DNA of 64,000 nucleotides from NCBI GenBank assembly GCA_016928835.1, contig JAFGJW010000003.1:1-64000 (forward strand), written 5' to 3'. A program made the position numbers and the translations under genes. Positions 1-64,000 of this stretch are shown piece by piece (the stretch's first letter is position 1; the number at the start of each line of letters is the position of its first letter). A model generated the notes under the pieces. The model saw only the letters and a list, made by a program, of their open reading frames with translations. It made no database searches and had not been told where the DNA came from. The DNA comes from Candidatus Woesearchaeota archaeon. GTDB taxonomy: Archaea > Nanobdellota > Nanobdellia > Woesearchaeales > GW2011-AR15.

Positions 1-67
1 GAAAGACCCAAATCTAGTAGAGAAACTGCGTCAGATTTTTGAACTTACAAAAGAGGTGACACAATGA
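1..67 (+). CDS. C-terminal tail of an unidentified protein (partial)
   Basis: An open frame entering from the left edge (codons from base 2) ends at TGA 65-67 and encodes 21 residues ending in LRQIFELTKEVTQ. The tail is amphipathic and helix-like. The gene begins outside the window, so its family cannot be named. The short ATG frame overlapping the stop (64-114, 16 codons) has no support as a gene. Confidence 0.35.
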   Translation, partial: KDPNLVEKLRQIFELTKEVTQ

Positions 68-156
68 AAAAAGATAATTACTTTGGAGTGAAGATATATT
101 TGGAATCTAATTAGTACAATTGCAAGGTAATTTTTTCTATCTTCAATTATGCTAAT

Positions 157-167
157 CTTTATAAAAA
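157..167 (+). promoter_or_regulatory. TATA box of the PolB-like exonuclease gene
   Basis: CTTTATAAAAA lies about 30 nt upstream of the ATG at 193. That spacing predicts transcription starting almost at the start codon, a leaderless archaeal promoter. There is no Shine-Dalgarno sequence in front of this ATG, which fits. Confidence 0.55.
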
Positions 168-192
168 CCATGTAATTACTTCAGAATGAAAA

Positions 193-2394
193 ATGTTCCA
201 ACCCAGGGAATATTACATTGTTGATAACGTAACAGTAAACTGGAGGGGAGGGAATGTCCTTGTTTCTTTTAGAGGTCTTGGTGAGGTTGTTGCAGATGGT
301 TATGAGCATATTTTCGCTACAAGGTTTATCTCAGAACAAAAGAAGTCTGAGCTTGAACAACTAGTTTTTGGATCTAGAGACTTACAGGGAATAGGCGTTA
401 CAAAGACATCTGTAAGGACCAGATATACAAAATGGAGGGAAAAAACTGGTATACCTTATGTGCTGCAGGTAAAGGCGCCTCTAAGTGCTGCAAGCACAAT
501 ATATGATATTGGCGCATTAGCATGGAAAGATGGAAAAAGAAAGGCTTCCTCTTTTATTCAAGGGCATATGATTGACCAGGTGAGATGGTATTTTGTCAAA
601 GTCGGAGACATATTCCAGATTCCTGAAGAGCTGGCAAGAGCTATCTATAACGCAAATCAACTAACTCAGGAATATAAAAAACCTGAAGAAGAACGTGCTG
701 TTGACCTAGAAACAAGACGTGAGGAATATGAGGCAGTACTACAGGATTTTTCTTCTCTAAATTCAGTTTGTTACAATGAGGAAAGAGAATCTGTTGAAGT
801 CCATTTGAGGGTAGAGCTAACTGCTCCAAGACAGAGAAAAAGAATAGCAGGCTTTGAATTAGAGTTCAGAGATAGGAGATATGGATTTGTAGATCAAAGG
901 GAAAATCCAGAATTAGGGTTTAAGAAAATTGGATACATATCGCCAGAAGATATGAGGGCAGAGAGATGGGTCTTTATAGATACAGAAAATCCCTTTTATA
1001 AGGACCCCAATTCAAGGACATCGTGGGTCCAACTGAGCTTCTGTGAAGCAGGCAGACCAACGAAAAAGATAATCTTCACAACAGAGGATGTTCCCTCCTC
1101 TGAACACAATGGATATGAAATTAGTAGTGTGCCTGGTCCTTATAACAAGTTCATAGATGCAATTTCTGAAGCTGTCCAGCAATTTGATCCCTTATTTGTC
1201 TGTGGATATAATATCCACAATTATGATCTTGCCCAGATGGTAAAAGATGCAGATGAAGAAGGCTCAGAGAGGCCGCGCTTTGGTCAGGGCAAGGTGAAGA
1301 CAAAAGCTGTTATTGCCAGAAAGACAAAAGATGTTGTAGAAATAATCACCCGCAGAATGGGCGCTGACAGAATCATAGTAGTTGATTTGTATGAGATTGC
1401 CAGGGCTGCCTTTAAATTCCTTCCTGATCAGAAGTTGGAGACTGTAGCAAATTATCTTTTTGGTCCGAATACATTCACTAAGGGCCTTAGTTATGACCAG
1501 TTAAGGTCTCATGTGGAACAAATAAGAAGCAAGGGGCTCTGGTGGGAGCAAAGAGCTGCTGAATTTTTCAACTACCTTGCAAAAGATGTAGATATACTAC
1601 CAAGATTTATATTCGGATTAGAAGAGCAGTATAGAAATACCGGATCAGTAACCCCTTACTCATTTGACGATTATTGCAGAATTGCAGATTTATTTGGGCT
1701 GGACTTTGACAGCCTTCTTTTCTCACCTTCAAATATTAAGAAGTATATTGAAAGAAGATATTTTGAGGATACAGGCACCTTCCCCATTTTCAGTAAAAGG
1801 CAGTGGGAAGAAGACATTAGAAGAAGGAGGAAATTTGAGAGGGGATTGAATACATTAAACCATATGTTTGCCACTTCCTATGAAGGATATGAAAGAGAAT
1901 TAACAAAGGGATATTTTCCTTGGCCCGATTATATAGTGCCTCTATTAACAGGTTCTAGAAGATATGTTGAAAAATACCCTGATTTTATAGATTTTGTCAC
2001 TGAGAATAAGATTGAGATTCCATCAACTAGTGTGCCTGTTAACCCGGGTTATAATATCAGAAGAGATACTCAAAGACAATGGTTCCTCCTGCAATTCTCA
2101 AGACGATTTCATCAGGAAATGACTGCTGATTGCATTTTAGCATTTGATAATCCAGATGATGAGATATTTGCAAGAAGATTTAGAGCGAGATATGGATTTT
2201 CTCACCAAGACTTCTGGAATGAGATTGTCTATGGGGTGGCCGATAGCTGCAACAGACTTGAGGCAGCAGGGATTAATCATGTAAGCCCCAAAACAGGAAA
2301 CATGTTTGCCTGGTTCCTTTTACCAGAAGGAGTGGACCCTAATAGCCTCTTAGACCATGGTGTCTTGCCTTTGACAGGGATGAGAGAAGAATAG
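193..2394 (+). CDS. PolB-type DEDDy 3'-5' exonuclease-like protein with degenerate polymerase part
   Basis: A 733-residue protein. Residues about 255-470 carry the three exonuclease motifs of family B DNA polymerases: D263-T-E265 (Exo I), N340-IHNY-D345 (Exo II) and Y461-LAK-D465 (Exo III), so a metal-dependent 3'-5' exonuclease fold is likely. The length is close to a full archaeal PolB (about 775), but polymerase motifs A (SLYPS) and B (KxxxNSxYG) are not visible. The only possible motif C relic is YGVADS at 680-685, where the first catalytic Asp of YGDTDS would be Val. I infer a stand-alone exonuclease or an inactivated PolB paralogue acting on DNA ends. It is transcribed alone from its own TATA box, and the downstream neighbour is convergent. 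The 250-residue N-terminal part is not recognised. Confidence 0.6.
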   Translation: MFQPREYYIVDNVTVNWRGGNVLVSFRGLGEVVADGYEHIFATRFISEQKKSELEQLVFGSRDLQGIGVTKTSVRTRYTKWREKTGIPYVLQVKAPLSAASTIYDIGALAWKDGKRKASSFIQGHMIDQVRWYFVKVGDIFQIPEELARAIYNANQLTQEYKKPEEERAVDLETRREEYEAVLQDFSSLNSVCYNEERESVEVHLRVELTAPRQRKRIAGFELEFRDRRYGFVDQRENPELGFKKIGYISPEDMRAERWVFIDTENPFYKDPNSRTSWVQLSFCEAGRPTKKIIFTTEDVPSSEHNGYEISSVPGPYNKFIDAISEAVQQFDPLFVCGYNIHNYDLAQMVKDADEEGSERPRFGQGKVKTKAVIARKTKDVVEIITRRMGADRIIVVDLYEIARAAFKFLPDQKLETVANYLFGPNTFTKGLSYDQLRSHVEQIRSKGLWWEQRAAEFFNYLAKDVDILPRFIFGLEEQYRNTGSVTPYSFDDYCRIADLFGLDFDSLLFSPSNIKKYIERRYFEDTGTFPIFSKRQWEEDIRRRRKFERGLNTLNHMFATSYEGYERELTKGYFPWPDYIVPLLTGSRRYVEKYPDFIDFVTENKIEIPSTSVPVNPGYNIRRDTQRQWFLLQFSRRFHQEMTADCILAFDNPDDEIFARRFRARYGFSHQDFWNEIVYGVADSCNRLEAAGINHVSPKTGNMFAWFLLPEGVDPNSLLDHGVLPLTGMREE

Positions 2395-2395
2395 A

Positions 2396-2636
2396 CTATT
2401 TTTGACAGTATCTGCTAAAGAATCTAAAATGAATTAGTGGTAATGAATCCAACATTTGTCCTATTTTAACACCAACTGAGTATAATTGGTCCAACAAATC
2501 GTAATCTCCTTCTTGCTTAGTCTCTTGATTTATTAGATTCTGTTCCTTCATCAATAAAAAATCAAATGCTCCTACCATTCTTAAGCGATATCTCACTCTA
2601 TCTATAATTTTTGAAGCTAAGCCTCTGTGGAAAAAA
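2396..2636 (-). pseudogene. Out-of-frame C-terminal continuation of the gene at 2598-3395
   Basis: Removing one base from the six-base homopolymer (A run at about 2631-2636 on the plus strand) lets the reading frame of the upstream gene run on. It then reads AFFHRGLASKIIDRVRYRLR and about 65 further protein-like residues to the stop at 2396. In the frame as given the upstream protein stops after KNYR. The continuation has no ribosome binding site or promoter of its own. It is therefore best read as the severed C-terminus of one roughly 333-residue protein, produced by a sequencing error, a recent mutation or programmed frameshifting. Confidence 0.6.
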
Positions 2637-3395
2637 GGCTCTCATTACACGTTTATCTGAGGGACATAGATTTTGATATTTAAGATTAATCTGATCTATA
2701 ATCTGAGGAAGTCTGTCATCTTTAAGTGTCTCATAAACATCTTCAGTTTCGATAAGATCAGTAAACTCCCTCTGAAGCCTTTGCCTTCTGGTAACTGACT
2801 GTCTTACTTGCGCTAAGTGTTGCAAATCCTTTCTAATAGGCGAGGAATATGTTGGTTTAATTTTATGTTTGTAATCGGGTCGAGAATTGTGTCCATGAGC
2901 CATAGCATCGATTCCATCTCTTATCAATAATGAGGCAATATCATACGAGGTCATATAATGAAAATCTGAAGGTATAAAATGTCGTAAACTTGACTGTCTA
3001 TTTGTTAGTTGATATAATCCAGTATATAGTGCTAGTCCAGCAAAAAAGTATAGTCTCTCCATATCTTCAAGAGCCTCGAGAAAATCCTCAGGAATACTTG
3101 GTCCCCTCATCCCATACTCAACTGGTTTCAGAGGCCCCCAATTAATCCCTTGCAAATCAGTGGCAATTCTTGTACCTTCCCTACCAAAATGAATTCCTCT
3201 GGTTGAAAAATATGTACAAATTTTTTCAATTAATTCCCACTTATGGCGGGGACTTGCTATTCTTTTTCTCACCTGGAGTTCTTGTCTTAACTGATTATTA
3301 ACCCCTGCGACTGCAACAATTAGGTTATATTCAGTTGTTAGATCAAGATCAGCAAGTCTAACCTCTAGAGATTCTGATTTTGTAATAAATGCCAT
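2598..3395 (-). CDS. Unknown protein, truncated by an apparent frameshift
   Basis: 265 residues as encoded. No family is recognised. The sequence is soluble and mixed alpha-helical, with basic segments such as RQSVTRRQRLQREF near residue 210, and has no signal peptide or convincing membrane helix. The frame breaks near 2631-2636 (see the downstream pseudogene entry); the intact protein would be about 333 residues. The gene is transcribed on the minus strand and lies 44 nt downstream of rps8e, so it may share that promoter, although an A/T-rich stretch directly upstream (3400-3430) could serve as its own. Like the proteins at 193, 3925 and 7762 it appears lineage-restricted. Confidence 0.55.
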   Translation of the reverse strand: MAFITKSESLEVRLADLDLTTEYNLIVAVAGVNNQLRQELQVRKRIASPRHKWELIEKICTYFSTRGIHFGREGTRIATDLQGINWGPLKPVEYGMRGPSIPEDFLEALEDMERLYFFAGLALYTGLYQLTNRQSSLRHFIPSDFHYMTSYDIASLLIRDGIDAMAHGHNSRPDYKHKIKPTYSSPIRKDLQHLAQVRQSVTRRQRLQREFTDLIETEDVYETLKDDRLPQIIDQINLKYQNLCPSDKRVMRAFFPQRLSFKNYR

Positions 3396-3439
3396 TGCGC
3401 TAAGAAGTCCAAATTTATTTATAAATCTTTACCAAATAA

Positions 3440-3832
3440 CTATTTCTTATCTTCAGAAATCAAAACAGCATTCAAAACGCCGTCCTGTCCCGGCCTTGAG
3501 GTTACCCTTGCCATGCCCTTATCTGTCTTGATTATTGTGCCTTTTGTCATTATGTTCCTTCTCACATAATGCCTATTGGCTGGATTCTCTGTGACTAGGA
3601 TTACCTTTGCCTTGCTATACTTCTTGCTCTTAGGATCATACAGATTAGCAGCATCTGTTCGTAGAAGTCTTGTTTTCTTGGCACCGCCTCTTACTCTAAT
3701 CTTAGCAACTGCTTTATCTCCAATCTTGGTCAATGTTGGATCTCTGCCCAGAGAATGCTTTTTCTTCTTAGTAGTCCATCTGAGTCTCCCGCCACTTGGT
3801 TTTCTCTTTGTACGCTGCTGGTCCAATACCAT
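3440..3832 (-). CDS. rps8e: 30S ribosomal protein eS8
   Basis: A 130-residue basic protein of the archaeal/eukaryotic small ribosomal subunit. The whole protein matches the family: an N-terminal KRKPSGGRLRW segment, LGRDPTLTKIG, the KVRGG-like IRVRGGAKKTRLLR region, the hallmark ENPANRHYVRRNIMTKGTII, and ARVTSRPGQDGVLNAVLI at the end. The length is normal for archaeal S8e. It sits alone behind a TATA box at 3855-3864, about 28 nt from its ATG, and is divergent from the GH57-like gene. This is one of the firmest calls in the window and supports an archaeal host. Confidence 0.95.
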   Translation of the reverse strand: MVLDQQRTKRKPSGGRLRWTTKKKKHSLGRDPTLTKIGDKAVAKIRVRGGAKKTRLLRTDAANLYDPKSKKYSKAKVILVTENPANRHYVRRNIMTKGTIIKTDKGMARVTSRPGQDGVLNAVLISEDKK

Positions 3833-3854
3833 AACGACTAAGAAAATATGAATT

Positions 3855-3906
3855 GTTTATAAATATTGTGGTGAATGCAAAGAATAGTATTATTTAAATA
3901 TAAAAT
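3855..3906. promoter_or_regulatory. Divergent promoters of rps8e and the GH57-like gene
   Basis: Two TATA boxes sit back to back. GTTTATAAAT (3855-3864) serves the minus-strand rps8e start at 3832, and TATTTAAATATAAAAT (3891-3906) serves the plus-strand ATG at 3925. Both lie about 27-28 nt from their start codons, so both transcripts are probably leaderless. Confidence 0.6.
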
Positions 3907-3924
3907 ATCATATCTTGCTTCGGG

Positions 3925-6066
3925 ATGCTGCAGCAAGTTCTTGACCTAAAAACACTGTGGCCAGATACAACTGGTGATGAACTAGTAGAGAAAGTTGAAG
4001 CCTTATTTACAGGTGAAACATTAGACAGAACCGAGATCCATCTTGCACTTGGATTACCGCCTTCTTTTGATGCTCTATCAGAAATTTATAGACAATGGAC
4101 AGGAAAGCCTGCTGACCCAGTTATAGAATCAGCTCAGGCAGATATTGTTTTAGCAGCTAAGGAATATTATAATGATAGAAGAATACGACACCCTCTGCAG
4201 TTGTATGCATTTCTAGTAGGATTATTGGGAGGACTTCCACCAAGACAGGCAGCACTGCTTGCCCGCATGAGAACACACAGAATAACCAGGGGAAGCATAG
4301 GAATAGATGATATTCTTCGAAAATGGGGAGTTACTGGATTTAAAGGCACTAGCATACAGGGATATGATGGTGGGCCTGCCTGCTCAATGCTTAAGCACTA
4401 TCACCAGCCAGTGGGTTTTATGAGGGGACCTATTAATGACATTATATATGCAAAGAGCCTGCTGCCATGCATACTAAGCCAGAGTATGGTTTTGACTTCA
4501 AACAATATTAGCCCCTCATTGATGTTGGATCTGCTTGAGAGGAGATATATCCACCCGGGCACTCATAGACAACAGTTACTTGATAATATTACCCAAGGAC
4601 TAAGAAGGACTGATAAGCAGGCAAGAGCAAAATACGGAGTTACTAATTTCACTGTCCAGCCAATCTTTCATCCAATCATGCCTCTATTGCCAGACAAGAG
4701 CCAGAGGCTGCAGATGCTCTGGGGCGAGGCAGTTCATCATTATTTTTTTACAGGGGAAATATTGGAAGACCATGAAGCCTACAGAAAATCCAGGCTGGTT
4801 TTCCTACCTGAGATGGCATATACTCATCAAACACTAGAGCTAATTGCAGAGCTAGGATATAGAGGAACAATTCTGCCGGGCACCTCAACTAATGTTGATA
4901 TCTCTCTTCCCTACAGGATAGAGACTGCAAAAGGAGATCTTAAAGTATTCTTCAGGGATGAAGAGCTATCAATAGATATTGCTTTTCATCAGGCAGAAAG
5001 GTTTCATAGGATAATGGGAAATAGAGCACTAGGGAATGCACAGAGACCACATTATACCACTTGTAGCATGGATGGAGAAACATTTGGGTATCATAATGTT
5101 CATGGTGTTGCGCTTCTATCTAGATTACTGAGAGAAGATATTCCTGGTTCCCAAAGGGCAGCGGTTCCGCTTCAGGCAGTTATGCACTCCTTACATGAAG
5201 ACCAATGGGAACAAATTGCACTTGATGACATCAATCCTTCTGGCTCCTGGAGCTGTCAATGTGAGACAACCCTAACAAATTTACTCGCCGCCAAAATCCC
5301 TGAGGAGCTCAAACAATATATATTATCACTAGGTCTGGCAAATGATATTAGCAGATTAGTAAGGTGGTTTCATCCATGCAAAGATGCTGGAACATCTGAT
5401 TTTGATCCATTGAGATGGAAAATACCGCTAAGAGCAGGGTTGCGAAATGCTTTAGTAGGACTGCATGAACTTTATACAGAAGCAACGAAAGGTCTTCTCA
5501 AAAATTCTGACGATGCTCTGGCTGAATATATAAACATAAAGCTAAGAGCAATTGACGGTACTATAAAAAAAGCCCATATAGATAATTTCATAGACGAACA
5601 TTTCAGAGATAGGGTACCAAGGCACCCTGAATTATTCCGATTTGTAGTCACGCTTATGGAAGGCATATATCATGCTGAAGCTGCCCAGACAAGCTGTGCT
5701 ACATTTTGGGATAAGTATTGTGGTCTTGAGCCGCAGTATTGTGTGGTTCATATGTCCAATGCTATTGCTCTTTTCAAAAAAGTCTTGAGGGGAAGACAAC
5801 TCTTAGGAACAGTTGAAACAGAATTTGAAGCGGCATTAAATAACACTTATGACTCCCGCACCTCTAAAACTCCTTCGGCAGCCCAGCTGTATAGGGATGT
5901 AGTTGAGAGTTATGATGACGCAGATTCTATTGACATCAGACCTGGAAAAGGACCAACACTTCGCTTTTCATATGACTGGGGAAAAGAAGAACTTGAGTTT
6001 AGTCCAAGAGAGCATATGCACTTGGGTGTAATACTTGAAGCATATGGGATAAGAAGATTAGGTTAG
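3925..6066 (+). CDS. GH57-like glycoside hydrolase (DUF3536-type)
   Basis: A 713-residue protein with a GH57-type catalytic barrel. HYHQP at about 158-162 matches the first GH57 motif, and LPEMAY places the candidate catalytic Glu at E296. The surrounding LIAELGYRGTILPG block is typical of the family. DGETFGYHN places the candidate catalytic Asp at D383. Later parts with NPSGSWSC and FWDKYCG resemble the DUF3536-associated GH57 proteins. These enzymes act on alpha-glucans or related polysaccharides; the substrate here is unknown. The N-terminal 150 residues are helical and unassigned. There is no signal peptide, so it is cytoplasmic. It is expressed from its own leaderless promoter and overlaps the convergent 219-residue gene by 4 nt. 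Confidence 0.7.
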   Translation: MLQQVLDLKTLWPDTTGDELVEKVEALFTGETLDRTEIHLALGLPPSFDALSEIYRQWTGKPADPVIESAQADIVLAAKEYYNDRRIRHPLQLYAFLVGLLGGLPPRQAALLARMRTHRITRGSIGIDDILRKWGVTGFKGTSIQGYDGGPACSMLKHYHQPVGFMRGPINDIIYAKSLLPCILSQSMVLTSNNISPSLMLDLLERRYIHPGTHRQQLLDNITQGLRRTDKQARAKYGVTNFTVQPIFHPIMPLLPDKSQRLQMLWGEAVHHYFFTGEILEDHEAYRKSRLVFLPEMAYTHQTLELIAELGYRGTILPGTSTNVDISLPYRIETAKGDLKVFFRDEELSIDIAFHQAERFHRIMGNRALGNAQRPHYTTCSMDGETFGYHNVHGVALLSRLLREDIPGSQRAAVPLQAVMHSLHEDQWEQIALDDINPSGSWSCQCETTLTNLLAAKIPEELKQYILSLGLANDISRLVRWFHPCKDAGTSDFDPLRWKIPLRAGLRNALVGLHELYTEATKGLLKNSDDALAEYINIKLRAIDGTIKKAHIDNFIDEHFRDRVPRHPELFRFVVTLMEGIYHAEAAQTSCATFWDKYCGLEPQYCVVHMSNAIALFKKVLRGRQLLGTVETEFEAALNNTYDSRTSKTPSAAQLYRDVVESYDDADSIDIRPGKGPTLRFSYDWGKEELEFSPREHMHLGVILEAYGIRRLG

Positions 6067-6722
6067 GGTTCTACATTAAAAAAATATACACGGATTGGCA
6101 TATATCGTTGCCCCCCACCTGCATGTTGACAGTGGGGATTATTTATCGGATCCCATTCACATGTGGTACAATCACCTTCTCCTATAAAACGACGCATAGC
6201 TGGAGGCAACTGAACATTGGGCCTGAAAAGCTGATGCAAACAAACCACTATTCCTTTTGCCGGGACGAACAATTTAGGATTATCTGAATTCCTGGCGAAG
6301 ATATCCAAATGCTTTCTGACTGTTGCTTCAGTTATTGTCAAACCTTGATCCATAATGCCAAGATATTTATCCAGTTCAGTTTTAATTAATTCTACAGCAT
6401 CCAAATATCTTTCAGAAGAATAATAATTGCATAAGATCTCTTGTGCACTTATATTTATAGAAAGTCTATTAAACACAAGATCCAGGAAATTTGGGGCACC
6501 ATATTCTATACACAGAGCCTGATACGCAATCCATATCTTTCTGTTGGTCCCTGGTGCATCTAGGTAGGACACCTTTCCTTGACTTAATGGAAATGTAAAA
6601 TTAAGGGCACGTTCACAAGTAAAGTAATGCGTTCTGAGGTCTGCTCCAAATTCCTGCCAATGACTTCGAGCAGTGTTCCAATCTGCTGTTGCTTGCTTTA
6701 TTATTTCTGCTAAATCCATCAT
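6063..6722 (-). CDS. Unknown protein with Cys/His cluster
   Basis: 219 residues with no recognised family. The C-terminal region has C-x2-C-x9-C-x1-H (CTTCEWDPINNPHCQH, about residues 187-202), which could bind zinc. The rest is mostly helical, with aromatic residues and no signal peptide or membrane segment. It starts at the ATG at 6722 behind an A/T-rich region with a TATA-like TTATATTTAAA. Its end overlaps the GH57-like gene by 4 nt tail to tail, so the two are not co-transcribed. Confidence 0.55.
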   Translation of the reverse strand: MMDLAEIIKQATADWNTARSHWQEFGADLRTHYFTCERALNFTFPLSQGKVSYLDAPGTNRKIWIAYQALCIEYGAPNFLDLVFNRLSINISAQEILCNYYSSERYLDAVELIKTELDKYLGIMDQGLTITEATVRKHLDIFARNSDNPKLFVPAKGIVVCLHQLFRPNVQLPPAMRRFIGEGDCTTCEWDPINNPHCQHAGGGQRYMPIRVYFFNVEP

Positions 6723-6785
6723 TTAGAAGCTGGTTACAAACAACTTATATTTAAATCTCATTACTATAGTAAACCAAAACTAAAT

Positions 6786-7730
6786 TCAGGACTTGCGCAA
6801 AACACAAACCTTCCTTGTTAAGCTCCTGTGAATATAAACAGAAAATTCCTTTTTTAATTTCCACTTTGATTTTTTAATAACTTTGCTGAAGTCTGCATAA
6901 TTTGGAAAAATCACTACCATTCTTTCTGTTGTTTTGTAAGACGATTTCAAGAAATCAGCATATAACTTCTCACGTTCTTTGCTTAACTTTGAACCCTTGC
7001 CATAGGGAAGGTCTGTAACAATAGCATCCGATTTTTGGTTTAGTTGGGTTCCGTCTTTCTTCTCAAGTCTAAAGCTTCTAATTTTATAAAACTCAAGATT
7101 TGTTTTGCATTTTTTTAGAATATAATCACTAATATCATAGCCAATAACTTTATAGCCCATCAAAGCTGCTTCTATTAAAATCCCACCTGAGCCGCAAAAA
7201 GGATCCAGCAGTACACCCTTCATAATCCCAGTCAAATTTATGCATGCCCTTGCCAGTCTTGGGTTCAGCGATGTTGGAAGAAGCTCTGGCCTTAAATGCG
7301 CTTTTCTTTTTAAAAAAGATTTGTCAACATCCCTCAAAAATATACCACAAACTGCTTTGCCATTTAAAATAAAAAATTCAATCTTTGTTTTTGGATTATT
7401 AAGATTCACTCTAGGCTTCTCAAGAGACTTCCAGATATTGTCAGCAATTTTCCTCTCATCAACACCTCCATGTACCCTGACACAAAAATTCTCTTTGTAA
7501 ATTGAGTCCCAGTCATAGTTTTTGATTTGCTTAATTAGCTCACTTAACTTGCATCTAAACAGAAACCTAAAAACAGAATGAGAAAAAGCCAATCTTTTGT
7601 GTAGATCAATATCTGTATCTATAAACAATAAATTCTCAAAAAGCTCATAATCTCTCCCCTTGGCAAGGGCAAGTGCTTCTTGTTTTGCCAGCTCAATGTT
7701 TTCTTTTGATAAAAGGAAGATGTTTCTCAT
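6786..7730 (-). CDS. tRNA (guanine(10)-N2) methyltransferase, Trm-G10/Trm11-like
   Basis: 314 residues. The N-terminal about 150 residues form a THUMP-type RNA-binding region. They are followed by a class I SAM methyltransferase domain with DPFCGSGGILIEAA (motif I, about 175-188), GYDISDYILKKCKTN (motif II) and the catalytic TDLPYGKGS motif (about 236-244) typical of N2-guanine methylation of tRNA position 10. FLRDVDKSFLKRKAHLRP before motif I matches archaeal members. It uses SAM to form m2G or m2,2G at G10 in the D-arm. Its leader is A/T rich. The gene downstream (6063) is in the same direction, 63 nt away. Confidence 0.85.
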   Translation of the reverse strand: MRNIFLLSKENIELAKQEALALAKGRDYELFENLLFIDTDIDLHKRLAFSHSVFRFLFRCKLSELIKQIKNYDWDSIYKENFCVRVHGGVDERKIADNIWKSLEKPRVNLNNPKTKIEFFILNGKAVCGIFLRDVDKSFLKRKAHLRPELLPTSLNPRLARACINLTGIMKGVLLDPFCGSGGILIEAALMGYKVIGYDISDYILKKCKTNLEFYKIRSFRLEKKDGTQLNQKSDAIVTDLPYGKGSKLSKEREKLYADFLKSSYKTTERMVVIFPNYADFSKVIKKSKWKLKKEFSVYIHRSLTRKVCVLRKS

Positions 7731-7761
7731 ATTAAAATAGAAACAACACCTAAGTTAAATA

Positions 7762-9009
7762 TTAATGGGTATAGTACCAAAGAGCAACTTCATTAATCAC
7801 GCTATTAAAATAATCAATGTCTATTTTACCTGCTTCACATATTGACCAGAGGAGACCTATTCTTTCTCCTATATCAGGAACCTGAAGATGTATCCTCTCC
7901 CTTACATAGGGAGACCTTGCCTGCACAGGTCTTTCTGAGTTCAGCTCTAATAGTCTTAGCATTTCATATTCAATAAGGGCTCTTGCGCAAGTGCCACAAA
8001 TTTCAAATGAAGTATGTAAAGTGTTATGAGATAGGAAGTAAGGAACTCGCTCAACTTTGGGTGCTTCTTCATATGGTTTGACAAAATGTAGTAATTTGCC
8101 TTCTTCCTGCAAATGATATGTGTTTAATTTACCTCTCACTCCACGGTTCCTGACAACCGAATATCTCTCAGGATGATACAACATATCCCTACGTTTCTCA
8201 ACTCTCCCTGTATCCGATGCTTCATAATGAGGTGTTCTTCCAGATTCATCGGGTTTGAAAGCGCATACCAAAGAGGCGGAGCGATAATTCGGATGAAGGG
8301 CCCACTGCCATTTATCATCTTCATAATAGGAAACACAATAATTACTAATTGGAGGTATATCTAAAAAAGCATGCATTCTTTCGGAAACATGATAAGTATC
8401 TTGAAATCCAGTAAAAAAGACTGGTTTGAATCTTGTTCTCTCAAAAGGTCCTGCCACTTCTGCAGGCAACTGCCTTTCTGACATTGGATTATGAAATAGG
8501 ATTAACTTCCCCCCTGGCTTTAATAATCTATAATATGTATTAAGAAGCAGTGAGATTCTATCAAGGTATTTAATCCCAGCTATAAAAGAATACGTGCAGT
8601 GATCAATTATAACATCATAGAGCTTGTTTAGCATTGCAACACAATTTACGTATTTTAATACATCCCCTAATACATATTGTGGTGGTGCCCAAGGATAATT
8701 GAGTTCTGCAGCCCTTTGCTTAAGAGTATCAAAAAGGTCTCTTACTTTAGCAGGATCATGTAATATTCCGCCCTTTTCAGCTCCTTCGGGCAAATCAATC
8801 ACATCAATCGAGCCTTCCTCTTGTCCAAGATGAGCCGGCAGCCAAATACAATTTTTATCTAGTATCCCCAGTTCCTGCGACCAACCAGGTCCCACCACAA
8901 GAACTCTTGAACTTGGATCAATAAATGCTGGCACATTTGGATTTTGGTAAAGATCAGAAGTGCTTGGTTTTCTGCCAAGCAACTCTTCAAGATTAATAGG
9001 ATATACCAT
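7762..9009 (-). CDS. Class I SAM-dependent methyltransferase-like protein
   Basis: 415 residues. A Rossmann-type methyltransferase core is suggested by SSRVLVVGPGWS (about 33-44, a motif I variant without the usual GxGxG), YDVIIDHCTYSFI (motif IV-like) and the post-motif YRLLKPGGKLILFHNP (about 162-177). The C-terminal 200 residues are unassigned and include SFEICGTCARALIEYEM with a C-x2-C pair. The substrate is unknown. The 435-residue gene at 13705 encodes another large methyltransferase-like protein of similar style. A TATA box at 9031-9040 predicts a leaderless transcript divergent from the regulator at 9112. Confidence 0.6.
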   Translation of the reverse strand: MVYPINLEELLGRKPSTSDLYQNPNVPAFIDPSSRVLVVGPGWSQELGILDKNCIWLPAHLGQEEGSIDVIDLPEGAEKGGILHDPAKVRDLFDTLKQRAAELNYPWAPPQYVLGDVLKYVNCVAMLNKLYDVIIDHCTYSFIAGIKYLDRISLLLNTYYRLLKPGGKLILFHNPMSERQLPAEVAGPFERTRFKPVFFTGFQDTYHVSERMHAFLDIPPISNYCVSYYEDDKWQWALHPNYRSASLVCAFKPDESGRTPHYEASDTGRVEKRRDMLYHPERYSVVRNRGVRGKLNTYHLQEEGKLLHFVKPYEEAPKVERVPYFLSHNTLHTSFEICGTCARALIEYEMLRLLELNSERPVQARSPYVRERIHLQVPDIGERIGLLWSICEAGKIDIDYFNSVINEVALWYYTH

Positions 9010-9030
9010 TTAATGGTCGTGATAAAACTT

Positions 9031-9090
9031 TTATATTTAAATTTACCTTCTCTGCTATCCTTTATTTTCTCTATAGAAAAATATTTATAC
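9031..9090. promoter_or_regulatory. Divergent promoters for genes at 9009 (-) and 9112 (+)
   Basis: TTATATTTAA (9031-9040) lies about 27 nt from the minus-strand ATG at 9009. ATATTTATAC (9081-9090) lies about 26 nt from the plus-strand ATG at 9112. This spacing favours the 9112 start over the longer open frame beginning at 8944. Confidence 0.55.
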
Positions 9091-9111
9091 AAGCCGTCTA
9101 TTACCAAAAAC

Positions 9112-9432
9112 ATGGAAAAAAGGGGGAGACCTATTGGTTCATCTATTAGGCAGAATATAGTCGAGATTCTACACTTCCTGAAAAAAGGATATGGATACGA
9201 AATCTATAAGATTTATATTGAAATATTCCCAAAAATCACTCTCCGCTCTGTATACTACCACCTTAGAAAAGGAGCAGATGTCGGAGAATTCAAAGTCCAT
9301 AAAATAGAGAAGGAGAAAGGAGACTATTCCTGGGGGGAGATTGCCGAAAAGGTATATTACTCTCTAGGCAATGCTGCTGTCCCTCAAATTAATCCTAGTG
9401 TAAAGAAATATTTTGATAAACATGGCAGATAA
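9112..9432 (+). CDS. Small winged-helix (PadR-like) DNA-binding protein
   Basis: 106 residues starting at MEKRGRPIGSSIRQNIVEIL. The HTH-like stretch GYEIYKIYIEIFPKITLRSVYYHLRKG is followed by a beta wing with GEFKVHKIEKEKGDYSWG. The layout resembles short PadR or wHTH proteins that, to my knowledge, are common in DPANN archaea. The frame is open further upstream to 8944, but that extension overlaps the neighbouring gene, is poor in protein character and ignores the TATA box 26 nt before 9112. It probably acts as a local transcription regulator; the target is unknown. The next gene starts 11 nt before its stop, so they form an operon. Confidence 0.7.
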   Translation: MEKRGRPIGSSIRQNIVEILHFLKKGYGYEIYKIYIEIFPKITLRSVYYHLRKGADVGEFKVHKIEKEKGDYSWGEIAEKVYYSLGNAAVPQINPSVKKYFDKHGR

Positions 9433-10009
9433 TGAGTTGCTTGGCTACATAAAAAGAGTTAAGAAGATGGGCCATAATGATCAGACTATTGTGGAGCATC
9501 TCAAAAAGCATGGATATCCAGAGCATATAATTGATGACGCATTTAACCAATTGAATAAGAAGCTTGACTTGCTCTTTATTATTATGATTGGTCTGGTATC
9601 AGTATTAGTAATTCTCGGAGGCATATTCCTATTCTCAAAAATAAAATCCATGAACCTCTTTGCGCCAAATCCAATATGCCTTGAAACGAACATAAGTATT
9701 TATCAGATAGACACACAGAGTTCTGCATGTATATTCGCTGATTCATCAAGAATACAGCTGATGATAGAAAACACAGGACAAAAGGACATTGAAAAACTGG
9801 ATTTTATCATTGCAGGTACAAAAACCAAAATGCATGACGCGCTCATAGATCTGCAAATTAAACCAACTGATGTGTTCCCAAAAGTGATAAATTATAATCC
9901 AGATGAATATGGGGACTTTAAAAGCATAACTATAAAGCCTTTTGTAAAAGATAATGATAAACTGATTTCTTGCCAGGCAATAGAGATTAAAGAACTGAGA
10001 AAATGCTGA
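9422..10009 (+). CDS. Single-span membrane protein, paralogue of the protein at 58872-59633
   Basis: Using the ATG at 9422 gives 195 residues. The N-terminal domain (LLGYIKRVKKMGHNDQTIVE, about 45 residues) resembles a small helical domain predicted to face the cytoplasm. It is followed by a hydrophobic helix (LLFIIMIGLVSVLVILGGIF) and an outer domain with beta character and conserved Cys (NPICLETNIS, SSACIFAD). The protein at 58872-59633 has the same order (N-terminal helical domain, membrane helix or helices, then CRGALLDIRI and LCYNTALN). The function is unknown. The gene overlaps the regulator upstream by 11 nt and the phosphoesterase downstream by 7 nt. Confidence 0.65.
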   Translation: MADNELLGYIKRVKKMGHNDQTIVEHLKKHGYPEHIIDDAFNQLNKKLDLLFIIMIGLVSVLVILGGIFLFSKIKSMNLFAPNPICLETNISIYQIDTQSSACIFADSSRIQLMIENTGQKDIEKLDFIIAGTKTKMHDALIDLQIKPTDVFPKVINYNPDEYGDFKSITIKPFVKDNDKLISCQAIEIKELRKC

Positions 10010-10836
10010 AAGTTATCTACGGCACTGATTTTCACGGAAATATCACTCTGTTCAAAAAGATTCTGCAAAAAGCAAAACAAGGCAATTATAAAACAATTAT
10101 CTATGGCGGCGACATCTGTCCGCGAGGCATGCTTGGACTTGAGCATTCCAAAGAGATACAAAATGAGTTCCTTGAAAAGCTTGTCTCATTGTTCTCTGAC
10201 TTCAAAAAGCAAAATAATATTGAAATATTTTTAATCATGGGAAATGACGATATGAGAATTAATTACCCCATATTAGAAAAAGCAGATACAAATGGCTATA
10301 TCAAATTAATTAATAAAAAATGCTATATTCTTGGGAAGTTCTCAATTATTGGATATAGTTATGTGCCTGTGACTCCCTTCAGGCTAAAGGACTGGGAAAA
10401 GTATGATGACACTTCAAAACAAATAAGTTCTAGAGCATGCCCTCTTGCACAAGGGATTAAAACAGCAGAAACACAAGAGAAATATGACAACATTGAGCAG
10501 GATCTTCAATATCTAAAAAAGTTATCCAACCCAAAAAAGACAATTTATGTCATGCACTCACCTCCATACAACACAGCACTTGATATGATGTATAGCAGAA
10601 CTCATGTCGGCAGCAAATCAATAAAAAAGTTTATAGAAAAAAATCAGCCTTATATGACTCTTCACGGCCATATTCACGAGTCACCCATGATTTCCGGTGA
10701 ATATATGCAACAGATAGGAAAAACAATATCTATTAACCCAGGAAGCAGTTTTATTAATCTCATAAAAAAAGATACAATAAAGATTGTTACAATGGACTTA
10801 GAAGATCTTGGTACTATCAAGATAGAGGATCTATGA
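10003..10836 (+). CDS. Calcineurin-like metallophosphoesterase
   Basis: 277 residues with the complete dinuclear metallophosphoesterase signature: GTDFHGN near residue 7 (D-x-H), YGGDICPRG (GGD, about 35), MGNDD (GN[HD], about 79), MHSPP (about 184) and HGHIHES (about 220), followed by INPGSS. These residues bind two metal ions and hydrolyse phosphomono- or diesters. The substrate (nucleotide, cyclic nucleotide or protein) cannot be told from sequence. The protein is cytoplasmic. It is the third gene of the 9112-10836 operon, whose stop codon directly abuts the convergent dph6 stop with no spacer. Confidence 0.85.
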   Translation: MLKVIYGTDFHGNITLFKKILQKAKQGNYKTIIYGGDICPRGMLGLEHSKEIQNEFLEKLVSLFSDFKKQNNIEIFLIMGNDDMRINYPILEKADTNGYIKLINKKCYILGKFSIIGYSYVPVTPFRLKDWEKYDDTSKQISSRACPLAQGIKTAETQEKYDNIEQDLQYLKKLSNPKKTIYVMHSPPYNTALDMMYSRTHVGSKSIKKFIEKNQPYMTLHGHIHESPMISGEYMQQIGKTISINPGSSFINLIKKDTIKIVTMDLEDLGTIKIEDL

Positions 10837-11523
10837 TCACTTATTAACAAGCTCTGTCTTCTTTATAACTAATTTGCCTGTATTCTTATTTTCCATTACT
10901 TTTGCAGCTTCTATTATCATAATCCTTTCCTTAAACAGACTGCAGTCATACATAAAAGACTCGTATTCTCCTCCTTCTCCACAAATAGAGACGCCATATT
11001 TTTTATTTAGCATCCTCAAATCATTTAAACAAGTATCATCAATGTCTCTACCTAACCAGGACTTGTTAAAACCTTCAGCGGCAATACCAACAATGATTGA
11101 TCTAAAATTATTTTTTATTAATTCCTTCATATATGTTTCAGCGTCAATATTCCATAATGGAGCCATACTCTTTAATTTCAAATCTTTACAAATCTTATCA
11201 ATCCTTTCTTTCTGATAATTTGACGCCACAGCACCTGAGACAACACCTTCTGTCTGATATTGTTCCTTTGCCAGAATAAGTGCATCCTTTATATCTTCAA
11301 GTTCTTCTTCTTTTATTCCTGAAGACTTCTGATAGATTATGGGCAGTTCCATTGCTTCTGCTTGTTTTTCTGTCAGTCGTATATTTGGAATATGAAACAT
11401 ATACGAGTCATCTCTCTCTGACTCAAGTGATATTAAACAAACTACTTCATGGCCTTGTTTCTTAGCTAAATAAATTGCGTAGGTGCTGTCTTTTCCGCCT
11501 GAGAATAATGCTGCAAGTTTCAT
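10837..11523 (-). CDS. dph6: Diphthine-ammonia ligase (Dph6-like ATP pyrophosphatase)
   Basis: 228 residues starting MKLAALFSGGKDSTYAI. The SGGKDS P-loop (PP-loop of N-type ATP pyrophosphatases) is at residues 8-13. GVVSGAVASNYQKERI and CGEGGEYESFMYDC are signature blocks of the Dph6/DUF71 family, which amidates diphthine to diphthamide on elongation factor 2. The upstream frame is open for 19 more codons but would overlap lysS. The ATG at 11523 sits 2 nt after the lysS stop (TGAttATG), so the two are probably translationally coupled. The pairing joins two translation-related functions. Confidence 0.88.
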   Translation of the reverse strand: MKLAALFSGGKDSTYAIYLAKKQGHEVVCLISLESERDDSYMFHIPNIRLTEKQAEAMELPIIYQKSSGIKEEELEDIKDALILAKEQYQTEGVVSGAVASNYQKERIDKICKDLKLKSMAPLWNIDAETYMKELIKNNFRSIIVGIAAEGFNKSWLGRDIDDTCLNDLRMLNKKYGVSICGEGGEYESFMYDCSLFKERIMIIEAAKVMENKNTGKLVIKKTELVNK

Positions 11524-11525
11524 AA

Positions 11526-13580
11526 TCAAGTAATCTGTGTCCCTACTTCTACATCCTTTTCTGGTGCCAATAGTACACAAGTCTTTCCGTCATCACTTTC
11601 TGCGCAGAGGAGCATGCCCTCGCTTGTTTCTCCGCCAAACTTGCTCGGTTTCAAGTTAACAAGCACAATTATCTTTTTGTTCAGCAGATCTTTTTCTTTG
11701 TAATATGGCACTAAGGAAGAGACCAATTGAATTTTTTTGTCTCCAATGTCAACCTGCAGCTTGTACAGCTTATCTGATCTTGGGATTTTTTCAACATTAA
11801 TGATCTTGCCGACCTTCATCTTCAACCTTTTCCATTCATCAAAACTGACCATTTCCATCTCCTCTTGTTTTTTGTCTGTTACAATTTCCCTTTTTGATTC
11901 TTCATTATATCCAACACTCTCAAATAGTTTTATTGCTTTATCTTTAATAGTTAGAATGAAAGGAGCTAATTTAGGCCCTCTTTCTTTATTCAGTAAAACT
12001 AAGTAAGCTGCTTTGAAGAACTCTTTAGGGTTTATACTAAGCTCTTCCTTGCATATCTTATAAAATTCATTGAATAAATCTTTTTCATTCCACTTCTTTT
12101 CCTTTAATCTTTTAGCAACCAAATGTAGTGCTTCTGCTTGATCTTTGCTTAGGTTGATTCCTTCAGGCAATTTATCTTGCAATTGGAATTTATAGTTCTC
12201 AGGAGAAAATTCATCCACCCATTTTCTTGCAAAGTCAATTCTTTCTATAACATAGTCCAATTCTGGTTTTGACATCTTCTCTGGCAGATGCTCAGTTGAT
12301 TTCAGATTTTGAATAATCTCTTTATCTGTCTTAAATATTTGTGCAATGACTGCAGCATGTGTAAAAGGCACTTGTGGAGGCATTTTTTTAGGAATTTTTC
12401 CCACATGACTCAATTCATAAATCCTTTTCTGCTTCATCTTCTCTTTTTCATCAGCCTTTTCTTTTCCAAAATACACTCTTTCAGCATAATCATATCTCTC
12501 ATAAAGCAATATTAAATCATTTGATTCGTAAGGCTGGAAGTCTATGACTGAGTTCGGCCTTGATTTTATTAATAAGAAACGCAGCATCTGCGCTGGAGCG
12601 TATTTTACTGATTCAGCAAATCCCATACCCATGCCTTTAGAAGTCGACATTTTCTTTCCGCCGACAGTAAAAAACTCGTATCCCTGTCCTGTCCTGTAGC
12701 CGCTGCTGGGATAAGGCGGCGGGTATTCCAGTATATCCACTGATATCCTGCATGCAACTGTCCTTGAGCCTCCTTTAGTAAAATGATCTTTTCCCGCGGT
12801 CTCCACAACAACCCCTTTAGAAGGCCATTTAGCAGCCCACTCAATCTTCCAAGGAAGCTTACCGTTCCGGTTGTATGGAGAGATCCATCCTCTATTGCCG
12901 CATCCTTTTGCCCATTTAACAACATTGTCTCTGCACTCAAAATAAACTAATTCTTTTTTACTGTCCCATTCCAATGCAGCAGTTGTTGCTATTTTACCGC
13001 ATTTCGGGCATCTGACATTAAAAGGCAACCTGTTAGTAAAGGTAGCGCCTTCACCATAAAGATCTAGATATATTTTATTTACCTTATCTGTATTATCCAG
13101 AATCCTCTTTATTGCTTTATTGAAGACGCCTTTATCATACTCTTCTCCTGTTGACTCCAGCTCTGCGTCAATCCCAAACTGCGGGAATAATTCTGTGCAC
13201 TGTTTAAAATAATAATCTCCGTAGCTCTTATAACCAGTGACAGGAGAAGGTATGTCCATAAAGGGAACACCCATGTATTTTTCATACTTTTTTTTATCAA
13301 GGTAACCGGGAATTTTATCCATCGGGTCATGGTCGTCGCTGCTCAACACAAACCTTGATTTCTTTCCCCTCGCCCTTAAAGCTTTAGCAATAGCATCGTG
13401 GATAATCCAGCCCCTGCCAGAGCCGATATGGATTATTCCAGACGGAGTCTTTTCATCATAGACAAAATATCCATTTTCCTTAACTATTCTTTTTAAAAAT
13501 TCAGAGCTCTCGACCCTTTCAATAGCCTCATCTGCTATCTGGTCTGCCCAGTGCTTTACATTTATTTCATTTTTTGACAT
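11526..13580 (-). CDS. lysS: Class I lysyl-tRNA synthetase with C-terminal tRNA-binding OB domain
   Basis: 684 residues. The class I LysRS core has HIGSG at 51-55 and KKMSTSKG (KMSKS loop, Met311), with Zn-binding-like CPKCGK and GCGNRG in the catalytic insertion. A helical anticodon-binding region follows. Residues 578-684 form a separate MetRS-C/EMAP-II-type OB domain (FDEWKRLKMKVGKI, KLYKLQVDIG, LVNLKPSKFGG, SEGMLLCAE). Class I LysRS usually ends before such a module, which is normally found on MetRS, PheRS or as a free tRNA-binding protein, so this looks like a fusion. It charges tRNA-Lys with lysine in the cytoplasm and is the first gene of an operon with dph6. Confidence 0.92.
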   Translation of the reverse strand: MSKNEINVKHWADQIADEAIERVESSEFLKRIVKENGYFVYDEKTPSGIIHIGSGRGWIIHDAIAKALRARGKKSRFVLSSDDHDPMDKIPGYLDKKKYEKYMGVPFMDIPSPVTGYKSYGDYYFKQCTELFPQFGIDAELESTGEEYDKGVFNKAIKRILDNTDKVNKIYLDLYGEGATFTNRLPFNVRCPKCGKIATTAALEWDSKKELVYFECRDNVVKWAKGCGNRGWISPYNRNGKLPWKIEWAAKWPSKGVVVETAGKDHFTKGGSRTVACRISVDILEYPPPYPSSGYRTGQGYEFFTVGGKKMSTSKGMGMGFAESVKYAPAQMLRFLLIKSRPNSVIDFQPYESNDLILLYERYDYAERVYFGKEKADEKEKMKQKRIYELSHVGKIPKKMPPQVPFTHAAVIAQIFKTDKEIIQNLKSTEHLPEKMSKPELDYVIERIDFARKWVDEFSPENYKFQLQDKLPEGINLSKDQAEALHLVAKRLKEKKWNEKDLFNEFYKICKEELSINPKEFFKAAYLVLLNKERGPKLAPFILTIKDKAIKLFESVGYNEESKREIVTDKKQEEMEMVSFDEWKRLKMKVGKIINVEKIPRSDKLYKLQVDIGDKKIQLVSSLVPYYKEKDLLNKKIIVLVNLKPSKFGGETSEGMLLCAESDDGKTCVLLAPEKDVEVGTQIT

Positions 13581-13670
13581 TATCTATTAAAGAATAAAAG
13601 TGATTTTTTAAATGTTGCTGAATTGCGTTTTCTGTTTGACAATAACATGGTGAAATTAATAACAAAATTA

Positions 13671-13683
13671 AATTTATATATAA
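13671..13683 (+). promoter_or_regulatory. TATA box for the gene at 13705
   Basis: AATTTATATATAA is centred about 28 nt upstream of the ATG at 13705, giving a leaderless promoter. No Shine-Dalgarno sequence is present. Confidence 0.55.
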
Positions 13684-13704
13684 GCTGTCTCTAACATCGA
13701 CAAA

Positions 13705-15012
13705 ATGCCAAGCAAGGAATTTAATCATGCTGTATTTAGTAATGCAAACCAACTAATCCTTGAAAAAATTGTTGTTAGACTTGAGGAAGAAATATTTCCA
13801 AAAGACGAACCAATTTCAAGATCAAAAAGGAGTCAGGCAATCAATATTGTTCAAGAAGAATATGAAAGTCACATAGTACAACATTCTCTTCCAACTGTAA
13901 AACCATCTAGGAGTTATGCAGGGAGAATACTAAACACATTAATGTATTTGCATTTCAATCCAGACAATCCAAACGAAGAAAATCCTTATCATCCCGAGTG
14001 CCAAGAAGAAGTGAAAAAGGCTTTTTTTGGTAATCCCTATGTGAGATGGGTTGCTGAATCGCTTCTGAGTAAATCTCTTTTACAAGGTATGGGCAGAGTA
14101 GCTCTTAGTAGAATCATTAGGGCAACTATACAAATACTGAGACAAGCATCATCAGCCACGGATTACCGCTTACACGATTCGGATCACGGGAATCTGCCTC
14201 CAACTTATACCTATGATCTTACCCTATCCAGAGGAAAAATGATAGAGGACCTAGGCGCAGCATTGAGAAACCATCTAAAGCCCTATCTTCATCCAGAAAG
14301 TTATGTACTAGAAATCGGTCCGGGATCTGTTGATATCTTGTATAGCTTGTTGCATTTTGAAGGAGATACACCTCCATTTTGGGTTGCATTAGACATTCAT
14401 CCTGGTGTTATTGAATCTCTAAGTAAAATGCAAATGAGAGGTGAAGTCCCCTCAAAAAAGTATCTTTGTCAAATGGCATCGATAAGAACACTAGACACAA
14501 CAAATTTTTTTCTTAGAGGAAGAACTGACACAGTCATAGCGTTATCCTCTCTTGACTCAGTAGTTGATTTTCATGGGATATCAAGGAACATATATTCTTT
14601 ATTAAAACCGGGAGGGTACCTAATACTTGTTCAAGACCTGCCCCCATCATATACAACACTTTGGCACCTTGCTTCATCGGAGCCTACGCTAGAATTAGGA
14701 CAGGAGGTTCTATTCTATGAGTTTAGTAGTCCTCTTAGTCCTGGGGGAGTTACTCATCTAGACTTTCCAGGCATATCCGAAGCAAGGCTTGTTCAATCAC
14801 ATTTATACTTACACAGAAGATGGAAAGCGATTCTAGCTGGCAATGGATTCATTGCGGTTGATGAGGGATTAAGACAATATTCAGATAATCCACTTGAATT
14901 ATACTCCCTTTGTAATAGATATCTTCAAATATATCCTGGTACACGGAAGTTAGCTCAGAATCTACCTATATTGCCTCATTATGCATATCTAATAATGGAA
15001 AAGAAAGGTTAA
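13705..15012 (+). CDS. Large class I SAM-dependent methyltransferase-like protein
   Basis: 435 residues. The N-terminal 190 residues are helical and unassigned. The core has YVLEIGPGSVDILYSLL (motif I, about residues 208-224), WVALDIHPGVIESL (motif II, acidic residue at the end of beta-2), and YSLLKPGGYLILVQDLPPS (post-motif, about 303-321), a class I methyltransferase layout. The substrate is unknown. The protein has no signal peptide. It is monocistronic with its own TATA box and divergent from lysS. It shares the general plan but little sequence with the protein at 7762. Confidence 0.6.
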   Translation: MPSKEFNHAVFSNANQLILEKIVVRLEEEIFPKDEPISRSKRSQAINIVQEEYESHIVQHSLPTVKPSRSYAGRILNTLMYLHFNPDNPNEENPYHPECQEEVKKAFFGNPYVRWVAESLLSKSLLQGMGRVALSRIIRATIQILRQASSATDYRLHDSDHGNLPPTYTYDLTLSRGKMIEDLGAALRNHLKPYLHPESYVLEIGPGSVDILYSLLHFEGDTPPFWVALDIHPGVIESLSKMQMRGEVPSKKYLCQMASIRTLDTTNFFLRGRTDTVIALSSLDSVVDFHGISRNIYSLLKPGGYLILVQDLPPSYTTLWHLASSEPTLELGQEVLFYEFSSPLSPGGVTHLDFPGISEARLVQSHLYLHRRWKAILAGNGFIAVDEGLRQYSDNPLELYSLCNRYLQIYPGTRKLAQNLPILPHYAYLIMEKKG

Positions 15013-15052
15013 CAAAGCAAATTTTTTATACTATTCTAACTTGATCAACTCT

Positions 15053-15610
15053 ATGTCCAAAAAGGAGTTATACCCATTCCAAATTAACTACGGCTGGAGA
15101 GATTACATGCTCCTGCTTACAACAATTGTGTTGAGTATATTTTATGTAAACTATTTTTACGCTCTTTCTAGTTCATTTGGTATGTTGCCTACAACCATAA
15201 TCATAAGTTCAATAATCGGCTTGGCTTGCATAATAGTCTTGAATTTTTGTTTTTTCCCTGTGTTTCACCACCTGTTCTTTTCTATTCTGAAAAAACCTAG
15301 ATATGATCTTATCCTAAGCAAAAAAGGAATCCAGATTGCTAACAAGTACCTACAATGGAGGCAAGTGAAGAGCATTTCTTTTTCAACTGGAAGACCTAAA
15401 TCCAAAATAGCCTTTTACAGAGTTAAATTTGCCTTGCCAGCAAAACAGACAATATTTGTCCTGGATAAGCAAGGCAGAGAATACAAGAGAATGGTTGATA
15501 TTGACTACTTCTCAAAACATGATAGATCAAATAATAATCTAGTAGGAATAGAAAAAGTATTAGCAGACCTTAAAAAAGCAAACTTAATAAGTGATTGGGC
15601 TGAAAGATGA
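15053..15610 (+). CDS. Two-helix membrane protein with PH-like domain
   Basis: 185 residues from the ATG at 15053 (an in-frame TTG at 15041 is possible). Two membrane helices near the N-terminus (YMLLLTTIVLSIFYVNYFYA and IIISSIIGLACIIVLNFCFF) are followed by a beta-rich cytoplasmic domain with YDLILSKKGIQIANKYLQWR and VKSISF. This resembles bacterial PH-like (bPH) membrane proteins, in which the strands after the two helices form a pleckstrin-like fold. The function is unknown. The gene follows the methyltransferase by 40 nt in the same direction. Confidence 0.55.
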   Translation: MSKKELYPFQINYGWRDYMLLLTTIVLSIFYVNYFYALSSSFGMLPTTIIISSIIGLACIIVLNFCFFPVFHHLFFSILKKPRYDLILSKKGIQIANKYLQWRQVKSISFSTGRPKSKIAFYRVKFALPAKQTIFVLDKQGREYKRMVDIDYFSKHDRSNNNLVGIEKVLADLKKANLISDWAER

Positions 15611-15691
15611 GCACAGTTAATTAAATCCAAATTCCGATAAATATAAATATAATCAGCCTTTTTGTGAGTGTAGCAAACTGGAGGGGTTTGA

Positions 15692-17563
15692 ATGGTAAAA
15701 AAACATAAGTCAGTTCCTATTAAAAAAGTCAAATCTGGGAGTCCAGAGCATAAGCACCCAAGCAAGAGTCAGCAAGGTGCACCAGTTTTCTGGATAGGAT
15801 TATCATTTATTCTGTCTTTGGCATTAATAGTGTCAATAAGTATGAACTTATATGGCAGGAATAAAATAGATGTAGCTATCTCAAATGTAAATTCATTATT
15901 ATCACAAGGAGCATCAGCTGAAGTCCAAACAGCTCTGCAAAATGCCCTTACCTCACTCAATGAAGCAAAGGATCTTATAGCAAACCAAACCTCTTCTCAA
16001 GGCGATTTAGGCAAGGTTAAAGTTGAATTCTATGTCATGTCTCAATGTCCTTATGGAACCCAAGTTGAGGATGCCATTAAACCTGTGCTTGACAAACTGG
16101 GAGATAGCATTGATTTTGAACTAAATTTCATTTCAACAGATAATGGTGATGGAACCTTTAGAAGTCTTCATGGAGAACCAGAAACTAATGGAAATATTGT
16201 GCAACTCTGTGCTATTAAGTATAACTCCGAAAATTATATGGACCTTATTGTGTGCATGAATGAAAACCCTGCTCAGATTCCTGATAATTGGGAGCAATGC
16301 GCTGAAGATAATAATTTGGACATTGAAAGTATAAGTGAATGTTATGTTGGAGAGGAAGGAAAAGAATTGCTACGAGACTCTATTCAAAAAACTAATGCTG
16401 CGGGTGCTACAGGTTCTCCAACAATGTATTTTGATAAAGAATTGTACAGCGGAGGAAGGCAGACACTGGATTTTATGAGAGTAGTATGTAACAAACTTGA
16501 TAATCATCCTGAGTGCAAAGACCTGCCAGCCTGTGCATCAGATGCTGACTGCACTGCTGAGACTGGCAAGATAGGCAAGTGCCAGAATCCTGGAAAAGAT
16601 AATGCTAAGTGTGTTTACACAGAACCTGAAGCTGTGGGTCTTGTTGTGATAAATGATCAGCTTTGTGATGCTTGTGATGTCTCAATGTTAGTTGAGCAGC
16701 TGAAATTGCTGTTTAAAGGACTAGATGTAGAAGAGTATGATTTTGAGGATACTAAAGGCAGAGAGATATATGATGAAACAGGGGTCAAATATCTGCCAGC
16801 ATTGTTATTTGATGACAATGTTGAGAACGGGGAAGGATATGAGAGTGTTAAGCTTTATTTGGATGAAACCGGCGATTATCTCTCTTTAAGAATTGGAGCA
16901 CAGTATGACCCGCTTGCAGAGCAGTGCAATAACGAAAAAGATGACAGGGATAATGATGGTTTAGTAGATTGTGAAGATGATGAATGCAAAAGTGATATGG
17001 TATGTAGAGAAGAGATTCCAGAGAAGCTCGATGTGTTTGTGATGAGTCAATGCCCGTATGGCACTCTCGCTTTGAATGCAATGGAGGAAGTGCTTGAGAA
17101 TTTTGAGGATATTGACTTTAATATTTACTATATTGCGCGTGACAACGGAGACGGGACTTTCCAAAGTCTCCATGGTGAAGCAGAGGTTAATGAGAATATA
17201 AGAGAGTTATGTGCAATAGAATATTATCCAGAAGATTACAAGTACATGGATTACATCTGGTGCAGAAATAAGGATATAACAAGCACCGCTTGGGAATCCT
17301 GTGCAACAGATAATGGCATGGATGCAGAAAAAATCAAAGAATGCTGGCAGGGAGAGGAAGGCAAGCAATTACTGAGCGACAGCATTAAGGTTACCAATGG
17401 GCTTGGAATTGGTGCATCACCAACTTGGCTGGCAAATAATAAATACCTCTTCTCCGGAATAGACGCAGAGACAATTAAGAGTAATTATTGTGACTATAAT
17501 GAACTGGATGCATGTGACACTATATTGAGTGGTGACCCAGAAGTTCCGAGTGGCTCGTGCTAA
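15692..17563 (+). CDS. Membrane-anchored surface protein with three thioredoxin-fold domains (GILT-like repeats)
   Basis: 623 residues. A basic cytoplasmic tail is followed by one membrane helix (VFWIGLSFILSLALIVSISM, about 32-51) and a long extracellular part. Two homologous domains begin with VMSQCPYGT (Cys119 and Cys454). Each continues with DNGDGTF.SLHGE, an LCAI block, W..C and a GEEGK.LL block, then a G.SPT segment resembling the cis-Pro loop. Between them is a third thioredoxin-like domain with QLCDACD (Cys325, Cys328) and LPALLFDD. The outer domains look like GILT/DsbA relatives with CPYG rather than CxxC; the middle one has a true CxxC. DNDGLVDCEDDEC near 425 is a Ca-binding-like linker. 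It is probably involved in extracytoplasmic thiol chemistry. A TATA-like box at about 15640 and GGAGG before the ATG support the start. Confidence 0.72.
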   Translation: MVKKHKSVPIKKVKSGSPEHKHPSKSQQGAPVFWIGLSFILSLALIVSISMNLYGRNKIDVAISNVNSLLSQGASAEVQTALQNALTSLNEAKDLIANQTSSQGDLGKVKVEFYVMSQCPYGTQVEDAIKPVLDKLGDSIDFELNFISTDNGDGTFRSLHGEPETNGNIVQLCAIKYNSENYMDLIVCMNENPAQIPDNWEQCAEDNNLDIESISECYVGEEGKELLRDSIQKTNAAGATGSPTMYFDKELYSGGRQTLDFMRVVCNKLDNHPECKDLPACASDADCTAETGKIGKCQNPGKDNAKCVYTEPEAVGLVVINDQLCDACDVSMLVEQLKLLFKGLDVEEYDFEDTKGREIYDETGVKYLPALLFDDNVENGEGYESVKLYLDETGDYLSLRIGAQYDPLAEQCNNEKDDRDNDGLVDCEDDECKSDMVCREEIPEKLDVFVMSQCPYGTLALNAMEEVLENFEDIDFNIYYIARDNGDGTFQSLHGEAEVNENIRELCAIEYYPEDYKYMDYIWCRNKDITSTAWESCATDNGMDAEKIKECWQGEEGKQLLSDSIKVTNGLGIGASPTWLANNKYLFSGIDAETIKSNYCDYNELDACDTILSGDPEVPSGSC

Positions 17564-17615
17564 CAAAAGATTTAAAAACAGCCATATCCCAATTTAGTTT
17601 GTATTTTTTATTAAA

Positions 17616-17759
17616 ATGGCAAAACAGTATAAAGTAAGAAAGAAATGTTTGATCTGCAAAAAGGTCTTCTATCCAAAATATGCTGGTTCTCTATACTGCG
17701 ACAGCTGTAAGAAAAAAAATACAAAAGGTATTTTGAAGAAGAAAAGCCAGAAAAAATAA
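17616..17759 (+). CDS. Small zinc-ribbon protein (47 aa)
   Basis: A 47-residue basic protein read from the sequence: KKCLICKKVF, then LYCDSCKKK, giving a C-x2-C...C-x2-C zinc ribbon with a Lys-rich tail. A TATA-like GATTTAAAAA at about 17569-17578 and the well-formed frame support a real gene. It is possibly a ribosome- or RNA-associated zinc protein, but no family is assigned. It stands between the thioredoxin-fold gene and MscS on the same strand. Confidence 0.6.
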   Translation: MAKQYKVRKKCLICKKVFYPKYAGSLYCDSCKKKNTKGILKKKSQKK

Positions 17760-17893
17760 AACCCAGCAGACAGCTGAACATATAAGTCTGGATAAGAGTA
17801 AACAGATTAGCAGACAAAAGTGTTGCATAATAAATTATTTAAAGGGATTTTTATTCTCAAGATTTAAGTTGGTAATATTTTGGGGCGATTAAA

Positions 17894-18949
17894 TTGGCTT
17901 TGAACATTGATCAGATTCTATCATATACATTATACGGCAATACTGGCCGAGATTATCTAGTGGCTCTCGTCATATTTATTTTTGTATATGCTTCTTTAAA
18001 GATTTTCAAAAGATATCTGCTCGCAAGACTCAGGCAGATAGCAAAAAAGACAAAAAATGACATAGATGACGCAATAATCGAATTCATTGATGGGATAAAA
18101 TGGCCATTCTATATTTTCCTGTCAGTCTACGCAGCCATTGAGTGCCTTGTTCTACATGATAATATTAACCAGATAGCACATTATGCTTTACTTATCTTCA
18201 CTGTTTTTTATTCCGTAAAGATAATACAGAAAATTGTTGATTATGCAATTAGGAAACGAATGCAGAAAACAAAGGACAAGGAAAAAGATTCCCTGCTCCT
18301 AATCCTCAATAAAATTATTAATGCTACGCTCTGGATAATAGCCGTGCTTCTTGTACTTTCAAACTTGGGTTTAAATATTACATCTCTAATAGCCAGTCTT
18401 GGCATCGGTGGTATTGCTATTGCATTTGCCCTTCAGCGGATTCTTGAAGATATCTTCAGCTCATTCTCCATATACTTTGACAAACCTTTTGAAGTGGGAG
18501 ATTATATAGTAATAGGTGAAGACAAAGGTGTTGTGCAGCACATAGGATTAAAAACCACTAGGATAAAACACTTGCAGGGACAAGAGGTAGTTGTCAGCAA
18601 CCGTGAGCTTACCTCAACAAGAATCCACAACTACAAGAAAATGAAGGAGAGGAGGATTGCGTTTACATTTGGGGTTGAATACTGCACAAGCCAGAAAAAA
18701 TTGAAGATAGTAAAAAATACTGTTACCAAGATAATAAAAGATATTGATTTAGCGAGACTGGACAGGGTTCATTTCTCTCAGTTTGGTGATTCTGCGCTAA
18801 TTTATGAAGTTGTCTATTATCTCGACAATACAGAATACAACGTCTACATGGACATACAGGAAAAGATAAACGTGCAGCTAAAGGAGGAATTTGAAAAACA
18901 AGGAATACAATTTGCCTATCCAACACAGACAATATACATAAAAAAATAA
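17894..18949 (+). CDS. MscS family mechanosensitive ion channel
   Basis: 351 residues. Several membrane helices come first: YLVALVIFIFVYASLKIF, a second near residue 75, a third near 100, and LWIIAVLLVLSNLG. The pore-lining TM3 follows with LNITSLIASLGIGGIAIAFALQRI, whose Gly/Ala pattern is diagnostic. Next are the beta domain (FEVGDYIVIGEDKGVVQHIGLKTTRI) and the C-terminal alpha/beta domain. It opens under membrane tension to release solutes in osmotic shock. The best start is TTG at 17894 (MALNIDQIL), since no suitable ATG precedes the first helix. The next gene follows after 5 nt, so the two are probably co-transcribed. Confidence 0.88.
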   Translation: MALNIDQILSYTLYGNTGRDYLVALVIFIFVYASLKIFKRYLLARLRQIAKKTKNDIDDAIIEFIDGIKWPFYIFLSVYAAIECLVLHDNINQIAHYALLIFTVFYSVKIIQKIVDYAIRKRMQKTKDKEKDSLLLILNKIINATLWIIAVLLVLSNLGLNITSLIASLGIGGIAIAFALQRILEDIFSSFSIYFDKPFEVGDYIVIGEDKGVVQHIGLKTTRIKHLQGQEVVVSNRELTSTRIHNYKKMKERRIAFTFGVEYCTSQKKLKIVKNTVTKIIKDIDLARLDRVHFSQFGDSALIYEVVYYLDNTEYNVYMDIQEKINVQLKEEFEKQGIQFAYPTQTIYIKK

Positions 18950-18954
18950 AAGCA

Positions 18955-20286
18955 ATGCCACCTATACACCAGTCATTAACAAAACTATTCGGAATAGAGC
19001 TTGAGTTCTTCTTGCTGGACAATGAAGGCAATATTGTTAATAGTGCTGATACAATACTTAATAAAAAAAAGGAATTTCTCGACACAGAACTCAAGCAGGA
19101 ATGCGGCAAGAGCATGCTTGAACTAACATCTTTTCCCCATCTTTCGTCAAGACATGTTTTTGACTGCTTTTTCCAGGATTTTGAGACATTGCTGTATGAG
19201 GTTGATAAGGAAGAGCTCAGACTCTTCTATTATGGTACGTACCCGGGAAGGAATAATACAGAGATGAGAGAAGAAAAAAGGTACAGTGCAAAAAAAGCCA
19301 TACTAGGAGAAAAAAATTTTGAAAATGCAGGAAGGTGTATAGGGTTCCATTATCATCACTCACTGCCGAGAAAATCTTATAATCATAAAATAAAATTCTT
19401 TTATCCTGATATTCACAAAAGAAATACAGAAAAAGTGCTCAATATCTATAACCTGTTTATTGCTGCTGACCCTGCGATTACTGCGTTAATGCAGTCCTCA
19501 CCTTTTGTTGAAGGGAAATACTTGGGAAAGGACTCAAGGGTTATAATGTATAGAGGTGATAAGGTATTTAGCGCTCCTGATTCTTTGTACAGTAATGAAC
19601 CTGAATTCGGAACATTAAACAATTATGGACAGGACTTTAAAAGTCTAACTGAAGAGATACGACAAAGGTTTACTAAATGGAAATCTTTGCTCAAACGTCA
19701 TGGTTACTCATATTCTGATTTTATTAAGAAAAAATCTTCCATATTGGACAGTTCTTGGAAACCAGTAAAGATAAGCTCTCATGGCACTATTGAACTCAGA
19801 GGGGCTGATATGAACTCCCCTTCAAAAGTTGTTGGCTTAAGCATTCTCATGAATTCTATAACTAAGCATATATCAGAGAACTTTATCAAAGTATTACCAT
19901 CTGAGATTGGGAATAATGAACCTTTTAAAATAGAAGGTGATAAGATATACGTTCCTAATGCAGACTGCCTTACAAAGATCCTACAGGAAAGATCTGCTAA
20001 TCAAGGTCTGGAGGACAAAACAGTCAGAGACTATTGCAAAGCACTACTCATGGTGGCTAAGAAGGAACGGACTAACACAAAAAACGATATTGTCAAAATA
20101 TTCTCAAACATGATAGAGGAAGAGAAAACCTCATCTGATAAAATATTAGAGATGGTTAGGAAAAAAGAAGGCTCAACTGATAACATTTCTCAAGACACAG
20201 CACGAAGAATTTCCATCAAAATGGCAGATAATCTCTTTAAGGATCTGTTGATTACAAAGAAAATCTCAGAACAAATACTTTATTAG
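18955..20286 (+). CDS. GCS2-like glutamate-cysteine (carboxylate-amine) ligase
   Basis: 443 residues. FGIELEFFLLD at the N-terminus, LELTSFPHLS, CIGFHYHHSLPR (metal and substrate binding) and GTIELRGADMNSPS match the GCS2/YbdK-type carboxylate-amine ligase fold related to glutamine synthetase, which joins glutamate (or a similar acid) to an amine using ATP. True gamma-glutamylcysteine synthesis is possible but unproven. The gene is immediately downstream of mscS, and its last 21 nt overlap a convergent class II amidotransferase. The pair recalls EgtA/EgtC-type partners, although no other ergothioneine genes are present here. Confidence 0.72.
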   Translation: MPPIHQSLTKLFGIELEFFLLDNEGNIVNSADTILNKKKEFLDTELKQECGKSMLELTSFPHLSSRHVFDCFFQDFETLLYEVDKEELRLFYYGTYPGRNNTEMREEKRYSAKKAILGEKNFENAGRCIGFHYHHSLPRKSYNHKIKFFYPDIHKRNTEKVLNIYNLFIAADPAITALMQSSPFVEGKYLGKDSRVIMYRGDKVFSAPDSLYSNEPEFGTLNNYGQDFKSLTEEIRQRFTKWKSLLKRHGYSYSDFIKKKSSILDSSWKPVKISSHGTIELRGADMNSPSKVVGLSILMNSITKHISENFIKVLPSEIGNNEPFKIEGDKIYVPNADCLTKILQERSANQGLEDKTVRDYCKALLMVAKKERTNTKNDIVKIFSNMIEEEKTSSDKILEMVRKKEGSTDNISQDTARRISIKMADNLFKDLLITKKISEQILY

Positions 20287-20973
20287 AGGCAATTCTATTA
20301 TACTGCCGTTTGCAAGTCGTTCCCATCTCGCCCCTCTCATAGTTGGAAGAATTTCAGAACAAACAATGAATTTACTTTTACCTCTGTGAAGTTTAATACT
20401 ATAATACTTTGGGTTCTTAGTATATTTTTCACCGATAACAATTTTCATAGGTGTGACTAAACAAAAATTTGCAGCATCAAAATTATTAAGCTTCATCAGT
20501 ATATTTTTAGTATAACCTTTATTCTGCTGCATATATCCTATAATATAGTTGAACCATTCTGCAGAATCCGTATCTGATGTATTTAAGTAATTGTTTGAAT
20601 AATTCAATTGGTCATAGATTGTGCCGTTATGGACAAACAAATATTCTCCATCTCTTCTCTTAATAATAAAAGGTTGGTTGTTCTCCACACTCAGTTTTCC
20701 TCTTGTAGCTCTTCGGACGTGTATAATAAGAGCTCGTGTCTTGAGATTCCTGAATTCATTAATTGTATCATCCTCAAATATTGGCTTAATTGACTTAAAG
20801 ACCTCCCATTTATTTTTTGAATCAAGGTACGCGATTCCCCAGCCATCCTCATGTTTATACACCTCGCTAATATTTTTTTCATGAACCTCATTTTCTCCCT
20901 TAGCAATTTTTATTGTATCTGTAATTATTGCTTTAGTGTCAAAGATTCCAAGAGCTATGAGCATTCTGCACAA
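20266..20973 (-). CDS. Class II glutamine amidotransferase-like hydrolase (Ntn-type)
   Basis: Starting at TTG 20973 gives Met-Cys-Arg-Met-Leu-Ile-Ala-Leu, 235 residues. Once Met is removed, Cys becomes the N-terminal nucleophile needed by class II (Ntn) amidotransferases, which is strong reason to prefer this TTG over the longer frame to 21006. Other family blocks are DGWGIAYLD (about 44), IIHVRRATRGK, NNQPFI, YLFVHNGTI and TSDTDSAEWF. The layout fits EgtC/YafJ-type hydrolases that cleave a gamma-glutamyl or amide bond, not the full GlmS/PurF enzymes. TATA-like sequences lie upstream at about 21000-21030. Its 3' end overlaps the GCS2-like gene by 21 nt. Confidence 0.78.
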   Translation of the reverse strand: MCRMLIALGIFDTKAIITDTIKIAKGENEVHEKNISEVYKHEDGWGIAYLDSKNKWEVFKSIKPIFEDDTINEFRNLKTRALIIHVRRATRGKLSVENNQPFIIKRRDGEYLFVHNGTIYDQLNYSNNYLNTSDTDSAEWFNYIIGYMQQNKGYTKNILMKLNNFDAANFCLVTPMKIVIGEKYTKNPKYYSIKLHRGKSKFIVCSEILPTMRGARWERLANGSIIELPLIKYLF

Positions 20974-21053
20974 ACTAATATCACCCTTAGTTATATTAAT
21001 ATACAAATATCTATACTAATATATAAATATATCGATTTGATTAAGAAAGCTTG

Positions 21054-23195
21054 CTAAATAAACCCAAGTAATAATCCGCCTTGATAAACAATAAGAGAAG
21101 CCAACCATGCTATTAAAGTTGTATATAGGACAGTAAATAGCGGCCATTTCCATGAATTAGTCTCTTTTTTTATTACAGCAACTGTGGCAATACAGGGCAC
21201 ATACAATAAAACAAAAACCATGAATGAAAAAGCAGATAATGGGGTGAAAACATTTTGAAGGACACTGGCAAGTCCCTCTGAGCCTACACCATAGACTGCA
21301 CCAAAAGTCCCAATTATGACTTCCTTTGCTATAAAACCCTGTATAAGGGCAACAGAAGCCTGCCAGGTTCCAAAACCCAGCGGCTTGAAAAAAGGTGCGA
21401 TGAACATACCTGCCCTGCCAATTAGGCTTTCCTGGGAAGCATAGTCCACGCCAAAGGGGAGGTTACCTAATAACCAGGTAGATACAACCAGTAAAAATAT
21501 TACTGTACCTGCTTTTTGAATGAAAGATACTCCCCGCTCCCACATATGAATAACAAGCCCCGTGATTGTTGGAATCCTGTATGGTGGCAGTTCCATAACA
21601 AGAGGAGATGATAGTCCTTTAAAAAGAGTCCTATTAAAGATGAGACCTGAAGCGATTGCAGCCGCAATTCCAATCAAGTATATTATGAATATTACAGCTC
21701 CCTGGTCCTTGGGAAAGAAAGCGCTGGCGAACAACACATATACAGGCAATCTTGCACTGCAAGACATAAAAGGATTAATCAGAATAGTCAATAGCCTGTC
21801 TTTTTTTGAGTCAAGGCTGCGCGTCGCCATTATTGCAGGTACGTTGCAGCCAAAGCCGAGCAACAATGGGATAAAGGACTTTCCGTGCAAGCCAATTTTA
21901 TGCATCAGCCTATCCATTATAAAGGCAACCCTTGCCAAATATCCTGTATCCTCCAATAAAGCTATTGCGAGAAATAACATGAAGATATTGGGGATAAATA
22001 ATAGAACTGAACCAACTCCTCCAATAACAGCATCACCTATAAATGATATTGTCCAGTTTGGCGCACTAACACTGGTTAGATATAATATTATTTTATCTCT
22101 TAAAAAAACAAAAAAATGATCGATAAGCCAGGTAAGAGGCTGTGAAAGTGTGAAAGAGACTTGAAATATAAGCCACATGATTAAAAAAAAGAATGGAACT
22201 CCAATAATTTGATGAGTAACAATAGAATCAATCTTATCAGATAAGCTTATGTTTTTCTGCAAATCAGTTGTAACTGACTCCCTAACAAGACCCTCAATAT
22301 GAGCATATCTTGCTTCAGCAAATATTGTATCTATGTCTTCTCTGTAAATTGCCTCAAGATGCCTTCTGACCTTTGCTATTTCTTCCAAAACCTGACAAGA
22401 GTTTTTAAATGATTTTAGGACTCCAATAACCTCATCATCATGCTCCAGTAATTTGATTGCCATCCATTTTGAGTCAAGATGGCTAGGCAATTTTATCTGA
22501 TTAATAATCAGATTTTCTATCTCTGAAACATGGTGCTGTATCTCTTTCCCGTATCTAATTTTTTTTGGTTCAGTACATTTTTTTGAAGCTGCTACTGCTA
22601 ATCCCAATAGTTCATCGACATCTTTCTTACTATTAGCCTCAATTTTTACAACTGGAACACCTAGTAATCTTGAAATTTTTTTTTCATGAATCTTGATTCC
22701 CTTTTTTTCTGCATAAGCTGTAAAGTTAAGAGCCAAAATGAGATTTGCCCTAAGTTCAATAAGCTGTACGGCAAGGTATAAATTGCGTTCAATATTTGCT
22801 GCGTCAACAATATGGATAATTACATCTGGTTTTTCCTCGATAATAAAATTCCTGGTGATTATCTCTTCTTCAGAATATGCAGTTAGGCTATAGGTTCCAG
22901 GCAAATCCACTATATCAATTGATTTGTTCTTGTACTTCAAGCAACCGTGTTTTTTTTCAATAGTCTTTCCTGGCCAATTTCCCACATGCTGCCTTGTCCC
23001 AGTTAGTGTATTGAATAATGTAGACTTCCCAACATTTGGATTCCCAGCTAGTGCAATTTTTATTGTCTTAGAAACTGAGGATTTCTGAGACACAAAAAAT
23101 CTTTGGTTGTTTGAAGATTTTATTTTCAAATCCATGGGAATCATTGATTTCCTTTGTTTTCGTATTCTAGTAATGTTATCTAACCTCTTCAACAA
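21054..23195 (-). CDS. feoB: Ferrous iron transporter FeoB
   Basis: 713 residues. The cytoplasmic GTPase domain has GNPNVGKST (G1), [11 protein letters not shown] (G2), DLPGTYSL (G3) and [10 protein letters not shown] (G4-like, replacing the usual NMxD). A helical GDI-like region follows and then the membrane part with two Gate motifs: [20 protein letters not shown] with [13 protein letters not shown], and [12 protein letters not shown]. It imports Fe2+ across the cytoplasmic membrane. The ATG at 23195 overlaps the end of feoA by 20 nt; an internal start (MIPMDLKIK) would remove a basic 17-residue extension. It is the third gene of dtxR-feoA-feoB. Confidence 0.93.
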
Positions 23196-23406
23196 GAATT
23201 TTCATTGCCTGTCCCCTACCAATAACTACTTTAGAATTGAGCACTTTTAAAAGAACAGGGCCGCGAGAATCATTTTTTACAACCTCAACCATAGTTCCAT
23301 CATATAGCCCTAGTGAGCACAACCTTCTTTTCAGTCCAAAACCGCAGTCAATACACTTAATCCTTACTCTTTGACCATTTTTTACGTTTGATAATGGCAC
23401 TATCAT
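23176..23406 (-). CDS. feoA: FeoA, small SH3-like ferrous iron transport protein
   Basis: 76 residues. [44 protein letters not shown] and the C-terminal [14 protein letters not shown] form the typical SH3-like FeoA domain that supports FeoB at the membrane. It lies 16 nt downstream of the dtxR-type regulator and overlaps feoB by 20 nt, which suggests translational coupling. Confidence 0.92.
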
Positions 23407-23422
23407 TTTGATTCACTTTATT

Positions 23423-23836
23423 TTATTTGTGTATTATTTTGCCATGTGGACACTTTTTTGGATTATTTAGAAAGGTATCCAAACGTTTTATTGATTCCTT
23501 GGAGAAGGCATGCTCCAGCCTGTGGGCTTCCTCATCAACCTTTTCTAGATCATTGTATTTCAAGATTTTATTTAAAAATACCCCAATAACTCTATAATCA
23601 TGAGACAATCTCTTTGCTTTCCTCAAACCCTTTGTGGTTAAAAAGATGTTGGAGTAAGGGCTGGTATTGATATAGCCTAGTTTAGCCAATTTTTTTATCA
23701 TTTCTGAAACTGTAGGTTTTGTTATTTTTAAGCTTCTAGCAATATCAACAGACCGCACACCGAGAGTTTTATCCTCCATATCTTCATATATCAAATATAT
23801 TGTTCTCAAATAATCTTCAATTGTCTTTTTTTTCAT
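23423..23836 (-). CDS. DtxR/MntR-family metal-dependent repressor
   Basis: 137 residues. An N-terminal winged helix (TIEDYLRTIYLIYEDMEDKTLGVRSVDIARSLKITKPTVSEMIKKLAKLGYI) is followed by the dimerisation domain with EEAHRLEHAFSKESIKRLDTFL and a C-terminal CPHGKIIHK. Glu, His and Cys ligands for Fe2+ or Mn2+ are in place. The SH3 domain of full DtxR is absent, as in MntR-type proteins, and FeoA next door carries such a fold. It probably represses the feo operon, and its own transcription, when metal is sufficient; a palindrome sits at its transcription start. Confidence 0.88.
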   Translation of the reverse strand: MKKKTIEDYLRTIYLIYEDMEDKTLGVRSVDIARSLKITKPTVSEMIKKLAKLGYINTSPYSNIFLTTKGLRKAKRLSHDYRVIGVFLNKILKYNDLEKVDEEAHRLEHAFSKESIKRLDTFLNNPKKCPHGKIIHK

Positions 23837-23842
23837 AAAAAG

Positions 23843-23856
23843 TTTGGTACTCCTAA
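23843..23856 (-). promoter_or_regulatory. Candidate DtxR-family operator before dtxR-feoAB
   Basis: TTTGGTACTCCTAA is an imperfect palindrome of the form TTnGG-n4-CCnAA, close to known DtxR-family boxes. It lies between the TATA box (about 23859-23870, GATTTATATAGA on the minus strand) and the start codon at 23836, so bound repressor would cover the transcription start. Confidence 0.45.
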
Positions 23857-23925
23857 CTTCTATATAAATCTTTCGGAATTAATGCCTGTTGTTGTATCGA
23901 AAACCAAAAAGTATTTAAATATATT

Positions 23926-23941
23926 ATGAATACTTATTCAT
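23926..23941 (+). promoter_or_regulatory. Inverted repeat at the DUF134-mrp promoter
   Basis: ATGAATACTTATTCAT is a perfect 7-bp inverted repeat with a 2-nt centre. It lies just after the TATA box (TATTTAAATATATT, 23912-23925) and 7 nt before the ATG at 23949. The position suggests an operator controlling the long plus-strand metal/Fe-S operon, bound perhaps by the DUF134 protein or another local regulator. Confidence 0.45.
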
Positions 23942-23948
23942 TATAAAA

Positions 23949-24470
23949 ATGGTGAGACCTAGAAAATTTAGGTTTGTTGGCAGAGACCCTACTATTAATT
24001 ATTTTAAGCCTAGGGGAGTTCCGCTCAATGAACTAAGTGAAATTAATATAACAAAAGAAGAATACGAAGCCCTTAGGCTAAAAGAGACAGAGAATTACGA
24101 TCAGAAAAGATGTGCTGAATTAATGAATATCTCACAACCTACATTTTCACGAATCTTAGATTCAGCAAGGAAAAAAATTGCAGATTTTATCATACACGGT
24201 AAAGCCTTACGTATAGATGGGGGTGTTTTTAAAATGGTGCAAAGGAAATTTAAATGTTTTGCATGTCAGCATGAATGGGAAGCTGCTTTTGGGATTGGAA
24301 GACCAGAGAAATGTCCAAAATGTGAAAGCACAAATATCCATAGAATCAATGTTGAAACAAGTGGATTCGGTCACCATGGCAGAGGAGGAACGGGAAGAGG
24401 CAGACGTCCTAGCTCAACTGGCCAAGGAAGAGGCCAAGGCGGCATAGGAAGAGGACGAAGATTCCAATAA
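23949..24470 (+). CDS. DUF134 (UPF0251) HTH protein with zinc ribbon and Gly/Arg-rich tail
   Basis: 173 residues. The N-terminal MVRPRKFRFVGRDP and the HTH region (LNELSEINITKEEYEALRLKETENYDQKRCAELMNISQPTFSRIL) define DUF134, predicted sigma-70-region-4-like DNA-binding proteins. To that is added a zinc ribbon (FKCFACQHEWEAAFG...KCPKCES) and a Gly/Arg/Ser-rich tail of about 45 residues. It heads the metal/Fe-S operon, 3 nt before mrp, and DUF134 proteins often accompany NifX-like and Mrp genes. It is probably the local regulator. Confidence 0.8.
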   Translation: MVRPRKFRFVGRDPTINYFKPRGVPLNELSEINITKEEYEALRLKETENYDQKRCAELMNISQPTFSRILDSARKKIADFIIHGKALRIDGGVFKMVQRKFKCFACQHEWEAAFGIGRPEKCPKCESTNIHRINVETSGFGHHGRGGTGRGRRPSSTGQGRGQGGIGRGRRFQ

Positions 24471-24473
24471 GAA

Positions 24474-25232
24474 ATGAAAATTAAAAATAAAATCCTAGTA
24501 ATGAGCGGAAAAGGGGGTGTGGGAAAGACAACAGTAGCTGTTAATTTAGCATATGTGCTTGCAAAAAAAAAATTTAGAGTTGGCCTACTGGACATAGATA
24601 TCCACGGTCCGAATGTGCCAAAGATGCTCAATTTGAATTCAGTACAAGTAAAGATTCAGAATAATAAAATAATACCTGTCTTAATTAAAGACAATTTAAA
24701 AGTTATGTCAATGGCATTTCTTTTAAACTCTGATGATGATGCAGTTATCTGGAGAGGTCCAATGAAGCATGGAGTTATTAGACAATTTGTAGAAGAAGTA
24801 GAATGGGGTGATTTAGATTATCTAATTGTGGATTTGCCGCCAGGAACAGGCGATGAACCCCTAAGCATAGCGCAGATTATTAATCCAATTACAGGTTCAG
24901 TAATTGTGTCAACACCCCAAGAAGTAGCACTTTTGGACGCTATGAAGGCAGTAACATTCTCAAAAAAAATGAATGTGCCTGTAATTGGTGTAATAGAAAA
25001 TATGGCAGGAAGTGTGTTTGGTATAGGCGGGGCGAGGAAAGCTGCGCAAAAGCTTAATGTGAATTTTATTGGAACAATCGGACTCAACGAGAAAATAGTT
25101 AAATCAGGCGATTCTGGGAAACCGTTTGTAACTGACAAACAGCTTGAAGAGACAAAATCGTTTGAAGAAATTGTTGAAAAAATTATTGAACATTGTGAAT
25201 CTAATCATAAACAAGGAGGTAAAATAAAATGA
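24474..25232 (+). CDS. Mrp/NBP35-like Fe-S carrier ATPase (CxxC-less)
   Basis: 252 residues. [16 protein letters not shown] (deviant Walker A), [43 protein letters not shown] and [17 protein letters not shown] are signatures of the Mrp/ApbC branch of P-loop ATPases that bind and transfer Fe-S clusters. In most members ENMxG is followed by a CPHC-type motif that holds the bridging cluster. Here [20 protein letters not shown] runs directly into the next block and the C-x2-C is missing, so cluster binding, if any, must differ. The gene overlaps the following ferritin-like gene by 4 nt. Confidence 0.85.
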
Positions 25233-25483
25233 CAGGAGAACATGAAGGAAGGGAAAATTTGACAGAGGAGACAAAGGACTTGGAAAGAGCCAGGCAGTCT
25301 CTTATAGAAGAGCTTGAAGCAATTAATTGGTATCAGGAAAGGGTTGAAGTAACAAAAAATAAAGATCTAAAAAAAATATTGGAACATAACAGAGATGAGG
25401 AAAAAGAGCATGCAGCAATGTTGATTGAATTTATAAGGGAATATGACAAAACACAGGACAAAATGTTCGAAGAGCATGACTAA
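25229..25483 (+). CDS. Small ferritin-like protein (EncFtn-like)
   Basis: 84 residues. [20 protein letters not shown] and [20 protein letters not shown] give two helices with Glu, Tyr and ExxH metal ligands in the pattern of encapsulated ferritins (EncFtn), which form decamers from two-helix subunits and oxidise Fe2+. The C-terminus is short and shows no encapsulin cargo peptide, and no encapsulin shell gene is in the window. A strong AAGGAGGT precedes the ATG at 25229. With feoAB, ZIP and Mrp nearby it probably handles iron. A rubrerythrin-like two-helix fragment is the alternative. Confidence 0.65.
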
Positions 25484-25522
25484 AAATATATAAAAGATAA
25501 AATAATACAGGAGGTAAATAAA

Positions 25523-25864
25523 ATGCCAGGATATGACGGAACTGGGCCCAGAGGAGAAGGCCCAATGACAGGAGGAGGATTTGGGTATTGTAACAGCAAT
25601 GTACAGCCAGGAACCCCTGTAAGACCAAGATTCGGAGGAAGAGGGGCAGGAAGAGGACTGGGAATGGGTGGACGAGGTAGAGGTAACAGATTTAGGTTTT
25701 TAGCAACTGGTGTGCCAGGGTGGAGAGCATACCCACAGACAGTTCAGCAGCCAACTCAGTATGATAAGGATACTGAGATACGGAACCTAGAAACTGAGAA
25801 GAAAGAATTGGAGAATGAACTGGATGAAGTAAAAAAAAGGCTCGAAGAATTGGGAAAGGAGTGA
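25523..25864 (+). CDS. DUF5320-type Gly-rich small protein
   Basis: 113 residues. MPGYDGTGPRGEGPMTGGGFGYC at the start is the hallmark of the DUF5320 family. A Gly/Arg-rich stretch follows and then a coiled coil (RNLETEKKELENELDEVKKR) at the C-terminus. Members regularly sit beside NifX-like and Mrp genes in archaea and anaerobic bacteria; their function is unknown. AGGAGGT 8 nt before the ATG supports the start. Confidence 0.75.
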   Translation: MPGYDGTGPRGEGPMTGGGFGYCNSNVQPGTPVRPRFGGRGAGRGLGMGGRGRGNRFRFLATGVPGWRAYPQTVQQPTQYDKDTEIRNLETEKKELENELDEVKKRLEELGKE

Positions 25865-25869
25865 TAAAA

Positions 25870-26028
25870 ATGCCCGGCGGAAGAGGAAGACAAGGTGGTT
25901 TTGCTCTCGGTCCTGGGGGAGATTGTGTCTGTCCAAAGTGCGGGACCAAAACAGCACATCAAAGAGGTACGCCCTGTTATTCAACCAAGTGCCCGAATTG
26001 CGGCGGGAACATGACAAGGCAAAGTTAA
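25870..26028 (+). CDS. Small zinc-ribbon protein of the NifX neighbourhood (52 aa)
   Basis: Starting MPGGRGRQGGF and continuing GGDCVCPKCG then CYSTKCPNCGG, this 52-residue protein has two pairs of cysteines for one zinc or Fe-S site. Similar short Gly-rich, four- to six-Cys proteins commonly lie between DUF5320 and NifX-like genes. It begins 5 nt after the DUF5320 stop. Confidence 0.7.
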   Translation: MPGGRGRQGGFALGPGGDCVCPKCGTKTAHQRGTPCYSTKCPNCGGNMTRQS

Positions 26029-26052
26029 TTTGAATTCAGAGGTGGTTCGAAG

Positions 26053-26421
26053 ATGAGAATAGTAATTAGTTCAATAGGAGACACATTAGATTCTGATGTA
26101 GATACAAGATTTGGGAGATGCAAATACTTTTTAATAGTTGAAACTGAGAATAAAGAAATAAAAAATTTTTCAGCTGTTCAAAACGAAGGGGTTCTGCAGG
26201 GCCATGGTGCAGGAATAAGGGCTGCTGAACAAATCGGAGAACTTAAGCCAGATGCTGTTATTACAGGCAACTTGGGACCAAATGCATCAAATGTTTTGAG
26301 CCAGTTAAAAGTCCAGGTATACCACGGATCTGGAAAGGTAAACACAACTATTGCTGCATTTCTTGAAGGGAAATTGCAGAGATTGACTGAGATATCAAGA
26401 GCGCATTCTGGCATGAGATAA
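26053..26421 (+). CDS. NifX/MTH1175-like Fe-Mo cofactor-family protein (first copy)
   Basis: 122 residues: MRIVISSIGDTLDSDVDTRFGRCKYFLIV at the N-terminus, GHGAGIRAAEQIGELKPDAVITGNLGPNA in the middle, and VNTTIAAFLEGKL near the end. This is the RNase H-like NifX/NafY/MTH1175 domain that binds metal-sulfur clusters. No nitrogenase genes are present, so it probably has the general, poorly defined Fe-S or metal-cluster role of MTH1175-type proteins. A second, more diverged copy is at 26793. Confidence 0.8.
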   Translation: MRIVISSIGDTLDSDVDTRFGRCKYFLIVETENKEIKNFSAVQNEGVLQGHGAGIRAAEQIGELKPDAVITGNLGPNASNVLSQLKVQVYHGSGKVNTTIAAFLEGKLQRLTEISRAHSGMR

Positions 26422-26437
26422 AAAAAGGTGATTGATA

Positions 26438-26776
26438 ATGGAAAGTATGAATGAAACATTGAATGAAGTTCAGGCAAGTATTTCAACTCTATCAAAGGAG
26501 TATCCAAACCAGATAAAGGCATTTATGGGTTTTATGGGAGAAATGGAAAAAGAGGGAGCACTAAGCGTAAAGACTAAAGAGCTCATCAGCGTTGCGCTTA
26601 GTGTAGTTGCTCACTGCAAATGGTGTATTGCATTTCATGTAAAAAATGCCCTTACAGCAGGTGCCACAAAAGATGAAGTTATGGAGGCATGTTTTGTAGC
26701 AACTTTAATGAACGGCGGTCCTTCTTTGATGTATACCCAGTATGTTGTCAAAGCGCTGGAAGAATTCACAAGATAA
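26438..26776 (+). CDS. AhpD/carboxymuconolactone decarboxylase-family protein
   Basis: 112 residues from the ATG at 26438, preceded by AAAAAGGTG. VAHCKWCIAFHVKNALTAGATKDEVMEA holds the AhpD active-site motif C-x2-C-x3-H. AhpD-type proteins are all-helical thiol peroxidase or reductase partners. It sits between two NifX-like genes, suggesting protection or redox handling of metal clusters. Confidence 0.85.
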   Translation: MESMNETLNEVQASISTLSKEYPNQIKAFMGFMGEMEKEGALSVKTKELISVALSVVAHCKWCIAFHVKNALTAGATKDEVMEACFVATLMNGGPSLMYTQYVVKALEEFTR

Positions 26777-26792
26777 ATTTTGGAGGAGAAAA

Positions 26793-27170
26793 ATGAAATA
26801 TGCAATATCAACAGATTCAGGTAGTGTGTCAGAACATTTTGGTAGGTGTCCTCAATTTACCATTGTTGAGATAGACAATAATAAATTAGTGAAAAAAGAA
26901 GTAATTGATAATCCTGGGCATAGAACTGGATTTCTACCAAAATACTTTAGTGAAATAGGTGTGGATTCTGTGATTGCAGGGGGAGCGGGATGGCGCGCCC
27001 AAAACTTTTTTCAAGAGTATGGGATTAACCTTGTTTTGGGAGTTAGCGGGAAGATCGATGAAGTAATTGATAAGTTATTGAAGAATGAGTTAAAATCAGG
27101 ACAGAGCTACTGCTCTCCTGGAAGAGGAAAAGGATACGGCATTAATAAAGAGGACGGCCATTCACATTAG
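26793..27170 (+). CDS. NifX/MTH1175-like Fe-Mo cofactor-family protein (second copy)
   Basis: 125 residues starting MKYAISTDSGSVSEHFGRCPQFTIVEI; GGAGWRAQNFFQEYGINLVLGV replaces the GNLGPNA block of the first copy. The tail is His/Gly rich with a Cys (YCSPGRGKG, DGHSH). TGGAGGAG 7-13 nt before the ATG at 26793 fixes the start. The two copies are only distantly similar and may bind different ligands. Confidence 0.78.
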   Translation: MKYAISTDSGSVSEHFGRCPQFTIVEIDNNKLVKKEVIDNPGHRTGFLPKYFSEIGVDSVIAGGAGWRAQNFFQEYGINLVLGVSGKIDEVIDKLLKNELKSGQSYCSPGRGKGYGINKEDGHSH

Positions 27171-27211
27171 GATCCCAGGACCAACATAGCAAAGAATAGG
27201 TGATACTTAAG

Positions 27212-27964
27212 ATGGAATTACATGTGTTTTATTCAACACTGCTTGCAAGCATCATTGCTTGTTTAGTCACCACACTTGGTATCTATGTAATAAATAGATT
27301 CAGAAGATGGGGGCTCAAGAACGTAGGCTATTTTATCTGCTTTGCCGCAGGAGTATTGATTTCTGTGTCTTTCCTGCACATAATTCCAAAATCCTTTGAG
27401 ATGAGCAGTCTTGCACCTGTGTTTTTATTAGTCGGCTTTTTTGGACTATTCTTGCTCAATAGGTTCCTTAAAGTATTTTTATGTGATAAGAGCGGTGTAT
27501 GCGACACGAGCAGAGGAGAGGGCTATGTGTTTGGAATAATACCCATGCTAGGCATAGGAATCCACTCATTTATTGATGGAGTAATCTATTCAGTTACTTT
27601 CAATGTCCATGTCTTCACGGGAATCCTTGCAGCTATTGGAATGATCTTCCATGAATTTCCTGAAGGGATTGTGACATACATTCTGCTGATGAAATCTGGA
27701 TTTAGCAAAAAGAAATCACTGCTATATTCATTCACAGCAGCAGCAATCACAACCCCGTTAGGTGTGTTAATTTCATTCCCCTTTGTTTCGTCACTAAATA
27801 AAACTACTCTAGGGATACTGCTATCTCTTTCTGCTGGAGCATTAGTCTATGTTGGAACAACACACCTGCTTCCTGAAGCTGAGAAAGAGAGCAAGAAATT
27901 TAGTATAGTGGCATTGGCATTAGGGATATTGGTTGCTGTGATAATTATTTTATCCAAAGGTTAA
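27212..27964 (+). CDS. ZIP-family metal transporter
   Basis: About 250 residues with eight predicted membrane helices. Helix IV carries HSFIDGVIYS and helix V carries HEFPEGIVTYILL, the metal-binding H-x3-D/G and HExPEG motifs of ZIP carriers for Zn2+, Fe2+ or Mn2+. CDKSGVCDTS lies in the loop between helices III and IV, where ZIPs usually have a metal-binding loop. The start is ATG 27212, or GTG 27200. Its place in the island suggests uptake of the metal used by its neighbours. Confidence 0.88.
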   Translation: MELHVFYSTLLASIIACLVTTLGIYVINRFRRWGLKNVGYFICFAAGVLISVSFLHIIPKSFEMSSLAPVFLLVGFFGLFLLNRFLKVFLCDKSGVCDTSRGEGYVFGIIPMLGIGIHSFIDGVIYSVTFNVHVFTGILAAIGMIFHEFPEGIVTYILLMKSGFSKKKSLLYSFTAAAITTPLGVLISFPFVSSLNKTTLGILLSLSAGALVYVGTTHLLPEAEKESKKFSIVALALGILVAVIIILSKG

Positions 27965-27987
27965 AGATATAAAAGGAGGAAATTGAA

Positions 27988-28323
27988 ATGGCGACAATAG
28001 AAATAACTTCAAAAAATTTTAAAGAAAAGGTCTTGAACTCAGATCTACCTGTTTTAGTAGATTTTTGGGCACCGTGGTGCAGACCTTGTTTGATGATGAG
28101 CCCTGCTTTGGAGGAATTATCAAAAGAATTTGAAGGAAAAGTGAAGATAGGAAAAATGGATGTTAACAATCCTGAAAACAGGACCTTAGCTTTACAATAC
28201 AAGATACAGAGTATACCAAATATGAAGCTTTTCAGAAATGGTGAAGTCATTAATGACTACATCGGGCTACGCTCAAAAGAAGCCTTGAAAAAAGACATTG
28301 AGGAAGAGCTTAGTTTGATATAA
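27988..28323 (+). CDS. Thioredoxin
   Basis: 111 residues, a normal single thioredoxin domain: PVLVDFWAPWCRPCLMMSPALEELSKEF with active site WCRPC (instead of WCGPC), KMDVNNPENRTLALQYKIQSIPNM containing the cis-Pro, and LFRNGEVINDYIGLRSKE. The protein is cytoplasmic. GGAGG precedes the ATG. It probably reduces disulfides of neighbouring proteins such as the AhpD-like one. Confidence 0.92.
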   Translation: MATIEITSKNFKEKVLNSDLPVLVDFWAPWCRPCLMMSPALEELSKEFEGKVKIGKMDVNNPENRTLALQYKIQSIPNMKLFRNGEVINDYIGLRSKEALKKDIEEELSLI

Positions 28324-28415
28324 CAATAATTGGAAAAAAGAATAGCATGAGAAAAAATGTCTTTTAAAAAGTATATTAAAAAGACTCTCAGTAAAAATCA
28401 GGTAACAACAAGAGA

Positions 28416-29045
28416 ATGAGAGAATGGAAAGAATTGTATGAAGAAGAGGGGATAGTACAAAAAAACCCTTCTAAATTTGTGATTCAGGCCATACGTTTTT
28501 TTAAAGGCAAGAGAGTGAATAGAATTCTTGATCTTGGATGCGGTACAGGCAGGCACACGGCATTGTTATTTGAAGCAGGCTTTATTGTATATGCATGTGA
28601 CAATTCAGAAGAAGCAGTAATAATTGCCAAAAAAAAAATAAAGGAAGGTAAGTTTTGTTGCTGTGATATGGAAAACTTGCCATATAAAAATGATTTTTTT
28701 GATGCTGTACTGTCACATTTTGTCATACAGCACGGTAATATAGGAAAGATTGAAAAATCAATCTCTGAAATTCATAGGATTCTTAGAAAAGATGGTCTGC
28801 TTTTCATTACAGTTCCTTCGACTGGTCATCCTGAATTTTTAACAGGCCAAGAAATAGAAAAAAACACAAAGATAAATATTGATGCAATTGATGGCAAGAT
28901 GCCACATCATTATTTTACACAAAAGGAAATAAGAGAATTATTTAGGGAATTTGAAATTTTAAAGCTCAATCATTTTGAAGGACAGAGTGAAAGAGATCCA
29001 ACCAAAAGACTTGCTGTATGGGGATTATATGGGAGGAAAAAATGA
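28416..29045 (+). CDS. SAM-dependent methyltransferase (type 11-like)
   Basis: 209 residues. ILDLGCGTGRHTALLFEAGF is motif I, ACDNSEEAVIIAKKK is motif II, CCCDMENLPYKNDFFDAVLSHFVIQH is motif IV, and HRILRKDGLLFITVPS is the post-motif. This is a small-molecule-type class I methyltransferase with unknown substrate. It overlaps the following cupin gene by 4 nt. Confidence 0.85.
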   Translation: MREWKELYEEEGIVQKNPSKFVIQAIRFFKGKRVNRILDLGCGTGRHTALLFEAGFIVYACDNSEEAVIIAKKKIKEGKFCCCDMENLPYKNDFFDAVLSHFVIQHGNIGKIEKSISEIHRILRKDGLLFITVPSTGHPEFLTGQEIEKNTKINIDAIDGKMPHHYFTQKEIRELFREFEILKLNHFEGQSERDPTKRLAVWGLYGRKK

Positions 29046-29335
29046 AAACAACAAAAATAGTAAGGCCGCCTGAAAGTAAGGCACTTAAATCAGGCAGAGT
29101 AGTTTTATGCAAAGGAGAAGAGATTGGAGAACATGTAACAACAGATAAGGAAGAGCTCATTATTGTCATTAAAGGCAAAGCGACATTAATGCACGGACAT
29201 GATACATTTGAGTTAAAGCAAGGGGAAACGCATTTCATAAAAGAAGGCGTTGCCCATAATGTGATTAACTATTATGATGATGAACTTGAGTATATATATG
29301 TTGTTAGCTTATTTAAGGCAGATCAGGAACATTAA
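29042..29335 (+). CDS. Cupin-domain protein
   Basis: 97 residues: GEEIGEHVTTDKEELIIVIKGKATL and KQGETHFIKEGVAHNVIN form the two conserved cupin motifs of a single small beta barrel with metal-binding His/Glu. The start is at the ATG of the ATGA overlap with the methyltransferase, so the two are translationally coupled. The ligand is unknown. Confidence 0.82.
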   Translation: MKTTKIVRPPESKALKSGRVVLCKGEEIGEHVTTDKEELIIVIKGKATLMHGHDTFELKQGETHFIKEGVAHNVINYYDDELEYIYVVSLFKADQEH

Positions 29336-29346
29336 GTGAAAAAAAT

Positions 29347-30189
29347 ATGTCTAAAGTTATTGGAGTAACAGGAGGCAAAGGAGGAACAGGAAAATCGACT
29401 GTAGCCACTGCACTCGCTGTTGAATTGGCCAAAAAAAGCAAAGTGCTATTAGTTGACATGGATGTTGAGTGCCCGAATGACCACCTGATTCTAAGTATAA
29501 ACAGGAAGCAGATTGAAACTGTTTTCCAGAGAATTCCTAAATTTGATTTTGAAAAATGCATCAAATGCGGTTTATGCGGGCAGGTTTGCAAAACAAATGC
29601 CATTGTAGGTATTAAGGACAAGAACCCTATTTTTATCCAAGAGCAGTGCAATGGCTGTGGCGCCTGCTTTGTGAAGTGTCCTGTGAAAGCGATATCCTGG
29701 AGTAAAAAGGAGATTGGAAAAGTCTATTCAGGCAGAAATTATAATCTTGCTTTTTTATCTGGTGAATTGAAAATAAGAGAGCCGGTTTCTGAATTTGTTG
29801 TTGACGCAATCAAGGAGATTCTTGAAAAAAAGGAGCAAGATTATGAGTATATCATATTAGATACTGCAGCAGGCACTCATTGCGACGTTATCTCTGCCCT
29901 GGGTTATTGTGATTTTGTTTTTGCTGTAACAGAGCCTACTCCATTAGGAGAGCATGATTGCGAATTAATTATTGAGCTACTTCTTAAATTAAAAAAACCT
30001 TATGAAATTATTTTAAACAGGTATGAAAAAGAAAACGAGCATATACTCAGCAAAATGCTTGAAAAATACAACAAAAAAATATTTGCTAAAATACCTTATA
30101 AAAGAGAGATAATGGTAGCATATTCAAAAGGCGTTCCAATAGAAGATGAAAATATAAGAGAGATAGGCAAAGAGGTTGAAAGATGGTGA
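29347..30189 (+). CDS. MinD/Mrp-like P-loop ATPase with two ferredoxin clusters (first copy)
   Basis: 280 residues. GGKGGTGKSTVATALA is the deviant Walker A, and VDMDVECPNDHL follows. A ferredoxin insertion at about 62-120 has CIKCGLCGQVC and CNGCGACFVKCP, ligands for two [4Fe-4S] clusters. ILDTAAGTHCDV is Walker B-like, then VTEPTPLGEHD. Such MinD-ferredoxin fusions commonly occur in pairs in anaerobes and are thought to act in Fe-S or metal-cofactor assembly. A second member is at 31927. It overlaps the MBL-fold gene by 7 nt. Confidence 0.88.
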   Translation: MSKVIGVTGGKGGTGKSTVATALAVELAKKSKVLLVDMDVECPNDHLILSINRKQIETVFQRIPKFDFEKCIKCGLCGQVCKTNAIVGIKDKNPIFIQEQCNGCGACFVKCPVKAISWSKKEIGKVYSGRNYNLAFLSGELKIREPVSEFVVDAIKEILEKKEQDYEYIILDTAAGTHCDVISALGYCDFVFAVTEPTPLGEHDCELIIELLLKLKKPYEIILNRYEKENEHILSKMLEKYNKKIFAKIPYKREIMVAYSKGVPIEDENIREIGKEVERW

Positions 30190-30839
30190 AGATTGCAATT
30201 ACCTTCAACAATAACTCAAATCCAGGTTTCAAATCTGGGTGGGGGTTTTCCTGTTTTATAGAAAATAATGAGAATATATTATTTGATACGGGTTGTAATG
30301 GTAAGGATTTATTATATAACCTGGAAAAATTAAAAATCGATGTTATTGCTATAAAAAAAATCATTTTATCGCATGAACATTGGGATCATACAGGTGGCTT
30401 GTCTGATATTTTAAGATTGAATAAAAACACAGAAGTATTTGTATTAGATTCTTTCTCAGAAAATTTAAAACAGGAATTAAGGAGAAAATCCAACCTAATA
30501 GAAATCTCCTCTATGAGAGAAATCTCTCAAGATATTTTTACAACAGGCCCTATTGCAAATAATCCTGATGAACAATCTCTGATTTTAGAAACAAAGAAAG
30601 GCATTTTGGTATTAGTCGGCTGCTCCCATCCTGGTGTTGATAAGATACTTGAAATAGCTGAGAAACATGGGAAGATTTATGGGATAATCGGAGGGTTTCA
30701 CGGCTTTAATAAATTTGATGCTTTGAAAAATATTGAGTTAATTGGTGCCTGTCACTGCACACAGCATACTGACCAAATTAAGAAACTTTTTCCAAAACAA
30801 TTCATTGAGGTTAAAACTGGAGATGTTGTCGAGATATGA
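30183..30839 (+). CDS. Metallo-beta-lactamase-fold hydrolase
   Basis: 218 residues. LFDTGCNG, then [11 protein letters not shown] (the HxHxDH metal motif), [14 protein letters not shown] and GGFHGF identify the MBL family close to the dihydropterin phosphate synthase-like (DHPS-like) branch that often accompanies NifX-like and MinD genes. It hydrolyses an unknown ester or phosphorylated substrate using two metal ions. It overlaps both neighbours by a few bases, so it is firmly within the operon. Confidence 0.85.
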
Positions 30840-31240
30840 ACGGTATCTATTGTTTAATTATTAATGTAAAAAAGAATATTAATGTAAATGTTGGTGCACT
30901 TGGCATAATGCAATTTAGTAACGGAACTTACGTGTATGTCGGCTCGGCCCAGAACAATCTTAAGAAGAGGATTGATAGGCACCTGTCACAAAATAAAAAA
31001 ATACACTGGCATATTGACTATTTACTAAATAATAAAAATGTAAATATCAAAAAGGTTTTTTATAATCATGCGGGCAAAGAAGAAGAATGTAAGGTTGCCA
31101 ATCATTTAAGTGATATTGAAGAGCCCATAAAAGGATTTGGCTGCTCAGACTGCAACTGTAGTTCACACTTATTTAGATTAGGATCATTAGTGAATCTGGA
31201 AGAACTAGGCTTTAAAGAAAATGGCATGCAAATGGAATAA
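30836..31240 (+). CDS. DUF123 GIY-YIG-fold protein
   Basis: 134 residues. [41 protein letters not shown] and CKVANHL, then [14 protein letters not shown] with four cysteines, are the features of archaeal DUF123, a divergent GIY-YIG-like fold sometimes fused to endonuclease III. The nuclease activity is unproven. The ATG overlaps the MBL gene stop (ATGA). Confidence 0.85.
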
Positions 31241-31409
31241 TGTTTGTCCTTTAAGAAGGTTAGAACAACAGAGCAAAATTAGCGCTGATTACAAAAAAGA
31301 ATATTGTGAAAGTGAAGAAAATTGGAAAAATTGTGTAAGATTTAAATTAGAGGAACAAGGCATTAGCCATAAAGATAGTTTAATGCCTGATGGAAGGTAT
31401 ATGAAATGA
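31221..31409 (+). CDS. Small Cys-rich conserved protein (62 aa)
   Basis: [35 protein letters not shown] and DSLMPDGRY give a four-Cys protein that resembles short uncharacterised proteins of methanogens and other anaerobes. It starts within the last 20 nt of the DUF123 gene and ends in an ATGA overlap with the lipoprotein gene. A metal or Fe-S site is plausible. Confidence 0.65.
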
Positions 31410-31930
31410 AAAAGACTCATCTTGTCTATGGAATATTTTTACTTGTTATTATAGGTTGCCAAAAAGAACCAGAAACAGAACTTCTCTGTACTGAATCCAC
31501 TACTATTATCCCAGCAACAAGCACATCTACTGGACCATCAAGCACAACAACTATGCAATTAGTTACTACAACAACCTCTTTGCCAACTACAAGCAGTACA
31601 CAATCTACTACTACAACCACTCTTCCTGAAAATGAATGCAAGTTAGTGATGTTCCACAACGGCAAGGGTCCGATGTGTCTGGAGCAGCTTGAGTTTCTTG
31701 AAGATATCGAAGAGGACTTTCCATTGTTAATAGTCGAAGAATATCTCACAACAGAGCAGTCCAACCTGATTTTGCTTTATGAGATGGAAAGCAGCTATGG
31801 TGAAAGCCATGGTGTTTCTGAGAATTTTGGGTATCTGCCAATTACCTTCATAAATAATAAGGCCTATTCAGGCTTTGACAGCAAGGTTGAGGACAGATTA
31901 TTGGATGACATTGGGGAGGTATGCAGATGA
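31406..31930 (+). CDS. Putative lipoprotein with Ser/Thr linker and thioredoxin-like domain
   Basis: 174 residues. An N-terminal signal with LVIIGCQ (lipobox-like Cys18) is followed by a 50-residue Thr/Ser-rich linker, likely O-glycosylated. The C-terminal domain of about 95 residues has KLVMFHNGKGPMCLEQL and YLPITFINNKAYSG (a cis-Pro-like segment), suggestive of a glutaredoxin/thioredoxin fold with one Cys. It is exported and membrane bound, with its domain outside the cell. It overlaps its neighbours on both sides. Confidence 0.6.
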   Translation: MKKTHLVYGIFLLVIIGCQKEPETELLCTESTTIIPATSTSTGPSSTTTMQLVTTTTSLPTTSSTQSTTTTTLPENECKLVMFHNGKGPMCLEQLEFLEDIEEDFPLLIVEEYLTTEQSNLILLYEMESSYGESHGVSENFGYLPITFINNKAYSGFDSKVEDRLLDDIGEVCR

Positions 31931-32805
31931 AGCAAATAACAATACTTTCAGGAAAAGGAGGCGTAGGAAAGTCAAGCATAACTGCTTCTCTTGGTATTGT
32001 TTTATCAAAAAGATATAAAGTGATTTGTGTAGATTGCGATGTTGATGCATCTAATCTTGCGCTTGTATTTGGAGTCAAAAAGTTAAAAGATTTCAAAGAA
32101 ATCAGCACGAACCAGAAGGCAGTATTTGATTGTAAAAAATGCAATTCCTGTAAAAAATGCTTTGAGAGCTGCTACTTTAATGCAATTTCATGGGAAAGCA
32201 ACAAGCCTAAGTTAAAAGAATTTGGCTGCGAGGGATGTGGCGTCTGTGAATTAGTCTGTCCTTGTGGTGCAGTTGAATTAAAAGAAATATACAATGCCAA
32301 AATTGGATACGGTAAAACAAGATATGGTTTCAATGTTGTTACAGGCCAGTTAGAGATGGGAGAATCTGGCTCTGGAAAAGTAGTATATGAAGTTAGGAAG
32401 TTGGCTTCTGAAATTGGGAAAGATGCCGATATTATCTTAAATGATGCTGCAGCTGGCATTGGCTGTCCTGTAATAGCATCTGTTGTAGGAAGCGAGTATG
32501 CAATAGCTGTAACAGAGCCGACCCCTTCAGGATTTTCTGATTTGAAACGGGCTTTGCAAATGGTTCATCACTTTAATATTGATGCAGGGATAATAATAAA
32601 TAAATTTGATCTCAATAAAGACTATTCAGAGAAAATTGCAGAGTTTGCTAGAACAAGTGGCTTAAGCATTATCAAAAAAATTCCCTATGACAAGACATTT
32701 TCAGATGCCTTGGTTCATATGACTCCAGTTGTTAGCTATGATAAAGACTATCTTAAGCTATTTGAGAGCATCGCCGATACAGTGATATCAAGATTAAGCA
32801 TCTAA
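31927..32805 (+). CDS. MinD/Mrp-like P-loop ATPase with two ferredoxin clusters (second copy)
   Basis: 292 residues from the ATG at 31927 (an ATG two codons earlier is also possible; GGGGAGGT lies just upstream). [16 protein letters not shown], then CDVDASNLAL. The ferredoxin insertion has CKKCNSCKKCFESC and CEGCGVCELVCP. LNDAAAGIGCPV and VTEPTPSGFSDLKR follow. Together with the copy at 29347 it makes the usual pair of MinD-ferredoxin ATPases, possibly working as a heterodimer. It is the last gene of the metal/Fe-S operon. Confidence 0.88.
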   Translation: MKQITILSGKGGVGKSSITASLGIVLSKRYKVICVDCDVDASNLALVFGVKKLKDFKEISTNQKAVFDCKKCNSCKKCFESCYFNAISWESNKPKLKEFGCEGCGVCELVCPCGAVELKEIYNAKIGYGKTRYGFNVVTGQLEMGESGSGKVVYEVRKLASEIGKDADIILNDAAAGIGCPVIASVVGSEYAIAVTEPTPSGFSDLKRALQMVHHFNIDAGIIINKFDLNKDYSEKIAEFARTSGLSIIKKIPYDKTFSDALVHMTPVVSYDKDYLKLFESIADTVISRLSI

Positions 32806-32844
32806 ATCTAAAAGTATTAATATTAGAATATTTTACAGGTACAA

Positions 32845-33285
32845 GTGAAAGACAAATCTATCTTAAAAATAAAAATAATATTCTATGTCTTAGTAGCTAT
32901 CTTTCTCTGCCTGCTGGCCTATTTCACAATCCCGGGCTCAATCAACTCGAAACACACAATGTTTCCAGTAATAGTGGTCCTAGCAATTTTATTTTCCATA
33001 TTAGGAGGACTTCTTTTCTTTTACACATCAAAATCAAAGTTAAGAGGAGCACTTAGAAAGCTCATTCTGCTCACTGGCGCTTCCTCAGCAGGATTTCTTG
33101 TCAGTATTATCCTACATAATATTTTTTCCGGATTGCTTATCCTCATATTTGGCCCTTATTTTTGGACACAAATCGGATTGGTTGATGAACCTCTCTTTTT
33201 TATCATTGCACTCTTCATTTGCCCCCTTGGATTTTCTATTGGTGCTGCGGGCACTATAATCCATCTTGTAAGAAAGATGAAATAG
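32845..33285 (+). CDS. Four-helix membrane protein, unknown
   Basis: 146 residues starting at GTG 32845. Hydrophobic helices are IIFYVLVAIFLCLLAYF, FPVIVVLAILFSILGGLLFF, a third around residue 78 and a fourth around residue 120 (FFIIALFICPLGFSIGAAG). No family is recognised. It follows the MinD gene by 39 nt and may be co-transcribed. Confidence 0.55.
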   Translation: MKDKSILKIKIIFYVLVAIFLCLLAYFTIPGSINSKHTMFPVIVVLAILFSILGGLLFFYTSKSKLRGALRKLILLTGASSAGFLVSIILHNIFSGLLILIFGPYFWTQIGLVDEPLFFIIALFICPLGFSIGAAGTIIHLVRKMK

Positions 33286-33327
33286 AAGTTCTAAATATTT
33301 ATATACAAGGCACAATTATTTTCCATC

Positions 33328-33879
33328 ATGAAGCTTAATCTTATAACCAAAAACAAACATAAATTCAATGAAATAAAGTCAGTAGCTAAAGAATTCAACA
33401 TAGGAATCATGCAAGTTGAGGAAGATAAGATTGAACCCAAAGATAAGCAGATAGAAGAAATAGCCAGGTTCAATGCCGAATACTATTTTAATAAATTAAA
33501 ACAACCTGTTATAGTAGATGATACAGGCATCTTTTTTGAGGAATACCAAAACTTTCCTGGAGCCAATGCAAAGCTCATGTACTATGCTCTTGGCTACAAG
33601 GGCTTATTAAAATTATTGGAAGGCTCTAACAGAAATGCCTATTTTATGACTGTTGTTGGATACTGTGACAGAGACAATATTAAGACTTTCAGGGGAATTA
33701 CCCATGGTATAATAGCAGACAAAGTCTATTGTAAAAAAAAGGATGTTCTTCCATATGAGAGGATATTTTTAATAAACAATAGGCCTTTGTGTCACATGAC
33801 AAGGGCAGCGAAGAATAATATCTCGCATCGTGCGCTGGCTTTTCGCAAACTTTTTGAATGGCTAAAAATTCGAGAGTAA
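33328..33879 (+). CDS. HAM1/RdgB-like NTP pyrophosphatase
   Basis: 183 residues. LITKNKHKFNEIKSVAKEF, VIVDDTGIFFEEYQNFPGANAK and SHRALAFRKLFEWL are the nucleotide-binding and catalytic blocks of ITPase/RdgB (the usual SGL is DTG here). It hydrolyses dITP and XTP to keep non-canonical purines out of nucleic acids. TATA AAATATTTATATAC lies about 27 nt before the ATG. Its end overlaps a convergent membrane gene by 18 nt. Confidence 0.88.
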   Translation: MKLNLITKNKHKFNEIKSVAKEFNIGIMQVEEDKIEPKDKQIEEIARFNAEYYFNKLKQPVIVDDTGIFFEEYQNFPGANAKLMYYALGYKGLLKLLEGSNRNAYFMTVVGYCDRDNIKTFRGITHGIIADKVYCKKKDVLPYERIFLINNRPLCHMTRAAKNNISHRALAFRKLFEWLKIRE

Positions 33880-34419
33880 CTGGTGAAGCGCGCTCATAAC
33901 AGGCGTATAGACAAGAATATTTAGAAAAGTATGAAATGACTGGTGCATAATGTTCTCGGGCGGATTAGGGAATATAACAAACATATAGATAGGAAGCGCT
34001 ATAGCGTTCCTTAAGGCTATTGTGATGGCAAAGGCAGGAAAAAAATCAACCATCCCTTTGAGTATATTAACTATTACGGCACAGAGAGCTGATAGCAAGA
34101 CAACAGTTATGTAGTTTAGGTTAATAAGACTATTTTTAATATAAGAGAAACCGCCAACTGCGAGACCAAAAAAAACACCTATTCTCCATCCAAATTCATA
34201 GCTCATAAAGATGGCGGTGATGGTAACAGTCTCAGGCGTAACATGGGGCACAAATTTCCCTATTCTTGTTGTAAAGATATTAAGCGGCACAAACAATGCT
34301 GTGCATAGGATTGCCTTAACATAATCTCCAAGAAAGAATGAGATAACAAGCAATATGGTAAATATCAAGATGTTCCTGAGATTAAAATATTTTTGAAATT
34401 TCTTTTTACCAAGTTTCAT
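33862..34419 (-). CDS. Polytopic membrane protein, unknown
   Basis: 185 residues with about five hydrophobic helices, including IFTILLVISFFLGDYVKAIL, ETVTITAIFMSYEFGWRIGVFFG, ITVVLLSALCAVIVNIL and IALPIYMFVIF. A conserved-looking NPPENIMHQSFH lies near the C-terminus. No family is recognised. It is transcribed on the minus strand after the coiled-coil genes, with an A/T-rich leader. Confidence 0.55.
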   Translation of the reverse strand: MKLGKKKFQKYFNLRNILIFTILLVISFFLGDYVKAILCTALFVPLNIFTTRIGKFVPHVTPETVTITAIFMSYEFGWRIGVFFGLAVGGFSYIKNSLINLNYITVVLLSALCAVIVNILKGMVDFFPAFAITIALRNAIALPIYMFVIFPNPPENIMHQSFHTFLNILVYTPVMSALHQLLSNF

Positions 34420-34468
34420 GTATCACTTAAAATAATAATTAAGATAATAATCTTTTGATTTGCCGCAC

Positions 34469-36517
34469 TCACTTACTATTTTTTTGAATATTAAATTTGT
34501 TTTCTATATAATCCTCAAGTCTTTTAATAGCTTCTTGATATTTCTCAACACTCTGCTGCTTTTGCTTGAGATTGCTGATTTCTACTATGTATTGGCTCTT
34601 AAGAGCCTGGATGTGGTGCTGAGCTGCCCGAATTTCAGATTCCGCCTTTCTCAGTTTCTCTTCCCTGGTCTTATGCTCCAAATTTTTTTTATGGTGTTCC
34701 ATCTTGTCTTTCTTTATCTGCTCCAAGGCAGACCTCTCTTTCTCGATTTGCTTTTGCAGCTCATTTAGCTCTTCCTTGAGTCTAAGATTCTGCTGCTGCC
34801 AAGACTGCATCTCCTCAACTAATCCCTGCTCCTTTTTTCTAAGCACTAAGGCATTCTTTGCCATTTGTTTTTTGTATGCAACAAGTGCTGCCATACCTTT
34901 TTTAATGCTCTGTTTCTTAGTATCAATATTAGTTTCATATTCCTTGAGCTCTTTTTCCCTTGTGCCTAATAATTCCTCTCTCTCTTTCAGCTTTTTTGTC
35001 TGGACTTCAAGCGCCTGTTCTCTTTCCGCTACCTTTTTATCTATCTCTTGCATGTTCTTTTCTTTTTCAAGGATTCTTTGCTCTTTTTTGGTAACCCTGC
35101 TTTCCAATTTATTTAATTGAAGCTCATTTTTATCTATCTCTTTCTTTCGATCAGCCAGACTAGCTTCTTGTTTATGCAATTTCTCATCGAGCTTGTTCAA
35201 ATCATTGTACCTTTCAGTTATCTTAATATTCTGCTGCTCCAAAAGATGTTTCTTCTCATCAATCTCCTTTTGTTTTGTGTCTAGTTCCTTTCCCCGAGCA
35301 GTGAGCATATCTTCCATATTACTTAACTCTATCTCTTGGCTTTTAATTTCTTGAATCTTCTTGTCTATCTGCTGACCTTTTATGATAATCTCTTTTTTCA
35401 GATGTTCCAGCTCGTGCAATTCTCTATTTATCATGGAGCGATCTTCAGCAAGTTTTTTCTCAGTCTGCTCAATCGAGCGCATCCTTTTACCTATTGCATC
35501 ATCTTCATCTTTGATTTCTTTCTCCTTAATCTCCAGCTCCTTTTCCTTCTTCAGCAGGTCTGCCTCTCTAGCATCAAAAGTTAATTTGGTTGCGTTAATA
35601 TCCTTCTGTAGCCCCTCAAGTTTGAGCTTCAGTGCATCCATTTTCTTCTCTTTAAAAGCAAGTTCGGAGAGTTGTTGTTTAAGGGAAGTAACCTCTTTTT
35701 GAACACTGCTTTGTTTTGCATTTATCTTTATTTCTGTAAGCTCCAGCTCTTTTTCCTGTCTCCTTAGGGAGTTCTCCTTGCTTAGAGTATTTTTCTTTTC
35801 ATCTCTCAGTTCAGTATATTTAGCCTTAAGCTCGTTCTCTTTATCCACCAGCTCATGTTCTTTTTTCAGCACTTTTGTCTCATGAGCCACAATCTCTTTT
35901 CTGGTTTTGACCAGTTGCTCTTTCTCCTTGTTGAGTCTCTTCTTCTCTTTCTCAAAAATATTTTTGCTTTGTTTTAGTGCTAACTCAGTGGACTTAATGT
36001 CTTCCTCTTTTGTTGCTAATGAACTCTCACTTTTTTTCAGCTCTTCATCTCTTCTAGCCAACTCCTCTTCCTTCTTTTTAAGTGGTACAACTATATTCTG
36101 GTACCTAACTCTCTCTTTGACCAATAAATGCAGTCTCTTTGATATGGCGTTATTCCTGGCCTCTAACTTCTTCAAGTATTTCTCTATCCATTTCTCCCTG
36201 AGAGCTAATTTCTGCTCCCTTCTCTTAAGATCCTCATCATACTTTGTATTACCAAGTTCCTTCAGTTTCAGTCCGCTTTCTCTTTGGCCAAGCAATTTTT
36301 CCTTATTGCCCAGCTGCTCTTTATCTGACTCTAGTATTTTTTCCTTTTTTGCAACCTCTGCAAGCAATTTACTATTTTTATCCTCCTCTTGCTTGAGTCT
36401 AGCCTCTTTTTTTTCAAGATTATGTTTTAATTGAATGAGCTTGTGGAACTGTTCTTCAACCTCCAGCTCTCTTTTTAACAACTCATTCTCTTTCTTGGTG
36501 GGCATTTTCTTGTTCAT
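34469..36517 (-). CDS. Giant coiled-coil protein (682 aa)
   Basis: Almost the whole protein is one continuous heptad-patterned helix, rich in Lys, Glu, Leu and Gln. It contains many near repeats of KEKELE/KREQKLA-type segments about 14-21 residues long, interrupted by almost no Pro or Gly. There is no Walker motif, so it is not an SMC or Rad50 ATPase, and there is no signal or membrane helix. It starts 21 nt after the 1150-residue coiled-coil gene. The two together look like rod-shaped structural or cytoskeleton-like proteins, an inference from composition alone. Confidence 0.75.
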   Translation of the reverse strand: MNKKMPTKKENELLKRELEVEEQFHKLIQLKHNLEKKEARLKQEEDKNSKLLAEVAKKEKILESDKEQLGNKEKLLGQRESGLKLKELGNTKYDEDLKRREQKLALREKWIEKYLKKLEARNNAISKRLHLLVKERVRYQNIVVPLKKKEEELARRDEELKKSESSLATKEEDIKSTELALKQSKNIFEKEKKRLNKEKEQLVKTRKEIVAHETKVLKKEHELVDKENELKAKYTELRDEKKNTLSKENSLRRQEKELELTEIKINAKQSSVQKEVTSLKQQLSELAFKEKKMDALKLKLEGLQKDINATKLTFDAREADLLKKEKELEIKEKEIKDEDDAIGKRMRSIEQTEKKLAEDRSMINRELHELEHLKKEIIIKGQQIDKKIQEIKSQEIELSNMEDMLTARGKELDTKQKEIDEKKHLLEQQNIKITERYNDLNKLDEKLHKQEASLADRKKEIDKNELQLNKLESRVTKKEQRILEKEKNMQEIDKKVAEREQALEVQTKKLKEREELLGTREKELKEYETNIDTKKQSIKKGMAALVAYKKQMAKNALVLRKKEQGLVEEMQSWQQQNLRLKEELNELQKQIEKERSALEQIKKDKMEHHKKNLEHKTREEKLRKAESEIRAAQHHIQALKSQYIVEISNLKQKQQSVEKYQEAIKRLEDYIENKFNIQKNSK

Positions 36518-36538
36518 TTTATTATTTAGCTATGTTAA

Positions 36539-39500
36539 TTAAAGCAAATTTCCTGGTCCGACTCTCTGTTTTTTTTCTATTTCATTCTTAAGTTTTTTTA
36601 ATGAACGCTCTCTCTCATTCAATTCTTTTTCTCTGTTCTTTATATACCTCTTCTTCTCGTTTAGGAGTTCATGGAATCTTCCGACTGAAGCATTTTTCTC
36701 AATAAGAAGTTTTTCCTTCTGCTCAAGCACTCTGATATTCTTCCTATGTTTCTTCTCCTCTTCTGTGAGCTGCTTCAATTTATATTCAAGCTCCTCCTGT
36801 TTCCTGAGAAGAGCGCTTTCCTTTGATTTAAATTTAGTGGTCAGAGCAATCTCCTTTTCCTTAAAGACCTCTTCTTTTTGATTCAGCTCTTGTTCCTGTT
36901 TTTCCAATTTTTTCTCTAACTCTGCAAGTTCTGCAATTGTCTTCCTCAATTCTGCAGTTTCTGTATTTATCTCTTCTTTCCTTTTTTTGAGCTGGCTCTC
37001 CATATTAATGACAAGCATTTTATTTTTTTCAATATCTGCAAGCTGCTTAGTGTTCCTTTGAGTTAACTCCCTTAATTTCTCGATTTTCTTCTTAAAAGCC
37101 TCCTGCTCCTGCGCCAACTTAGCTTCTTTATCATCTATCTTATCTTGTAATAAATTAACCTTTTTGGCCTTTTTTTCTGTCTCATTCAGTTTGTGTGTGG
37201 CATCCTTTTCCTTATTTTGCAGCTTGTCTTTTTCCAGGGCGAGTTCAGCTTCTTTTACTGAAATTTGCTGTTCTTTTGATTTAAGTGATTTTTCATAATC
37301 TACCAGTTCCTTTCTTTTTGCATTTATATCATCAAGGAAAATCTTGATCTCATTTTCTTTCCTATTTATCTGAACTAGTTTTTTGCTAATTACTGCTTTG
37401 TCATTCTCAATCTTATCTGCTTTTTTATCTAGTTCAATCGCCAGCTTATCTATCTTTTTCTCCCTTTCAAAAAGCTGCTCTTCTGATTTTGTCAGGTTTA
37501 CATCCACCTCTTTGAGCTTCATCTCTGTAGAATTAATCTCCTCTCTCTGCTTCTCAACCTCTCTCATCTCCTGCTTTATCTTGACCTCCTCTTCTTTAAG
37601 TTTCTGCTGTTTTTTATCGAGAGTCTCTCGTAATTTGCCTAATCTAGTTTCTTCTTCAACAAGCTTCTGCTCCTTTGCTGTAAGCACTTTACCGCTCTCT
37701 TCTATTTTCACCAAAGTAGTATTCATATCATTCTTATCCTGCTCTACTATCTCTTCTCTTTTCTTCAGCTCCTGCTCTTCAAGGCCAAGTTCAAGCTCCT
37801 TTTGCTGTATCTCCTCTAGTTTACTTGTGAGGTGGCTATTTTTCTCCTCTATTTTATTCAGTTCCTCCTGGAACTTGCCTTTGTAATTTTCAAAATTTTG
37901 TTTTTCCTGGTTGAATCTTTCTAACTTGTCTAAATATTCAGCTTCTTTCTTCTCGAGCTTTTTTATGTTTTGTCTTAATTCTCTTTCCTCTTGTGCAGTA
38001 TTGGTCCTCTTTTCCCTTATGCTCTTCTCCAATTTCTCAAAACTTTTTCTTTTAGCCTCCAGCTCCCGGATAAGCCGTTTAATCTTCCTCTCCTGCGCTT
38101 CCAAATCTGAAATATGCTTTGTTAGTTCCAGGGCCTTGGTCTTAATTTCCTGCTCTTTATCATGCAGGTCGTTTTTCTTATCCTCAACTTGCTTTAACTC
38201 TCCCTCAATTGCTTTTTTCTTCTCACTAATCTCTTTTTCAACATTTTGTTTCTCACTATTCTTATCCTGTATTTTTAGTTTGACTGATTCAAGTTCCTTT
38301 TGTTTCTTGGTAATATCAGTATTGATAGATTCAAGTTTTTTCTCTCTTTCTTCAAATTTTGAGATTCTGTATTCCAAATCCAAACTTGCACTTCTTACTT
38401 CTTTCTCCTTGCCGTCGAGCTCTGTGTCTTTCTTCTGGATCTGTCTCTCTCTCTTTTTTAGGGATATTGCCTTTTGTCCCATTGTTTTGCGAATCTGCAA
38501 GAGCTTTAACTTGTCCTTTTTATTCTCCAAGCGATTAGCCTCAGCTTGCTTTTCCTTCACAGCAAGCTCCTTTTTTAGTCTGTCCAGCCCAAGTAGTTTC
38601 GAATCAAATTTCTCTTTATTTTCCTTTAATTTTTTCTCGATAGTAATGAGCGTAACCTCTTTTTCTCCGATCCTAGAATTCTGCTCCAGTATTTTTGCTC
38701 TTTCTACAGCTAGTTTTTCTCGCTCAGAATTAATGCTGTCTTTTTCCTTTTTAAGTCTGCTTTTTATATCATCCAGTTCTTTTATTTTGGAAGAAAGGGT
38801 TCGTTTTAAATCTCTGACCAATTGTTTAAGTTTAGTTTCATCAATATTCTGATTCTTAACTCTATCATGGAGCGATAATACTTTTGTATGCAAGGATTTA
38901 TTTTGTTCTTCCAGTCTTTTATAGTGCTTTTGACGCTCTTTTAAATCATTTTTCTGCTCCTTTATTGTTTCAGCACTTCCCTGCACTTTTTTCTGCTTAA
39001 TCTGTAAGTTATCTTCTTGTCTTTGGACAAGTCTTCCGGCCTTCTCAAGCTCCTTTTTTCTTGTTTCAAGTAAAATAAATTTTGACTCAATCTCTTTGTA
39101 CTTATTTTTTAGTTCCTCTTTTGCTTTCTGAATTGTCTCTTCTCTCAATAGAACATCGTGCTTAAGTTTTTTCACTTCAGACTCATTTTTCTGTAATGAT
39201 GATTCTAAATTCTCTTTCTCGCTACTAAGGCTTTTCAGTTTTGATTTATAGCTTGATATATCCTTATTTTGGTTCTCAATAACCTTCTCCTTTTCATTTA
39301 TATCTAATCTTAACTGTCTCATCACCTTCGATCTTTTTGCCAGAGTATTGCTAAAAACACTATTACTTTGTTCTAAAGCAGTATGTTTGATCTTTAAAGC
39401 ATCAAGCTCTCTTAGAGTGTTGTCTAGCGAATGCTGAACACCTTTTAGCTCATGTTGGAGCCCCCTTACTTCCAGCAGAGACTCTTTGTATTTTTCTGCA

Positions 39501-39991
39501 TCTGTCTTTACTACTGTTTTTTTCTTTTCTCTTGGTTTCTTTTCTGCTCTTGACTTTTCTTTTTGTTGAACAACTTTTAGTTTCAGTGGAACTAGTGTTT
39601 TCTTGGCTGTTTGTTTTTCTGCTCTGTCCAGTCTGGCTGCATACTTTTTCTTCTCTGTTTCAAGAACCGCTCCTATTTCACCAGGGTCAATCTCAGTCTT
39701 TTTGTGAAGTTCATCCAAGAAATAAAGCCATTCGCTATGCTCCCAGTTGCCTTTATGCTGCTTAACAAATTTTCTGCAGAGATTAATAATTTTTGATTTT
39801 GATATTGTCGGCTTCTGAAAGAATCTCTTTTTCTCATCTTCAAGCAAATTGCCGAGCTCTTGCTCTGCAAGGTCAATACCTTGCTCTCTGACTGTCCCTA
39901 TAAAAGAAAGCCAGTCCTGATGCTGCCACTCCCCATTATGTGTGTGGACAAAATCTCTTGCTAGACTAAGAAGTTTTAACCTCTTTTTCAT
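36539..39991 (-). CDS. Giant coiled-coil protein with tandem N-terminal repeats (1150 aa)
   Basis: The N-terminal about 115 residues hold two copies of a 50-residue domain: LARDFVHTHNGEWQHQDWL with GIDLAEQELGNLLEDEKKRF, then LCRKFVKQHKGNWEHSEWL with EIDPGEIGAVLETEKKKY. After a basic linker (about 115-160) a coiled coil of roughly 980 residues runs to the end. No ATPase motifs are present. The paired N-terminal domains may be a binding head. Transcription starts from a TATA box near 40030-40043 and runs into the 682-residue gene. As a straight coiled coil of about 980 residues (roughly 1.5 A per residue) it would span about 145 nm. Confidence 0.78.
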   Translation of the reverse strand: MKKRLKLLSLARDFVHTHNGEWQHQDWLSFIGTVREQGIDLAEQELGNLLEDEKKRFFQKPTISKSKIINLCRKFVKQHKGNWEHSEWLYFLDELHKKTEIDPGEIGAVLETEKKKYAARLDRAEKQTAKKTLVPLKLKVVQQKEKSRAEKKPREKKKTVVKTDAEKYKESLLEVRGLQHELKGVQHSLDNTLRELDALKIKHTALEQSNSVFSNTLAKRSKVMRQLRLDINEKEKVIENQNKDISSYKSKLKSLSSEKENLESSLQKNESEVKKLKHDVLLREETIQKAKEELKNKYKEIESKFILLETRKKELEKAGRLVQRQEDNLQIKQKKVQGSAETIKEQKNDLKERQKHYKRLEEQNKSLHTKVLSLHDRVKNQNIDETKLKQLVRDLKRTLSSKIKELDDIKSRLKKEKDSINSEREKLAVERAKILEQNSRIGEKEVTLITIEKKLKENKEKFDSKLLGLDRLKKELAVKEKQAEANRLENKKDKLKLLQIRKTMGQKAISLKKRERQIQKKDTELDGKEKEVRSASLDLEYRISKFEEREKKLESINTDITKKQKELESVKLKIQDKNSEKQNVEKEISEKKKAIEGELKQVEDKKNDLHDKEQEIKTKALELTKHISDLEAQERKIKRLIRELEAKRKSFEKLEKSIREKRTNTAQEERELRQNIKKLEKKEAEYLDKLERFNQEKQNFENYKGKFQEELNKIEEKNSHLTSKLEEIQQKELELGLEEQELKKREEIVEQDKNDMNTTLVKIEESGKVLTAKEQKLVEEETRLGKLRETLDKKQQKLKEEEVKIKQEMREVEKQREEINSTEMKLKEVDVNLTKSEEQLFEREKKIDKLAIELDKKADKIENDKAVISKKLVQINRKENEIKIFLDDINAKRKELVDYEKSLKSKEQQISVKEAELALEKDKLQNKEKDATHKLNETEKKAKKVNLLQDKIDDKEAKLAQEQEAFKKKIEKLRELTQRNTKQLADIEKNKMLVINMESQLKKRKEEINTETAELRKTIAELAELEKKLEKQEQELNQKEEVFKEKEIALTTKFKSKESALLRKQEELEYKLKQLTEEEKKHRKNIRVLEQKEKLLIEKNASVGRFHELLNEKKRYIKNREKELNERERSLKKLKNEIEKKQRVGPGNLL

Positions 39992-40045
39992 AAATTCCCC
40001 CTGATAACATTATTGTTATTAAGTCCTATATAAATAATTTTGTTA

Positions 40046-40390
40046 TTATTCTGGAATAATAACTAACTGAATTTCGTCTGCAACTATCTCCTTTTCTTTT
40101 TGAACTCTTCCCGTTATTTTAACCACATTTCCTACTGAAAAGTCTGAATTGTTATCAAACACTATCACTTCCAGCAAGCTTGGCTGTTCAATCTCAAGAA
40201 TTACATAAGATGGCCTTTTTTCAATATCAATAATTTTTCCAGTAACCTTGATCTGATTGCCAATCTCCTCCTTTGTTATCTTTTCTATTGTTGTATCTGT
40301 AACCTCAATTTTATGCGATAGGACTGCTAATATAACAAGTCCAGTTATGGATGTTAGCAATGCAATAATCAGCAATTGGTTCTCTTTCAT
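40046..40390 (-). CDS. Membrane-anchored OB-fold protein
   Basis: 114 residues. One N-terminal helix (LLIIALLTSITGLVILAVLS) is followed by an OB-fold-like beta domain (GNQIKVTGKIIDIEKRPSYVILEIEQPSLLEVIVFD and GNVVKITGRVQKEKEIVADEIQL) of the tRNA-anticodon/nucleic-acid-binding OB type. In membrane-anchored archaeal forms the ligand is not established. It is expressed separately from the coiled-coil genes. Confidence 0.65.
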   Translation of the reverse strand: MKENQLLIIALLTSITGLVILAVLSHKIEVTDTTIEKITKEEIGNQIKVTGKIIDIEKRPSYVILEIEQPSLLEVIVFDNNSDFSVGNVVKITGRVQKEKEIVADEIQLVIIPE

Positions 40391-40468
40391 AGCATTGAAA
40401 ATAGTCTGCTCCTATAAAAATCTTTATTAAATTTTTAGTGATGGCAACCATGAAAAACTTAAACACTA

Positions 40469-40482
40469 AATTTATATATAAT
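40469..40482 (+). promoter_or_regulatory. TATA box of the split lonB locus
   Basis: AATTTATATATAAT is centred 26-27 nt before the ATG at 40501, so the first gene is probably leaderless. No other promoter is obvious before the second and third genes, which are coupled by ATGA overlaps. Confidence 0.55.
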
Positions 40483-40500
40483 TAGCCTTTTTGAAAATCC

Positions 40501-42603
40501 ATGGCCAAAAATAATTTTGCTTTTAAAACTACTAAGGATCTTCCTGTTGCAAAGAAGATTATTGACAGAGTCATCGGCCAAGACAAAGCTGTTGATGTCA
40601 TGAAAAAAGCTGCGCAACAGAGGAGGCATGTTCTATTGATAGGTGAGCCTGGAACAGGAAAATCAATGCTTGGGCTTGCACTAACTGAGATGCTTCCAAA
40701 AGAAAAACTTGTTGATGTAGTTGCCTTTCCAAACCCGAATGATGATCACCAGCCGTTAATAAGGTCAATGCCCGCAGGAAAAGGAAGAGAATATGTTCTT
40801 AAGTCTAAATTGCAGAGCATGTCAATGCTTAAGAACCAGAATTTAATTTTCATTATCTTCCTTATTTTTGGTATTGTGTTTCCCATTTATTACTGGAGAG
40901 CCAATCCCTTGAACTTAGGAGAGACTGCGAATGCTATCATCTTCTCTGCATCTATAGTAACAAGTATCATTGTTCTTGCACTAATAGTGGTTTCTACTAA
41001 CCTTAACAAAAGAATGGAAAAGCAATCGCTCGTGCCAAAGGTTATAGTAGACAATTATGGAAAAAAGCAGGCACCATTTTTTGATGCAACAGGTGCACAT
41101 GCTGGCGCATTGTTAGGAGATGTACTTCATGACCCCTTTCAAACGTTTTCATATATTAGTATATTAAAATGTATACTAAAAGAAAATATAAATGATGAAC
41201 AAATGGCACAAGCACTTGACAAGTACTGGCACAAGCCTTATATACATAAAGAGTTTAAACAGGATAAAAAGTATGAAGCAGTTTTCCTTCCCAAAAATGA
41301 GCTTAACGTAATGGGAGAGAACAATAATCTTGTTGCTCCTGTTGAGGTTTTATCATCAAATAGATATGATTACAAAGGTGAAATGATAAAACTCAAAACA
41401 ACGCAACAAAAAGAATTACTTGTAACTCCAGAACATAAAATTGCAGTTCAAAGACAGGGGGAAACTCAGTATATTGAAGCTTGTAAATTAAAAAAAGGCG
41501 ATACTGTGCTATCTTTAAATGAAAATATGATTATCGATGAACAGGATATAATTGATACTTATGATCTTAGACAACAAGAACAGTGTAGATTATATTATCA
41601 ATATTTAGAAATCAAAAAACAAAATCCAGCATGGGGATATAAGAGAATTGCAAAATCAATGGGGCAAAAAATTGGAAAGACTCGCTGGTGGCATGCTGAA
41701 AAACATATTCCTGTTCCTATTCAAACTGCTAATTGGCTTAAAGAACAGGGATTATTACCTTTAACTTATGATAACCCAAACCTTTCAATAATTGCTAAGA
41801 TTCTCGGAGCAACTTTTGGTGATGGCGGCATATTTGAAAATTTAAATGGAATATTTCTTTCAAGTAAAGAAAAGTGCAATGTAGAAGAATTTGGGTCTGA
41901 TTTGGAGACTATTTTTGGATTGAAAAAAGGAGAAAATTCAAGAATAATTGAGGGCGGAGAGTTTGGTCATTCTTGGTGTTATCAAAACACAAATAGAAAC
42001 ATTATTAGATTTTTTATTGCTTTAAAATCTCCCGTAGGGAAAAAATCTTCTCAAAATATTATTATTCCAGCATGGATTTATAGGAATAAAAATCTTAAAA
42101 TGGAATTTTTTAGCTCATTGCTTGGAAGCGAAGCAGGAGTGCCTGGTGTACATATTTCAAAAACTCAACTAAATACCTTTGATTTTGCTATTACAGGAGA
42201 AGAAGGTTTAGAAAATAATAGAATCAACTTCCTAGAAAAAATTAAGGACTATCTTAATTCAGTAAATATTAAAACAGGCAAAATCTCAACAAGAATTGTA
42301 AAAACAAAAAAATCAGATAAAGGGTCTATTTTATATCGATTCTTAATTTCAACTGAATTTCAGAATATGATTAATTTTTCTAAAGAATGTAAGCTAAACT
42401 ATTGTAACTATAAAAGAGATAAGTTAACAGAAGTACTTAATGAATTTAGAATCATTAAGAAAGAAAGATATGAATTTATGTTAAAAAACGGGATGGGTGC
42501 AGAAACAGCGATGAAGAAATTGAACTTAACTCCAAAAGCCCTCTATGAAATCCTGAATGACACTGAGTTTATCGTCAAAGAACCAGAGGCGGCTTATACA
42601 TGA
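40501..42603 (+). CDS. lonB: LonB protease N-terminal half fused to intein N-half with LAGLIDADG endonuclease
   Basis: 700 residues. Residues 1-214 are the start of archaeal LonB: RVIGQDKAVDVMKKAAQQRR, Walker A GEPGTGKS (48-55), two membrane helices (about 115-132 and 142-166) and TGAHAGALLGDVLHDPFQ. In LonB that sequence should continue [12 protein letters not shown]. Instead residue 215 (Thr) opens an intein: block B is LLVTPEHKIAVQ with KLKKGDTVLSL, and a DOD homing endonuclease has LGATFGDGG (about 436) and FSSLLGSEAG (about 540). The frame stops at 42601-42603, in an ATGA overlap with the next gene, before the intein C-terminal blocks. Those blocks and the rest of LonB are at 42929. It can work only if spliced in trans, or as a truncated ATPase half. 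Confidence 0.9.
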   Translation: MAKNNFAFKTTKDLPVAKKIIDRVIGQDKAVDVMKKAAQQRRHVLLIGEPGTGKSMLGLALTEMLPKEKLVDVVAFPNPNDDHQPLIRSMPAGKGREYVLKSKLQSMSMLKNQNLIFIIFLIFGIVFPIYYWRANPLNLGETANAIIFSASIVTSIIVLALIVVSTNLNKRMEKQSLVPKVIVDNYGKKQAPFFDATGAHAGALLGDVLHDPFQTFSYISILKCILKENINDEQMAQALDKYWHKPYIHKEFKQDKKYEAVFLPKNELNVMGENNNLVAPVEVLSSNRYDYKGEMIKLKTTQQKELLVTPEHKIAVQRQGETQYIEACKLKKGDTVLSLNENMIIDEQDIIDTYDLRQQEQCRLYYQYLEIKKQNPAWGYKRIAKSMGQKIGKTRWWHAEKHIPVPIQTANWLKEQGLLPLTYDNPNLSIIAKILGATFGDGGIFENLNGIFLSSKEKCNVEEFGSDLETIFGLKKGENSRIIEGGEFGHSWCYQNTNRNIIRFFIALKSPVGKKSSQNIIIPAWIYRNKNLKMEFFSSLLGSEAGVPGVHISKTQLNTFDFAITGEEGLENNRINFLEKIKDYLNSVNIKTGKISTRIVKTKKSDKGSILYRFLISTEFQNMINFSKECKLNYCNYKRDKLTEVLNEFRIIKKERYEFMLKNGMGAETAMKKLNLTPKALYEILNDTEFIVKEPEAAYT

Positions 42604-42932
42604 AACACATTGCTTGTTGCGGATTAGATTGTTATGAATGCCCGGCATATATTGCGACTCAGGAAGATTCAGATGCTAAAAGAAAAGTAACTGCGGAACT
42701 CTGGACAGAGGAATTTAAAACAGAAATAAAACCAGGGGATGTTAATTGTGATGGATGCAGATCTAATGGTGAAAGATTTAGTCACTGCAATGTATGCGAG
42801 ATAAGGAAATGCGTTTATGAAAAGAATTTGAAAAATTGTGCATTTTGTACAGATTATGCATGTGCAAAATTAAACGATTTTTTTATAATGGCTCCTGAGG
42901 CAAAATCAAATTTGGAAAATATCAGAAAATGA
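42600..42932 (+). CDS. DUF3795 Cys-rich protein encoded between the two split-intein halves
   Basis: A complete 110-residue DUF3795 protein: [53 protein letters not shown], with about 14 cysteines likely to bind zinc or Fe-S. It has its own ATG (overlapping the upstream TGA), a purine-rich AGAGGCGG 8-15 nt before it, and a stop overlapping the next ATG. It shares no sequence with inteins or Lon. Its function is unknown; relatives are usually free-standing single genes in anaerobic archaea and clostridia. Its position inside a split protease gene is exceptional. Confidence 0.88.
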
Positions 42933-44293
42933 AATTCCAGACAGAAAAAATCACAAAGATTGAAAAGATTCCTTATAAAGGAAAGGTCTATAATGTTACA
43001 ACTGAATCTGGTAATGTTATAGTGAATGGCATATTATGCTCTAATTCAGGAGGTCTTGGCACACCTGCACATGAGAGGGTGGTTGCTGGTATGATTCACA
43101 AAGCTCATATGGGTGTTTTATTTGTTGATGAGATTGCCACATTACACCCTGCCACGCAGCAGGAATTGCTAACAGCTCTGCAAGAGGGAAAATATGCAAT
43201 AACAGGCCAGAGTGAGAGATCAGCAGGAGCTATGGTAAGGACAGAGCCTGTACCATGCAACTTTATCTTGGTTGCAGCTGGCAATTATGAGACAATCAAA
43301 CATATGCACCCTGCACTGCGTTCAAGAATCAGAGGCTATGGTTATGAAGTGTATATGGATGAGACTATACCAGACACTCCGGAAAACAGGAATAAGATTG
43401 CAATATTTGTGGCCCAGGAGATTGAGAAAGATGGAAAGATACCTCATTTCTCAAAGGACGCGGTGGATGAGATAGTCGAGGAAGCAAGAAGAAGAGCAAA
43501 TAGAAAAGGGCATCTAACACTGCGATTGAGGGATTTGGGAGGACTGGTAAGAGCTGCAGGAGATCTTGCCATGGAAGAAAAGAAGAAACTTGTGCAACCT
43601 GAGCATATCACAAAAGCAAAGAAGATTGCACGCACACTTGAGCAGCAGATTGCTGATAAATTCATTGAAAGGAAAAAAGAATATGAAGTAATCCGAACCA
43701 AAGGAATACAAGTTGGCAGAGTTAATGGTCTTGCAGTCATGGGCGGAGGCGCTGCTTTTTCTGGAATCATTTTACCAATTGAGGCAGAGGTCACAGTAGG
43801 AGGGAAAGAAAATAAAGTAGTTGCCACAGGCAAACTGGGTGAGATAGCCCAAGAGGCAATCAAGAATGTAACAGCTATTGTTAAAAGATATTTTGGGGAT
43901 GACATAAAAGAAAAATATGATATCTATGTGCAGTTTTTGCAGACTTATGAAGGTGTTGAAGGAGATTCAGCAAGCATAGCAGTTGCTACAGGTATTATAT
44001 CTGCTTTGAAAAATGTTCCAGTCAAGCAGGATTACGCACTCACTGGAAGTCTTTCTGTTAGGGGGGAAGTTCTACCGGTTGGTGGGGTAACTGCTAAGGT
44101 TGAAGCAGCGATAGAGGCCGGCTTAAAATATGTTATTGTTCCAAAATCTAATATGAAGGATATTATTATTGATAGTGAAAAGCTGAAGAACATAAATATT
44201 ATTCCAGTTGAGACTATATCTGAAGTCCTGGAAAAGGCGCTTGACTGGAAAAGAAGTATTAAGATATTAAATAAGATTAAAAGTTATAGCTAA
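42929..44293 (+). CDS. lonB: Intein C-half fused to LonB protease C-terminal half
   Basis: 454 residues. Residues 1-39 are an intein C-fragment: [19 protein letters not shown] is block F and CSN the end of block G, with Asn39 last and Ser as +1 residue. From residue 40 (base 43046) LonB resumes with [13 protein letters not shown], then Walker [11 protein letters not shown] (D67, E68), the arginine-containing ATPase end, and the Lon protease domain with Ser347 in EGDSAS and Lys390 in [10 protein letters not shown]. The 39-residue length equals that of natural split-intein C-fragments. An in-frame stop at 42896 rules out a longer frame. Joined with residues 1-214 of the first half, LonB would be 629 residues, a normal size. 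Confidence 0.9.
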
Positions 44294-46185
44294 ATTCTCT
44301 TTTTGTTTGTTAATTTAGAGATAAGAATAAGTAGTGCAGTGCAAAGGGTAAGATAACCGAGAAGTATTGTCAATTCACTTATTGAATATCCTAGGGGAAT
44401 ATCAAATATTATTATTTTTCTAAAAATTTTCTGTACAAGGACAAAAGGATTATAATAGGCAATATTGGCTGCAACAAGAGGCATTGTCTCTAATGGAGCA
44501 ATAATATCACTGAAAAGAAAGAAGGTTAATGCAGCAAATGTTGTAAGTAATATGGATGTCTGCTCATTTGAAAAAACAAATGCAAATACCATTCCTATAA
44601 TAATGAAAACAAGTGAGATTAGAATGCATACGAAGATAATTGGCAGTATAATCTGAGTTATTTCTATATTAAACTTGAATTGGGCAACGGCAAGCAATAC
44701 TCCTGTTTGGAATAACACAACAATTAGGTTGGTGATTAAGAGGCCAAGTGTGTAAACTAAATCATTGACAGGCGCAATAAGATTTCTAAGAAATGCCTTT
44801 GAATTCAATTCTGACAGTGTGACTATATTTGCAAAGAGGATACTAATGAAAATGATGATCTGTGCCAGCAGTGAAGGAAAGGCCAGTTTTATATTCTTAA
44901 TATTCCTCATCAAAGGTTCAAATGACTGCAGAATTGGTTTAACCAGTTTTTCTGCCAGTGTTGGATTCAATTTGGAAAGGAGCAATAAATTCCTATCCAA
45001 TTCCTCTCTCAGTTCCTGTATCCTTGCCACGGAAGCATCTATCTTGGCAATGTATTCATCAGTTGCCTCTATCTCTTCATCAAGCATTAATTTAATCTCA
45101 TCCAGCTGCACTATCATTGAATCAAACTCTGTTTTAAGTGTAATCAATTGATAGAATGTCTGGCCTGTTGTATTTGTGAACTCATCAATTAATGTAATCA
45201 CAGTTCTGCTCTGCTTGTTGGTTAGAAGCAACAGCAAATCCAGATATTCTTCATCAGACAAAGAAGTCAGGTCAATAGTCTTAAGGCTACTATTAATTAT
45301 TCCGGATATCTCTAACCTGTTTACCATAGACAAGTTTGTGAGACCTGTTAAATTATACAAGGGATTCTGATCCAGAACAATAGATGAACTTTTTTTATAG
45401 ACAGACAGTGTATCATTGATTTTGTAGATATAATGATCAGTTGTAGGCTGTAACAGCCCAATCATATCTGTTAGGAGAAGAAGCTCCTGTTTCAATGCTT
45501 CACTTTGGTTCATTAGTAAAGTGTAGCTATTATTCACCTTGTCTGTAAGCTCCGCAACTTGTGTCTGAATCCTTTTAACTTTATAATATCTTGGCAGAAA
45601 TTCCTGCTGGAATTCCTCTAATCTCTGTTTTCTCATAATCAGGTCTGATTTTATATTCTCAGATTCATTCACCACTGAGATAATATCCTGATTCCGATTG
45701 CTGAGGAAAATGACAAGAGCCTCAATATTTTTGAAAATGGTCTTTGCAGATTCGATGCTGATCTGCTCTGATGTATTTCCAAAGTAGCTCGATAGAACAT
45801 TTACTATCTCATTTGAAATCTTTTTTCTTGTATTGTCATAGTAAAACACAACCTGGCCTGAGGGAAGCTCTTCGCCTTCAACAAAATTGTCACTAAAATC
45901 TAGACATATATGGGTTAGCTCTATCTGCAGGTCAGCTATGCACTGCTCAATAGCCGTATATTCTTTGATTTCACCTATTTGTGTAAAGTTATCCATCATA
46001 GGTCTTATTGAAGCAGGATTAGACGAATGTACTCCAATGACTATACCATGAATGCTTTCCCCGCTGAAAGCAAAACCCACCAACAATATTAATACTAAAG
46101 GACCTAGGATAAGCAATGAGATAGAGCTCCAGCTTCTGAAAATTATCTTGAAGTTCTTGTACAGCTCATATCCAAGTTGTTTCAT
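44290..46185 (-). CDS. ABC-2 type transporter permease with long external domain
   Basis: 631 residues. One N-terminal helix ([23 protein letters not shown]) is followed by about 390 external residues with coiled-coil stretches ([37 protein letters not shown]). Five more helices follow (from [19 protein letters not shown] to the C-terminus), an ABC-2/YhgE-like plan. It pairs with the ATPase gene upstream (4-nt overlap) as an exporter of unknown substrate. Its end overlaps the lonB C-half by 4 nt tail to tail. Confidence 0.8.
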
Positions 46186-46886
46186 TTTACAATATTTTTG
46201 AAAAGGCTGAAAAGGGACTTGCCTCCAGGCTTAACTATTTTTAGGATATGTTTATTATGCATGATACCTACCCTATCTGCGTTTTCCTGTATCTCAGGAA
46301 AGATATGCGAACTGATAATCATAGTGTTATCCTCTGATTTTGTTTTTTTGACTATCTCCCAGAACTGTTTGACAAGGAGTGGATCCAGGCCTGTTGTAGG
46401 TTCATCCAATATCAATATCTTCGGATTATGAATTAATGAGATGGCAAAATCAAGACGGCGTTTCATCCCGCCAGATATCCTGCCTGCAATTGCATTTTTA
46501 TGTTCAAGCAAACCGACTGAATGCAGCAGAGCATTAAGATGTTGATGAAATTCATCTCCTTGTTTCAAGTTGTATAGGTTAGCATAATACTTTAGATTCT
46601 CGTAAATTGTTAGCTTATCATAAAATGAGTTTTCCTGAGTTGTATAACCAACCAATTTTCTTATTCTTGTTAGGTTATTAGAGATATCTTCTCCATTAAT
46701 AAGAATATTTCCTGAGTCTGGAGGGTAGACTCCAAGCAGAAGCTTCATAAGTGTTGATTTCCCGCAGCCACTTGTTCCAACCAGACCAAATATCTCTCCT
46801 GGAAAAAGATCCAGTGATAGATTTTTAATAATTTCTTTATCACCAAAAGACTTGCATACCTTCTTAAACTGAATAAGCGGCACCAT
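46182..46886 (-). CDS. ABC transporter ATP-binding protein
   Basis: 234 residues: GLVGTSGCGKSTLMKLLLG (Walker A), YTTQEN (Q-loop), ISGGMKRRLDFAISLIHNPKILILDEPTTGLDP (signature and Walker B; the signature reads ISGGMKRR) and MIISSH (H-loop). It is the complete nucleotide-binding subunit of an ABC-2 export system, working with the permease at 44290. Confidence 0.92.
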   Translation of the reverse strand: MVPLIQFKKVCKSFGDKEIIKNLSLDLFPGEIFGLVGTSGCGKSTLMKLLLGVYPPDSGNILINGEDISNNLTRIRKLVGYTTQENSFYDKLTIYENLKYYANLYNLKQGDEFHQHLNALLHSVGLLEHKNAIAGRISGGMKRRLDFAISLIHNPKILILDEPTTGLDPLLVKQFWEIVKKTKSEDNTMIISSHIFPEIQENADRVGIMHNKHILKIVKPGGKSLFSLFKNIVK

Positions 46887-47005
46887 ACTTCAATTGTTGA
46901 ATCTTGAAGTTATTAAAACTTATTATTTTCTTAGTTTGCCTAGTGCAATATTATTTCTGAAAAAGATTTATATACTACCTTGATTCTAGTATTTTTGGTG
47001 AGACC

Positions 47006-47617
47006 ATGATTCAACTCGCAGAAAATGACAAAAATATTTTAAAAGAGGTAGGTAGCATTGGCATGGGACATGCCTCTACTGCACTTGCACAATTGCTTAA
47101 TACCAAAATCAACATATCCCTTCCAGAGATAAAATTAATTAAGATACAAGATATTAGCAACTTCTTTCCTGAAGGCGAGATTCTTCTTGGAGTTGTGCTG
47201 AAGGTTCTTGGAGATATTAATGGAAAAATATTCTACCTTTTTAAGAAAGCAGAGGCATATAAGCTGATAGACCTGATTCATAATAAAAATCCATCTGAGT
47301 CTCTTACAGAAGAGATGAAAGTCAGTATAATAAAGGAAGTCTCCAATATCATGTCCGGCTCATATCTCAATGCCCTGTCCAAATTCATTTCACTCACGCT
47401 TTTGCCATCTATACCTCACCTGGCCATGGATACGGCAGCTTCAATCTTTGATCTTGCATCTATGTCAGATGAGGAAACAACTAGTTTAATACTGATTCAA
47501 AGTAAGCTTAGTATGCAGGATACTGATTACTCTATTCTTGGCTCTATGGTCCTTGAGCTTAGACAGGATCAATTGACACATTTAATGGAATCAGTAAAGA
47601 AAAAATATTCTCCTTAG
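47006..47617 (+). CDS. CheC-family phosphatase-like protein
   Basis: 203 residues in the CheC/FliY two-repeat plan. Repeat 1 has LKEVGSIGMGHASTALAQLL, in which the active-site E-x2-N is E-x2-S. Repeat 2 has IIKEVSNIMSGSYLNALSKF with E-x2-N intact and a following Pro in LLPSIP. CheC dephosphorylates CheY-P. No other chemotaxis or archaellum genes are in the window, so this may be an orphan or act on another response regulator. A TATA box at 46968-46976 and GGTGAG before the ATG support the start. Confidence 0.78.
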   Translation: MIQLAENDKNILKEVGSIGMGHASTALAQLLNTKINISLPEIKLIKIQDISNFFPEGEILLGVVLKVLGDINGKIFYLFKKAEAYKLIDLIHNKNPSESLTEEMKVSIIKEVSNIMSGSYLNALSKFISLTLLPSIPHLAMDTAASIFDLASMSDEETTSLILIQSKLSMQDTDYSILGSMVLELRQDQLTHLMESVKKKYSP

Positions 47618-47690
47618 TTCCCTTGCATTATCTGAAGTATCTCTTGCAGAAGCTCAGTATTCTCTTCTGTCCTTTCAAAGCCAGGGCTGA
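47616..47690 (-). repeat. Degenerate copy C of the TPR gene 3' end
   Basis: On the minus strand this encodes SPGFERTEENTELLQEILQI followed by MQGN and a stop, matching the last 24 codons of the TPR gene at 49647 (SPGFERTEENIQLLEEILKV then MEGN). There is no upstream gene body. It lies just beyond the DUF2283 gene. Confidence 0.7.
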
Positions 47691-47716
47691 ATAATCATTA
47701 GAATGTAAACGTATAT

Positions 47717-47944
47717 TCATATAACCGCAAATGTTGGCAAATCAACCTCAATATCTAGTGGAGATTTCTCTTTCCTCTTTTTGACATTAAAAAGCGCAAA
47801 TCCAATCACTTCCCCTGTTTTTAGTTCTCTCCTTTCAAAAATATCTTCTCCAATCTCTTCGTAATATGACTTTTTTGGCTTCCCGAATCTAATCTCTAGG
47901 AAATCTCCCTCTGGGTCATAATGAACATACATTCGTTTTTTCAT
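47717..47944 (-). CDS. DUF2283 protein (putative antitoxin)
   Basis: 75 residues: MYVHYDPEGDFLEIRFG, YYEEIGEDIFERRELKTGEVIGFALFNV, then a Pro/Asp-rich end. It matches the compact DUF2283 family, whose genes commonly accompany small nuclease-like genes. It overlaps the preceding PBECR-like gene by 4 nt (ATGA), an arrangement typical of toxin-antitoxin pairs. Confidence 0.75.
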   Translation of the reverse strand: MKKRMYVHYDPEGDFLEIRFGKPKKSYYEEIGEDIFERRELKTGEVIGFALFNVKKRKEKSPLDIEVDLPTFAVI

Positions 47945-48228
47945 TTTATGTTCTTTACATAATATGCTGTTATTATAAATCCATCCCCATTTAAATACTT
48001 TACTGCGACAAACAAATAGAGTTTTTTTCCCTTATTGTAGCGGTAATACCATCTTACTTGTTCAGGGTCATATCTACTTGGCTTTATCAGAAGGGGGTTT
48101 ACCATTGTAAGCTTAAGTTCTTCAAGATTTGAGATGTACGGGTGCTCTCTGCAAATATGATTCCACCTCTCTTTGGAAAGGCGTATCTTCCTCCCACTTT
48201 TGTCTAGTATCTCAAAAAGATTATTCAT
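47941..48228 (-). CDS. PBECR-like small nuclease-fold protein (putative toxin)
   Basis: 95 residues: RWNHICREHPYISNLEELKLTM, VNPLLIKPSRYDPEQVRWYYRY, KKLYLFVAVKYLNGDGFIIT then AYYVK. The HI..HP, yY and FIITAY blocks fit the phage Barnase-EndoU-ColicinE5/RelE-like nuclease (PBECR) families. With DUF2283 downstream it probably forms a toxin-antitoxin-like pair; the target RNA is unknown. Confidence 0.65.
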   Translation of the reverse strand: MNNLFEILDKSGRKIRLSKERWNHICREHPYISNLEELKLTMVNPLLIKPSRYDPEQVRWYYRYNKGKKLYLFVAVKYLNGDGFIITAYYVKNIK

Positions 48229-48267
48229 CCTTATTTTTAGAATCCTACAGGTTATATTAAATTTTCT

Positions 48268-48363
48268 AATTCCCTTCCATCACACTAAGAATTTCTTTTA
48301 ACAGTTCAATATTCTCTTCTGTCTTTTCAAATCCTGGGCTTAGGGATTGAATTTTGTTGAGGT
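48268..48363 (-). repeat. Degenerate copy B of the TPR gene 3' end
   Basis: The minus strand encodes DLNKIQSLSPGFEKTEENIE then LLKEILSVMEGN and a stop. This parallels YLYKVQSLSPGFERTEENIQ then LLEEILKVMEGN of the TPR gene. It begins immediately after the HEPN gene stop (48366-48368) and lies before the DUF2283/PBECR module. Nucleotide identity to the TPR gene end is roughly 80 percent by eye over 96 nt. Confidence 0.75.
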
Positions 48364-48365
48364 CT

Positions 48366-48971
48366 TTATTTTGAGATCATTACCTCTCTAATTGTGCTGA
48401 TAAATTCCTCAGCTCTGTTGATTGCCTGCTCTGCGTGATATTCTTCTATACTTACTGTTGTATTGTAGGTGAATATTTCCCTTGCAGACCTGCTTTTTTC
48501 ATATTTTCTGGCATACTCATATGCCTTTTCCTGGAAATCTTCAATACTAAGATTTTGAATTTCAGCGGTAGTTTCAAAAGTTGTGAGATAATCTTCGTAA
48601 AGATGCTTTGCTATTCTTTTTGTCTTGACCAGATAATAAAGTATAATCTGCTGAGTTATTGCATGAACTCCGCGTATGCCTGTTCTAAGTTTTCTTTTGT
48701 ACTTTAAAGCAAGAAATGCGTGGACTATGTAGTACATGGAGTAATAGGCTGCAGATACAACCTCAGCATAGTCCTTGTAGGGCTTGTTTTGATCTTTTGA
48801 AAGATTATAGATTATTCTTGCAGTTTCAAGCCTGTTTTTACTCTTGTTTTCGTAAAACGTACTTATCTGGTATTTTTCCTTTTCAGAGATCTTTTTCAAA
48901 TCCTCTGCTTTAGTCAGTTCCAGAATCCTTTTCTCAGCAATTTTGATATTTTTTTGAATAGTCTCATTCAT
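48366..48971 (-). CDS. HEPN-domain protein (putative toxin of a HEPN/MNT pair)
   Basis: 201 residues, all helical. YAEVVSAAYYSMYYIVHAFLAL and the long C-terminal helices fit HEPN proteins of the MNT-associated type. The expected R-x4-H appears as REIFTY (R-x4-Y) near residue 165, so the RNase motif may be altered. Its start overlaps the end of the nucleotidyltransferase gene by 4 nt. In such pairs the MNT partner AMPylates the HEPN toxin to neutralise it. Confidence 0.75.
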   Translation of the reverse strand: MNETIQKNIKIAEKRILELTKAEDLKKISEKEKYQISTFYENKSKNRLETARIIYNLSKDQNKPYKDYAEVVSAAYYSMYYIVHAFLALKYKRKLRTGIRGVHAITQQIILYYLVKTKRIAKHLYEDYLTTFETTAEIQNLSIEDFQEKAYEYARKYEKSRSAREIFTYNTTVSIEEYHAEQAINRAEEFISTIREVMISK

Positions 48972-49576
48972 CTTCTGTATACCTTTTTCAGTATTTGATA
49001 ATAATCTTCTGCTCCATGCAAAATTACATGATATTTTCTTGCCTCATTGCCGATGTTTAATTCTTCTGTATTTTGAATCATTTCTGTGAAATTATTAATG
49101 TCAACAATATTCATGCTTTTTTTAACTTTAGTGTAGGATTTTTGTATTGCGTTTTCAATCTCTTTTATCTCTCTTTTGTTTTGAACAATGATTAGCAAAT
49201 CTAGGTCTGATTTTGAAGTTTGTTTGCCTTTTGCGTAACTTCCAAAGATCAGGAGAATAAAAAATGGGTTGTTTGTAGATTCTAAAATATCTTTCAGCAT
49301 GAGCTGAATCCAAGGATGTTTTTTCAGGAAAGTATTTTTTCTTTTTAGCTCGATATTAATGAGAACATTCGTTGGAGCGAATTCATTCAGTTTAATGATT
49401 TTTGCAGGAGGGACATCTTGCTTATTAATAATCTCTTTTTTTTCTAAATCTTTAAGATTATTGTATATCAGAGTGTAGGACTTATTTAGTATTCTGGAAA
49501 TTCCCCTTATAGTAACCTGTTCTTCAGGGTTTGCTAATAGGAATTCCAATATTTGTTCCTGTGTTTGAGTCAGCAT
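48968..49576 (-). CDS. Winged-helix plus minimal nucleotidyltransferase (MNT antitoxin-like)
   Basis: 202 residues. The N-terminal winged helix (TIRGISRILNKSYTLIYNNLKDLEKKEII) probably autoregulates. The C-terminal MNT domain has FGSYAKGKQTSKSDLDLLI with the GSxAxG and SDxD catalytic motifs, and a third acidic residue is likely at NIVDI. It lies directly upstream of the HEPN gene. An 18-bp perfect palindrome sits between its TATA box and its start codon. Confidence 0.82.
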   Translation of the reverse strand: MLTQTQEQILEFLLANPEEQVTIRGISRILNKSYTLIYNNLKDLEKKEIINKQDVPPAKIIKLNEFAPTNVLINIELKRKNTFLKKHPWIQLMLKDILESTNNPFFILLIFGSYAKGKQTSKSDLDLLIIVQNKREIKEIENAIQKSYTKVKKSMNIVDINNFTEMIQNTEELNIGNEARKYHVILHGAEDYYQILKKVYRR

Positions 49577-49593
49577 TTTTATTATACTACAAA

Positions 49594-49611
49594 TAGTATC
49601 AATTGATACTA
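49594..49611 (-). promoter_or_regulatory. 18-bp perfect palindrome, operator of the HEPN/MNT module
   Basis: TAGTATCAATTGATACTA lies between TATATATAAATC (about 49620-49632, TATA box for the minus strand) and the ATG at 49576. It is a good binding site for the winged-helix domain of the MNT protein and implies autoregulation. Confidence 0.6.
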
Positions 49612-49646
49612 ATCTTAGGTTATATATAAATCTTTTGAGAATATAT

Positions 49647-50264
49647 TTAATTCCCTTCCATGACTTTAAGAATTTCTTCTAAGAGTTGAATGTTCTCTTC
49701 TGTCCTTTCAAAGCCAGGGCTCAGGGATTGTACTTTGTAGAGGTATTTTAAAGAGAGCTCTACATCTTCTTTGCTTTTTGATATATAGTAGAATTTGTGC
49801 GCAAGATTGATTGCTAAGTCATAGTTGTACTGGATGTTTTCTGGGTGTAGGTTTGTTAAGATTAGTAATTGTTCTGCAGCTTTATCATATTTCTCTTGTT
49901 TGTTGTAAAGTATTGCCAGATTTTTCCTGGCTAATTCATATTCAGGATTTATTGTCATTGCTTTTAAAAAATACCCTTCGGCTTTTTCTTCATCTGATGT
50001 AATGTACGCAATGCCAAAGTTGTTCAAGATTGCAGGGTTATCTGGATCAAGCTCTTCTGCCCTCTCATAGATTTTCACAGCATAGCCTGTCATACCATTA
50101 TTGTACAGGAAATCTCCGAGTGAAAGAAAAAGCATAGGATCATCTGCATCAAAAGGCTGGTTTGACATCAATAAAATCCCTTCTGCCAGGACAAAAGTGG
50201 AGATAACAATTGCAGCAATGCTCACCAAAAAAATATTCCTCCTTGCCCCTGCCTTCTTCTTCAT
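49647..50264 (-). CDS. Membrane-anchored TPR protein
   Basis: 205 residues from the ATG at 50264 (the longer frame to 50585 runs into the promoter region and the divergent gene). One membrane helix (IFLVSIAAIVISTFVLAEGILL) is followed by TPR repeats: LFLSLGDFLYNNGMTGYAVK, AILNNFGIAYITSDEEKAEG, ELARKNLAILYNKQEKYDKA and YNYDLAINLAHKFYYI. The C-terminus SLSPGFERTEENIQLLEEIL is repeated twice downstream. TATA TTATATAG lies upstream on the minus strand at about 50290. Confidence 0.75.
   Translation of the reverse strand: MKKKAGARRNIFLVSIAAIVISTFVLAEGILLMSNQPFDADDPMLFLSLGDFLYNNGMTGYAVKIYERAEELDPDNPAILNNFGIAYITSDEEKAEGYFLKAMTINPEYELARKNLAILYNKQEKYDKAAEQLLILTNLHPENIQYNYDLAINLAHKFYYISKSKEDVELSLKYLYKVQSLSPGFERTEENIQLLEEILKVMEGN
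49649..49746 (-). repeat. Parent copy A of the repeated TPR gene 3' end
   Basis: The last 98 nt of the TPR gene. Copies B (48268-48363) and C (47616-47690) are direct repeats of it. Together the three bracket the HEPN/MNT and DUF2283/PBECR modules. Confidence 0.7.
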
Positions 50265-50417
50265 ATATCTTAAATAAAATAAACTTCTATATAAACTTTT
50301 GTATACTGGTATACTTGTTAGTATATTTAAAAATTGGTTATAGCTTAAGGGTTCACTACGATACAGTAATATTTTTAAATAAGATGGAGTTATTTTCTTA
50401 GTCAAATTATCAAGAAA

Positions 50418-52451
50418 ATGAGCTCGGCACACGATCCAAAGACACAAATATTCAAAGAGGAAGTACTTCCAGTTATAGGACCAATAACTGATTTGCAGCA
50501 GAGAAGACTTACTCTTGTTGAACTTATCCATGGCTTGTATGTAAACACTGATAATGTCTTTCGTCATAGTATGCATGAGAATCAATTAAATGCATTAGTT
50601 TACCTTGCATATGGTCTGGCAAATTATGAGGTTGGAGGATCCACTGAAAATTCTTCTTTTGAAAGGGATGCATGGTGGCTTTTCTATACGTATCTTACTT
50701 ATTCTACACTTGAGTTAATGAGGGGACACTTACAGGAGATACAATCAATGGGCAGAACCAGATTAGATTTGCTGAGACCTCCTAGTCCAGAAGAGATTGG
50801 CGAGCCCTACAGAATGCCTATTGATTATTTTGCCGCGCTTTCTAAACCAATTAGAATTGACACAATGGGTGTCTTTGACACATGGAGATATCTCTTTGAT
50901 ACAAGCAAAGTCAAGAAGGAGCATCGTACTGGATATATCAGACTTCTTGAAACTTATCCCTCTCCTATAATATCAAGATTAAAAAAGATGGACAATACCG
51001 AGCAAAAAGAGCATATTTTGCGTCCTTATAATTTATCTAGACTAGTGCTTCATTCTGTTGAAGGCAAAAACGTTCCGGAAATGCTAAGAGCTCTAGATGC
51101 CCTGGCAGCCGGCGGGATTAGAGACAAAAAAACTGGCAGACAGTCGCAACTGGCAAAGTACACCCTGCTTGACTTCATAGCCTGGTGCAGTACTAATTTT
51201 GGCTGGGATCCTGAACAATGGAAAAGACGAGAAAGCCGCTCCCCTGTTTCTGTGCAGCAACTCATTTCCCAAGCCAAAGCCAGGTATGGTGGCACTGTTC
51301 AAATACCTATGCTTATTGAAAATCCCAGATTTGAAACAACAGTGGGTCCTGTAAGAATAGAAACCGAGTTGAAAAGAGATCCACAGAAGTGGGTGATCAC
51401 TAAATACTTTGACGATGGTATGTTGCGCAATTTACTTGGTGCATTTGTTTTCGCATATGGAATGCTGGAGGATGTTTTACACCCCGATCCAGGTGAGGAT
51501 ATTCCAGTGGATGATTGCAGTATGTATTATGGCGTGATAACTGAACCCAGAATGTACGGATGGAAGCTTAATGAGTCTCATAGTAATAGAGCCAATCCCA
51601 TATATAACAGGCTCTGGAGGCAAATCGACAGAAATTCTAAATGGACTGTTTTTACAGGGTATCACTTGATGAAAATGCAATCAGCGAGGGCTCAGAGTGC
51701 AGTAGCTCAAGTTCAGCGACCACGGAGAGACCATTTTGGAGACAGGGTGGATTTTTCAGGTCTTTGGGAGGCAAGAGCAAATAAATATGCATTACTGATG
51801 AACCGCAACTTTCCAGCTTACTGTGATTCACAGGGAACTACTAGGCAACCAGAAAAAAGGAGCTTAATCCAATGGCTCCAAGGATTATTCCGCAAGCCAC
51901 AAGCTGAAGCAAGACCTTCTCTTCTGCAGCCTGAATGGGAGTTAGATAAGATATTGCAGCAATGGGCTGATACTTTTGTGGCAATGATGAAAGCAATGAA
52001 TAAGCCAAATAGATATGATATGTGGAGGCAACCTAGCATGCCTTTTTCACTTTATGTTGTGGAAGAGGGGAAGTTAAGACAAAGGGACTTCACTTTCAGG
52101 ATAGGAGAGTATGCAAGAGACGGATGTTATTTATCAGGACAACATATAGGAGATGCCCAAGCCCTGCTACGAGCTGTTCCTGTAGCACTTGCTTATGACT
52201 TTGTTGGCAGGTGGGTGAATGGAGACTCTCTGCCTTTTTATCAAGAGCTCGGTTCTTATGATCCTAAAGGAAGAGGAATTGATAGGTACACTCGTTCTCA
52301 GGAATTTCCTCTTACCTGGCCCAATATAAATATTAGAGAACTACGTAGAACTCTTTTTGGAGAGGGAAGAGAAAGGCTCAGACAGAGGTTCACTACACAC
52401 AATCCAAAAGTGACAATACAATTTAATCCTTACAAATCTGGAGGGTCATAA
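50418..52451 (+). CDS. Large unknown protein (677 aa)
   Basis: No family is recognised. The protein is soluble, rich in Arg, Trp and Tyr, with no signal peptide or membrane helix. WEARANKYALLMNRNFPAYC and YDMWRQPSMPFSLYVVEEG are typical segments. It opens a two-gene plus-strand operon; the next gene's ATG shares the final A of this stop (TAATG). Codon use and composition resemble the other large unknown proteins at 193, 3925 and 7762. A pair of GTATAC boxes (50301-50314) stands in the upstream region shared with the TPR gene. Confidence 0.6.
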   Translation: MSSAHDPKTQIFKEEVLPVIGPITDLQQRRLTLVELIHGLYVNTDNVFRHSMHENQLNALVYLAYGLANYEVGGSTENSSFERDAWWLFYTYLTYSTLELMRGHLQEIQSMGRTRLDLLRPPSPEEIGEPYRMPIDYFAALSKPIRIDTMGVFDTWRYLFDTSKVKKEHRTGYIRLLETYPSPIISRLKKMDNTEQKEHILRPYNLSRLVLHSVEGKNVPEMLRALDALAAGGIRDKKTGRQSQLAKYTLLDFIAWCSTNFGWDPEQWKRRESRSPVSVQQLISQAKARYGGTVQIPMLIENPRFETTVGPVRIETELKRDPQKWVITKYFDDGMLRNLLGAFVFAYGMLEDVLHPDPGEDIPVDDCSMYYGVITEPRMYGWKLNESHSNRANPIYNRLWRQIDRNSKWTVFTGYHLMKMQSARAQSAVAQVQRPRRDHFGDRVDFSGLWEARANKYALLMNRNFPAYCDSQGTTRQPEKRSLIQWLQGLFRKPQAEARPSLLQPEWELDKILQQWADTFVAMMKAMNKPNRYDMWRQPSMPFSLYVVEEGKLRQRDFTFRIGEYARDGCYLSGQHIGDAQALLRAVPVALAYDFVGRWVNGDSLPFYQELGSYDPKGRGIDRYTRSQEFPLTWPNINIRELRRTLFGEGRERLRQRFTTHNPKVTIQFNPYKSGGS

Positions 52452-54253
52452 TGGGAAGAAATCAAAATATTCCTGAGGAAGACCAGCAAACGCCTATTGA
52501 ACCTTCAGCAGCTGATTACCTTGGGGATGCATTAGGACGAATGACTCATGATATTGGACAAGCAATCCAAAGAAGAAGAAGAGAAGGAACAACAACTAAT
52601 AGGGAATATCAAGAAGGAGGTATTGCTGGGTTGCTTATATATTTTGCAGAATGGATTAGAAACAAGAAAAGGACTCGGAAAAATCAGAAAAAAATGGCTG
52701 AATATCTTCATGAAAAATCTGATGAAACAAATAAGGAACTGTTAAGAATTCTCGGTATAGCAAGGGTAAACCCTGTAGCTAACCTCTATCAAATTGTAGA
52801 AGAGGTAGATGATATTTCAAGCATCCTAGTTGTGATAGGCATGAACTTCAGTGCTCCGTATGACCCCAAATATTATGAAGTAGAGGGGGATGACACTCTT
52901 TTCCGTTATCCAATAGGAAGCGGACCGACTCACACTAGTCTAAGGTACCGCAATCTAATTACACTAGTTGATGCCATTGACCGTGGCACTGTTACACTTT
53001 CCGATGAAGGTACTGTGCAGATTCCATTTCTTAGAGTTCTTGATGGCCTTGAGAGTATCATCAATGTGAGCAGCGGGAATACTAAACTGCCAAATATCCG
53101 TAGTGGACAGAAAAAACAGCCGCAATGTATCACATATCATCTTCATGGAACCCAAGGGCATTACTCAAGACTCTTGCTCTCAGATTTACTTACCTTCCTA
53201 GTGGCAGATTTTTTTAGTGTTACTGGTGATTTTCCTCAAAAGATTGATGATTATTTTGCCAACCAGATTACCTACACTAGACGGCAAAATTTAATGAGGT
53301 ACATATCACCTGATGGGCATTCAATCAACGCCACACGGCTAAGAAGAGCTGTAACACTCTCTTATCTTTTATTGAGATTTAGGCCCTACGAAGAAAAAGG
53401 TGCATTTGCACTTGACATGCCTAGACAGTTATTACAAAACTTACGATATCTCTATAACGGGATCCAGGATAGGGATATGTCCAAAATACCTATAAAGAGA
53501 AGGCAAGGACTACGTGAGACAGAAGAGCGACTACAGCAGTCTGATGCGGACCTTACATCAGATTATGCTGAACGAACTTTATCTGAATTGTACCGAGAGG
53601 CTCAAACTGTCTGGGAACGCTTCCATTTCATGAGGTGCTCTGGATTAGCGTCAATCTTTTCCCCTATCCGCTCAGATAAGTTTGATTTTTATCTCCTTGG
53701 CTCAACACCTGCTTCAAAGGACTACCCCGCACATGAAAAAATGTTGCCTTACAATATCTCTTTTGCAATAGGCGGTGAAGGGGCTTGTATGGTTTTTTCG
53801 CTCCCGGGCAAAGATAAGAAGAACCGAAATCAACAAAATTCTGCACCGTCTCGAAGACTGTCTATTTTGCATATTGAGGAGGATACAAGCCCAGAAAAGC
53901 TGAAGCATTTATGCCAGACATATGGGGGCCTATTGCTGGTATATGACCCTGGAAGAGGGGGATACTATGCAGTTTCCCCATTTACCAGAACTGAACACTC
54001 AGCTGAACCATTTCCGACAACCCTTAGTGATTACTTACCCCTTGATGTGCTTGAAGCATGTTTTGATTTGATTTATCTTTCCCGCATTGACAAAAGTATC
54101 GATGGTCCATTATTTATTCATGCTCCAGAATATGCTTTTCCACAATGCTTATCAGATGAAATGGAAAAATGGACAGTTGATGGTTTAACGCATACAGACC
54201 ATTTTGTGAATCAGCTTGGCATATCTGACATGAAGAGAATATCTTATCCTTAA
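52451..54253 (+). CDS. Large unknown protein (600 aa)
   Basis: No family is recognised. The N-terminal 100 residues are basic and coiled (IQRRRREGTTTNREYQEG, RNKKRTRKNQKKMAEYLHEK). The central helical part runs to about 400, and the C-terminal about 180 residues are alpha/beta with NISFAIGGEGACMVFSLPGK, LSILHIEEDTSPEKLKHLCQ, YGGLLLVYDPGRGGYY and GPLFIHAPEYAF. It is translationally coupled to the 677-residue gene (1-nt overlap) and ends 7 nt before a convergent operon. Confidence 0.6.
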   Translation: MGRNQNIPEEDQQTPIEPSAADYLGDALGRMTHDIGQAIQRRRREGTTTNREYQEGGIAGLLIYFAEWIRNKKRTRKNQKKMAEYLHEKSDETNKELLRILGIARVNPVANLYQIVEEVDDISSILVVIGMNFSAPYDPKYYEVEGDDTLFRYPIGSGPTHTSLRYRNLITLVDAIDRGTVTLSDEGTVQIPFLRVLDGLESIINVSSGNTKLPNIRSGQKKQPQCITYHLHGTQGHYSRLLLSDLLTFLVADFFSVTGDFPQKIDDYFANQITYTRRQNLMRYISPDGHSINATRLRRAVTLSYLLLRFRPYEEKGAFALDMPRQLLQNLRYLYNGIQDRDMSKIPIKRRQGLRETEERLQQSDADLTSDYAERTLSELYREAQTVWERFHFMRCSGLASIFSPIRSDKFDFYLLGSTPASKDYPAHEKMLPYNISFAIGGEGACMVFSLPGKDKKNRNQQNSAPSRRLSILHIEEDTSPEKLKHLCQTYGGLLLVYDPGRGGYYAVSPFTRTEHSAEPFPTTLSDYLPLDVLEACFDLIYLSRIDKSIDGPLFIHAPEYAFPQCLSDEMEKWTVDGLTHTDHFVNQLGISDMKRISYP

Positions 54254-54260
54254 AGAAGAA

Positions 54261-56015
54261 CTAATGAACATGTCTATTAACAAATCTTTGTAGCAAATTT
54301 TGAGGATTTCCAGGGGTTGGTTGTATGCCATAATTTTGAGGAGTATCTTTTGGTACCCTAATTTCTCTTTGATTGGTCAAGAGCGTCCCAAGTACTAGAC
54401 CATAAATATCCAAACAATCTGCTTCAGCTAGTGCGCCCTCTGCACTATTCCTAATAGCATTGCCAAAAGAATATGCAGCGCGTTGGCGCCATTCAGCTAG
54501 TACACTTGGTTCAAGTAAAATTTCTTCATTTAGTCCAATCGAACAAGCACCGAGAGCAGTTAATGTATCTAAACAGTCAGAACAGGTAATTACACCTTGC
54601 TCAGCAATATATTTTATGGTTTGGTAAATCTTTTGAAAAGTGTTTGCTCCAGTATGCATTCCGTAAGGGTGGGGAATTGTATTTAAGGCATCAGACCGCA
54701 CATTATTACTTCGATCACAACCATCTGGTAAATGAAATTTTCCTGACCCACCATTATGTCGAGCAAGCGGCGATAGAGGGAGTGGCAGTTGACCCCGTTC
54801 ATAAGTCTCTTTGATTTTTAATACTACTTTTGTAAGCTGTTGCAACAGTACCATTTCTTTTTCCCTGCTCTGACCGTCAATATAAGGTACAGTAGCAGGA
54901 CTAGTCCTACTCCTGCTTATCTCGATTACAGGTGGAGGGTCAAAAGGTTGAGGGTATAACCCAGTAAAATATGGGAAAATGTTCGTTTTTCCACCTTCCT
55001 TTATTCCAAGTATAGCTGGGAATTGTCCTTGTACAACATAGATATCTCCTGGTGTAACATGCCTGGTCATTAGGAAAGCTGTTCCGCTGCTGGTCCTAAT
55101 TACTTCGATTGGACTTTCGAGCAGTGCCTCAGATGGAGTCATCCCTTTGAATTTTGATGGTTTTGACTCGCTTTGTGCTAGCAGTTCCTCATATAGAAAT
55201 TCCTCATAGGGTGTTAATTCTCTTTCCCTTAGTTTTTCTACTAAGTTGGAATATACACTATTGTGACTATAACCTTCACCAAATATAAATTCACCGATTG
55301 ACATCTGCTGGCGGACTGTATTTGGAGTGGGACTACTTTTAGTTCCATCAACTGTAAATGTGGAATCATAGATGACTATTCTAAATCTCCAGGGGAGCTT
55401 CCGGATATATTCGGCTGCTGTTAATAAATCATCTGGATTAATGTCAAATGCTTGAAAACTCCTTGTTCTTTCTTTCGCTGCTGCAGGGCTTGCTGCAGTT
55501 TGCTGTCTCTGTATTTTTATTTGTGACAACTTTTCAGGCAATTGCATTGGACTGCAATACTGAATATTTCCTCTGTATTCACCACTCTCAAATAATACTG
55601 TTCTCAGAGGAGAATCCCATAAATCAGGGTTAGGAGAATCAAGGCATTCTGGGTCCTCAGTTACAAAAATTGCAGGCAAAGAATGGTCTGTTAAGAGAGA
55701 CTCAAGTCCCTTAGGATTTGATACAATAATATTTTCTCTTGATGCCTCTACAGGAACAACAACTACGTCTGGCATTCGCCCTAAGTATCTATCAGTATAT
55801 CCTGGCATTACTAAACAGATAATGTCACTATACTCCCTTGGAACATCTGCAGCCATTAACCCGTAAGTAAATAAATCAAGATTGGAAACAGTCCATCTAT
55901 CAGTATCTGGGCCATCTAATTGGACAAGGATTCTAAGATATTTTAAATTCCTATTTAGTGAGATTCTTTCTTCTGTAACGGTTAGTGGTCTTGTGTAGCT
56001 AACTTCAAGTGACAT
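54261..56015 (-). CDS. Large unknown protein (584 aa)
   Basis: No family is recognised. Features: an N-terminal alpha/beta part (YLRILVQLDGPDTDRWTVSN, MPDVVVVPVEASRENIIVSN), a central beta-rich part with ATVPYIDGQSREKEMVLLQQ, and a C-terminal helical part with GVITCSDCLDTLTALGACSI (C-x2-C and one more Cys). There is no membrane helix. It is the third gene of the operon 57744 to 54261, 3 nt after the AAA+ ATPase, and probably works with it. Confidence 0.6.
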   Translation of the reverse strand: MSLEVSYTRPLTVTEERISLNRNLKYLRILVQLDGPDTDRWTVSNLDLFTYGLMAADVPREYSDIICLVMPGYTDRYLGRMPDVVVVPVEASRENIIVSNPKGLESLLTDHSLPAIFVTEDPECLDSPNPDLWDSPLRTVLFESGEYRGNIQYCSPMQLPEKLSQIKIQRQQTAASPAAAKERTRSFQAFDINPDDLLTAAEYIRKLPWRFRIVIYDSTFTVDGTKSSPTPNTVRQQMSIGEFIFGEGYSHNSVYSNLVEKLRERELTPYEEFLYEELLAQSESKPSKFKGMTPSEALLESPIEVIRTSSGTAFLMTRHVTPGDIYVVQGQFPAILGIKEGGKTNIFPYFTGLYPQPFDPPPVIEISRSRTSPATVPYIDGQSREKEMVLLQQLTKVVLKIKETYERGQLPLPLSPLARHNGGSGKFHLPDGCDRSNNVRSDALNTIPHPYGMHTGANTFQKIYQTIKYIAEQGVITCSDCLDTLTALGACSIGLNEEILLEPSVLAEWRQRAAYSFGNAIRNSAEGALAEADCLDIYGLVLGTLLTNQREIRVPKDTPQNYGIQPTPGNPQNLLQRFVNRHVH

Positions 56016-56018
56016 CTT

Positions 56019-57128
56019 TTACTCCGATAGCCCCCTGTACTGTTCTATGAATTCAGCTTGGTTTTCAGGTACTAGATATTCATGATTATGCGTGGCAAGA
56101 AATCCTTGCCCGACAAGTCTTGTCAAAGTTGTTCTTACCCCACTTTCATCTAAACTGGTCATGGCTAGAATTTGTGTAACTCTATATGTCTCACCCGGAT
56201 GGTCTGCAAAAAATCTTAACAATAACTCTTCATATATTGCTCTTTGAAGCGGAAAACCCGAGTCTGCTAAAAGTCGTGGTAATTCTTGTGAACTGATTGT
56301 GGTATTCCGTATGTTGTGACCAACACAGTACCCTCCAAAGTGCTCAAAAAATCCCAATAATTGTCTCATATTTGCACCTGCTCGTACTGCGAGATATAAT
56401 TGTGCAGCTTCTGTAAAGTCAACACCTAATTGTCTTAACATTTCTGTTTGAGGTACAGTCTCATCATGCAGTTTTAATCTTATTACACTGCTTGCCTCTT
56501 CTGGTTTTAAAGCTTTAAGTGTAATAGAGGGGTTAAATCTCTGCTCTATTAAATCTTTGCTAACCCCTTTTTCACCTCTATTTGTAGCTATTCCTAGTGC
56601 AGCGTGGGAGAGTGGTGCTTGATAAATTGTCTCGTATGTTGTATCAGCTCCTATTAAAACTGGAACACTCAACATATGAGGGTCAAGTGGCTGGCGTAAA
56701 TCTCCTTGATCTTTTAAAGGTACTAAATCAAATTCATCAAATGCCAAAAAAGAGGCCCAAGCCGCCTTAGCTGCAAGAGCCAACCATTGCTCTAGGGTGT
56801 GCATATTTCCATATAATATATGGCCTTCTGCAGGAATTCCGTATTCTCGAGCTGCTCCAGGGATAATAAGAGCAGCTAAATGTAGAAGAGTAGTTTTACT
56901 GGTGCCTGGTCCTCCAAAAAAAGCTACCCGATTGAATCTCATTGCCTCCATTAGTTCCTGCCTTGCTCTTGGATCTTCTTGTTCTAATATTGCTCTAACA
57001 GCATTGGCTATACTTACAATGTAATTTACTGCTTTTGTTTGTCCAATAATGTCCTCAGGTCTAGTTGCGTAGCCCTTACCATCATGGATTTGAGTTATTC
57101 GACACATTCTTTCAAGATCAACTGCCAT
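56019..57128 (-). CDS. AAA+ ATPase with C-terminal winged helix (RuvB/RarA-like core)
   Basis: 369 residues from the ATG at 57128, chosen because GAGGA lies 6-10 nt upstream and it overlaps the preceding gene by only 11 nt (the longer frame to 57206 overlaps by 89 nt). Features: PEDIIGQTKAVNYIVSIANA, Walker A GGPGTSKTT, Walker B FLAFDEFD, Sensor 1 LGIATNRG, arginine-finger-like LIEQRFNPS. The C-terminal winged helix (YRVTQILAMTSLDESGVRTT and LTRLVGQGFL) suggests DNA or partner binding. The role is unknown; it is the central gene of an otherwise unknown operon. Confidence 0.78.
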   Translation of the reverse strand: MAVDLERMCRITQIHDGKGYATRPEDIIGQTKAVNYIVSIANAVRAILEQEDPRARQELMEAMRFNRVAFFGGPGTSKTTLLHLAALIIPGAAREYGIPAEGHILYGNMHTLEQWLALAAKAAWASFLAFDEFDLVPLKDQGDLRQPLDPHMLSVPVLIGADTTYETIYQAPLSHAALGIATNRGEKGVSKDLIEQRFNPSITLKALKPEEASSVIRLKLHDETVPQTEMLRQLGVDFTEAAQLYLAVRAGANMRQLLGFFEHFGGYCVGHNIRNTTISSQELPRLLADSGFPLQRAIYEELLLRFFADHPGETYRVTQILAMTSLDESGVRTTLTRLVGQGFLATHNHEYLVPENQAEFIEQYRGLSE

Positions 57129-57744
57129 TTTTTCCTCTATGTTTTCTTTGTTCAACTTTGTCAAGGAAATATGTGCCGCCAACTGCTCCAGCGAAACATA
57201 GCCCATATGCTACCAAGGATTCTCCAACTGACTTAAAATGAGGTGCCATTGCCCATAAAGTGAGCATACTTATACCTACACCAATAACGTATGTTCCATA
57301 CGCACACGCTTTTTCATACCACCTTCTTGCATTTTGAAGCATTTTACTTCCAATATATCCTGCTATAAAAGCAGGTAACCCTAAAACAGTACCTTTCCAA
57401 CCATAGTCTATTGCAGGTCCTAATAGATTGTATACTGTGCTTCCTGGTCCTGCAGCAATTTTTAAAATAATCCCTGCTACAGGTGAAGCAAGATATATGC
57501 CTATGATGGCTTTCCCTGCCACATCCCATACTTTGTTTACTTTGTCTGATAAAGATATTGGCTGGTTTTTTGAATGCGAAGAATCTGGTGAGTAAGGTTC
57601 AGGTCTAGTATATTGGTCACCAGGTTCTTGTGGTTTAATATATGTTATTTTAATATTCTTGCTCCCTAAAATACCTGTTATCTCCTCTTCCAGCTGAGGC
57701 AATACCCCTCGCTCACCCGGTTCTGCTATTTCTTCGAGTTCCAT
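57118..57744 (-). CDS. Membrane protein with cytoplasmic N-terminal tail
   Basis: 208 residues. An acidic and Pro-rich N-terminal 70 residues is followed by about four hydrophobic segments (AIIGIYLASPVAGIILKIAA, GTVLGLPAFIAGYIG, YGTYVIGVGISMLTLWAM, LVAYGLCFAGAVGGTYF) and a basic end. No family is recognised. It is the first gene of the operon with the AAA+ ATPase, which could thus be recruited to the membrane. Confidence 0.6.
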   Translation of the reverse strand: MELEEIAEPGERGVLPQLEEEITGILGSKNIKITYIKPQEPGDQYTRPEPYSPDSSHSKNQPISLSDKVNKVWDVAGKAIIGIYLASPVAGIILKIAAGPGSTVYNLLGPAIDYGWKGTVLGLPAFIAGYIGSKMLQNARRWYEKACAYGTYVIGVGISMLTLWAMAPHFKSVGESLVAYGLCFAGAVGGTYFLDKVEQRKHRGKNGS

Positions 57745-57840
57745 CCAGATAAGAAGTCTACATCTTATTTTTAAATATTTCTATTTTTTTGTTATTTTCA
57801 GGTAGTTATTTTGTAGAATAAGGAAAAACATCAGTATAAC

Positions 57841-58818
57841 TCATCTCCACTTCACATCAACATCATCAGTCCTTTCATATGGCCTGATATCTATATCTTT
57901 TGTTCTTACTCCTGCTTTATACATTAAAAGGCCGAGCCAGCCAATCATTGCAGCATTATCCACTAAAAATTGGTTTTCAGGGATAAAGCATTTTGCATCC
58001 CTGTCCTTGCACATTATCTTCGCCATTTCCTGTAAACGTTTATTGCAGGCAACCCCTCCTCCCAAAAGAAGCTCATTTTTTTCGCAATGGGCCATCGCCC
58101 TCTCGCTTACCTCTATGAGCATGGCAAATACAGTTTCTTGTATAGAATAAGCCAAATCTGTTAATTTATGCTTCCCAGAATTGTACTTCTGCTTTACATT
58201 TGTCAATATCCCTCCGAAATTAACATCCATCCCCTTTACACAATAAGGCAATTCAATATACTCTTTGCCTTTTTTAGCCAATTTTTCAATCTCTGGCCCT
58301 CCTGGAAAGCCGATGCCAATAAAACGGGCAAAACTGTCTAAAAAATTACCTATCCCCATGTCAAGAGTCTCTCCAAAAATCCTGTATTTGCCGCCGTCAT
58401 AAGCAATGACTTGTGTATTTGCTCCTGAAACATACAATAGTGCAGGGTCTTTGCAACTAGGAAACAACATTCTGCCAATTTCAAGATGAGCTATGCAATG
58501 GTTGACACCAATAATTGGAACATTAAGATCATCAGCAATTTCTTCTGCAAAATCCCTGCCAACAATTAAAGCAGGAGCTAAACCGGGACCTTGCGAAAAA
58601 GAAACCAACTCGATATCATGTAATTTAATATTAGCCTTTTCCAGTGCCTTTTTCAACACATTATCCTTAATTTTATTATGGTGCTCTGCAACTTTAACAG
58701 GGATCATACCGCCTTTTTCAGTCGTGAAGACGGATTTCTCATTGGAAAGAACTGTTTTATTATCTAGAATAGCTACAGAGAAGGTATGTGCTGTGCTCTC
58801 TATTCCTAAAACAATCAT
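57841..58818 (-). CDS. kae1: Kae1, tRNA N6-threonylcarbamoyladenosine transferase (KEOPS)
   Basis: 325 residues of the universal Kae1/TsaD family: LGIESTAHTFSVAI, GPGLAPALIVGRDFA, GVNHCIAHLEIGR (metal-binding HxxxH), LYVSGANTQVIAY, DMGIGNFLDSFARFIG, GGPEIEKLAKKG and LLGGGVACNKRLQEM. The C-terminus has the archaeal IDIRPYERTDDVDVKW. It transfers the threonylcarbamoyl group to A37 of ANN-decoding tRNAs. It is not fused to Bud32, which is common elsewhere. It has its own A/T-rich leader. Confidence 0.95.
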   Translation of the reverse strand: MIVLGIESTAHTFSVAILDNKTVLSNEKSVFTTEKGGMIPVKVAEHHNKIKDNVLKKALEKANIKLHDIELVSFSQGPGLAPALIVGRDFAEEIADDLNVPIIGVNHCIAHLEIGRMLFPSCKDPALLYVSGANTQVIAYDGGKYRIFGETLDMGIGNFLDSFARFIGIGFPGGPEIEKLAKKGKEYIELPYCVKGMDVNFGGILTNVKQKYNSGKHKLTDLAYSIQETVFAMLIEVSERAMAHCEKNELLLGGGVACNKRLQEMAKIMCKDRDAKCFIPENQFLVDNAAMIGWLGLLMYKAGVRTKDIDIRPYERTDDVDVKWR

Positions 58819-58871
58819 AAGAATAAAGAAATGATAAAAATATTATAAATTATTTCTTTTCATATCTTTTA

Positions 58872-59633
58872 CTAACTGCAAACAGGCACACTGCTCTCCT
58901 CTATGTTGTCTTCAGTGCATGGAATGAAGCTTGATGTCGCTTCGTCAAAAACAATAGGGTATATTGAAATGTATTCTATTGTGCCAATGTCTTGCTCAAA
59001 TTCGAAATTCAGAATCCCTGATTCATATTTACCCAGTTTATACTCAGTTTGACTGCTGAATGTGTTACTCTCATTATCGATGGCTGTCGCTCCGAACATG
59101 CTTATCTCTTCCAAACCCAGGTTTGTAATACCTAAGGTAAGTGTGTTTAACGCTGTATTGTAGCACAATGGTTTTGATTCATCAATCCTTATATCCAGCA
59201 AAGCTCCTCTGCATACATATCCTTTTGTAGCTTCCTCGACTCCTTGTTGTTGCTCATTCACAAATTCGCGGCCACGACTTAGGACAATTATGCCTAATAT
59301 AGTAGAAAAAACAAGCATCAACATCATAAGTGAACTGATTATAACCCCTGCAATGGCAAATCTTATGCCTCTTTGAGCAGGGTTTTTCTTTAGCTTAACC
59401 AGTGCAATAATGCTTAAAATCAGACCTATTAGGGGCAATATTATTGAAAAAATGAAGGCGACTATGGCTAATACAGACAAACTTTTTTTTGAATCTTTGG
59501 CTAGAAACTCGTACGTATCTCTTATGTCCTGCTTAGCCCAGCCGGAGTTTATTAGCTTGGTATTAATTTCGTCAAAGCTTTTATTGGCTTTGATAGAATT
59601 TTGTATATGCTCCTTAAGCTCATCCTTTATCAT
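58872..59633 (-). CDS. Membrane protein with DUF4190-like helices, paralogue of the protein at 9422
   Basis: 253 residues. An N-terminal helical domain (LKEHIQNSIKANKSFDEINT) is followed by two to three helices of the DUF4190 type (SVLAIVAFIFSIILPLIGLI then LSIIALVKLKK, GIRFAIAGVIISSLMMLMLV) and an outer beta domain with YVCRGALLDIRI and LCYNTALNTLTLGITNLG. The outer domain parallels CLETNISIYQI and RIQLMIENTG of the 9422 protein. The function is unknown. Confidence 0.62.
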   Translation of the reverse strand: MIKDELKEHIQNSIKANKSFDEINTKLINSGWAKQDIRDTYEFLAKDSKKSLSVLAIVAFIFSIILPLIGLILSIIALVKLKKNPAQRGIRFAIAGVIISSLMMLMLVFSTILGIIVLSRGREFVNEQQQGVEEATKGYVCRGALLDIRIDESKPLCYNTALNTLTLGITNLGLEEISMFGATAIDNESNTFSSQTEYKLGKYESGILNFEFEQDIGTIEYISIYPIVFDEATSSFIPCTEDNIEESSVPVCS

Positions 59634-59654
59634 AAAATAAAAAAAGAGGAAGCC

Positions 59655-60323
59655 CTATTTATTCTTTTCTTCTTCCTTTTTATGCTCTGCCTTCTTGGGT
59701 TCCTTTTTCTCTTCTTTTGTTTCCGTTTTTTCTTTCTTTTCCGCTGCCTTTTCTTGTTTTGGCTTTTCGGCAGGCTTTGTTTCTTCTTTCTTTTCTTGTT
59801 TGTCGTGTTTCTTATCTTCTTTTGGTTCTTCTTTTTTCTCTGCTTTCTTCTCTTCCTTATGCTCGTGTTCTTTCTTTTCTTCTTTTACTTCTGCCTTCTT
59901 CTCTTCCTTTGGCTGTGTTTTTTCAGCAGGCTTTTCTTCTGCTGCCTCTGCTTTTTCCTCTCCCAATGGTTTTTTACCGTACTTCAACACTTTCAAGCAG
60001 ACTTGCGTAATATTCTCATGGATAGTATTGCCGCAGACTGTCTTCCTCTTGCGGACACCAGCCTTAACCTTTTTAAGCCCCACGCCCTTGACAAGCAATA
60101 TCTTTTTCCTGACAGGCCCGTCTATATCTCTCCTCATCGGGAAACCGCAGTAATCTGCTCCGCCAGTAATCTCAAACTCATAGCCATGCATATCAAATGA
60201 ATCTCCTTTTATCTTGTCCCCAATCTTTTTTCTTAAAAACTCTCCTGCGTTATCTTCCTGCACAACCTTTTGATAACATTTTCCTGTTTTGGGATCTCCT
60301 ATCACTAATTTAAATTCGACCAT
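59655..60323 (-). CDS. rps6e: 30S ribosomal protein eS6 with a long Lys/Glu tail
   Basis: 222 residues. Residues 1-125 are eS6: FKLVIGDPKTGKCYQKVV, GDKIKGDSFDMHGYEFEITG, GFPMRRDIDGPVRKKILLVK, GVGLKKVKAGVRKRKTVCGN and NITQVCLKVLKYGKKPLG. About 97 residues of Lys/Glu/Ala low complexity follow; archaeal eS6 is usually about 125-130 residues. AGGTGA precedes the ATG. It binds the small-subunit rRNA; the tail is probably disordered. Confidence 0.93.
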   Translation of the reverse strand: MVEFKLVIGDPKTGKCYQKVVQEDNAGEFLRKKIGDKIKGDSFDMHGYEFEITGGADYCGFPMRRDIDGPVRKKILLVKGVGLKKVKAGVRKRKTVCGNTIHENITQVCLKVLKYGKKPLGEEKAEAAEEKPAEKTQPKEEKKAEVKEEKKEHEHKEEKKAEKKEEPKEDKKHDKQEKKEETKPAEKPKQEKAAEKKEKTETKEEKKEPKKAEHKKEEEKNK

Positions 60324-60357
60324 CTCTCATTCACCTTTAATCTTAGTACTTATAGAA

Positions 60358-60570
60358 GCGGTTTAATCTCTTTTAAGAGAAACCCGAGGTCTTCCATAAG
60401 CCTCAGCAAATGTTGTAAAAAAGCAGTTATTTAAAAAGTTTGGCTTTTTATTTGTCTTACTTGATAAAATCTTTTTTAAAATTTAATAATTCAGAAAGGG
60501 GAGCGCCCCTTTCTATCCCCACAGAAGCAGTTAGGGGTAGAAGCGGACAGAGTCCCCTTCTGACTCTTTT
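60358..60570. ncRNA. Structured intergenic region, candidate non-coding RNA(s)
   Basis: The 312-nt gap between rps6e and the first tRNA-Val holds no gene but several strong hairpins. They are GTTT..CTCTT/AAGAG..AAAC (60361-60383), GAGG-CTT/AAG-CCTC (60386-60404), a perfect 9-bp stem AGAAAGGGG/CCCCTTTCT with loop AGCG (60493-60514), CTA-CCCC/GGGG-TAG (60513-60540) and AGAGTC/GACTCT (60549-60567) followed by TTT. A TATA-like TTTTTTAAAATTTAAT precedes the 60493 hairpin. No tRNA, C/D or H/ACA signature is clear and the strand is uncertain, although the trailing T run suggests plus. Confidence 0.35.
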
Positions 60571-60598
60571 CGATTTTTAATTATTTGATTTTTTTCAC

Positions 60599-60610
60599 AA
60601 TATTTATAAA
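60599..60610 (+). promoter_or_regulatory. TATA box of tRNA-Val(GAC)
   Basis: AATATTTATAAA ends 26 nt before the mature 5' end at 60636, the right spacing for an archaeal tRNA promoter. Confidence 0.55.
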
Positions 60611-60635
60611 CTATTCTTAATTTTTCACAAGGTGA

Positions 60636-60791
60636 GGGCTCGTGGTCTAGTGACTCCGTTAGGAGCTAGAAGCTATGATATCGCCTCGACAAGCATAAGC
60701 GCGAAGCGGCGGAGGTCCCCGGTTCGAGAGAGAATTCAGAGATTTCTAAATCCCTAGAGCCTCTGGTTCTCAGGAAGTCCGGGCGGGCCCA
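60636..60791 (+). tRNA. tRNA-Val (GAC) with insertions in D-loop, anticodon loop and T-loop
   Basis: The acceptor stem GGGCTCG (60636-60642) pairs with CGGGCCC (60784-60790), with A as discriminator. The D-stem is GTC/GAT, with a 29-nt D-loop (about 19 nt extra, holding CTCC/GGAG). The anticodon stem TCGCC/GGCGG (60681-60685/60708-60712) encloses a 22-nt loop. With a 15-nt intron at 60692-60706 (canonical 37/38) the loop becomes TCGACAC, anticodon GAC at 60688-60690, though position 33 is then C, not U. The T-stem CCCGG/CCGGG encloses 56 nt, implying a 49-nt insertion after TTCGA. The spliced body closely resembles the neighbouring tRNA-Val(CAC). Confidence 0.75.
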
Positions 60792-60847
60792 TATTTCTTA
60801 ATTCCGATATATTTATATACAGGTATACTATTTTATAATACTATTCA

Positions 60848-61597
60848 ATGCTCGCCGCAAACTCGACAAACCATATATTTAATATTCTCTTTGATAGTGA
60901 TGAGATTACCTGGCAAAGCATAATATTTGACCTTGTAAGAACAGAGCAGATGGATCCGTGGAATGTTGACATTTCTTTGATTTCAAAAAAGTTTCTTGAT
61001 AAGGTTAAGAAGTTCAAGGAGATGGATCTAAGGATATCTGGCAAAGTAATCCTCGCAAGTGCAATTCTCCTCAGAATAAAGTCCAATAAATTGATCGAAG
61101 AGGATATTAATGAGCTTGATGCTCTCATTGCCAGCACTGAGGAAGTCAATGAGCAGGAGTTCTATGATGAATTACTACAATATGAGTCAAATGGTGCGCT
61201 CTTAATAGATGATAAGCCAAAGTTGTATCCAAGAACACCGCAGCCTCGAAAAAGAAAAGTCAGTGTTTTTGATTTGGTCAATGCACTTGAAAAAGCGCTG
61301 GAAGTGCAGAACAGGAGGCAGAGGTATGTTACAGAGGCCCCTGAAGTTCGTATACCGGAAAAGTCAAGGGATATTTCGCTTGTCATAAAAGATGTCCATA
61401 ATAGGATAACCACTTTTTTCAAAACGAAAAAGAGGCTAACATTCCAGTTGTTATTACCTTCACAATCAAAGGAAGACAAAGTCTATACTTTTATTCCTTT
61501 GCTTCACCTGGATCATCAGAGATTAGTTGATTTATTGCAGAAAAAGCATTTAGGTGAGATCGAGATTAAGCTACTGAAAAAAGCCACACTTAGTTAA
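60848..61597 (+). CDS. scpA: ScpA, kleisin subunit of the SMC condensin complex
   Basis: 249 residues. WQSIIFDLVRTEQMDPWNVD then ISLISKKFLDK, and KVILASAILLRIKSNKL at the N-terminal SMC-neck-binding region, with a C-terminal winged helix (VYTFIPLLHLDHQRLVDLLQ), define ScpA. It closes the SMC ring for chromosome organisation. No smc or scpB gene is adjacent. It lies between the two tRNA-Val genes and has TATA TATATTTATAT at about 60809-60819. Confidence 0.85.
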   Translation: MLAANSTNHIFNILFDSDEITWQSIIFDLVRTEQMDPWNVDISLISKKFLDKVKKFKEMDLRISGKVILASAILLRIKSNKLIEEDINELDALIASTEEVNEQEFYDELLQYESNGALLIDDKPKLYPRTPQPRKRKVSVFDLVNALEKALEVQNRRQRYVTEAPEVRIPEKSRDISLVIKDVHNRITTFFKTKKRLTFQLLLPSQSKEDKVYTFIPLLHLDHQRLVDLLQKKHLGEIEIKLLKKATLS

Positions 61598-61630
61598 ATT
61601 AATAAATCATATTTTCTTTCTCAGCATAAT

Positions 61631-61768
61631 GGGCTTGTGGTCTAGCGGCTAAACTAATTTCCGTAAATGACAACACCCTCACACGGTGTAGGTCCCCGGT
61701 TCGAGAGAGAATTCAGAGATTTCTAATTCTCAAGAGCCTCTGGTTTTCAGGAAGTCCGGGCAGGCCCA
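61631..61768 (+). tRNA. tRNA-Val (CAC) with insertions in D-loop and T-loop
   Basis: The acceptor GGGCTTG (61631-61637) pairs with CAGGCCC (61761-61767), discriminator A. The D-stem GTC/GAC encloses a 26-nt D-loop, about 16 nt more than usual. The anticodon stem ACACC/GGTGT (61673-61677/61685-61689) encloses the normal 7-nt loop CTCACAC with anticodon CAC at 61680-61682. The T-stem CCCGG/CCGGG encloses 56 nt, implying a 49-nt insertion in the T-loop that differs at only 4 positions from the one in tRNA-Val(GAC). CCA is not encoded. Confidence 0.85.
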
Positions 61769-61800
61769 TTTAAGAATTCTTAAAAAGAAAAAGAAAAAAA

Positions 61801-62478
61801 TTAAGCTTCAACACATGCTCCATTAACACAAGTAGTCATATTGGTCCATGTACAATCAAACACATCGTCATACCAATCATTTCCTAAGCAATAGTGCTCT
61901 ATTAATATTGAGTCATTAACACAATAGTCTGTGTATTCATACTGTGTCTCATCAAGATAACCTGACACAGTTCCCCGTACATAGATTAGATATCCTCCAT
62001 CTGTATCACTGCAGGAATTTGGGAGTAGACAATAATGATCCACGCATTCTTCCGGTGAAAAGCAATCATTGTTGTCACAGCAATCACCCCAGTAAGCTAC
62101 TCCACTGCAACATACTTGTCCAACTCCTAGACAATCAGCTGCACAATTATCACAGTCCTCTCCTCCTTCGCATATATCATCTCCGCAGTTTGTTTCATCG
62201 TCATCTGTCGGGCCAGAGCAACCAGCGTCATTGTAGTCTACATCATTGTCCCCATCATTATCTGAGCCATCATCACATTCCACTGTTCCGAGTTCGCTAT
62301 TGTCATTTTTATTTGCACAACCAGGGTCAGCTGGCCAGTCAATATAGCTGTCGCCATCATTATCAAACCCGTCGCTGCATGCTTTTTTTGCTCTTGGTGC
62401 TGCAACAACAATTGCCGCTAATATAAGTGCTGCAACAACTAATGCGCTAACTAGTGCTATCTTCGCTTTTTTATCCAT
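61801..62478 (-). CDS. Secreted/anchored Cys- and Asp-rich surface protein
   Basis: 225 residues. The N-terminal helix (IALVSALVVAALILAAIVVA) is a signal or anchor. Two Ca-binding-like repeats follow (CSDGFDNDGDSYIDWPADPG and CDDGSDNDGDNDVDYNDAGC), then a disulfide-rich part: CGDDICEGGEDCDNCAADCL, CCSGVAYWGDCCDNNDC. This style of surface protein is frequent in DPANN archaea. It starts at ATG 62478; upstream is A/T rich. Confidence 0.7.
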   Translation of the reverse strand: MDKKAKIALVSALVVAALILAAIVVAAPRAKKACSDGFDNDGDSYIDWPADPGCANKNDNSELGTVECDDGSDNDGDNDVDYNDAGCSGPTDDDETNCGDDICEGGEDCDNCAADCLGVGQVCCSGVAYWGDCCDNNDCFSPEECVDHYCLLPNSCSDTDGGYLIYVRGTVSGYLDETQYEYTDYCVNDSILIEHYCLGNDWYDDVFDCTWTNMTTCVNGACVEA

Positions 62479-62548
62479 TATACCACCCCATATTCTTCAG
62501 TTAAAAATATGTTTATTATAATTTTGTTTTCAAAATAAGTAACAAAAA

Positions 62549-63100
62549 TTATCTCTTTCCCAGCTTTTTATATGTCAAGTAAATAACCAGAACAAGCTCT
62601 GCCAGGATAATTACTGGTTTGGCATACCTCCCCATGTCACCAAAATATCTTGCTGTGCCTACAAAGATTGTAATGATTCCGCCCAGTAAGAAACCTGAAC
62701 CAACCCATTCATTCAACGGATTTTTGGTATGCAGATTCAACCCGACAAATAATGCGACCAGGCCGCTAATTGAAGAGATAATAAACACAACAAAATTATA
62801 CTTTTCCTGCTCTGTCTCATATCTAAGATAACATGTCTCGCAATATGCATCCACTGGGCAGCCTGCACTGTCATAATGATACGCTATGTTTCCTTCACTG
62901 CAGTTATCAATAAGCTCTTGTGATGGAAATATTTTGCTGCAATTTTTCTCTTCCCCCATTGGAATGATCTTTGGCATATCCCTTCCGCAATAATCCTCAT
63001 AATCTGGCCGTGGATAAAGTGCTTCAATAGTGACATTAACAAAGATTGTAAATAGAACAGCAATTACAAAGATAACTAATACTCTTCTCGCGTCAGCCAT
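62549..63100 (-). CDS. Membrane protein with Cys-rich external loop
   Basis: 183 residues. An N-terminal helix (VLVIFVIAVLFTIFVNVTIE) is followed by an external loop of about 65 residues with eight Cys (YCGRDMPK, KNCSK, DNCSEG, AGCPVDAYCETCYLR), then three helices (VVFIISSISGLVALFVGLNL, FLLGGIITIFVGTA, PVIILAELVLVIYLTY). No family is recognised. The disulfide-rich loop implies oxidising conditions outside the membrane, in line with the surface thioredoxin-fold protein at 15692. Confidence 0.62.
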   Translation of the reverse strand: MADARRVLVIFVIAVLFTIFVNVTIEALYPRPDYEDYCGRDMPKIIPMGEEKNCSKIFPSQELIDNCSEGNIAYHYDSAGCPVDAYCETCYLRYETEQEKYNFVVFIISSISGLVALFVGLNLHTKNPLNEWVGSGFLLGGIITIFVGTARYFGDMGRYAKPVIILAELVLVIYLTYKKLGKR

Positions 63101-63115
63101 AATTCATAACACCTT

Positions 63116-63526
63116 CTATCCTTTTAAAAATTTTTTGTCAAAAGACTTGCATTTTGAGTCCATGCATTTGATGCCCCACACTTTAGTGAGTGGAAAGCAT
63201 TCACATGCTTTCGGCCAGACATCATGGATAGTGCAGGTTGCATAACCCTTTTCAACCTTTAGAAAAGGGCATCGGCCATTAACTTGTTTAATTATCAGAA
63301 ATTTTCCTTTTCTTTCAACAAAATCTTTCCTTTTATAACCTTTTTTTTCAATCCTCCGGATATCGCTTTCCCTTAGCTCAACATAAAAAGATTCGCAGCA
63401 GAGGCCGCATCTAATGCACGCAAATTTCTTATTTCTCAGCAGCAAAGATTTAATCTGCCTCTTATATATAAAGTAGAAAAACAACAATAACACAAAGAGG
63501 TAGCATAGCAACTGAACCAAGTTCAT
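63116..63526 (-). CDS. YkgJ-family CxxCxxCC metal/Fe-S cluster protein, membrane anchored
   Basis: 136 residues. An N-terminal helix (LLCYLFVLLLFFYFIYK) is followed by the YkgJ/UPF0153 domain: CIRCGLCC, GRCPFLKV, CTIHDVWPKACECFP and IKCMDSKC. These cysteines hold a metal or Fe-S cluster. The function of the family is unknown. It lies 15 nt before the membrane protein gene and is probably co-transcribed with it. Confidence 0.78.
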   Translation of the reverse strand: MNLVQLLCYLFVLLLFFYFIYKRQIKSLLLRNKKFACIRCGLCCESFYVELRESDIRRIEKKGYKRKDFVERKGKFLIIKQVNGRCPFLKVEKGYATCTIHDVWPKACECFPLTKVWGIKCMDSKCKSFDKKFLKG

Positions 63527-63613
63527 GCATTATAGTTTGGCTGCTGTCCTTTAATACTTTTTGATTGGCAAAAACAAAAAATATATATTTGGGTTGTAAA
63601 ATAATATAATAAT

Positions 63614-63760
63614 ATGCAGGAAAGTATACTGGTAAAAAATGAGGCATGCCTGTGTTCATCCTGCAAGAAGTCTTCTAGTTGCCCTGACCGGATAGCCAAT
63701 CAAAAGATGGCTGAAAATGGTTTTAAGATAGATATTGTCGAATGTGATGATTATTGTTGA
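63614..63760 (+). CDS. Small Cys-rich protein (48 aa)
   Basis: Read directly: MQESILVKNEACLCSSCKKS, then SCPDRIANQKM and VECDDYC at the end. Seven Cys, including C-x-C-x2-C, suggest a metal or Fe-S site. A/T-rich AAATATATATTTGGG lies upstream. Its last 10 nt overlap the convergent partial gene. Confidence 0.45.
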   Translation: MQESILVKNEACLCSSCKKSSSCPDRIANQKMAENGFKIDIVECDDYC

Positions 63761-64000
63761 GCTAGATATTCCACTGCTTCTAAAGCCATTTTTTGGGATG
63801 CTGGAGTCCTTGGGATAATATATCCTTTTTCAACCAATTGGCCACGGAATTTATCATAGAGATTATAAGCAGCCATCCTGAATTCAGTATTATTTAATAA
63901 TTCATATAATGCAAGAACCGAACATTGCATCAGTATTATATCTGGTTTTGGAGATGCTTTATTACCTGAAACAGTGTAATGTTTTTCTTCTATATAGGGT
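63751..64000 (-). CDS. C-terminal part of an unidentified protein (runs off the right edge)
   Basis: An open frame on the minus strand from base 63999 to the stop at 63751-63753, about 82 residues. It includes KPDIILMQCSVLALYELLNN, FRMAAYNLYDKFRGQLVEKG and a helical end. It reads like a soluble helical protein; no family is recognised and the start lies outside the window. Confidence 0.5.
   Translation of the reverse strand, partial: PYIEEKHYTVSGNKASPKPDIILMQCSVLALYELLNNTEFRMAAYNLYDKFRGQLVEKGYIIPRTPASQKMALEAVEYLAQQ

Follow-up and report, generated by a model that had tools for sequence, protein, structure and literature searches.

Split inteins that restore a cellular enzyme by trans-splicing are exemplified by Nanoarchaeum equitans Pol and cyanobacterial DnaE, both of which have a short C-part, an N-part without an endonuclease, and halves that lie far apart. 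The first of these, Neq Pol, is named in PMC8861304. A different arrangement is that of AceL NrdHF, a class 3 intein from a phage-like contig where a GIY-YIG endonuclease separates the halves, as described in PMC7891396.

The locus examined here lies in a 64,000-nucleotide stretch of archaeal DNA (hereafter the window, meaning the whole stretch that was analysed) from a draft genome of 1.53 Mb in 20 contigs that is 95% complete. ORF calls resulted in gene 1 at 40501-42603 (700 aa), gene 2 at 42600-42932 (110 aa) and gene 3 at 42929-44293 (454 aa), which occupy three frames, all of them open, with two exact ATGA joints; both the overlaps and the three frames had been read correctly in a preliminary description of this DNA. 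An Rfam scan of the window gave no match at gathering score. We consider it very probable, judging from the sequence, that a split intein breaks lonB in two with a DUF3795 gene in the gap, and that trans-splicing would restore a LonB of 629 residues. The features of the locus are as follows.

40501..41142, + strand: LonB residues 1-214, the N-extein with Walker A and the membrane helices; matches TIGR00764 positions 3-196 and terminates in HDPFQ
41143..41517, + strand: splicing region of the intein N-part, residues 1-125, residue 1 being Thr; profile matches to PF14890, TIGR01445 and PDB 2jmz
41362..41367, + strand: intein Arg74-Tyr75; residue 75 covaries with residue 1
41425..41436, + strand: intein TPEH motif, block B, residues 95-98; T95 and H98 invariant across 117 homologues
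41518..42600, + strand: LAGLIDADG-type homing endonuclease domain on the N-part, with a terminal resolvase-like HTH (residues 429-470)
42600..42603, + strand: ATGA, stop of gene 1 and start of gene 2
42600..42932, + strand: DUF3795 gene, 110 aa, the putative passenger; PF12675, 66.6 bits
42929..42932, + strand: ATGA, stop of gene 2 and start of gene 3
42929..43045, + strand: intein C-part, 39 residues with C-terminal Ser-Asn; equivalent C-part in relatives
43046..44293, + strand: LonB residues 215-629 and stop, the C-extein from Ser+1 with the Walker B half and the protease domain; TIGR00764, PF05362

Against the LonB model TIGR00764, gene 1 aligns to positions 3-196 and gene 3 to positions 195-606; since these are successive parts of the model, the two halves are complementary, in agreement with the earlier assignment of LonB 1-214 to gene 1 and 215-629 to gene 3. 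Gene 3 alone scores 646 bits against this model (cut-off 516.6), and with gene 1 adding positions 3-196 the pair represents a full-length LonB. The break falls at HDPFQ // SGGLGT, precisely where the preliminary description had placed it, and HDP(F/L)Q-(S/T)GGLGT runs uninterrupted through all 26 intact LonB loci of relatives. A second intact lonB, which that description had named as a finding that would speak against a split gene, was searched for in the 95%-complete window genome and not found; besides gene 3, the sole Lon_C match there was one of 36.5 bits in a 568-aa frame. Similarly, no second LonB match (E<=1e-20) was present in any of the 26 host-order genomes searched. The Heimdallarchaeum and Micrarchaeota genomes each carry a second LonB match that is distant (40% and 49% identity), and G250 holds a split LonB plus an intact LonB in one genome. 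A search for the LonB N half came up empty in G354 (E<=1e-20) and upstream of the G397 C-part as far as the contig end.

Recognition of the intein itself came from several lines of evidence. Matches of the N-part to PF14890 (28.6 bits, cut-off 35.8) and TIGR01445 (23.7 bits, cut-off 24.5) lie below and just below their cut-offs, respectively, and its splicing region gave a profile match to PDB 2jmz with an E of 2.6e-10. An AF2 model of gene 1 matched the fold of intein-plus-endonuclease structures, and the gene 1 domain has both the fold and the acidic catalytic motif of a LAGLIDADG homing endonuclease, with GDGG invariant in 26 of 26 sequences; the HTH at its end resembles that of gamma-delta resolvase, a weak match (E 0.04-0.45). 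The claim of an intein N-part with a fused homing endonuclease on gene 1 is thereby upheld, as is that of a 39-residue C-part heading gene 3, with the same C-part recurring in relatives. The two extein-intein genes jointly give a whole intein and a whole LonB, which is the layout of a split intein. With regard to class, the TxxH of block B, the terminal Asn and a C, S or T at +1 are all features of class 1, and from its sequence the window intein would resemble that class in its working, but it is not filed there because its first residue, Thr1, is outside the Cys or Ser given for class 1 in the accessible part of PMC7664689. A class 3 assignment (Trp-Cys-Thr, block F Cys) was rejected on the Asn that occupies the Cys position of the C-part, as judged by eye. 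The absence of a penultimate His was likewise rejected as the mark of a dead intein, given that the 50 unsplit LonB inteins, too, have Lys-Asn or Ser-Asn as their last two residues, and the Cys at -3 of the C-part was rejected as a new nucleophile, this position being Val in seven free-endonuclease rows and Ala in Micrarchaeota.

Residue counts were made on 117 homologues, after leaving out the 3 of 120 proteins without the HDPxQ anchor. Intein residue 1 was C in 53, T in 34 and S in 30 of these and never any other letter, unlike residues 3-7, which are variable. At residue 75, every one of the 53 C1 sequences has Q, H or N, and 63 of the 64 S1/T1 sequences have Y. On a tree built on the endonuclease region with the splicing region excluded, residue 1 changed between Cys, Ser and Thr 17 times, and residue 75 changed along with it in 9.68 out of 10 independent pairs (p about 0.002, sign test); this column was picked after inspection, and the control was a scan of the remaining columns, where the next-best of 451 gave 7.34 same and 0.21 opposite (net 7.1). 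Since the C-part pattern for the 40-locus set demanded Asn-Ser, that set is uninformative on these residues, and 27 C-parts collected without requiring Asn were used instead; Asn precedes Ser+1 in all 27. We count the conserved residue 1, the covariation of residue 75 and the C-part Asn as signs that the intein probably still splices. Between the window and G006, dN/dS was 0.37 for intein N, 0.10 for the endonuclease, 0.03 for intein C, with 0.15 and 0.07 in the two parts of LonB; over all pairs it was below 1 in every computable segment, with the N-part splicing region the least constrained (0.17-0.39), figures that are rough because dS is high and, in many segments of other pairs, saturated.

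In the proposed mechanism, the intein halves would meet after translation, excise themselves and ligate the LonB halves. The hydroxyl of Thr1 would attack the carbonyl of Gln214 in an acyl shift, the acyl chain would then pass to Ser+1, and cyclisation of C-part Asn39 with formation of the Gln-Ser peptide bond would leave a LonB of 214 + 415 = 629 residues. Translation of the three genes may be coupled by the ATGA overlaps, and DUF3795 would be a late passenger with no role in splicing. The points that we count against this proposal are Thr1, the loosely constrained N-part, the PF14890 and TIGR01445 scores below cut-off, G153 and G250, and a DUF3795 insert present in one assembly.

The fractured gene extends well beyond the window genome. 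Both halves were extracted at 40 loci in 40 genomes, window included (L182 was left out). Strong intein N-part matches (E below 1e-100) occurred in 29 of 352 host-order genomes, the window counted, and 27 of these 29 loci are fractured, with a separate C-part ORF that can start 37-39 residues ahead of SGGLGT, at ATG in all except G102 (TTG). The two exceptions are G149, where the N and C parts are on different contigs, and G153, where the C-part ORF stops short at the splice junction. A search of 60 genomes turned up gene 3 and its attached intein C-part in G006, G016 and G017, and in the latter two the LonB genes share a 4-nt overlap with no gene between. At the class level, 255 genomes have a LonB match, and at least 25 of these contain a split C-part. 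The fracture also occurs in the complete chromosome of Heimdallarchaeum endolithica and on a contig of Micrarchaeota; another contig, from Diapherotrites, ends within the intein N-part. Among the matches listed from 99 genomes of its phylum, only Heimdallarchaeum had a split C-part, which fits transfer into that lineage. SGGLG is absent from the best 120 of 210 protein homologues. Where these genes are named, the names are ATP-binding protein, hypothetical protein and Lon protease, none of which signals a split. Because 39 other archaeal genomes repeat the same break and two-gene layout, chance or misassembly is a very unlikely origin of the fracture, which is likely a long-lived two-gene mode of a cellular enzyme and no sequencing accident. 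Of what the preliminary description had proposed to look for in related genomes, unsplit LonB inteins were found, and the three-gene order with DUF3795 was confined to the window genome.

The loci can be arranged by stage. The Nanobdella aerobiophila LonB, used as query, gave 53 proteins, of which 50 are a single ORF with the intein at the same site; the hosts of unsplit LonB inteins include N. aerobiophila itself, Pyrococcus, Thermococcus, Archaeoglobus and Micrarchaeia. Among the 29 loci with a fused endonuclease (27 of the host order plus L085 and L096), the two lonB genes overlap by 4 nt with nothing in between at 18 (ATGA, or TTGA in G102; two were counted after choosing a later ATG), are spaced by -11 to +3 nt at 4, and by 224-325 nt at 7. 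A free-standing endonuclease between the halves, as in AceL NrdHF, is not found in the window; the same class includes seven relatives that do have it as its own gene (G355, G356, G360, G412, G581, G585 and G628), with N and C genes measured at 1.07-5.36 kb apart; G566 and others are similar. In G281, G353, G359 and G365 an intact endonuclease is missing between the halves, with remnants in G281 and G365.

A quick intein tree of 69 rows (SH-aLRT supports, no bootstrap), from which the four loci without an intact endonuclease and 17 of the 50 unsplit inteins, near-copies, were left out, placed all 36 split rows in a single clade (support 99) adjoining unsplit Micrarchaeia-type inteins; the 7 free-endonuclease rows form one clade (95) and the 29 fused rows another (89). 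Since all split rows are monophyletic, one fracture event explains this tree. In the history we propose, an unsplit archaeal LonB intein would have undergone a single fracture that set apart its final 39 residues and kept the endonuclease with the N-part; a sister branch would have released the endonuclease as a gene of its own and taken up more genes in the gap. The LonB tree, from which 3 of the 26 intact loci (Thr+1) were left out, separates the window, G006 and G247, the inteins of which form a clade with support 100, and accounting for its split rows takes 16 label changes, no fewer than 6 of which are forced by starred branches. By AU test, neither the split rows as one LonB clade (p 0.127) nor window plus G006 (p 0.257) was rejected. 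These trees suggest intein transfer between hosts near the window, with a host-intein incongruence that is non-significant.

As the preliminary description had stated, an intact 110-residue DUF3795 gene stands between the halves, scoring 66.6 bits against PF12675, well above the cut-off of 22.6. When the window protein was used as query, only 1 of 241 host-order genomes, the window genome itself, gave a match at E<=1e-8, a threshold that remoter DUF3795 genes may escape. Because of this singular match we judge the gene likely to be a recent arrival from outside, with a bacterial source. Its closest relatives share at most 59% identity and are mostly metagenomic, and those named by organism among the 120 listed are bacterial; GC is 0.34 for DUF3795, 0.29-0.31 for the intein and 0.39-0.41 for LonB. 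The novelty claimed for a DUF3795 passenger thus stands for the insert, which sits between lonB halves in the window assembly only, and not for the fractured lonB around it, which is clade-wide with a mostly gene-free gap. The seven fused-endonuclease gaps of 224-325 nt contain DUF3795 (window), a nucleotidyltransferase-like remnant (G006, named by eye), or a small gene (five loci) of up to 75 residues that is shortened or broken in three of the five. The 75-residue gene appears to wander, since 17 of the 22 genomes that match it, out of 336, carry it elsewhere than in the lonB gap (contexts were read for seven). Additionally, TrmB regulators lie inside the gap at three loci and opposite-strand ORFs inside some gaps, and the presence or absence of passengers requires 6 changes among the 29 fused rows of the intein tree.

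Other explanations of the locus would make less of splicing. If the intein were inactive, LonB could exist as two polypeptides that assemble around intein remnants, which is conceivable for a ring-forming ATPase whose break separates the Walker A and Walker B regions and whose N-terminal intein region is loosely conserved; we regard this as improbable, since a dead intein is not expected to retain a first residue of C, S or T (117/117) amid variable neighbours, a residue 75 that changes with it, and an Asn ahead of Ser+1 in 27 of 27 C-parts. It is barely credible that the locus is an assembly error or a decaying pseudogene: although the genome is a draft in 20 contigs, DUF3795 stands between the halves here alone and the G153 C-part is broken, the fracture recurs in 39 other genomes including the complete Heimdallarchaeum chromosome, and the window locus keeps three open frames, two exact ATGA joints and low dN/dS.

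The position of DUF3795, a Cys-rich small protein sitting and coupled exactly between the halves, could also be taken to mean that it controls or assists LonB splicing and is no mere passenger. This is highly unlikely, given that 18 of 29 fused loci have a 4-nt overlap with an empty gap, that unrelated genes lie between the halves at some other loci, and that DUF3795 is matched in a single genome of the 241. Trans-splicing of LonB, with DUF3795 as a bystander, remains the reading we prefer.

A further, speculative extension of trans-splicing, which we hold to be rather doubtful, treats the split intein as a mobile element with a cargo bay, the gap genes being cargo in consecutive phases of uptake and loss. 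It is drawn from the gap geometry and the turnover of passengers. Genes in the gap would need no frame, and endonuclease-driven homing would transfer the entire interval to a lonB that lacks the intein, so that DUF3795, the 75-residue gene, the nucleotidyltransferase-like remnant, TrmB regulators and others would be the cargo; a host would lose the element only by exact restoration of lonB.

What can be drawn on more directly is a natural series in one gene (unsplit, fractured and coupled, with passengers, with a freed endonuclease, with halves kilobases apart, and with the intact endonuclease lost), and the origin and persistence of split inteins are therefore directly testable. In dozens of archaea, most of them uncultured, and also in an Asgard archaeon, a central cellular protease appears to rely on protein ligation, and the residue 1/75 variants offer a ready set for oxygen-nucleophile splicing chemistry as well as a source of new split inteins.

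The nearest relatives for comparison are the unsplit LonB inteins, which share the insertion site HDPxQ / SGG, a Lys-Asn or Ser-Asn before Ser+1 and, in most, an endonuclease of similar length; they differ in being encoded by a single ORF, about 930-1160 aa long, and in lying outside the clade of the split forms. Inteins with Ser1 and Ser+1 and a motif NX, in which His follows Arg/Lys near Ser1, are described in the available part of PMC10189870. Like the LonB intein, they have oxygen nucleophiles at both junctions and a residue after Arg/Lys that is linked to the nucleophile, and R74-Y75 may be the same spot as the NX position. NX as an identity for residue 75 was rejected: it stands behind R74 just as the NX His stands behind Arg/Lys, but the pairing of residues runs opposite to the one given in the same part of PMC10189870, with His accompanying Ser1 there and, in LonB inteins, Tyr accompanying Ser1/Thr1 and Gln/His accompanying Cys1.

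Among the open-access papers listed in full-text searches, no title or abstract opening describes a fractured archaeal LonB with an N-part endonuclease, foreign passengers and a stage series. The window locus is like AceL NrdHF, as far as the accessible text of that report goes, in having a host gene broken at the endonuclease site of its intein with a third gene between, and unlike it in that the host is a cellular protease, the endonuclease is on the N-part and DUF3795 fills the gap. With Neq Pol and DnaE it shares a cellular enzyme, predicted trans-splicing and a short C-part, and it differs from them in the endonuclease on its N-part and in the closeness of its halves. Split inteins and fractured genes were already known; what appears to be new is the case of a cellular archaeal LonB, with its N-part endonuclease, its passengers and its series of stages.

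The same split lonB as in the window was found on the complete chromosome of an Asgard archaeon, Heimdallarchaeum endolithica (locus L085, CP084167.1). In the intein tree its intein forms a pair with a Micrarchaeota intein (support 99), and this pairing suggests transfer of the split intein between phyla.

Two unsplit LonB inteins (proteins P0164 and P0165) likewise have Thr as residue 1, and Thr at this position therefore predates the fracture of lonB into two genes or arose independently of it. Unsplit LonB inteins of a different type occur within the same order as the window at loci L177 (genome G080) and L178 (genome G277), in ORFs of 1053 and 1056 aa, respectively, with Thr-His-Asn at the end. 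Additionally, a further intein seems to be present in the N half of LonB at loci L092/L150, L072 and L077 and in protein P0107, so that some lonB genes may hold two inteins; in the 927-aa ORF of L092 the additional apparent intein follows the Walker A motif. Genome G250 (loci L133 and L147) encodes a split LonB in addition to an intact one, which occupies a 622-aa frame; the C-part of the split form has His-Asn at its end.

A family of small genes (L198-L205, about 70-116 aa) was present at scattered positions in 22 of the 336 genomes of the order, and five times a member was located between the LonB halves. Two members tested had no Pfam match.

Directly upstream of the split lonB in the window lies one further ORF, characterized by eye:

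36539-39991, (-) strand, 1150-residue ORF, Lys/Glu-rich and coiled-coil-like

The endonuclease domain in the window (41518-42600) is similar to the one carried by inteins of RtcB-like proteins, with a profile match to NF038162 over gene 1 residues 408-648 (E 8.3e-25).
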